IMG/VR virus record: IMGVR_UViG_3300006802_000458
Span: 1 to 26,700 of that record
DNA: 26,700 nt
Reading direction: 5' to 3' (one strand)
Source: a virus
Part shown: positions 1 through 26,700 of the stretch, piece after piece
How positions within the stretch are numbered: the stretch's first letter is position 1
Layout of the letters: each line of letters opens with the position of its first letter
The notes under the pieces: generated by a model
Databases searched by the model: none
What the model was told of the DNA's origin: nothing
The model's input: only the letters and a program-made list of their open reading frames with translations
Position numbers and translations under genes: made by a program

Positions 1-105
1 ACCTTGGGCGGATCAGGACCAAACGGTGGATACGTCATGCAAGCAGGTGATACCCCATCGACTTCAGCAGATACAGGCTGGTATGACACAACAGATTGTA
101 CGTAA
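1..105 (+). CDS. C-terminal end of an unknown protein (partial)
   Basis: An open frame enters from the left edge and ends at the TAA at 103-105, giving about 34 residues rich in Gly, Ser, Thr and Asp and ending in ...DTTDCT. The composition is compatible with a virion surface or tail protein, but nothing identifies a family. It is followed by a 68-base gap with a promoter-like motif, so it probably ends the preceding transcription unit. No terminator hairpin was seen after it. Function unknown. Confidence 0.6.
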   Translation, partial: TLGGSGPNGGYVMQAGDTPSTSADTGWYDTTDCT

Positions 106-130
106 AATATACGTTCAATCCTAACCTATT

Positions 131-142
131 GATATTTATATA
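131..142 (+). promoter_or_regulatory. Late-promoter-like motif upstream of the 1331-codon gene
   Basis: GATATTTATATA contains the octamer TATTTATA (133-140), 33 bases before the ATG at 174. The same element recurs before most transcription-unit starts in the window. The + strand reading is the reverse complement of the T4 late box TATAAATA. The promoter role is inferred from recurrence and spacing. Confidence 0.55.
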
Positions 143-173
143 CATGACTTAGAGTTACCATTTTTGGAACATT

Positions 174-3100
174 ATGGATAATATAAACCTTTTACAAGAA
201 GCATTATCACTTCCCAACACCGAACTTCCCCATTTGAAGGCATTGCGGGTTGCGGTAAATAGTGATGTACCTCTCGATGTCAATTTTCTGGCCCAACAAT
301 CACTTCTGTCTATTATACAAGATTATAATACCAAAGTGACGGAAATGGGGCTGGGGGAATCGTGCATTGTCAAACCCACTGACACGACCAAAACCATCAG
401 AAAACGGTGCAAGAAAGCATTCCGTCACGGATTGAAACATTATCCCATGCGATATGTCTATGCCGTATCGGGATCGCCATTAGCAAGTGGGTTGGGTGAA
501 GAAAACAATCCATACGATTCACCAGACACAAATATCAAAACATTTACCGGTCAATTTAAACGTGATACTCGTAAAATTAAGAAACCACTCACGTTAAAAT
601 TGGTTGATCCTGAATCTGGATTGGAACGTGACGAAGATGATTTTGAAATGGTTGAAGGTGAAACCAGCACCGAACGCGTCCGTAAATACTACAAACGTCA
701 TCCTGAAAAGGTACGCAAGTATCTTCGGGATACCGTCAAGGATCGTGTCGCACGCAATCGGGATCGTCGTAAAGCAATTGAAAAACATGGAAAAGAAAAA
801 ATGAAAAATCACGATGTACACCATCCGAATGGTGCACAAAATGGAAATTGGAAACTTGCGAAGAAGGATCATGGTCGGGATAAACTAAAAGAAAATTATT
901 CATTTGAACACATTACCACGACTATTCAAGACTTCGTTGGATATGCTACAGATCAATTAAAACTCAATCAACCTCCATACGTCCGTATCATGGAACCCGA
1001 TGCGTCCACAACCAGTTTGGGTGGATACAATCCATTGAGTAAAGAAATTATCGTCATTACCAAAGGACGTTTGCTTGCGGATATTCTTCGCACGATTGCT
1101 CACGAAATGGCGCATCGTAAACAAGATGAATTGGGATACATCGTCAACATCGAAGAAGACGGTGCAACAGGATCGCCGGTGGAAAATAACGCAAATATCA
1201 TCGCCGGCATTCTGCTTCGTCAATATGGAAGAAAAAATCGTCACATCTTCCTTTCCGAAAATACGTTATTAACGGAAGGTGGTGCCGCAGGACATCTTGC
1301 ACACCCATTTGAAGATCCTGATCTAACGTTTGCAGACATGAAAGAAATGATTGACCGTGGATTGGTCGGTGGATTGGATCAAGAAGGTCCAGTCACCGAA
1401 AAACTGGACGGTCAAAATATTTCATTTAGTATACGTGATGGTCAGATTGTGTTTGCCCGCAATAAGGGACACGTAAAAAATCGTGGTCAAAACGCATTAG
1501 ATGTCGCAGGTATTCGTCAAATGTTTGCGGGTCGCGGTAACATTGAAAAAGCATTTACCACCGCAGCAGAAGACCTTCAGGCCGCAATTGACAAGTTATC
1601 ACCAGAACAACGTCAAGAAATGTTTGGTGATGGATCACGATTCATGAGCGCAGAAATCATTCTTCCAGACACGGAAAACGTTATTCCGTATGGAAAGAGT
1701 GTATTGGTCATGCATGGTACGATTGAATATGATGAGAGTGGTGAAGAAATCGGTCGTCAACCAGAAGCAGGACAAACGCTATCAGATGCAATTACTACGG
1801 TTGGTGCAGATAAACAAAAAACATATGGTATTGAGGGTCCACGGACTATTGCGTTCAATGAAGGTGAAGCAGAAAAATACAAGGAACACGCAGAAAAATA
1901 TAAAACGACTCTTGATCGTCTTGTATCTGAGTATGGATTGGACGAGGACGCAACACTTGCAGACTACCGCAGAAAGTGGTGGGAACAACGACTTATTCAA
2001 ATTTCCCAACAAACAGGAATTGAGTTTACCAAGGATGAATTTGAAGGATTAATTAGTCGTTGGGCTGACGGAGACAAAAAGTTCGGCGTCAAAGATATTG
2101 AAGACCCAGAAAAGAAAAAATGGTTCAGAGAGTTTGAAAAAACTGAATTACAGGCTGCACAAAAAGAAATGATTCGTCCTGTAGAAACTACTTTCTTGCG
2201 GGTTGGGGCAGATGCTATTCGTCGAACGACCAATACTCTTGGGGCAAACAATCCTGAAGCCGCCGTTCGTCTTCGTCAAGATGTGTTGAAAGCAATCAAG
2301 GCAATTCAAGACACCAAAGACCCAGACAAAATTGCAAAATTGCAACGGGAAATGGAACGGCTACAGTCCATTGGCATGGATCAAATTGTGCCGTCTGAAG
2401 GTGTGGTTTTCATGTATAATGGAAAACCCTATAAGTTTACTGGAACATTTGCACCAGTTAATCAAATACTAGGCACGTTCAAGTTTGGAATGGCACCAAA
2501 AGAAGAACCAACGAAAGAGGAACCAAAAGAAACACCATCTACCCAACAACCGCAAGAAAAGAAACCCGAACAACCTCAGGAACCACCAAAACCTCGTCGT
2601 ACTGTAGCAATCTTTACGGGACGATTCCAACCATTTCACGCTGGACACTATAGTATCTATCAATCGATGGTAGAAAAATTTGGTAAAGAAAATGTGTATA
2701 TTGCATCCAGTGATGCCACCGATGCAGTACGCTCTCCGTTTGGATTCAACGAAAAGAAAGACATGATCACCAGAATGTTTGGTGTACCAGAAGATATGGT
2801 GGTACAAGTCAAGAATCCATATGCTCCTAAAGAAATTCTTTCCAAACTTCCTGAAGATACGGTCTATGTGACCGCGGTCAGTCAAAAAGACGCAGATCGT
2901 TTGGGTGGTGGAAAATACTTTAGTAGTTTGGAAGATACTCCTGAAGAAGAACGCAAAGGATATAAAGATGGTGGATATGTCATGGTTGCTCCAGAAATGC
3001 AACTTGATATAGATGGAAGAAACATTAGTGGAACACAACTCCGTGCTATATTTGGTGATCCAAAAATTACAGAACGTGCAAAGAAAGAAATTTTTACTAA

Positions 3101-4169
3101 AGTATATGGTAAATTTGATGAAGATGTGTTTCAAAAGATCGTTAAAGTTACTACTAAATCTGAAGAAGCTAAACAGTTAACTGCGCAATACGGCGGCAAA
3201 GCGCCAAAGAAAGCTGTGAAAAAAGAACCATCGGTAGAAAAACCAACACCAAAAACACCAACGGAACAACCAACGGATGATGTTGCTGCAGCACGATCTG
3301 TGTTAACACAAAAAATCAAGAATCAAAAAACAGGACGAGAAATTTTAGTTGCAACGGCACTGAAATATCCAGAAGATGCTCCTGTTCGTAAAGCAGCAGA
3401 ACGATTGGTTCAACAAGCCATTGCAAAATCTCGTCGGGGAAAAAAGAAACAAGAAGTTATTTCAGAAGCAATTGATTCTGATAAACTCAAGGTATATCTC
3501 CATGTTCGAGATTTTACCGATGAAGAGCTGGCAGAAGAAGTTGAAGAATATTTTGATAACGAAAAGACGTTCCGAGCGTTCCCCGACCTTGCGGAAGACC
3601 GAAAACAATTAATTAAAATGATCAAGGATGCTGATGAGGAAGTCTTGACTACCGACGAATTATTACAATTGACAAATAGTGATGTTGGTGATATATTAAA
3701 GAGTGATAATCCAAAACAATTATTGGTTAAAATTGCGAAGGAAAACCAAAAAGATCTTCCCCGCCTGAAGAAAGCATTGTCGGGGAAACAAGACCTTCCG
3801 ATGCCGATTGTCATCAAACATCCTGACGGATATTATCTCATGGCAGGCAATACACGATTGTCACTGCTTGCCGTGAAAGGATATACCATACCCGTCAAGG
3901 TGTTGGTGTACGACAAACCTGCTCTCCTTGCGCCGGTCACCGCTCCACCACAAAAACCGGAGGCACGACAAAATAAAGCTAAGGAAATGTTCGAAAAACT
4001 CCTCAAAATGCGTGTTCGAAACCCCGAGACGAATAACTATATTAAGATCGACACGGCAATGGATTACAACAAACAACACCCGGCACACAAACTTGCGATG
4101 AATACGATTCGTCAACATATGCGAGGATTGTCAAATCGTGCGGGGGTACCAAAAAATAGACGAGATTAA
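174..4169 (+). CDS. Giant multidomain virion-associated protein: zinc protease, ligase-like, NMN adenylyltransferase-like, ParB-like
   Basis: This gene encodes 1331 residues, with GGA at 166-168 before the ATG. In order it shows: an HNH-like stretch rich in His and Asn (about 213-240); HEMAH (310-314), a zinc-metallopeptidase motif; a covalent nucleotidyltransferase/ligase domain with KLDG (nucleophile K410), an EGVVF motif (742-746) and a Lys in a motif V-like stretch (K754); a Pro/Glu linker; a cytidylyltransferase-fold domain with GRFQPFHAGH (816-825) and ISGTQLR (951-957), typical of NMN adenylyltransferases; a Lys/Pro linker; a tag repeat (1047-1079); a ParB-like segment with GNTRL (1225-1229); and a second tag copy (1279-1319). 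L/I-x-E sites after residues 9, 368 and 1098 could be prohead-protease cuts. It lies upstream of the terminase unit. The ligase substrate (RNA or DNA) cannot be told. Domain calls are motif-based; the polyprotein idea is inference. Confidence 0.8.
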   Translation: MDNINLLQEALSLPNTELPHLKALRVAVNSDVPLDVNFLAQQSLLSIIQDYNTKVTEMGLGESCIVKPTDTTKTIRKRCKKAFRHGLKHYPMRYVYAVSGSPLASGLGEENNPYDSPDTNIKTFTGQFKRDTRKIKKPLTLKLVDPESGLERDEDDFEMVEGETSTERVRKYYKRHPEKVRKYLRDTVKDRVARNRDRRKAIEKHGKEKMKNHDVHHPNGAQNGNWKLAKKDHGRDKLKENYSFEHITTTIQDFVGYATDQLKLNQPPYVRIMEPDASTTSLGGYNPLSKEIIVITKGRLLADILRTIAHEMAHRKQDELGYIVNIEEDGATGSPVENNANIIAGILLRQYGRKNRHIFLSENTLLTEGGAAGHLAHPFEDPDLTFADMKEMIDRGLVGGLDQEGPVTEKLDGQNISFSIRDGQIVFARNKGHVKNRGQNALDVAGIRQMFAGRGNIEKAFTTAAEDLQAAIDKLSPEQRQEMFGDGSRFMSAEIILPDTENVIPYGKSVLVMHGTIEYDESGEEIGRQPEAGQTLSDAITTVGADKQKTYGIEGPRTIAFNEGEAEKYKEHAEKYKTTLDRLVSEYGLDEDATLADYRRKWWEQRLIQISQQTGIEFTKDEFEGLISRWADGDKKFGVKDIEDPEKKKWFREFEKTELQAAQKEMIRPVETTFLRVGADAIRRTTNTLGANNPEAAVRLRQDVLKAIKAIQDTKDPDKIAKLQREMERLQSIGMDQIVPSEGVVFMYNGKPYKFTGTFAPVNQILGTFKFGMAPKEEPTKEEPKETPSTQQPQEKKPEQPQEPPKPRRTVAIFTGRFQPFHAGHYSIYQSMVEKFGKENVYIASSDATDAVRSPFGFNEKKDMITRMFGVPEDMVVQVKNPYAPKEILSKLPEDTVYVTAVSQKDADRLGGGKYFSSLEDTPEEERKGYKDGGYVMVAPEMQLDIDGRNISGTQLRAIFGDPKITERAKKEIFTKVYGKFDEDVFQKIVKVTTKSEEAKQLTAQYGGKAPKKAVKKEPSVEKPTPKTPTEQPTDDVAAARSVLTQKIKNQKTGREILVATALKYPEDAPVRKAAERLVQQAIAKSRRGKKKQEVISEAIDSDKLKVYLHVRDFTDEELAEEVEEYFDNEKTFRAFPDLAEDRKQLIKMIKDADEEVLTTDELLQLTNSDVGDILKSDNPKQLLVKIAKENQKDLPRLKKALSGKQDLPMPIVIKHPDGYYLMAGNTRLSLLAVKGYTIPVKVLVYDKPALLAPVTAPPQKPEARQNKAKEMFEKLLKMRVRNPETNNYIKIDTAMDYNKQHPAHKLAMNTIRQHMRGLSNRAGVPKNRRD
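3312..3410 (+). repeat. Shared protein tag, copy 1 (internal)
   Basis: Residues 1047-1079 of the giant protein follow the pattern N-x-x-T-x3-I-x3-T-A-L-x-Y-x4-P-x2-(K/R)-x-A. The same pattern, without gaps, occurs at the end of this protein and at the end of the HAD phosphatase. This copy is the most divergent (NQKT in place of NPET) and follows a Lys/Pro linker after the adenylyltransferase domain. Confidence 0.65.
4008..4130 (+). repeat. Shared protein tag, copy 2 (C-terminal)
   Basis: Residues 1279-1319 carry RNPET, then TAMDYNKQHPA, then basic helical sequence. The closest match in the window is the C-terminal end of the HAD phosphatase, also reading RNPET and YDKQHPA with identical spacing. 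Only 12 residues follow, so this is a true C-terminal tag. Confidence 0.75.
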
Positions 4170-4184
4170 CTTAACGAGGTTATT

Positions 4185-4784
4185 ATGGATCAGACTCCAA
4201 TTAATGATGTACGTAGAAAAATAAACGAAGTGATGAAAAAAACTGATGAACGCATTGTTGTAGGTTGGCGTCCTGATTCAGTAAAACGAAAAGAAGGTGA
4301 TACGTGGACAGATGCCGATGGTCGTGAATGGACAGTCAAGAACGGGGTAACTCAAAATATTACCAAACTTGATGGAGCAAAAACGCCGTGGTTTTGTCCA
4401 AAATGTGAAAAGGCAATGAACCACAAACTTGATATCAAGTTCTGGCGTCTCCGTGGACATTGTTTTGATTGCAACATCAATGCAGAAGCGGAAATTCGTC
4501 GTCAAGGAAAGTGGGAAGAATACGAAGAAAGTATCATGAAAGCAAATTATGTTGCATTTCTGAAAGACAAAATTCAAGAATTACAACATTATTATGACAC
4601 TGCATCGGCACCAGAAATTGTACACTCCGATGGCGAAAAAATTTTGATGATTGAAAAGTGGCACGTAAACATTGATAAACTTCGTGATGATCTCATGAAA
4701 GACATCACAGAACTCAAGGAACTGCTTCGCAAAGCAGAAGAGGACGGAATTTATGGATCTCACAACCCTGAAGAATCTCAGTAA
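4185..4784 (+). CDS. Zinc-ribbon protein upstream of the terminase unit
   Basis: This 199-residue protein starts after a GAGG site at 4176-4179. Its middle carries a two-knuckle zinc-ribbon signature: CPKC, about 20 residues, then CFDC. The C-terminal third is charged, helical and probably coiled coil (KLRDDLMKDITELKELLRK). It overlaps the next gene by 32 bases, indicating translational coupling. Position just before the membrane protein and large terminase would suit a packaging or nucleic-acid-binding role, and a small-terminase function cannot be excluded since no gp16 homologue is evident. No family could be named. Confidence 0.75.
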   Translation: MDQTPINDVRRKINEVMKKTDERIVVGWRPDSVKRKEGDTWTDADGREWTVKNGVTQNITKLDGAKTPWFCPKCEKAMNHKLDIKFWRLRGHCFDCNINAEAEIRRQGKWEEYEESIMKANYVAFLKDKIQELQHYYDTASAPEIVHSDGEKILMIEKWHVNIDKLRDDLMKDITELKELLRKAEEDGIYGSHNPEESQ

Positions 4785-5451
4785 TAATACCAAATGGTTA
4801 CTATTGATGATTGTTATTTTTGGGGGATCATATCTCGCTGGAGCACAATCTAAAAAATCTTCTATTGAAGAATGGCGAGATAAGTACAAAAAATATTATG
4901 AAGAAGCACAAAATACCAAAAAAGTTGCGGATTCATTAAAAACCGCATCGGACTCACTACTGTATCTTGCACAATCTAAAGATGCTAAAATTGACAGTTT
5001 ACGGTCAAACGCAGACCGTCTTGGTAGAGATCGTGCTGGTTTGGGACGCGAACTGGATCAACTTGAGGGGCAATTAGAAACTATTGGGTCGCTGACCCCA
5101 TCAATTGATTCAATAACAGATACCAGTACCGCAAATCGCATTCGGGTTGCTATTTCTACCCGAGACACGATTATCGATAAACAAAAGGTCAGTTTAGCAA
5201 AAGCAGATAGTCAACTTGTCTCATTAAATGATGCATTTAATCAGCAAAAAGAAAAGGTGGGGTTGTTAACGCACTCACTTCGGTTGTCAAATGAACGTGG
5301 TGATAGTTTACAAGTAGTCGTAGATAATCTTCCAAAAACACCAAAGAATCCCAATAAATTTTTAGGATTCATTCCATTACCAAGTCGAACGACTGTCGCA
5401 GTTGTCTCACTTGCCGCAGGAACGTATATAGGAACACAACTGAAAAAATAA
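4753..5451 (+). CDS. Coiled-coil protein with hydrophobic segments at both ends (spanin-like candidate)
   Basis: This 232-residue protein starts at an ATG behind GAGGA and inside the previous gene. It has an N-terminal transmembrane segment (WLLLMIVIFGGSYLAGA, about residues 14-30), then a long Ser/Asp/Leu-rich heptad region (about 35-195) interrupted near TPSIDSITDTS. A second hydrophobic stretch near the C-terminus (TTVAVVSLAAGTYIGTQL) is followed by KK. One N-terminal membrane anchor plus a periplasmic coiled coil is the architecture of inner-membrane spanins (Rz), but the C-terminal hydrophobic helix is not typical. The function is therefore a guess; an alternative is a membrane-bound assembly factor. 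Confidence 0.7.
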   Translation: MDLTTLKNLSNNTKWLLLMIVIFGGSYLAGAQSKKSSIEEWRDKYKKYYEEAQNTKKVADSLKTASDSLLYLAQSKDAKIDSLRSNADRLGRDRAGLGRELDQLEGQLETIGSLTPSIDSITDTSTANRIRVAISTRDTIIDKQKVSLAKADSQLVSLNDAFNQQKEKVGLLTHSLRLSNERGDSLQVVVDNLPKTPKNPNKFLGFIPLPSRTTVAVVSLAAGTYIGTQLKK

Positions 5452-5457
5452 GGGTTT

Positions 5458-7035
5458 ATGGCACAAACTGATATCAAAGAGTTAATTAAACAAGAGTATA
5501 AAAAGTGCGCACTGAGTGCGGAATACTTTTTGAGTAAATATTCCTACATTCAACACCCGATTCGTGGTCGGGTGTTGTTTGACTTGTATGGGTACCAGAA
5601 AAATACTCTTCGTGAATTTGACGAATATGATTATAACATCGTTCTCAAGGGACGGCAAATCGGTATCTCCACACTTGTCGCAGGTTATTCGTTGTGGTTG
5701 ATGTTATTTCATTCTGACAAAAATATTTTGGTCATCGCAACCAAACAAGAAACCGCAAAAAACCTTGTGACCAAAGTTCGATATATGCATGCCAATCTTC
5801 CCGTTTGGTTACGGGGAAACATGATTGAAGACAATAAATTGTCCATGCGGTTTTCCAACGGGTCACAGATCAAAGCAGTCGCACGAAGTAAAGACGCCGG
5901 ACGTTCTGAAGCATTGTCACTCTTGATTCTTGACGAAGCGGCATTCATTGATGATGCAGATGACATTTGGACGGCAGCACAAGCTACGTTGTCCACGGGT
6001 GGTAAAGCAATTCTGTTGTCAACACCAAACGGCGTAGGTAACTTCTTTCACAAAATGTGGCAAGCAGCAGAAACCAAAACCAACAACTTTCATCCCGTGC
6101 TGTTAGACTGGCGGGTTCACCCAGAACGTGATCAAGAATGGCGTGACCGTCAAACAGAAATCCTTGGTGAAATGCAAGCAAGTCAGGAACATGATGCGTC
6201 ATTCATCTTTTCAGGCAATACTGTTATCAGTCCAGAAATTATTGAGTTCTATCGTAAAACACATTTGAAGGAACCGATCTCGAAACAAGGATTTGACGGC
6301 AATCTTTGGGTCTGGGAATATCCAATTATTGGAAAGACGTACATTGTTTCCGCTGACGTTGCCCGTGGGGATGGAGAAGACTATTCCACCCTCCATGTGA
6401 TTGATAGTGAACGATCCCTTCAAGTAGCAGAGTACAAGGGAAAAATACCCACTAAGGAATTTGGGAATCTCATGGTGTCGGTTGCCACCGAATATAATGA
6501 TGCACTATTAATACCCGATAATTCATCGATTGGGTGGAGTGCGATTCAACAAGTTATTGATCGGGGATATAAAAATCTATTTTATATGTCCTCAGACTTA
6601 CAATATGTGGACGTAGAGCACCAAATAACGAACCGCAGTATCATGTCCGAACGAAACCTCAAGCCGGGGTTTACGGTGTCTATGCGGACACGCCCGCTCG
6701 TTATAGCTAAGTTGGAAGAGTATATGCGGGAAAACGCTATCACGGTTCAATCCTCACGAACTATAACGGAATTTGAGACATTTATTTGGAAAAATGGGAA
6801 GGCTGAGGCATTATCAGGTTATAATGACGATTTGGTATTTGCGTTGGGCATCGGGTTATGGGTTCGAGATACCGCACTTCGATTACGTCAACAGGGTATT
6901 GAACTTACAAAGTTTGCATTAGAAAGAGCCTCATATAACACCATTCCCATTGCAATTAAACAAGGAATTCAAGACAATCCATATGATATGCCCGTTGGGG
7001 GAAACCAGACGGAAGATATTCGATGGTTATTGTGA
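5458..7035 (+). CDS. Terminase large subunit (gp17-like)
   Basis: This 525-residue packaging motor ATPase and headful nuclease starts behind AAGGG. The ATPase domain shows a Walker A-like KGRQIGIST (64-72), Walker B LLILDEA (155-161) and the coupling motif LLSTPNG (186-192). The RNase-H-fold nuclease shows D300 in SADVARGDGEDYS, D354 in IPDNSSIG and D457/D458 in YNDDLVFA, which match the three acidic metal-binding positions of the family. Compared with T4 (SRQLGKT) the usual Walker Lys is Ile70; K64 just upstream may take its place, as is known for some terminases. T4 gp17 is 610 residues, so this is a compact version. Identification is secure. Confidence 0.96.
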   Translation: MAQTDIKELIKQEYKKCALSAEYFLSKYSYIQHPIRGRVLFDLYGYQKNTLREFDEYDYNIVLKGRQIGISTLVAGYSLWLMLFHSDKNILVIATKQETAKNLVTKVRYMHANLPVWLRGNMIEDNKLSMRFSNGSQIKAVARSKDAGRSEALSLLILDEAAFIDDADDIWTAAQATLSTGGKAILLSTPNGVGNFFHKMWQAAETKTNNFHPVLLDWRVHPERDQEWRDRQTEILGEMQASQEHDASFIFSGNTVISPEIIEFYRKTHLKEPISKQGFDGNLWVWEYPIIGKTYIVSADVARGDGEDYSTLHVIDSERSLQVAEYKGKIPTKEFGNLMVSVATEYNDALLIPDNSSIGWSAIQQVIDRGYKNLFYMSSDLQYVDVEHQITNRSIMSERNLKPGFTVSMRTRPLVIAKLEEYMRENAITVQSSRTITEFETFIWKNGKAEALSGYNDDLVFALGIGLWVRDTALRLRQQGIELTKFALERASYNTIPIAIKQGIQDNPYDMPVGGNQTEDIRWLL

Positions 7036-7063
7036 TAGTTTTAAAGGTATTACCAAAATAGGT

Positions 7064-7075
7064 TATATTTATATA
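7064..7075 (+). promoter_or_regulatory. Late-promoter-like motif upstream of the small accessory genes
   Basis: TTATATTTATAT contains TATTTATA at 7066-7073, 34 bases before the ATG at 7108. It lies in the 72-base gap after the terminase, one of the few gaps in this region, so it probably starts the accessory-gene unit. Confidence 0.55.
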
Positions 7076-7107
7076 TTGATAGAGTTTATCCAATTTTGGA
7101 GAACAGT

Positions 7108-7386
7108 ATGAAACGTAGTGAATTAGAGCAAATTATTCGGGAAGAATTGGAAAAAGCATTACAAGAACGTGCTGAACTATCCGAAAAATCCGTTCCTGAA
7201 CCATACAATCGTAATTCCCCACCGCGTAGACCAATGACAAAGGCTCAAATTAAAGAACGCGACAAGATTGGTAAAGCAATGGAAAAAAATCCAGATACCG
7301 TCAAGCGGTTTAAGAATAAATTTGAAAGTGAATGGCGTGATTATTTGTGGGCATCAGCAACCAGCAAAGTCTTGGGACGGAGATAA
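7108..7386 (+). CDS. Small conserved phage protein with amphipathic N-terminus
   Basis: This gene encodes 92 residues. An upstream TTG at 7096 is in frame, but GGAG at 7098-7101 sits 6 bases before the ATG at 7108, so 7108 is the better start. The N-terminus (MKRSELEQIIREELEKAL) is an amphipathic helix containing I-R-E, which would fit a prohead-protease site. The rest is basic, with a segment KERDKIGKAMEKNPDTVKRF and an aromatic end. Function unknown. It is the first gene after the promoter-like motif. A role as packaged internal protein is possible from the N-terminus only. Confidence 0.75.
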   Translation: MKRSELEQIIREELEKALQERAELSEKSVPEPYNRNSPPRRPMTKAQIKERDKIGKAMEKNPDTVKRFKNKFESEWRDYLWASATSKVLGRR

Positions 7387-7389
7387 ACA

Positions 7390-7914
7390 ATGATTCGATT
7401 AATGGGATTGGTAAGCCTTCAACCTGTTGGCTCACTTAAAAATGAAGCAGAATTGACTGCTGCACAAAAACACCTTGACGTTGATAAAGATGGTAAGATT
7501 GAAGGTGAAGATCTCGCTAAACTTCGTGCATCAAAAAACGAAACACACGGTGAAGATCATGAAGTGTCAATGGCTCACAGTGCATTAGATGATATTATCA
7601 AGAACGCTACTGAATTAAAAGCTAAATTAGGCGGAGAAGAAAAGAATATTCCGGCATGGATTCAAGATCATATCTCTCAAGCACAAAACTTCATTTCTCA
7701 AGCATCAACTAATTACCACGAATATGAATCTCCCGCACCATCGGCAGAGGGTATGTGTGAAGGTGAAGGATGTGAAGAACAAGTTAACGAAAAGGCACCG
7801 GAAGGTTGGGAAGGTACTGTCAAGGCCATGAAGAAACATCCTGAAATTGACAACCCGTGGGCACTTGCACAATACATGAAGAAAAAGGGATATAAATCCC
7901 ACAAGGGAGAATAA
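7390..7914 (+). CDS. EF-hand-containing modular small protein
   Basis: This 174-residue protein starts 3 bases after its neighbour, with GGAG at 7379-7382. Residues about 29-40 read DVDKDGKIEGED, a canonical calcium-binding EF-hand loop (D-x-D-x-D-G-x-I-x3-E/D) also found in dockerins. A helical domain follows (EVSMAHSALDDI ... IPAWIQDHISQAQNFI), then an acidic CEGEGCEE linker. The C-terminal module has GWEGTVKAMKKHPEID and MKKKGYKSHKGE. The last two modules recur, from memory, in small proteins of other T4-like aquatic phages. Function unknown; a calcium-stabilised virion protein is one possibility. Only one EF-hand is visible. Confidence 0.8.
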   Translation: MIRLMGLVSLQPVGSLKNEAELTAAQKHLDVDKDGKIEGEDLAKLRASKNETHGEDHEVSMAHSALDDIIKNATELKAKLGGEEKNIPAWIQDHISQAQNFISQASTNYHEYESPAPSAEGMCEGEGCEEQVNEKAPEGWEGTVKAMKKHPEIDNPWALAQYMKKKGYKSHKGE

Positions 7915-7916
7915 CC

Positions 7917-8282
7917 GTGTCCGCCGTTAGTGCCAAGTTCCTTTCGACGTTGTTTGGTAGTCGGACCCAAGCACATATCTTTCACCTACAAACAGAATCG
8001 TTTGCCGCACACAAGGCGTTGAACGAATATTATGATGAAATCGTTGACCTTGTAGATAGTTACGCAGAAACGTGTCAGGGCCGGCATGGTATCATTCGTG
8101 GATATCAAGCCACCACGCAAATTTTCGAAGATGATTCTGTAATAAAATATTTTATGGGGTTACAAACCTTTGTGGATAATATTCGTACCCAACTTCCACA
8201 AGATGGTGACTTGAACAACATTGTTGATGAAATTGCTGGATTAATCAATAGCACCATTTACAAGTTACGGTTCTTGAAGTAA
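7917..8282 (+). CDS. Conserved helical phage protein, possibly Dps/ferritin-like fold
   Basis: This 121-residue protein uses a GTG start, with AGGGAGA at 7903-7909 at good spacing and the previous stop two bases before. The sequence is almost wholly helical, with SRTQAHIFHLQTESFAAHKALNEYYDEIVD resembling the first helices of Dps/ferritin-like four-helix bundles. It contains His and Glu/Asp at helix positions that could bind metal, but a complete ferroxidase site cannot be traced. I recall this family as a conserved hypothetical protein of T4-like phages. Function unproven. Confidence 0.8.
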   Translation: MSAVSAKFLSTLFGSRTQAHIFHLQTESFAAHKALNEYYDEIVDLVDSYAETCQGRHGIIRGYQATTQIFEDDSVIKYFMGLQTFVDNIRTQLPQDGDLNNIVDEIAGLINSTIYKLRFLK

Positions 8283-8305
8283 TCACCCTTTTTGGAGGAC
8301 AGATC

Positions 8306-8419
8306 ATGTCACTCGAAACTGTAAAGGCATTTCTTGCAGCACGTTGGACTGAAGTTCTTGCTACCCCACTTTGGATCAAGGTAGCACTCGCAGTACTCGT
8401 ATTGAAAATTCTCTTTTAA
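8306..8419 (+). CDS. 37-residue single-pass membrane peptide
   Basis: A short gene fills most of the 156-base gap between its neighbours. A very strong Shine-Dalgarno (TTTGGAGGAC, 8291-8300) precedes the ATG at 8306. The product starts MSLETVKAFLAARW and ends in a hydrophobic helix, PLWIKVALAVLVLKILF, running to the stop. Architecture is a short amphipathic N-terminus plus one transmembrane segment. No family recognised; it could be a lysis accessory peptide, a membrane effector or a small virion protein. The RBS and coding-like codon use support it as real. Confidence 0.7.
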   Translation: MSLETVKAFLAARWTEVLATPLWIKVALAVLVLKILF

Positions 8420-8447
8420 ATTCATACCTTCTACCAGATTGAACCAG

Positions 8448-8753
8448 ATGCGCTATAAAGACTTTTTCAAAGAGTATACGGGAGATACCTTCGGGGCACC
8501 GCAATCAGACTTTGATACGTATGGCACATCTGGTTCGGTAGAAGATGATGCAGAACGGATTGAGCGGGATCGTTTAGCAGAACGCATTTCTGCGTTATTT
8601 GAAAAAAACATTCCGACAAGTCCTGATAAATGGGTCAAGGCAAAAGCCGCAGCCCGTTCCAAGTTCAAGGTGTATCCGTCCGCCTACGCCAATCTCTGGG
8701 CAGCAAAGAAGTATAAGAGTATGGGTGGTGGATGGAAAAAAGGAAAGAAATGA
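8448..8753 (+). CDS. Small conserved phage protein (PSAYANLWAAKKYK module)
   Basis: This gene encodes 101 residues from ATG 8448; an in-frame TTG at 8439 is possible but less likely. No strong Shine-Dalgarno is visible. The N-terminus MRYKDFFKEYTGD resembles T4 capsid-targeting sequences (MKTYQEFIAEA). The C-terminal half, KWVKAKAAARSKFKVYPSAY then ANLWAAKKYKSMGGGWKKGKK, is a basic module that I recall from many T4-like phage small proteins, function unknown. The stop overlaps the next start as ATGA (8750-8753). Confidence 0.8.
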   Translation: MRYKDFFKEYTGDTFGAPQSDFDTYGTSGSVEDDAERIERDRLAERISALFEKNIPTSPDKWVKAKAAARSKFKVYPSAYANLWAAKKYKSMGGGWKKGKK

Positions 8754-9061
8754 TCCGTTTGATGGATATCATTCTTGACGAAGAATACAAAACGAAGGGT
8801 AACCTTGGTAAATGGCTCCGTCAGAAGTGGGTGGATATTTCTCGTAAAGACCCCAAGACAGGAAAACATCCTCCGTGTGGGGCATCGGCGGGAAAGAAGG
8901 AACGAAAAGGTGGTTCAGCAAAATATCCTAAGTGTCGTCCCGCACGTTCGGCGGCAGCAATGAGTAAAGGTGAAAAACGATCCGCCGTAACCAGAAAACG
9001 AAAAGCAGGCAATCCCGGTGGAAAACCAACGATGGTCGCAACATTTAAACGGAGTAAATGA
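8750..9061 (+). CDS. Small basic Cys-containing conserved phage protein
   Basis: This gene encodes 103 residues. An upstream in-frame ATG exists at 8732, but the ATG at 8750 forms an ATGA junction with the previous stop, has AGGAAAG just before it, and gives the N-terminus MIRLMDIILDE, similar to neighbouring genes. The body is very basic: KWLRQKWVDISRKDPKTGK, then PPCG and YPKCRPARSAAAMSKGEKR, ending in KPTMVATFKRSK. Two Cys residues about 26 apart could bind zinc. It resembles a conserved phage/bacterial domain of unknown function. DNA or RNA contact is plausible from charge alone. Confidence 0.8.
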   Translation: MIRLMDIILDEEYKTKGNLGKWLRQKWVDISRKDPKTGKHPPCGASAGKKERKGGSAKYPKCRPARSAAAMSKGEKRSAVTRKRKAGNPGGKPTMVATFKRSK

Positions 9062-9426
9062 TAATGTATTTCCTTACTGAACTAACATGGCCGCAATTTA
9101 AGCAATTACCACACATTAAAAAACTGGATTCGTACCAACAACAGATTCGGTATCATCAATATTTAAATGAAATTGCACAACAAAATGCAATAATGTATGC
9201 TCAACATAATATGGGTAGTCCGGGTGGTGGTCATGAACCTACCCCAACCCCATCAGTGACGCCGAGTATTAGCGCAACCCCAAGTGTCACGCCATCAATT
9301 AGTATAACTCCATCAGTAACGCCAAGTGTCACACCAAGTATTTCAATCAGTCCAAGTATCACACCGTCAGTAACGCCAAGTATTAGTGTTACTCCTTCGG
9401 TTACTCCAAGTCCAAGTGGCGTTTAA
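9058..9426 (+). CDS. Protein with Thr/Pro/Ser repeat tail
   Basis: The protein has 122 residues from ATG 9058, which overlaps the previous stop as ATGA. ATG 9064 is an alternative and has better spacing to GGAG at 9051-9054. The first 55 residues form a small helical domain (LTWPQFKQLPHIKKLDSYQQ ... YLNEIAQQNAIMYAQ), followed by GSPGGG. Residues 61-120 are near-perfect repeats of T-P-S-V/I-(T/S), with no charged residues. Such a tail should be extended and rigid, and could be a stalk, a surface-exposed adhesin-like element or a flexible tether. The helical domain is probably the anchoring part. No enzyme motif seen. Confidence 0.8.
   Translation: MIMYFLTELTWPQFKQLPHIKKLDSYQQQIRYHQYLNEIAQQNAIMYAQHNMGSPGGGHEPTPTPSVTPSISATPSVTPSISITPSVTPSVTPSISISPSITPSVTPSISVTPSVTPSPSGV
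9238..9423 (+). repeat. Imperfect tandem repeat encoding (TPSVTPSIS)n
   Basis: Units of about 12-27 bases built on CCAAGT/CCATCA + GT(C/A)AC(G/A/C)CC repeat across 186 bases. Synonymous positions vary strongly between units while the amino-acid pattern stays constant, so the repeat is kept at protein level. Such arrays can change length by recombination. Confidence 0.8.
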
Positions 9427-9439
9427 TTAGAGAAGTATT

Positions 9440-9898
9440 ATGGATACGATCAACGAAGTGTGTTGGGAAGGCTATAAACAAGTCGGGATGAAGGAAAAGG
9501 ACGGAAAACAAGTTCCCAACTGTGTTCCCATCAACGAAAATGAATTGTATGAGATGGATTTCTGCCCGGCTTGTCTCGCAGAATATATTATCCGCAAGAA
9601 ACTCGCTGGACAATTGGACGAAGCAGAATATCGGGGTCGTATGGTTCAACTTGGTAAACCGACTCGTGGGGACGTAAAAAAATATAAAGTATTTGTTAAA
9701 GACCCCAAAACAGGTAATGTAGTAAAAGTTAACTTTGGTGATCCAAATCTATCAATTAAACGAGATGATCCCGCTCGTCGTAGAAATTTTAGAGCACGAC
9801 ATCGTTGCCATACAGCTAAGGATAGAACAACGCCAAGATATTGGTCATGTCGTTTTTGGTCAAAAAAACCAGTAAGCAAAATTCTCAGAGGAAAATAG
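9440..9898 (+). CDS. Modular Cys-containing conserved phage protein
   Basis: This 152-residue protein starts behind AGAAG. Three modules are seen: CWEGYKQVGMKEKDGKQVPN followed by CVP near the N-terminus; a short segment with CPAC and a charged helix; and a C-terminal domain YKVFVKDPKTGNVVKVNFGD ... RDDPARRRNFRARHRC, ending in TPRYWSCRFW. I recall the first and last modules from many T4-like phage proteins. Paired Cys (FCPAC) and the distal Cys/His may bind zinc. No function is known to me. Confidence 0.8.
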   Translation: MDTINEVCWEGYKQVGMKEKDGKQVPNCVPINENELYEMDFCPACLAEYIIRKKLAGQLDEAEYRGRMVQLGKPTRGDVKKYKVFVKDPKTGNVVKVNFGDPNLSIKRDDPARRRNFRARHRCHTAKDRTTPRYWSCRFWSKKPVSKILRGK

Positions 9899-9916
9899 TT
9901 AAATGGTAGATCGCCT

Positions 9917-10240
9917 ATGAGCAAACACCATAAGCGTGTCCGTATAAAGTATCGTGAATTGTATGAAGCGCATTATGGAGAAATACCTGAAGGTTATCAA
10001 ATTCATCACATTGATGGGAACCCGTATAACAACGACATTTCAAACTTGATGGCAGTGTCACCCGATGATCATGTGAAACTGCACGACTACCAGAAGAAAC
10101 ATCATGTTAAGACTAAAAGACCTGTTGGGCGAAGGAAACACCCCTACAAAAACATCAAAAAACGAGGTTCCCTACAAAAGCGGAGATACCTATATAAGTC
10201 GGGAAGAGGCATTAAAAATTCACGACCAAATGGGGTATAA
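9917..10240 (+). CDS. HNH homing endonuclease
   Basis: This 107-residue protein has the HNH core GYQIHHIDGNPYNN (H30, H31, N39), then ISNL, D51-H52 and H56, giving a complete small HNH fold in residues 1-60. Free-standing HNH genes of this type are usually mobile elements that cut cognate alleles. Residues 63-107 are encoded by DNA that also encodes the start of the next gene in another frame, and are extremely basic without a recognisable fold. The Shine-Dalgarno is weak. Activity is plausible because the core is intact; whether the tail is a DNA-binding addition or read-through is unclear. Confidence 0.85.
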   Translation: MSKHHKRVRIKYRELYEAHYGEIPEGYQIHHIDGNPYNNDISNLMAVSPDDHVKLHDYQKKHHVKTKRPVGRRKHPYKNIKKRGSLQKRRYLYKSGRGIKNSRPNGV

Positions 10241-10403
10241 CTTTGATCCTGACGAATTTGTCACGGGTATAAATGTTGAACTGGAACACCAAGATGTGAC
10301 CGATGGAAGTTTAGTGAAAACTGCAATGATTGCTGCGGCACATCTGAACGAAGTCCCCAATTATTACACCTTATTACAGAAGTATGTGGAGAAAAAACAA
10401 TGA
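10104..10403 (+). CDS. Conserved small protein (VELEHQ...AHLNEVPNYYTLL family)
   Basis: This 99-residue protein overlaps the 3' end of the HNH gene by 137 bases in another frame. The body FDPDEFVTGINVELEHQDVT ... MIAAAHLNEVPNYYTLLQKY matches a domain of unknown function I recall from phage and bacterial proteins (DUF5661-type), so the frame is real. The N-terminus MLRLKDLLGEGNT looks like a capsid-targeting sequence with L-G-E before G, a fit for T4-type prohead-protease cleavage. The Shine-Dalgarno is weak (AGAAG). The stop overlaps the next ATG. Confidence 0.85.
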   Translation: MLRLKDLLGEGNTPTKTSKNEVPYKSGDTYISREEALKIHDQMGYNFDPDEFVTGINVELEHQDVTDGSLVKTAMIAAAHLNEVPNYYTLLQKYVEKKQ

Positions 10404-11305
10404 AACGTGAAAAAGTCAAATCACTCGTTCGTGAGATTTTAAAGACTATTAATGAACGGAGTAAAGAAGCAAAAGCAAGAGCCGACAAAGCTGCTATGCA
10501 AACAGGAACAGATCAATATTCTTCAAGATTCCTAGCACAAAATCCTCTATCACCAAGAGATCTTAAAACCGTGGGTAGAGGAGTGCAAAAAGGTGCAGGA
10601 ACAGCAACAATGCCGGGTACGCCAGCAAGACCGGGTGGTGGTCCTAAACGTGATATGACTGCAATGATGAGTGATCCGTTGCAACACAGACAAGCATATC
10701 AACAAGGTAAAACTTCAATTCCCGGACCACAAATTGGAGGAAGTGCAGCATTTGGTGGAGCTGCAGTTACACCACCACAGGGACAAGCTCCTGCAGCAGA
10801 TGCAGCAGGACAAGCAGCTCAACAAAACTTGAAAAAAATACCGGGAACTTTTGGTCTGTACAGTGCAACTGGTACTGCACCAGCAACACATAGATCTTAT
10901 AAAGGTCAATTGCGTGAAATTCCACCAAAAGGTAAGGCTGGCGCTCCTCGCCCTCTTCCAGAAAATAAAACTTTGTTAAGAAACCTTATTTCTGAAAACG
11001 CTTATAATCGCGTTAATTTGATGAAGATTGGAGCATTGATGGAAAAGGCCCTTCCTGAATTGACCAAGGATCAATCTAAAAAACTAACGGAACTATTCAC
11101 AGAATTGAGTATGATGGCAACCAACATGAACGGTCTTGCATACACAGTCAAAGAATACAAGTTGAATGAATGGCAATTATTGATTGCGTCATTCCATAAG
11201 AAATTGGATGAATTCCGTTCTGAAGTCATGAAAATTAACGAAAAGTCAGACAAGGTAAATTGCGCACCACTAATTAAAGCACTTGACGAAGCACTAACTT
11301 ATTAA
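10400..11305 (+). CDS. Unrecognised protein upstream of the portal, Gly/Ala/Pro/Gln-rich middle
   Basis: This 301-residue protein is coupled to the previous gene by ATGA. It has an amphipathic, basic N-terminus (MKREKVKSLVREILKTINER), a low-complexity region (about 35-190) rich in Gly, Ala, Pro and Gln, and a helical C-terminal domain (about 195-301) with LLRNLISENAYNRVNLMKIG and ELFTELSMMATNMNGLAYTV. The layout (helical, flexible, helical) and the place just before the portal suit a head-core or internal structural protein. L-I-S-E near residue 200 could be a protease site. The family was not recognised. Confidence 0.75.
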   Translation: MKREKVKSLVREILKTINERSKEAKARADKAAMQTGTDQYSSRFLAQNPLSPRDLKTVGRGVQKGAGTATMPGTPARPGGGPKRDMTAMMSDPLQHRQAYQQGKTSIPGPQIGGSAAFGGAAVTPPQGQAPAADAAGQAAQQNLKKIPGTFGLYSATGTAPATHRSYKGQLREIPPKGKAGAPRPLPENKTLLRNLISENAYNRVNLMKIGALMEKALPELTKDQSKKLTELFTELSMMATNMNGLAYTVKEYKLNEWQLLIASFHKKLDEFRSEVMKINEKSDKVNCAPLIKALDEALTY

Positions 11306-11315
11306 GTGAGGTTAT

Positions 11316-13220
11316 ATGGCAGATAATAGTATTTTTGGGCGGTTAAAGAAACTTTTTTCTACTAACACCGTTGTTCGAAATGTTGGTGGAAAAAGACTCC
11401 GCATTGCAGATACCGATCAAATCCAATCGTTTGTCAACAGACGAGGTGTTGATCGGTATCACCGTGTCTACCAATCTGCGACAGGTGGATATGGTTCACA
11501 TCATGGACGATATGAAGCGGCTGCAGCATTCCAAGGTGCGCGACTTCAATTGTTCCGTGATTATGACATGATGGACAACGATCCGATCATCGCATCAGTG
11601 TTGGACATTTACGCCGACGAAAGTACTGTGAAGGATGAATTCAATCGCATTCTCAGTATCAAAACAAACAATACACAAATTCAAGAAATTCTCCACAATT
11701 TGTTTTATGATATTTTGAATGTTGAATTCAATCTCTGGCCGTGGATCAGAAACATGGCAAAATACGGAGACTTCTTTTTGTATCTTGATATTGATCCTGA
11801 ATATGGCGTGGTCAATGTCATCCCTCTTTCTGTATATGAAACCATTCGTGTAGAAGGTGAAGAACCGGGTAATCCGTTCTCTGTTCGATTTAGTATTCAA
11901 AATGACTTCCTCAATCTTGGAAAGAAAGAATTTGATAATTACGAAATTGCACATTTCCGCATGTTAGCAGATACGAACTTCCTTCCGTATGGTAAAGCCA
12001 TGATTGAAGGTGGTCGTCGTGTGTGGAAGCAACTCCAATTGATGGAAGACGCCATGTTGGTCCATCGTATCATGCGAGCACCAGACAAACGGAAGTTCAA
12101 GATTGATATCGGTAATATTCCGCCAAATGAAGTGGATACGTACATGCAACGGATCATTGATCGTATGAAGAAAACACCGTTGGTTGATCCATCGACGGGT
12201 GATTATAATCTTCGATATAATATGATGAATATTACTGAGGATTTTTATCTTCCTGTTCGCGGCAAAGACGCCGGAACCGACATCGAAACGATGCAAGGGC
12301 TTCAATTCAATGCCATCGAAGACGTTGAATATCTTAGAAAAAAGTTAATGGCAGCATTTAAAGTACCAAAGTCGTTTATTGGATATGAAGAAGATCTCAA
12401 TGGTAAGGCAACTCTGGCGGCACAAGACGTTCGATTTGCCAGAACCATTGAACGTATTCAACGGATCATGATTTCGGAATTAACCAAGATTGCGATTATC
12501 CACTTATACGTTCAAGGATTTACCGATGAAAATTTGATCAATTTTGAATTGTCATTAGCCAATCCATCAACGTTATATGAACAAGAACGATTGAATATTT
12601 GGAAGGAAAAGTTTAGTTTGGCTCAACAAATGGCAAGTGCACAACCCGTTCTTCTTTCTCAAGATTGGATTTATAATCATATTATGGAAATGTCTGATGA
12701 GGAAATTGAAGAACAACGGAAAAAGATTGATGAAGATACGCAACGAATACAGCAACAACAGATGGCACAGCAAGGTGGTACGATGGGTGGCGCACCCGGT
12801 GCAGCACCAATGGCTGGAACGCCTCCTGAAGGAATACCGCCTGAAGGAGAACAACTACCACCCGAAGGTGAGGAACCTGCTCCTGAGGGAGAACCACCAT
12901 CCGACGAAGAACAACAAATTGACGATGTAGATCAAATTCTCGCTAGTCTGGAAGATATTCCCGAAGATGAGGACGAAGAATTAGAAGAAGCATTGTTCAA
13001 AAACAAAGGTGGCCGACCCCGCGAAGGCGTCAAATTTGGATCAGATAAGCATCCGTTGGGCCGAGATCCATTGGGTCATAAAGAAAACCGCAAAGCATTA
13101 AAACGCAGTTTATCGGGGGAAACCAGAGACTTTCTCAAGAAACTTTCAACAAAACGTGATAGTCAATATAAACAAATTATCAGTGAAATTGTTCTAACTG
13201 ACGATAAAATCGACGGTTAG
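11316..13220 (+). CDS. Portal vertex protein (gp20-like)
   Basis: This 634-residue portal protein starts behind GAGG (11308-11311). It forms the dodecameric DNA channel, the prohead-assembly nucleus and the terminase dock. Family segments are IRNMAKYGDFFLYLDIDPEY, PYGKAMIEGGRRVWKQLQLM followed by EDAMLVHRIMRAPDKRKFKI, DIGNIPPNEVDTYMQRII, and KLMAAFKVPKSFIGYEEDLN. T4 gp20 is 524 residues; the extra length is mostly C-terminal: a Gln-rich stretch, PPEGE repeats, an acidic region (DEDEELEEALF) and a basic tail with KGGRPREGVKFGSDKHPLGR. The C-terminal extension lies where gp20 faces the head interior. Identification is secure. Confidence 0.95.
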   Translation: MADNSIFGRLKKLFSTNTVVRNVGGKRLRIADTDQIQSFVNRRGVDRYHRVYQSATGGYGSHHGRYEAAAAFQGARLQLFRDYDMMDNDPIIASVLDIYADESTVKDEFNRILSIKTNNTQIQEILHNLFYDILNVEFNLWPWIRNMAKYGDFFLYLDIDPEYGVVNVIPLSVYETIRVEGEEPGNPFSVRFSIQNDFLNLGKKEFDNYEIAHFRMLADTNFLPYGKAMIEGGRRVWKQLQLMEDAMLVHRIMRAPDKRKFKIDIGNIPPNEVDTYMQRIIDRMKKTPLVDPSTGDYNLRYNMMNITEDFYLPVRGKDAGTDIETMQGLQFNAIEDVEYLRKKLMAAFKVPKSFIGYEEDLNGKATLAAQDVRFARTIERIQRIMISELTKIAIIHLYVQGFTDENLINFELSLANPSTLYEQERLNIWKEKFSLAQQMASAQPVLLSQDWIYNHIMEMSDEEIEEQRKKIDEDTQRIQQQQMAQQGGTMGGAPGAAPMAGTPPEGIPPEGEQLPPEGEEPAPEGEPPSDEEQQIDDVDQILASLEDIPEDEDEELEEALFKNKGGRPREGVKFGSDKHPLGRDPLGHKENRKALKRSLSGETRDFLKKLSTKRDSQYKQIISEIVLTDDKIDG

Positions 13221-13230
13221 TTAACTTAGT

Positions 13231-13240
13231 TGATATTTAC
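13231..13240 (+). promoter_or_regulatory. Weaker late-promoter-like motif between portal and next gene
   Basis: TGATATTTAC in the 59-base portal downstream gap matches the recurring motif except at the last two positions of the core. It is 40 bases before the ATG at 13280. Weaker than the other copies. Confidence 0.4.
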
Positions 13241-13279
13241 TTATATGATGGTTGTTTACTCGTTCAATACGGATAACAT

Positions 13280-14158
13280 ATGAACATCAAACATAACAAA
13301 CTACGGAATACAGGCATACTATTCGAATTGCTTGTTCGACGCATTGCTTCAGACGTACTCGACGGCAAATCAGATAGTTTTGCCATCGGCATCGTTCGTG
13401 AGCATTTCCACCCCAAATCAGAACTTGGAAAAGAACTTCAACTCTATCGTTCGTTCTTTGCCGCTCCAAAATTGACGGAAGGAAAGGCATTTAACATGCT
13501 TGACCTCATCATGGAACGTCGAAAGACCTTGAACGAAAAGTTGTTGAATGCACAAAAGTTCCTGTTAATCAAGGAAATTCGTCAACAATGCGATATCAAA
13601 CAATTCCTTTCGGGTCGTATCCCCTCCTATAAAGTGTATGCTTCGGTATACAAGTTGTTTGAAACCGCAACCAAAGACGTTACCGATCCCGTCATGTTTA
13701 TGAACATTGAAGACGTAATGAAGGCACGGTTCATGGTGGTGGAACACTTGAAGGGAAATATCAAAGAAGAACAAATCATCAAAGAAAGTAGTTATACCGA
13801 GGCCCTTCGTGATCAGGATGAAGAAATTCGATATTTATCGTATAAGATTCTTCTTGAACGGTTCAATGAAAAATACAGCAATTTCAACGACAAACAAAAA
13901 CAATTGTTGCGGGAATATATCAACAACGGAACCGATGTTGAAAAATTTAACAAATTCGTGTCCACAGAAGCCAAAACCTTGGTCGCTGACATTTCCAAGA
14001 ATATCAAAAAGATCAAGAATGAAGTGACTCGTATCAAGATTAATGAAGTCATTTCTCAATTAAAGCACATTCAAACCCGTACATCATTGAAAGAAAATCA
14101 TGTGACGGCGTTATTGATTGCATATCAGATTTCCCACGAACTTTCCAGCTTGAGCTAA
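13280..14158 (+). CDS. Conserved phage protein between portal and prohead protease
   Basis: This 292-residue, largely helical, charged protein begins MNIKHNKLRNTGILFELLVR, followed by RRIASDVLDGK, a start I recall as conserved in T4-like aquatic phages. It has no signal, membrane segment or enzyme motif. It lies where T4 encodes its core proteins gp67 and gp68, so a role in the prohead core or a factor for head assembly is plausible, but sequence similarity to those small T4 proteins is not apparent. The Shine-Dalgarno is weak (ACGGA). Confidence 0.8.
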   Translation: MNIKHNKLRNTGILFELLVRRIASDVLDGKSDSFAIGIVREHFHPKSELGKELQLYRSFFAAPKLTEGKAFNMLDLIMERRKTLNEKLLNAQKFLLIKEIRQQCDIKQFLSGRIPSYKVYASVYKLFETATKDVTDPVMFMNIEDVMKARFMVVEHLKGNIKEEQIIKESSYTEALRDQDEEIRYLSYKILLERFNEKYSNFNDKQKQLLREYINNGTDVEKFNKFVSTEAKTLVADISKNIKKIKNEVTRIKINEVISQLKHIQTRTSLKENHVTALLIAYQISHELSSLS

Positions 14159-14161
14159 TAT

Positions 14162-14674
14162 ATGGACGACATTGAACAACGCCTCCGTGAAGCCATTCGG
14201 AAACGAGTGAACAAATTATTAGATGAAATAAGCACCACAGGAAGTGTCGCCGGGTATCTTACACCAAGGGCATTCGTAGGTGACAAACGTAGCATGAAAA
14301 AGCACATTCAGAAGATCGCACAATCGGTTGGGTATAGTTTAACCAAGCGCGGTGAAGAAGATACAAAGCCGGGTGACAAACTTCAAGAATCATATACTAA
14401 GTTGAGAAAGAATTTTAAGACATTGACTGAAAGTTATTATCACGAATATAAAAAAGATGATTCCGCACTTCCTCATCAAAAGATTGGAAAGGCAATATCT
14501 GAAATTAATAAACAAATGAAGTTGGTAGAACGGATGTTACACTACAATAATCGTTTAAAAAATGAGTATGGTATTAGTAACGAAAAGTTGTGGAAACGTA
14601 CACAAAATCAAATGACCAAACTAGAGGGTCGTCTAATCGAAATGGCAAGACGCCTTCGTGAGATGAGAAGCTAA
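14162..14674 (+). CDS. Conserved helical phage protein (STTGSVAGYLTPRAF motif)
   Basis: This 170-residue protein starts 3 bases after the previous stop. The N-terminus is an amphipathic helix (EQRLREAIRKRVNKLLDEI) followed by STTGSVAGYLTPRAFVG, a short motif common to small proteins of T4-like phages. The remainder is a charged coiled coil (KLRKNFKTLTESYYHEYKK ... MARRLREMRS). L-D-E before ISTT may be a prohead-protease site. Its location directly before the protease supports a head-core role. Function not established. Confidence 0.8.
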   Translation: MDDIEQRLREAIRKRVNKLLDEISTTGSVAGYLTPRAFVGDKRSMKKHIQKIAQSVGYSLTKRGEEDTKPGDKLQESYTKLRKNFKTLTESYYHEYKKDDSALPHQKIGKAISEINKQMKLVERMLHYNNRLKNEYGISNEKLWKRTQNQMTKLEGRLIEMARRLREMRS

Positions 14675-14675
14675 T

Positions 14676-15263
14676 ATGTCCAAACTCTTGTGTGAATATA
14701 CCGAACTTCATTACAATAAAGATCTTTTAGTTGAATCACTTGATGGATCAAAGCCATTGATTCTTCGAAATGTAATCTTACAACGTGCTAATGCCAAGAA
14801 TCAAAATGGTCGGGTATACCCAAAAGAAATCTTGATGCGTGAAGCAAATATCTACAAGCAAAACTTTGTTGCACAACGCCGGGCACTGGGTGAACTGGAC
14901 CATCCAGAATCTCCCGTGGTCAACTTAAAAAATGTATGCTGCAATGTCACGGAACTATGGACGGAAGGTGATGATGTCAAGGGTACCATTGAAATCTTGA
15001 CGACTCCAACCGGTAATATCGTCAAAGAATTGATTCGCAACAATATCAAATTGGGTGTGTCGTCACGAGGAATGGGATCGGTTCGACAAATTGGTGAAGG
15101 AACAGTGGAAGTGGATGAGGATTTCTCTCTGATCTGCTTTGACATTGTGTCTAATCCTTCAACGATTGGTGCGTTCATTACGGAAAATACGACACCAACG
15201 ATTGTCACTCCATATGACAATATTGATAAACTAATCTATGACTTTTTAAGTGAGGTTAAATAA
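14676..15263 (+). CDS. Prohead core protease (gp21-like)
   Basis: This 195-residue serine protease cleaves scaffold, core and capsid proteins during prohead maturation. The signature is RALGELDHPESPVVNLKN (catalytic His76), GVSSRGMGSVR (Ser129/Ser130) and FDIVSNPS (Asp156), as in T4 gp21, which is 212 residues. Its known preference in T4 is L/I-x-E with cleavage after Glu. It starts directly after the previous gene and precedes the scaffold and capsid genes as in T4, though with inserted genes. Identification is secure. Confidence 0.94.
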   Translation: MSKLLCEYTELHYNKDLLVESLDGSKPLILRNVILQRANAKNQNGRVYPKEILMREANIYKQNFVAQRRALGELDHPESPVVNLKNVCCNVTELWTEGDDVKGTIEILTTPTGNIVKELIRNNIKLGVSSRGMGSVRQIGEGTVEVDEDFSLICFDIVSNPSTIGAFITENTTPTIVTPYDNIDKLIYDFLSEVK

Positions 15264-15264
15264 T

Positions 15265-15504
15265 ATGTGGACTACTTTAGTAAACAAAATTAAGAGTGGT
15301 ATTGAATGGACGGGATTGTATTATTTTGATGGTGGGTACACCTATAACACCATTGAATTAGATAATGCACCCATTCCAGCACGAAAAGTGGACACCCTTG
15401 GCGTTACATCTGTCAAGGCCACGGACGCGGATCTTCCAAAGACCAAGAAACCACGCAAGCCACGCGCCAAGAAAGCAGCAACCAAGAAAACTAAGAAGAG
15501 TTAA
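15265..15504 (+). CDS. Small protein with Lys-rich histone-like tail
   Basis: This gene encodes 79 residues from ATG 15265; an in-frame GTG at 15250 overlaps the Shine-Dalgarno (GTGAGG, 15250-15255) and is unlikely. The first half (MWTTLVNKIKSGIEWTGLYY) is aromatic and could be a small beta or membrane-proximal domain. The C-terminal 25 residues are Lys/Pro/Ala/Arg/Thr-rich (KKPRKPRAKKAATKKTKKS), like the tail of histone H1 or bacterial HU-type extensions. DNA contact inside the head is a reasonable guess. No family known. Confidence 0.7.
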   Translation: MWTTLVNKIKSGIEWTGLYYFDGGYTYNTIELDNAPIPARKVDTLGVTSVKATDADLPKTKKPRKPRAKKAATKKTKKS

Positions 15505-15512
15505 TACGACCT

Positions 15513-15908
15513 ATGCCCGCTACATCACGTGCACAACAGAAGTTTTTTGCACTCGTACACGGATATCAAACGGGTAAGATTCCTGCGGACAAGGTAAGTC
15601 GGCGGATCAAGCAAGTCGCAAAGACGATTTCCCCCGAAGACGCAAAAAAATACGCATCAACCAAACATGCAGGACTGAAACAGGAGATCCATGATATTCT
15701 CCGTTCACCAGCATTCGTTGAGGAAACACTCAGAGAAATTGTGGACACTCACACCCCTGCACATATCAAGGGTCATTTGGTTGATGTGTATACTGCGTCG
15801 ATGCTCGTCACGGTCTTGGACAAACTCAATGAACACAACAGAACTGCTTTATTAGGACACCCCCTCAACGAAATGGTGGCGGTGGCGTATAAAGTATTGA
15901 CCAAGTAA
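15513..15908 (+). CDS. Conserved phage protein (AQQKFFALVHGYQTGK...ASTKHAGL)
   Basis: This 131-residue protein's N-terminal half, SRAQQKFFALVHGYQTGKIP ... DAKKYASTKHAGL, matches a small conserved domain of unknown function found in phages and bacteria (DUF3008-type, from memory). The C-terminal half, PAHIKGHLVDVYTASMLVTV then LDKLNEHNRTALLGHPLNEM, is a second helical module. No catalytic motif is visible. It lies between the protease and the HAD phosphatase. Confidence 0.8.
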   Translation: MPATSRAQQKFFALVHGYQTGKIPADKVSRRIKQVAKTISPEDAKKYASTKHAGLKQEIHDILRSPAFVEETLREIVDTHTPAHIKGHLVDVYTASMLVTVLDKLNEHNRTALLGHPLNEMVAVAYKVLTK

Positions 15909-15909
15909 C

Positions 15910-16620
15910 ATGGGCAAGACACTCTTCATCAGTGACTTTGATGATACTCTTGCTGAAACGGATGCCAAGATTTATTTGACCCGTGACGGCAAACGATTTG
16001 AGATGACTCCCGCAGAATATGCAGTGTATCAAGAAGAACCGGGAGATCAATTCGATTTCTCTGATTTTGACAAACTGATCAACCCCCGTCCCATCAAACG
16101 ATTCGTCAGGATGTTACAAAACGCATCAGATAATCCCAAGGTGGACAAGGTAGTTATTTTGACTGCACGTGGTCATACCCGTCCCGTGGCACAATTTCTC
16201 AAGAAGTTTGGCATTACGGGACGGATTACGATTGCGGCATTGGGGAGTAGTGATCCAGATCGTAAAGCACGTTACGTCGAAAAACACATTGAACAAGGAT
16301 TTGATCGGATTGCGTTTGTTGATGATTCTCCAAAAAATGTGGAGGCAGTTGACAAGTTAAAGACCAAATATCCAGAAGTCAAATTACTGGTACATCAAGC
16401 AAAAGAAACAGCAGAAGAACCAGAAAGTCCCGAAACACCAGCCGAAGATAAAAATAAAATTGCTAAAACTTCATTGGAAAAGCAAATTGATACTATGGTG
16501 ATACGTAATCCAGAAACCAAACGGGACATCAGAATGAAAACGGCGTTATCGTATGACAAACAACATCCCGCCTATCGTGCAGCAATGCAAACACTTCAAG
16601 GGTTACGCAAGAACACTTAA
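15910..16620 (+). CDS. HAD-family phosphatase with C-terminal virion tag
   Basis: This 236-residue protein has HAD motif I DFDDTLAETD near the N-terminus (nucleophile D9, second acid D11), motif II ILTARGHTR, a basic motif III-like stretch (RKARYVEKHI) and motif IV FVDDSPKN. Small HAD proteins of this kind in phages are nucleotide or polynucleotide 3'-phosphatases, as in the T4 PseT phosphatase domain; the substrate here is unproven. A Pro/Glu linker (about 165-185) leads to residues 196-236, which closely match the C-terminal tag of the giant protein. The shared tag suggests a common destination, perhaps the virion. Confidence 0.85.
   Translation: MGKTLFISDFDDTLAETDAKIYLTRDGKRFEMTPAEYAVYQEEPGDQFDFSDFDKLINPRPIKRFVRMLQNASDNPKVDKVVILTARGHTRPVAQFLKKFGITGRITIAALGSSDPDRKARYVEKHIEQGFDRIAFVDDSPKNVEAVDKLKTKYPEVKLLVHQAKETAEEPESPETPAEDKNKIAKTSLEKQIDTMVIRNPETKRDIRMKTALSYDKQHPAYRAAMQTLQGLRKNT
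16495..16617 (+). repeat. Shared protein tag, copy 3 (C-terminal)
   Basis: The tag reads RNPET at residues 199-203, then KTALSYDKQHPAYRAA to the C-terminal helix. Aligned without gaps to copy 2 (RNPET ... TAMDYNKQHPAHKLA) and copy 1. The sequence similarity is at protein level; the DNA is diverged, so it is not a recent duplication. Confidence 0.75.
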
Positions 16621-16632
16621 ACGGTATTTTGT

Positions 16633-17010
16633 ATGTCAAGAAACAGTAATCTAGCGGTGAGTGATGCGCAAAAAGAAGATGAATTGATTGACCGCATTAG
16701 TAAAAAAGACATGACGTTTCGTGAATTGTTTTTCCGGTTATTCATGACCAGAGATGACAATCTAGATTTATTACAATTCATGTTCCTTATCATGATCATC
16801 TTCTTTATCGTGTCGTTTTCATTGGTCGGAATGGGAAAATGGACGGTAACAACATCCGCATGGACAATGTTCGGGTCAGTCTTTGCAACCCTCGCAATCA
16901 TGGGCGCACCCACGTGGATTGCACAATTACTGGCAGCTAGTAACAAAAAGAAACATCACTCCTATGACATGGGAGTAGACGATATCAACACTTCAGACGA
17001 AACAGGTTAA
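16633..17010 (+). CDS. Two-helix membrane protein (holin-like topology)
   Basis: This 125-residue protein has a charged N-terminus (about 45 residues), two predicted transmembrane helices (FMFLIMIIFFIVSFSLVGMG and MFGSVFATLAIMGAPTWIAQ) and a charged, His/Asp-rich C-terminal tail. The size and two-helix topology fit class II holins, but holin assignment from topology alone is weak, since no endolysin lies nearby. Other options are a membrane-anchored assembly factor. It starts 12 bases after the phosphatase and is followed by bS21. Confidence 0.65.
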   Translation: MSRNSNLAVSDAQKEDELIDRISKKDMTFRELFFRLFMTRDDNLDLLQFMFLIMIIFFIVSFSLVGMGKWTVTTSAWTMFGSVFATLAIMGAPTWIAQLLAASNKKKHHSYDMGVDDINTSDETG

Positions 17011-17013
17011 ATT

Positions 17014-17229
17014 ATGTATGTTAAGGTTAATGACGGGAAAGACGATTTAAACAAAGCATTACGACAATTCACCAGAATGGTCAAAAAGTCGGAAATCATG
17101 CAAGAATTGAAACGGCGTGAATTTTTTCTCAAGCCGTCCAAGAAACGTCAATTCAAACGTGAAGAAGCAATTCGACGCCGGAAACGGGAAGAAAGACGGG
17201 TCGCCCGTCAAAATCGCTACTCAGAGTGA
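17014..17229 (+). CDS. rpsU: Ribosomal protein bS21 homologue
   Basis: The 71 residues equal the E. coli bS21 length. Conserved pattern: V-K-V-N-D-G, ALRQFTRMVKKS (bS21 ALRRFKRSCEKA), ELKRREFFLKPSKKR (bS21 EVRRREFYEKPTTER), then an Arg/Lys-rich helix. bS21 sits on the 30S platform near the anti-Shine-Dalgarno helix and takes part in initiation. Homologues are known in some aquatic phages, where they may replace host bS21 on ribosomes. Here it is the last gene before the promoter region of the scaffold and capsid genes. The conserved core is intact; the phage copy is probably functional. Confidence 0.92.
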   Translation: MYVKVNDGKDDLNKALRQFTRMVKKSEIMQELKRREFFLKPSKKRQFKREEAIRRRKREERRVARQNRYSE

Positions 17230-17247
17230 TTTTTTAGGAAACAACTA

Positions 17248-17260
17248 TATATTTATAATA
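17248..17260 (+). promoter_or_regulatory. Late-promoter-like motif, upstream copy before the scaffold gene
   Basis: TATATTTATAATA contains TATTTATA at 17250-17257. It lies 96 bases before the scaffold ATG, and a perfect hairpin and a second motif copy follow. Confidence 0.5.
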
Positions 17261-17265
17261 GTGAA

Positions 17266-17289
17266 ACACTAATTTCCTAGTATTAGTGT
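17266..17289 (+). other. Hairpin between two promoter-like motifs
   Basis: ACACTAAT (17266-17273) and ATTAGTGT (17282-17289) form a perfect 8-bp stem with an 8-base loop, upstream of the scaffold gene. There is no T-run after it on the + strand, so it is not a standard terminator for the preceding genes. It could be a 5' stabilising hairpin or protein-binding site. Confidence 0.55.
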
Positions 17290-17299
17290 ATAAAAAAAT

Positions 17300-17310
17300 T
17301 CATTTATATA
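17300..17310 (+). promoter_or_regulatory. Late-promoter-like motif, proximal copy before the scaffold gene
   Basis: TCATTTATATA contains CATTTATA (17301-17308), one base off the core, 45 bases before the ATG at 17354. It follows the hairpin. The tandem arrangement may raise expression of the scaffold and capsid genes. Confidence 0.4.
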
Positions 17311-17353
17311 GCAGATTCAAATGTCTGCTTCTAATCCTACAGGAGTAACATTT

Positions 17354-18493
17354 ATGGCAGAAATTACTAACAAGCTTTTAAAACAAGCTATTGCCGATGC
17401 AGAAGCAGTTCGTGAAACTGCTGTTGCAAACGCTAAGCTCGTTCTAGAAGAAGCAATCACTCCACAAATCAAGGACATGATTGCTCGTCGTCTTCGCGTC
17501 GAAGCCGAAATGACAACCGAAGCAGAAGGTCACGAAGCAGCTAAGGAAGTACCACATGAAGAAGGTGAAGCAGAAGGTTCTAGTGAAATGCCAGCTGATA
17601 GTTCCGCTGTCGGCGCTGGTGACAACAAGGAACCATCTGATGCTTCATGGGATTCTTCAGAAGTCGGTGACGGTGGGGAAAACAAAGAAGACTCATCAAC
17701 CGATTGGTACGATGATTGGTCAGAAAGTGACTTCGACCTCAATGAAATCATTGCAGAATTAGAAGCAGACATTGCCGCTCTTTCTGAAGGTGAAGAAGAA
17801 GAAAAGGAAGAAACAGAAGAAAAGGAAGAAGAAGGTGAAGAAGAAGTAAAGACCGAAGTTTCTCACGAAACCGAAGATTCAGACGTTCAAAAGTACGCCA
17901 AGGCACCTGTAGCTGAAGAAGAAAAGGAAGAAGAAGGTGACGCAGCAACCGGTGGCATGGAAAAGACTGTTGATATGGAAAAGAAGATGGAAGATGGTAT
18001 GAAGGACGAGGAAGGTGAAGAAGAAGTTGATCTTGAAGAAATTCTTGCAGAACTTGAAGCCGAAGAAGGGGAAGCAAAAGACGACTCCGACAAAGACGAA
18101 ATGGCTGCTAAACTTGCAGGACTCAAGGATGAATTGGCTCAATATCGGGAAGCAGTAAATATTCTCCGAGGCCGTTTACAAGAAGTGAACCTTCTCAATG
18201 CTAAGTTACTTTTCACCAACAAGCTCTTCAAGAAGGAAGGGTTGAACAACGAACAAAAGGTTCGTATTGTTGAATCATTTGATCGGGCAACCACAGTTCG
18301 TGAAGTCAAGCTTGTGTATACAGCATTGGTGGAAAACCTTTCTGTAGCAGCTAAGACATTCGCAGCATCACGCAAGAAGGTTGTGGCTGAAGGACTTGCT
18401 TCAAAGGCAACTCCAACAACCGCACCAAAGTCCGAAGTCATCGTGGAAAACACCGTGGCTAAGAGACTCCAACAACTCGCAGGCATAATCTAA
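17354..18493 (+). CDS. Prohead scaffold protein (gp22-like)
   Basis: The gene encodes 379 residues from ATG 17354, with AGGAG at 17341-17345. An in-frame ATG at 17321 lacks an RBS. The product has an amphipathic helical N-terminus, a very acidic Glu/Asp/Gly-rich middle (about 60-240) and a conserved coiled-coil C-terminal domain (QYREAVNILRGRLQEVNLLN then AKLLFTNKLFKKEGLNNEQK). It ends in TVAKRLQQLAGII. This layout and position, directly before the capsid gene, identify the scaffold core. LEE-AITP near residue 34 is a potential protease site. Acidic scaffold proteins of T4 are degraded to small peptides. Confidence 0.9.
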   Translation: MAEITNKLLKQAIADAEAVRETAVANAKLVLEEAITPQIKDMIARRLRVEAEMTTEAEGHEAAKEVPHEEGEAEGSSEMPADSSAVGAGDNKEPSDASWDSSEVGDGGENKEDSSTDWYDDWSESDFDLNEIIAELEADIAALSEGEEEEKEETEEKEEEGEEEVKTEVSHETEDSDVQKYAKAPVAEEEKEEEGDAATGGMEKTVDMEKKMEDGMKDEEGEEEVDLEEILAELEAEEGEAKDDSDKDEMAAKLAGLKDELAQYREAVNILRGRLQEVNLLNAKLLFTNKLFKKEGLNNEQKVRIVESFDRATTVREVKLVYTALVENLSVAAKTFAASRKKVVAEGLASKATPTTAPKSEVIVENTVAKRLQQLAGII

Positions 18494-18512
18494 CTTTTAG
18501 GAGATTTCAAAT

Positions 18513-20087
18513 ATGTCAGATGTATCAAATTTAATTAATGAAGCCGGCTCAGCTCACCAAGTCGTCATCGAAAAGACTCGGAAGTTGGCAGCTAAGTGGG
18601 AAGATTCAGGTCTTCTCGAAGGCTTAAAGGGCTACGAAAAGCAAGGGATGGCCGTCATGCTTGAAAACCAAGCATCACAACTCTTGTCAGAAAACAGCAA
18701 GACCAACGCAGCTGGTACCTCTGGTGAAAACTGGGCAGGTGTCGCACTTCCATTAGTCCGCAAGGTCTTCGGAAGTATCGCAGCCAAGAATTTCGTCTCA
18801 GTTCAACCAATGAACCTTCCAGCAGGTTTGGTGTTCTACATGGACTTCAAATACGGCACTACCGTAAATGGTAAGACCGCAGGCGGTTCACTCTATGGTA
18901 ATGGAATTACCAGTACAGTCGGTGGTTTCGGCAATACCGATACCGGCGGTTTGTACGGCGCAGGAGCATTCGGTTATTCAATCAATGATGCAACTGCAAC
19001 TGGTCTTACAGTCGCATCTGCGTCAGTTTCATTCTCTGATGTTAACTATGACGCAAATTATGTTGATACCGCCTCATTGTTAAAGTATTCTGTAGCTACC
19101 TCATCACTTACCAACCCTGATCTTCTTGCGGCTCGGGCATATGTTCCTTCTGGATCTGGTCCTGACTTTGCAGGATTAGTGCTTCCGCAATTCACCAAGG
19201 TCGTAGGTGCTAACGTTGTCTTCGTCGTAAACAGTACAACTGCTGGTACGCTCACATCAGTTGCATACACCAAGCAACCAACTGACACCACCCGTGGTGA
19301 CTTCGAAGATCGTGATGGTTCAACCGATCTTGCAATTCCACAAATTGATCTTGAACTTCGTTCAGAAACCATCGTCGCCAAGACTCGTAAGTTGAAGGCC
19401 GTTTGGTCACCTGAACTTGCTCAAGACTTGAACGCATACCACTCAGTCGATGCAGAAGCAGAATTGACCAGTATGCTTTCAGACTATGTAGCAACTGAAA
19501 TCGACCTCGAAATTCTTGACATGTTGATTGCAGCAGCTCCATCAGAAACCACTGAATATTGGTCAGCTGAAATCGGCACTGTGTGGAATGGTTCGGCATT
19601 CGCCGCTTCATCTTACACTGGTACCGCTTGGACCAACATGACTTGGTTCCAAACCCTCGGTCAGAAGATGCAAAAAGTCAGTAACCGCATCCACCAATTG
19701 ACCATGCGGGGTGGTGCTAACTTCGCAGTTGTTTCACCAACCGTAGCAACCATCCTTGAAACCATCCCCGGCTTCCAAGCTGGTACCGATGGCGACAAGA
19801 TGGAATTCGCAGCCGGTGTTACCAAGATTGGTTCATTCCAAAACCGTTTCACTGTCTACAAGAACCCATACATGAAGGAAAACATCGTCCTCATGGGCTT
19901 CCGTGGTTCACAATTCCTCGAAACCGGCGCAGTGTACGCTCCGTACATTCCGTTGATCATGACGCCTCTCGTCTATGATCCAAACAACTTCACTCCACGC
20001 CGGGGTGTGATGACTCGTTACGCCAAGAAGATTGTCCGTCCTGAATTCTTCGGCAAGATCTACATCGACAAGCTTTCACTCATCTAA
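18513..20087 (+). CDS. Major capsid protein (gp23-like)
   Basis: This 524-residue HK97-fold capsid protein starts behind AGGAG (18499-18503). Conserved segments: N-terminal helical propeptide with VMLENQASQLLSENSKTNAA, ending in L-S-E, so cleavage after E60 is likely; then GENWAGVALPLVRKVFGSIA and the conserved C-terminal half (DLELRSETIVAKTRKLKAVW, LAQDLNAYHSVDAEAELTSM, RGVMTRYAKKIVRPEFFGKI). T4 gp23 is 521 residues with a propeptide of 65. Lys is almost always AAG and Phe TTC, unlike neighbouring genes, fitting very high expression. A terminator follows. Identification is secure. Confidence 0.96.
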   Translation: MSDVSNLINEAGSAHQVVIEKTRKLAAKWEDSGLLEGLKGYEKQGMAVMLENQASQLLSENSKTNAAGTSGENWAGVALPLVRKVFGSIAAKNFVSVQPMNLPAGLVFYMDFKYGTTVNGKTAGGSLYGNGITSTVGGFGNTDTGGLYGAGAFGYSINDATATGLTVASASVSFSDVNYDANYVDTASLLKYSVATSSLTNPDLLAARAYVPSGSGPDFAGLVLPQFTKVVGANVVFVVNSTTAGTLTSVAYTKQPTDTTRGDFEDRDGSTDLAIPQIDLELRSETIVAKTRKLKAVWSPELAQDLNAYHSVDAEAELTSMLSDYVATEIDLEILDMLIAAAPSETTEYWSAEIGTVWNGSAFAASSYTGTAWTNMTWFQTLGQKMQKVSNRIHQLTMRGGANFAVVSPTVATILETIPGFQAGTDGDKMEFAAGVTKIGSFQNRFTVYKNPYMKENIVLMGFRGSQFLETGAVYAPYIPLIMTPLVYDPNNFTPRRGVMTRYAKKIVRPEFFGKIYIDKLSLI

Positions 20088-20113
20088 GCTTGTAGCGTAA
20101 CGATATAGTTGTA

Positions 20114-20142
20114 AGTGGGGGGAGCAATCCCCCCACTGTTTT
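20114..20142 (+). terminator. Rho-independent terminator after the major capsid gene
   Basis: AGTGGGGGG (20114-20122) pairs with CCCCCCACT (20129-20137) across a 6-base loop AGCAAT. A short T-rich run follows (GTTTTA). It separates the capsid gene from the GIY-YIG gene. Confidence 0.85.
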
Positions 20143-20164
20143 ATATTTAAAGGGGACATCTGTT

Positions 20165-20809
20165 ATGGCAACCGTATCTGGAATATATAAAATTACCAAT
20201 ACCATGAATGGGCATTTCTATATCGGCAGTTCCACAAATGTTCATCGTAGAAAACAACGCCATTTTAAATATTTAAAGATAGGTTGTCATGAAAATCGAC
20301 ACTTACAGAATGCCTATAACAAGTATGGTGAAGGAGCGTTTACATTTGAAATCGTTACAACGGTAGCAAAGGATCATCTGCTTCAGGAAGAACAATCACT
20401 GTTAGATCAGCATTTCGGTCAACCATATTTCTATAATATTTGTAATATCGCTGGGAGCCCATCAGCCCCCAATCGCAAAAAGTCAATAACACATCGTAAA
20501 AGATTATCAGATTCTATCAAACAGTATTTCTCCGAACATCCAGAACACAGAGAATTTCTTGCTGAACTTCGCCGTGGAAAACCGTTGTCGGAAACCATTA
20601 AACAAAAAATGCGTACCTCAAAGAAACGAGGAACGCAACATCACAACTCAAAATTAACCGATGATATCGTGTACCAAATAAAATTACGTTATAAACCACG
20701 GGAATGTAGCTTCGGTCAGTTGGCAAAGGAGTTTGGGGTAGACAAAAAAACTATCATCCGTATTATACATAATAAAACATGGACACACGTAACTATCAAT
20801 AAACACTAG
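20165..20809 (+). CDS. GIY-YIG homing endonuclease
   Basis: This 214-residue protein starts behind AGGGGA (20151-20156). The N-terminal GIY-YIG nuclease domain has GIYKITN (6-12), FYIGSS (18-23), R28-type Arg residues, and a conserved Glu region further on (QEEQSLLDQHF). The middle carries NUMOD-like repeats (THRKRLSDSIKQ, SETIKQKMR) and the C-terminus a helix-turn-helix (QLAKEFGVDKKTIIRIIHNK). It is a free-standing mobile endonuclease, between the capsid terminator and the neck operon. All expected domains are intact. It probably entered by homing; its cognate site is unknown. Confidence 0.92.
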   Translation: MATVSGIYKITNTMNGHFYIGSSTNVHRRKQRHFKYLKIGCHENRHLQNAYNKYGEGAFTFEIVTTVAKDHLLQEEQSLLDQHFGQPYFYNICNIAGSPSAPNRKKSITHRKRLSDSIKQYFSEHPEHREFLAELRRGKPLSETIKQKMRTSKKRGTQHHNSKLTDDIVYQIKLRYKPRECSFGQLAKEFGVDKKTIIRIIHNKTWTHVTINKH

Positions 20810-20825
20810 TTCTATAAAACGTTTT

Positions 20826-20835
20826 GATATTTATA
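20826..20835 (+). promoter_or_regulatory. Late-promoter-like motif upstream of the neck gene
   Basis: GATATTTATA contains TATTTATA (20828-20835), 24 bases before the ATG at 20860. It follows the GIY-YIG gene, giving the neck genes their own promoter despite the inserted endonuclease. Confidence 0.55.
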
Positions 20836-20859
20836 TATGTCTTTAGTTTGAGAGATCAT

Positions 20860-22035
20860 ATGCAGAACCGTGAACCAATCATTTTTGAAGAAAATGCAGT
20901 CAATCCGTATGGACTGACTCCGTTCGGATTCTATGATGCCGATACAGAATTTCAGACCGATGCGCCTGATGTGGCTGTATTTGTTGCCCGTCGATTGGGA
21001 TATCCCGTTGTAGATGTTGAACTTGTTCATAAACAAATTTATGCATGTTTTGAAGAAGCAGTCACAACGTATAGCAACCAAGTAAACCAGTTTAATGCAC
21101 GGGAACACATGCTTTCTTTGCAGGGGATGAGTACAAATATTAACGTGACCCAACGCAATATCATTGCTACTCCCCTCCCGCAATTAGTCAAATTGTCTGC
21201 ACAATACGGAACTGAAGCTGGAAGTGGTGGCAACGTTACCGTGAAACAAGGGTATATCAGTGCATCAGCATATACACAATCATATGACTTGAAGACATTG
21301 TGGGCAGACCCACACGAAGGTGGAAAGGCAATTGAGATTCGTAAAATTTACCATCAAATGCCACCGGCCATCGCACGGTACTATGATCCATTTGCTACCA
21401 CGGGTCTTGGCTTGACAAACTTGATGAGTGAGTTTGGATTTGACGGATACTCACCACCAGTGACTTTCGTGATGATGCCAGCCTATGAAGATCTCCTCCG
21501 CATTCAAGCCATTGAAATTAATGACATGATTCGTAAGAGTCAGTATAGTTTTAGTGTCTCAAACAACGTCATTCGATTCCAACCAATCTTTAAGAAAAAT
21601 GAAATTATTTGGTTTGATTACCTTGTCACAGAAGACAAATCTGGTGGCGCTAGTGGATCAAACATTCTTCAATCTGGTAGCGAAAATAGTGTGGTATCCG
21701 ATTTCTCGAATATTCCATATGACAACATTCAATACCAGAATATTAATGGCATGGGACGTTCATGGATTTATCGATACACATTGGCACTTGCCAAAGAACT
21801 TCTTGGCATTATTCGTTCTAAGTATCAAGAAATTCCAATTCCAGATGCTTCTATTCGGTTGGACGGTGAACAACTCCGGCGGGAAGCAGAGAAAGAAAAG
21901 GAAGAACTGATCAAGGAAATTCGGGAAACTCTTGAACAAACTGGTTACAAAGCACAACTTGAAAAACAAATGGAAAACGCAGAAGCAATGAGTAAGATCT
22001 TCTCAAAGGTTCCGCTTCCAATTTACATCATGTAA
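20860..22035 (+). CDS. Neck protein (gp13-like, provisional)
   Basis: The gene encodes 391 residues from ATG 20860, since an in-frame TTG at 20824 lies in the promoter motif. AGAGA precedes it. A family-like C-terminal segment, RYTLALAKELLGIIRSKYQE then IPIPDASIRLDGEQLRREAEKEKEEL, is recalled from T4-like neck proteins. The N-terminus is rich in Asn, Pro and aromatic residues and the C-terminus coiled coil. T4 gp13 is 309 residues, so the exact equivalence is tentative. It heads the neck/tail completion genes, which supports a head-to-tail junction role. Confidence 0.75.
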   Translation: MQNREPIIFEENAVNPYGLTPFGFYDADTEFQTDAPDVAVFVARRLGYPVVDVELVHKQIYACFEEAVTTYSNQVNQFNAREHMLSLQGMSTNINVTQRNIIATPLPQLVKLSAQYGTEAGSGGNVTVKQGYISASAYTQSYDLKTLWADPHEGGKAIEIRKIYHQMPPAIARYYDPFATTGLGLTNLMSEFGFDGYSPPVTFVMMPAYEDLLRIQAIEINDMIRKSQYSFSVSNNVIRFQPIFKKNEIIWFDYLVTEDKSGGASGSNILQSGSENSVVSDFSNIPYDNIQYQNINGMGRSWIYRYTLALAKELLGIIRSKYQEIPIPDASIRLDGEQLRREAEKEKEELIKEIRETLEQTGYKAQLEKQMENAEAMSKIFSKVPLPIYIM

Positions 22036-22038
22036 TTT

Positions 22039-22500
22039 ATGCCACGATTTGTTACTCAACGTGATTTTGACTTTTTTCAACACATCAACCGAGAAATCGT
22101 AGTTGATATCGTTGATGTGGAAGTCATTTTGTATAAAATTATCAATGATGTAGTCAAAGTAAACATTTACGGTGAATCGGCAGAAAAAGTACATTATCGT
22201 GGTATTAGTCTAAATGGACTTATCAAATATCCTAAGAAAATCGCGGAAACAGAAGCTGGATTTGGGTATGACGTTGGACAAACTGATGTGGAATTTCGAT
22301 TTGTCCGCAAAGTACTTCGTGATGTAAATGTATATCCAGAAGTGGGGGATGTCATCAAATATAATGAAAATTATTATTCAATTCATAATGTGAATGAATC
22401 ACAACTTATTGCTGGCCGCCCAGAATACAATCAAACTGTCTTATGTGAATGTCACTTGACTCGTCGTAGTAATCTTAATCTTGAGGACACTCATATATGA
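22039..22500 (+). CDS. Head-tail joining/neck protein, gp14-like by position
   Basis: This 153-residue protein starts 3 bases after the previous stop. It is beta-rich: QRDFDFFQHINREIVVDIVD at the N-terminus, VKVNIYGESAEKVHYRGISL in the middle, and YPEVGDVIKYNENYYSIHNV near the C-terminus. It resembles a conserved virion protein of T4-like aquatic phages located next to neck genes. T4 gp14 is 256 residues, so only position and general type support that equivalence. The stop overlaps the next ATG (ATGA), which suggests coupled translation. Confidence 0.65.
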   Translation: MPRFVTQRDFDFFQHINREIVVDIVDVEVILYKIINDVVKVNIYGESAEKVHYRGISLNGLIKYPKKIAETEAGFGYDVGQTDVEFRFVRKVLRDVNVYPEVGDVIKYNENYYSIHNVNESQLIAGRPEYNQTVLCECHLTRRSNLNLEDTHI

Positions 22501-23285
22501 GTACGCCTATTTTCAATAGAAACAATATTATATTACCAACACGGTATAATCGCGGGTTGGACAATAAATTTGTTGAGGGTGTACAACAACCGGTGGGAAT
22601 TGGATTGTATACCGTCGATAATGCCATACTCAAATATCTCCAAACTAAAATCAAGCCGGTAGTCAGCCAACAGGGAAAACAAATTCAAGTTCCCGTCATC
22701 TATGGTAATCCTGAACGGTGGAAAAGCGCACAACAGGATGGTAGTATTCGTGACAAAAATGGTATGATCATGTTACCGATCATGATGATTCGTCGCACCA
22801 ATATGAAGAAGAATAGCACAAATTCACCTGTCAACAAGTATCAAAACTATTTGTTTAAAACGGGATGGAACGCCCGGAATGTATACGATAGGTTTACTGC
22901 ATTAAACGGCATCAAGCCAAGCGAAGTATATCACTCCACGATCATACCAGATTTTTACGATATTACATACGAGGGACTAATCTGGACAGAATTTATGGAG
23001 CAAATGAATCGATTGGTAGAAAATATTTCTTTTGAAAGCGATGAATATTGGGGAGAAGATAACAATTATAAGTTTATAACTCGAATCGATCAATTCGAAC
23101 AAACAACCGATCTACCAGCGAAAAGTGCCAGATTGGTTCGAAACAAATTTTCCATGAGCGTTCGGGCATATATTTTACCACAAAGTGTATTGGACAAGAA
23201 CGGCAACAGAACGACCACTACACGGCTTGAATACACACCCAAAAAGGTGGTGTTTAATACGGAAATCGTTGGCAATTTGCGTTAA
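22497..23285 (+). CDS. Tail terminator/sheath-stabiliser (gp15-like)
   Basis: This 262-residue protein is coupled by ATGA, with GAGGA (22483-22487). The architecture parallels T4 gp15 (272 residues): an early basic VPVIYGNPERWK strand (gp15 VPITYASKEHF), LPIMMIRRTN (LPRINLHLVD), IPDFYDITYEGLIWTEFMEQ then MNRLVENISFESDEYWGED (the gp15 MIYELSIFTRYEDD region). gp15 caps the tail tube and sheath and contacts the neck. Order, size and layout all agree; the residue-level match is moderate, so the call is likely but not certain. Confidence 0.75.
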   Translation: MSTPIFNRNNIILPTRYNRGLDNKFVEGVQQPVGIGLYTVDNAILKYLQTKIKPVVSQQGKQIQVPVIYGNPERWKSAQQDGSIRDKNGMIMLPIMMIRRTNMKKNSTNSPVNKYQNYLFKTGWNARNVYDRFTALNGIKPSEVYHSTIIPDFYDITYEGLIWTEFMEQMNRLVENISFESDEYWGEDNNYKFITRIDQFEQTTDLPAKSARLVRNKFSMSVRAYILPQSVLDKNGNRTTTTRLEYTPKKVVFNTEIVGNLR

Positions 23286-23306
23286 GATCGTTTCAAAAAA
23301 TCTCCT

Positions 23307-23316
23307 GATATTTATT
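23307..23316 (+). promoter_or_regulatory. Late-promoter-like motif, first of two before the sheath unit
   Basis: GATATTTATT contains TATTTATT (23309-23316), one base off the core. It lies in the 103-base gap after the gp15-like gene. Confidence 0.45.
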
Positions 23317-23347
23317 ATAAGATAATAGGTGTTTCAGCAAAATCTTC

Positions 23348-23357
23348 TATATTTATG
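23348..23357 (+). promoter_or_regulatory. Late-promoter-like motif, second of two before the sheath unit
   Basis: TATATTTATG contains TATTTATG (23350-23357), 31 bases before the ATG at 23389. The tandem pair precedes the highly expressed sheath gene as another pair precedes the scaffold-capsid pair. Confidence 0.5.
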
Positions 23358-23388
23358 ATATGTATAGGGATTTACAAAAGGATAGGTT

Positions 23389-23649
23389 ATGACAAAAATC
23401 ACCGAACAAGAGCTGACAAACGTTCAGCAATTAAGAAGCGATTTGTATGCGATTATCGTCGCTACAGGAGAACTTCATCTGAATAAAGTAGTTTTAACAC
23501 AACAACTTGCTGAACTGAACGCTCAAATTACATTACAAGAAAAAACCTTTGCAGAATTTCAACAAAAAGAACAGGTTATATACCAACAGTTACAGGAAAA
23601 ATACGGAACCGGTAATATTAATGTCGATACCGGAGAAGTAAGCGAATAA
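23389..23649 (+). CDS. Small coiled-coil protein upstream of the tail sheath
   Basis: This 86-residue helical protein starts behind AAAGGATAGG. The sequence EQELTNVQQLRSDLYAIIVA then TGELHLNKVVLTQQLAELNA and EKTFAEFQQKEQVIYQQLQE forms one or two long helices, and the end KYGTGNINVDTGEVSE is a short glycine-rich terminus that I recall as conserved in similar phage proteins. No T4 equivalent of this gene is known to me. It may be a chaperone or structural helper for sheath or tube assembly. Confidence 0.75.
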   Translation: MTKITEQELTNVQQLRSDLYAIIVATGELHLNKVVLTQQLAELNAQITLQEKTFAEFQQKEQVIYQQLQEKYGTGNINVDTGEVSE

Positions 23650-23672
23650 TATAACCCATTTGGAGAACTCGT

Positions 23673-26003
23673 ATGGCAGAAAGAATTGTGTCACCGGGAG
23701 TTTTCACTAGAGAACGTGATTTGAGTTTCTTGACTCAAGGCATTAGTGAAATCGGCGGTGCGTTTATTGGACCAACACCAAAGGGTCCAGCATTTATCCC
23801 AAGCATTGTTCGTAGTCAACAAGAATACGTGACCCGTTTTGGTGAAGCCGATACGACTCACTACACTGGGTTGACCGTTAAGAATTATCTTCGTGAAGCC
23901 GGTGTTGCAACGGTTGTCCGTGTTCTTGGATTGAGCGGATACGATAACGCAACCACGGTTCCAGCACTAATCTACGCTTCTGGTTCTGAGGGTAACAAAT
24001 TGTTTGCGGTACTACATCCAAGTAGCACCGGAGACAGTATTGATTCTATCTTGATTGCAGGAACAACCAGTAGCTTCAGTCTCGTTGTGTCGTCATCAGG
24101 CGGAACAGACATTAGTGCAAGTGGATTGAGCACAAGTGAAGCCGCAGCTGGATACATCGAAAACTACTTCGGATCTTCTGCAACTACCACCAAAAATTCA
24201 TATATCTACGCAATCTTCCCTGAAGCAATCACGGGATCAGCAGCAATCACCTTGTCTGCGGAAACTTCCAGTACTGCATTGTTCTTCTCGGGATCAGTAT
24301 ATGGTAAATATTCAAATGCATATACTCCTTACATTCAATCACAAACTATTGGTGGAATAAATGTTGATCTCTTCAAAGTTTATACACTAAGTGACGGTAA
24401 TGCTGCAAACAAGGAAATCAAGGTATCATTCTTGAACATGGCACCAAGTACCGATCCAGACTATGATTATGGTACTTTCTCCATGACCGTTCGTCGGTAC
24501 AATGACACCGATACTCGTCAAGAAATTCTTGAACAATATGACAACTTGACTCTTGATCCAGATAGTCCTCAATATATTGCACGAGTTATCGGTAACAGCG
24601 TACCAACAGAAGATACTGTAACTGGTGAAATGTACTATCAAGGTGATTTCCCAAATCGCTCATCATATGTGTATGTCGTTATGGCAGAGGGTCCAATTGC
24701 TGCAGCAGCACTTCCAATGGGCTTCCAACCATATCTTGCACCAGTTGGTATCAGTTCAACAAATGTAGTTGCCGCAAACTACGTAACTTCACGTTGGTTA
24801 GATGGTGCTACCGAAGGATATACCACTGCTTCTATCGATAAGAAATACTATTATGGTTGGGACTTCTCGGAACCACAAGGAACCAACGCGTCATATCTTA
24901 ACGCAATTCCAAAAGATGCGGTTGCTATAGGATCAGCATTCAATCTTGAAGATATTGTTGACGTACCAAACGGTACTACAGCAAAAGCAATCTCACTTTC
25001 TGACGCAGATTCCTTCAATTATCGTAAGTTCTCTGTTGGATTCCAAGGTGGATTTGACGGATTGAATCCCGCACGTGACATCAATATGGGTGCTGATATC
25101 ACAGCAACCAATAGTCAAGGATTTAATCTTTCAAATTCAACAACACCGGGATCAAAGTCATACAAGAAAGCAATACAAGCATTGAGTAACGCTGATCAAT
25201 TTGACTTCAATCTTTTGGTTCTTCCCGGCGTCATTTATGAATACCACTCATATGTAACAAATGAAGCATTAACACTCTGTGAAGATCGTGGTGATTGCTT
25301 CTACATCATGGATGCTACTGGATTGAACGCTACTGTCGCCACCGCAACTGGTAAGGCTGGTGAATTTGATAGTAACTACGCTGCAACGTACTATCCGTGG
25401 TTGAGAGTCATTGACCAAAACACGAACAAGTTGCTCTGGGTTCCACCTTCGGTCATTCTCCCTGAAATCTACGCTTACAACGATAACGTAGCAGCAGAAT
25501 GGTTCGCACCAGCTGGTCTAAACCGCGGTGGCATCTCAGCCGCAGTTGGAGTCAAGGTTCGTCTCCCACAAACCAGCCGGGATACCTTGTATGAAGGTAA
25601 GGTCAATCCAATCGCACAATTCCCCGGTCAAGGCATTTGCGTCTGGGGTCAGAAGACACTACAACGCCGTCCATCAGCATTGGATCGTGTCAATGTTCGT
25701 CGTCTCTTGATCGCAGTGAAGAAGTACATTGCTAGTGTGTCACGTTACCTCGTCTTTGAACAAAATGTGGAAGCAACACGTAATCGCTTCCTCAACATTG
25801 TCAACCCATACTTGGCAAGTGTTCAAGAACGGTCTGGATTGTACGCATTCCGTGTCGTCATGGATGAAACCAATAATACTCCTGATGTCATTGATAGAAA
25901 CATCCTTTACGGACAACTCTATCTACAACCAACGAAGACTGCTGAATTCATCATTCTTGACTTCAACGTTCTTCCAACGGGTGCAACATTCCCAACCGCG
26001 TAA
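23673..26003 (+). CDS. Contractile tail sheath protein (gp18-like)
   Basis: This 776-residue protein forms the sheath whose contraction drives the tube into the host. It starts behind TGGAG (23661-23665). The N-terminus, ERIVSPGVFTRERDLSFLTQ and GGAFIGPTPKGPAFIPSIVR, is the classic sheath start. The C-terminal polymerisation domain contains FEQNVEATRNRFLNIVNPYL and ends near ILDFNVLPTGATFPTA. T4 gp18 is 659 residues; the extra length lies in the middle, where sheath proteins carry variable surface-exposed domains rich in Ser, Thr and Gly. A terminator follows the gene. Identification is secure. Confidence 0.96.
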   Translation: MAERIVSPGVFTRERDLSFLTQGISEIGGAFIGPTPKGPAFIPSIVRSQQEYVTRFGEADTTHYTGLTVKNYLREAGVATVVRVLGLSGYDNATTVPALIYASGSEGNKLFAVLHPSSTGDSIDSILIAGTTSSFSLVVSSSGGTDISASGLSTSEAAAGYIENYFGSSATTTKNSYIYAIFPEAITGSAAITLSAETSSTALFFSGSVYGKYSNAYTPYIQSQTIGGINVDLFKVYTLSDGNAANKEIKVSFLNMAPSTDPDYDYGTFSMTVRRYNDTDTRQEILEQYDNLTLDPDSPQYIARVIGNSVPTEDTVTGEMYYQGDFPNRSSYVYVVMAEGPIAAAALPMGFQPYLAPVGISSTNVVAANYVTSRWLDGATEGYTTASIDKKYYYGWDFSEPQGTNASYLNAIPKDAVAIGSAFNLEDIVDVPNGTTAKAISLSDADSFNYRKFSVGFQGGFDGLNPARDINMGADITATNSQGFNLSNSTTPGSKSYKKAIQALSNADQFDFNLLVLPGVIYEYHSYVTNEALTLCEDRGDCFYIMDATGLNATVATATGKAGEFDSNYAATYYPWLRVIDQNTNKLLWVPPSVILPEIYAYNDNVAAEWFAPAGLNRGGISAAVGVKVRLPQTSRDTLYEGKVNPIAQFPGQGICVWGQKTLQRRPSALDRVNVRRLLIAVKKYIASVSRYLVFEQNVEATRNRFLNIVNPYLASVQERSGLYAFRVVMDETNNTPDVIDRNILYGQLYLQPTKTAEFIILDFNVLPTGATFPTA

Positions 26004-26011
26004 CATAAAAC

Positions 26012-26042
26012 GTGGAGGGGGGCAACTCCCCCTCCACAAATT
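26012..26042 (+). terminator. Terminator-like hairpin after the sheath gene
   Basis: GTGGAGGGGG (26012-26021) pairs with CCCCCTCCAC (26028-26037) over a 6-base loop. The following AAATTT is a poor U-tract, so termination may be partial. A promoter-like motif follows before the tube gene. Confidence 0.75.
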
Positions 26043-26053
26043 TAACTTATCAA

Positions 26054-26063
26054 TATATTTATA
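26054..26063 (+). promoter_or_regulatory. Late-promoter-like motif upstream of the tail tube gene
   Basis: TATATTTATA contains TATTTATA (26056-26063), 26 bases before the ATG at 26090. It lies just after the terminator of the sheath gene, so tube expression would be independent of read-through. Confidence 0.55.
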
Positions 26064-26089
26064 GTTAGATATCCTTTTGGAGATTATAC

Positions 26090-26578
26090 ATGGCAAACCT
26101 AGTAACTGAACAAGAGCTATTCTTCACAGCATTTGAACCAAAGATGAAGAATCGGTTCATCCTCTATATGGATGGCATTCCTTCATATATTGTCAAGAAA
26201 GTCAATCGTCCAAAGTTAACCCAAGACGCAAAGGCACTTGACCACATTAACCTTCAACGATATGTGAAGGGTAAGACAAAGTGGGGTACAATGGGATTGA
26301 CTCTTTACGATCCAATCGTTCCATCAGGCGCACAAGCAGTCATGGAATGGGTCCGGTTACATCACGAATCAGTCACAGGTCGTGACGGCTACCTCGAATT
26401 CTATAAGAAAGATTTAACCCTTAATATTCTTGGCCCAGTGGGTGACAAGGTTGAAGAATGGATTGTTAAGGGCGCACAAATCACGGAAGTTGATTTTGCG
26501 GAAATGGATTGGGGTTCAGATGATCAAGTTGAATTCACCATTACAATCCAGCCGGATTATTGTGTTTTGAATTTTTGA
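26090..26578 (+). CDS. Tail tube protein (gp19-like)
   Basis: This 162-residue protein polymerises into the inner tail tube; T4 gp19 is 163 residues. It starts behind TTTTGGAG. The sequence has KNRFILYMDGIPSYIVKKVN then RPKLTQDAKALDHINLQRYV, and the C-terminal WIVKGAQITEVDFAEMDWGS then DDQVEFTITIQPDYCVLNF, which follow the tube-protein pattern closely. It comes after the sheath as gp19 follows gp18 in T4, and is closed by a strong terminator. Identification is secure. Confidence 0.95.
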   Translation: MANLVTEQELFFTAFEPKMKNRFILYMDGIPSYIVKKVNRPKLTQDAKALDHINLQRYVKGKTKWGTMGLTLYDPIVPSGAQAVMEWVRLHHESVTGRDGYLEFYKKDLTLNILGPVGDKVEEWIVKGAQITEVDFAEMDWGSDDQVEFTITIQPDYCVLNF

Positions 26579-26606
26579 TTCTGTAATAAAACAGTATATA
26601 ATCAAG

Positions 26607-26646
26607 TCCTCCGTGATACCCATACATCGGTGTCACGGAGGATTTT
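26607..26646 (+). terminator. Strong Rho-independent terminator after the tail tube gene
   Basis: TCCTCCGTGATACC (26607-26620) pairs with GGTGTCACGGAGGA (26629-26642) as a 14-bp stem (one T-G wobble) with an 8-base loop, followed by TTTT. It ends the sheath-tube block. Confidence 0.9.
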
Positions 26647-26690
26647 GTCAAATGATATCCTCAATAAAATCATCACATTAGAGGATGTTT

Positions 26691-26700
26691 TGATATTTAT
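26691..26700 (+). promoter_or_regulatory. Late-promoter-like motif at the right edge (truncated)
   Basis: TGATATTTAT ends the window and matches the first ten positions of the recurring motif. It suggests that another late transcription unit begins immediately to the right. The preceding 44 bases hold no gene. Confidence 0.45.

Follow-up and report, generated by a model that had tools for sequence, protein, structure and literature searches.

A putative virion polyprotein with RNA-ligase-like, NMNAT-like and ParB-like domains and conserved candidate sites for a prohead protease

Comparison with described packaged and polyvalent proteins

In phage T4, the internal proteins IPI-III and Alt are targeted to the capsid, cleaved by the prohead protease gp21 and injected. 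The gp21 cleavage motif is L/I-X-E, and the targeted proteins bear short leaders (PMC9026906). The ejection proteins of SPN3US and phiKZ are likewise packaged, and a gp21-like protease with cleavage after Glu is responsible for their maturation; the sites reported there remove propeptides, and no multi-enzyme polyprotein was reported (PMC10052503). The packaged DarB of phage P1 (250 kDa) is another injected protein of very large size, directed to the capsid by a signal at its N terminus; no succession of cleavage sites between its domains was found described (PMC9024508). Polyvalent proteins, in which unrelated enzymatic domains, including zincin and ParB-like domains, are combined in one phage protein, are predicted to be injected, and their processing by a fused zincin or assemblin-like peptidase has been proposed (Iyer et al., 2017; PMC5512222). 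A NadM-like nucleotidyltransferase domain is also found in the NadM/NadV NAD salvage of phages (PMC9503650).

The window analyzed here (the whole stretch of 26,700 nucleotides from the virus record IMGVR_UViG_3300006802_000458) contains, in a T4-type head cluster alongside an S77 (gp21-type) prohead protease, an ORF of 1331 amino acids with an ATG start (174..4169; this and all features below lie on the + strand). Its product qualifies as a polyvalent protein, a single polypeptide encoded by a mobile element that unites two or more domains with dissimilar activities, but differs from the polyvalent proteins cited above in having junction sites for a separate prohead protease. It shares with T4 IPI-III and Alt a leader ending in L/I-x-E, an S77 protease encoded in the genome and the same type of site in the capsid protein; whereas each of the T4 proteins gives one product and carries its propeptide at an end of the chain, several internal sites here divide several enzyme domains. 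Unlike in NadM/NadV salvage, the NadM-like domain has no Nudix fusion; its fusion partner, within the head cluster, is an RNA-ligase-like domain. A literature search found no report of a multi-enzyme polyprotein cleaved by a prohead protease, and no description of the ligase-NMNAT core or of the exchange with stand-alone genes. We estimate a probability of about 70% that the protein is a virion-internal polyprotein that is targeted by its leader, cut at domain junctions by the S77 protease and injected as separate products. In the absence of proteomics, packaging, actual cleavage and injection are inferred; cleavage after Glu is supported by the conservation of the sites, and delivery into the host with the DNA is inferred from the head-cluster location and the leader.

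Domains and candidate cleavage sites

A preliminary description of this DNA had read the gene as a possible virion polyprotein, and all of the features that it named were found again at the same residues: HEMAH at 310, KLDG with K410, GRFQPF at 816, ISGTQLR at 951, GNTR of the ParB-like segment at 1225, and the candidate sites LQE↓A after residue 9, LTE↓G after 368 and ISE↓A after 1098 (the arrow marks the putative cut). Further sites with a small P1′ residue, absent from that description, are LGE↓S (62), LKE↓N (240) and LSE↓N (362).

The leader MDNINLLQE (residues 1-9; 174..200) resembles T4 capsid-targeting leaders and ends in LQE↓A; in T4 IPII, the corresponding stretch is MKTYQEFIAE↓A (precursor -10..-1 as annotated in X04567). 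A looser form of this leader motif is present in 13 of 20 complete ORFs of relatives. Several relatives (L022, L024, L054 and L057) begin directly at the NMNAT domain without a leader, so that capsid targeting there would require another signal.

Downstream of the leader, a helical N-terminal domain that is present in part of the family (residues 10-105; 201..488) is followed by a weaker site, MVE↓G after residue 161 (648..656), at the start of a very basic domain (residues 162-240; 657..893; pI 10.4). The relatives have ISE↓A, LRE↓A or VSE↓A at this junction, where Glu is at least 90% conserved (alignment A4) and L/I at P3 is not always kept. The basic domain, with the pattern HDVHHPNG...NG...KDHG, appears HNH-like by eye only, from HDVHH...N...H; sequence profiles gave no credible Pfam or PDB family above the cut-off. 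LKE↓N after residue 240 (885..893) adjoins a disordered segment (233-239) and precedes a zincin-like metallopeptidase (residues 241-362; 894..1259) with HEMAH at 310 and a conserved Glu downstream. The zincin signature is complete in alignment A6, in which H72, E73, H76 and E99 are invariant, and the fold matches Wss1 (5xbn; Z 8.9, 3.8 Å, 104 residues aligned). Foldseek was weak on the multi-domain model (no E <= 0.001); the Z values given here are those of a second aligner.

The tandem sites LSE↓N (362) and LTE↓G (368) (1251..1277) lead to an RNA-ligase-superfamily nucleotidyltransferase (residues 369-772; 1278..2489). Its motifs EKLDG (with K410), EGVVF and YKFTG are invariant in alignments A1 and A2; in A1 (17 sequences), the invariant residues E51-K52-x-D54-G55, E384-G385-x-x-F388 and K396 correspond to superfamily motifs I, IV and V. 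The fold matches the Naegleria RNA ligase (6vt3; Z 10.0, 3.6 Å, 185 aligned) and T4 Rnl1 (5tt6; Z 9.2, 3.9 Å, 183 aligned). No Pfam or PDB sequence profile matched above the cut-off, and the best E for Pfam RNA_ligase PF09414 was 0.004, under its gathering score; the domain is therefore assigned to no named Rnl family. A Pro/Glu/Lys-rich linker without any [LI]xE site (2490..2594) connects it to a NadM-like nucleotidyltransferase (residues 808-1002; 2595..3179), which has the GRFQPxHxGH and ISxTxxR signatures (GRFQPFHAGH, ISGTQLR) and the nucleotidyltransferase fold expected of the NadM type. This assignment is supported by Pfam CTP_transf_like (1.3e-7, over the cut-off), by a profile match to 1f9a (3.4e-8) and by structural similarity to 2qjt (Z 12.7). 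PPAT structures score nearly as high as those of NMNAT (Z 11.3 vs 12.7), the NCBIfam NadM equivalog cut-off was not reached (34 bits vs 397), and the C-terminal Nudix domain expected for the NadM type was not found in a Pfam scan.

The C-terminal region contains two copies of a small repeat module (residues 1044-1096, 3303..3461, RNPxTGxxIxVxTAxxY; residues 1262-1320, 3957..4133). No family was found for the module, whose weak resemblance to RNPxTGxEIxI of the HU beta-arm (E 0.26) is no more than a lead, and its alignment was too divergent for scanning viral contigs. Between the copies, ISE↓A after residue 1098 (3459..3467; LTE↓N, LVE↓N, LSE↓G or LME↓S in relatives) precedes a ParB-like domain (residues 1099-1250; 3468..3923) with a GGNTR/AGNTR motif (alignment A7) and a weak ParB match in the PDB (7bnk, E 0.022).

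The preliminary description had proposed that sites lying in buried helices of a predicted structure would count against cleavage. The predicted structure did not refute it: the main site (366-368) is situated in a disordered linker (360-370), and residues 1096-1098 lie at a helix end in a low-confidence stretch. The earlier reading is supported overall, with two corrections: no site separates the ligase from the NMNAT domain, and these two probably remain joined as residues 369-1098; and additional sites exist (240, 362).

Conservation of the junction sites and alternative explanations

As the preliminary description had cautioned, short L/I-x-E motifs are frequent by chance: the protein contains 14 [LI]xE, against 14.8±3.4 in shuffled sequences, and the raw count was rejected as evidence. 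The signal above chance lies in the position of the sites and in their conservation among 25 clusters of relatives (<70% identity, with differing upstream domains). At the pre-ligase site, P3 is L/I in 25/25 clusters and P1 is Glu in 22/25, P2 is variable (entropy 2.9 bits), as is the rest of the leader, and this pattern persists where the flanking domain is down to ~33% identical. [LI]xE↓[AGSN] is 3.4-fold enriched outside domains (58 vs 17.3±4.2; maximum of 300 shuffles, 29) and depleted inside them (14 vs 31.9), and the control motifs [LI]x(D/K/Q), [FYW]xE and sites with a large P1′ show no comparable enrichment outside domains. When the leader and the ligase junction are excluded, the enrichment remains (28 vs 13.4±3.7; 1/1000), including at sites between non-ligase domains.

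The prohead protease that had been noted nearby (14676..15263) is indeed an S77 enzyme of the gp21 type (Pfam E 3.9e-28; PHROG head maturation protease 3.1e-52) with candidate sites of its own (LVE↓S at 20, ITE↓N at 170); S77 protease genes are present on 25 of 40 contigs, many of which are fragments. The major capsid protein has LSE↓N after residue 60 (18684..18692), at the gp23 propeptide position, where the readable capsid proteins of relatives have [LIV]xE↓[NASV].

The RNA-repair enzymes of T4 are made in the cell and are not known to be packaged. By this precedent, and since there are no virion data, the protein could be a late cytoplasmic multi-enzyme protein that is neither packaged nor cut, its fusion simply ensuring co-expression. 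We consider this improbable, because the gene is located in the head cluster, its leader resembles those of T4 internal proteins and the junction motifs are conserved in a position-specific manner. Scarcely more probable is an unprocessed polyvalent protein that is packaged and injected whole, as reported for the N4 virion RNA polymerase (PMC5512222), in which the L/I-x-E motifs would be relics of the targeting leaders of fused genes. Separate genes do bear leaders ending in the same motif; however, relics would decay, while P3 and P1 are kept at the flanking identities given above, and the enrichment between non-ligase domains also argues against this possibility.

The protein's own zincin domain, rather than the prohead protease, might alternatively perform the cuts, considering that HEMAH is present and that autoprocessing has been proposed for such domains (PMC5512222). 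This is very unlikely, and was rejected as a general mechanism: only 2 of the 25 clusters contain this zincin and 22 have the full junction motif, so that nearly all of the 23 clusters without it keep the motif, which moreover fits the gp21 specificity and the capsid-protein site.

Proposed processing and composition of the family

Under cleavage by the S77 protease, the MDNINLLQE leader would carry the precursor into the prohead core in the manner of the T4 internal-protein leaders. During head maturation, cuts after Glu at junctions 9, ~240, 362/368 and 1098 would release a basic HNH-like piece (residues 10-240, 26.6 kDa), the zincin (241-368, 14.4 kDa), the ligase, NMNAT and module together as one enzyme (369-1098, 81.8 kDa) and the ParB-like domain with its module (1099-1331, 26.7 kDa), all of which would remain with the DNA and then be injected. 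Their likeliest job would be to mend RNA (tRNA) quickly after an attack by host defences, the NMNAT domain replenishing a nucleotide cofactor, for instance NAD; this role is inferred from domain company only, and the substrates of the ligase and NMNAT domains are not established. If this is true, maturation by a head protease extends from the trimming of single internal proteins to the freeing of an enzyme series, which explains how one targeting leader loads many cargo enzymes and places an RNA-ligase/NMNAT unit in the virion ahead of any phage gene expression. Conserved sites between the parts would allow a kit of separate enzymes to be loaded and injected.

At least 581 relatives were found in one viral collection (hundreds of uncultured phages). 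Among annotated phages, Microcystis phage Mel-JY01 is the single isolate with a relative (WWT39297.1, with a candidate site IAE↓GGLGGHMNHPF after residue 238), and widening that search with two other ligase subfamilies returned only the same three records. The search for unfused homologues suggested earlier was fruitful and did not refute the reading: the ligase, ParB, HAD phosphatase and DUF5661 also occur as separate genes, of which those for ligase and ParB have leaders that end in the same site. The leaders of separate ligase genes end in MKFLKSYEEFLNENLILE↓GG (L003) and MNKTLLTE↓GG (L294), and those of separate ParB genes (L174, L178, L182 and L186) are short and also end in a site (YSLKDILFE↓S in L182, YSLKSILYE↓S in L186). 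In one clade (M), the junction Glu is lost, yet the capsid protein retains its Glu site, which counts against the proposed processing. The Glu is replaced at the very same position by a Shine-Dalgarno sequence and an ATG (AAGGAG...ATGGG; 18/19 vs 10/514), from which internal translation could yield the same free ligase end.

Domains added in relatives include a CCA-transferase (3.7e-34) with HD (both in L231), a P-loop kinase (L109) and a phosphatase, which together suggest a packaged RNA-repair kit. It is tempting to speculate, at what we regard as even odds, that tailed phages employ a polyprotein strategy like that of RNA viruses, in which an RNA-repair and cofactor kit of varying composition (ligase, NMNAT-like, CCA-transferase, kinase, phosphatase, ParB, zincin) would reach the prohead as one precursor, there to be split into separate enzymes by the head protease. 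One clade would have exchanged a protease site for ribosome binding and a start codon inside the gene, with the same mature ligase end as the result. In the window, a HAD phosphatase-like gene (15910..16620) carries another copy of the repeat module, the third, and the homologue of this gene is fused into the polyprotein of three relatives (L029, L031 and L032; E 1e-38).

A TATTTATA box (133..140), located 34 nt 5′ of the start codon of the polyprotein gene, may be a late promoter, a function inferred only. It is also present in four other structural-gene leaders, giving five copies in the window against 1.04 expected, and every copy precedes a + strand gene.

Domains and structural models of the proposed polyprotein

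The 26.7-kb window is an uncultured virus fragment whose T4-type head and tail gene cluster includes those for the terminase large subunit, portal, S77 prohead protease, a gp23-like capsid protein and tail sheath, along with a scaffold-like gene. Its first gene (174-4169, + strand) encodes the proposed polyprotein, of 1331 aa. All motifs to which the preliminary description assigned residues, the L/I-x-E sites included, were confirmed at those residues. AlphaFold models built on alignments of this protein with its relatives, one of 29 sequences (mean pLDDT 78.8) and one of 24 (mean pLDDT 83.2), predict a helical N-terminal domain, a disordered segment (100-167), a basic domain, a zincin and a large ligase domain, then, past a linker, a nucleotidyltransferase and a ParB-like domain, each followed by one copy of a small module. 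In structure comparisons, the ligase domain resembled Naegleria RNA ligase (6vt3; Z 10.0, 3.6 Å, 185 residues) and T4 Rnl1 (5tt6; Z 9.2, 3.9 Å, 183 residues), with motifs I, IV and V kept in 17 of 17 aligned sequences, and the zincin resembled Wss1 (5xbn; Z 8.9, 3.8 Å, 104 residues). The nucleotidyltransferase matched the NadM-type structures 2qjt (Z 12.7, 5.8 Å, 176 residues) and 1f9a (Z 11.5, 3.3 Å, 151 residues); phosphopantetheine adenylyltransferases scored only slightly lower (Z 11.3), and NMN enzymes were favored by PDB-sequence profile searches (1f9a, E 3.4e-8). The module, of about 50 residues (RNPxTGxxIxVxTAxxYxxxHPAxxAA), occurs three times in the window (3303-3461, 3957-4133 and 16471-16617) and also in small head-cluster proteins of two related contigs (L010 and L051); its hairpin bears a weak likeness to the HU DNA-binding arm (E 0.26).

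Placement and conservation of the L/I-x-E sites

The L/I-x-E sites of the window protein are no more numerous than chance (14, versus 14.8±3.4 in shuffles), but their position and conservation do go beyond it. Conservation was assessed in 25 clusters of ligase homologs (<70% identity), taking P1 as the residue that immediately precedes the ligase's conserved GG and P3 as two residues before P1. P3 is Leu or Ile in all 25 clusters and P1 is Glu in 22, and P2 (2.9 bits) is as variable as unconstrained sequence. The upstream neighbor of the ligase itself varies, being a zincin, an HNH-like basic domain, an NMNAT, a zinc-finger-like linker, a HAD phosphatase or nothing. An [LI]xE lies within 40 residues upstream of the ligase in every cluster, versus 16% of 36-residue windows elsewhere in the proteins. 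Across whole proteins, [LI]xE[AGSN] is enriched outside domains (58, versus 17.3±4.2 expected) and depleted inside them (14, versus 31.9±5.4); the enrichment disappears for motifs with D, K or Q at P1, an aromatic at P3 or a large residue at P1′. Once the leader at the N-terminus and the junction before the ligase are excluded, an excess persists, 28 sites versus 13.4±3.7, a value reached in 1 of 1000 shuffles. In the predicted structure of the window protein, LSE/N and LTE/G (the slash marking the proposed cut) sit in a disordered segment (360-370), LKE/N adjoins another (233-239), and ISE/A is at a helix end in a stretch of pLDDT 60-69. Judged from sequence, the sites are more than chance in their placement and conservation.

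Putative internal starts, and separate genes, at the proposed boundaries

One marine clade has Met for Glu before the ligase (ELLLM-GGAYGH; 19 sequences, forming eight clusters at 85% identity). Of the 19 sequences, 18 have GGAG 9 nt upstream of this ATG; the figures are 10 of 514 for the remaining in-frame ATGs in these ORFs and 2 of 82 for the equivalent place in Glu-type relatives. Such an internal Shine-Dalgarno and ATG in the polyprotein frame are found in the related contigs L068, L070, L075, L099, L111 and others. The simplest reading is a putative internal ribosome-binding site giving a free ligase that would open with that same Gly-Gly. On L296, a bacterial chromosome contig of 2.8 Mb, M-GG is the very start of an ORF, which is preceded by a Shine-Dalgarno of its own. 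The position therefore has the look of a genuine product boundary, attained by two different routes. The capsid proteins of these phages keep Glu sites, and many of their polyproteins carry a further site some 12-30 residues before the boundary.

Parts of the polyprotein also occur as separate genes. A stand-alone ligase in a 462-kb uncultured phage (L003) begins MKFLKSYEEFLNENLILE/GG, and in another relative (L294) the ligase opens a two-domain ORF as MNKTLLTE/GG. Stand-alone ParB-like domains come directly after YSLKDILFE/S, YSLKQLLYE/S, YSLKSILYE/S or IELKKILFE/S, leaders that end at the same point as ISE/A in the window protein, and the zincins of other polyproteins follow NLSE/S or NISE/S. 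The HAD phosphatase, a separate gene in the window (15910-16620), is fused within the polyproteins of L029, L031 and L032 (E about 1e-38), and DUF5661, encoded separately at 10104-10403 with a leader-like MLRLKDLLGE/G, is fused in those of L037, L041 and L163.

Proposed maturation, role and gene setting

T4 gp21 cleaves after L/I-X-E, and the targeting leaders of internal proteins are 10-19 residues long (PMC9026906); T4 IPII is annotated MKTYQEFIAE/A (X04567). At the gp23 propeptide position, the capsid protein has LSE/N in the window, ISE/A in Microcystis phage Mel-JY01 and [LIV]xE/[NASV] in the relatives that could be read. The S77 protease of the window (14676-15263) has its own ITE/N near the C-terminus, and S77 was found on 25 of 40 contigs that encode a polyprotein or a separate part of one; many of these contigs are fragments. 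The rivals weighed against cleavage by this protease were that the precursor is injected unprocessed, that the zincin cuts its own polyprotein and that the protein is purely cytoplasmic. No virion mass spectrometry for any member of the family was found in the sources searched, which is the main weakness of the favored account.

Under prohead-protease cleavage, the leader would bring the precursor into the prohead core, and head maturation would free residues 10-240, 241-368, 369-1098 and 1099-1331 (26.6, 14.4, 81.8 and 26.7 kDa). The ligase and NMNAT of the window protein would stay joined, because their linker contains no L/I-x-E site; other relatives have them in reversed order with sites between. 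A 2108-aa polyprotein (L231, 348-6671) has NMNAT, ParB, zincin, HD, CCA-type nucleotidyltransferase (3.7e-34) and ligase domains, and that of L109 adds a P-loop kinase. From domain company, the proposed role is repair of damaged RNA: the CCA-type nucleotidyltransferase with HD, the kinase and the HAD phosphatase would all suit end-healing and sealing, and NMNAT would regenerate NAD or a related cofactor. Capsid-targeted internal proteins, polyvalent proteins and prohead-protease maturation are each already known. The papers searched yielded no description of a series of prohead-protease sites that splits a single precursor into several enzymes, is conserved across a large uncultured family and is interchangeable with separate leader-bearing genes.

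Five TATTTATA boxes lie on the + strand of the window (133, 7066, 17250, 20828 and 26056; 1.04 expected on both strands), each a short way ahead of a structural gene of the same strand; TATAAATA is absent from that strand, and the box is possibly the late promoter of this lineage. A GIY-YIG homing endonuclease gene (20165-20809) sits as an insertion between the capsid protein gene and the neck genes, and a small HNH_3 endonuclease gene (9917-10240; Pfam 9.5e-15) lies within the head cluster. A low-complexity (SVTPSISVTPS) repeat protein (9058-9426) resembles a long repeat in a 1613-aa protein of L054. Small head-cluster proteins with a similar helical N-terminus (IREELxxxLxE type), encoded at 7096-7386 and 10400-11305 in the window, 13268-13993 in L010 and 11135-11695 in L051, are perhaps further prohead-core proteins.
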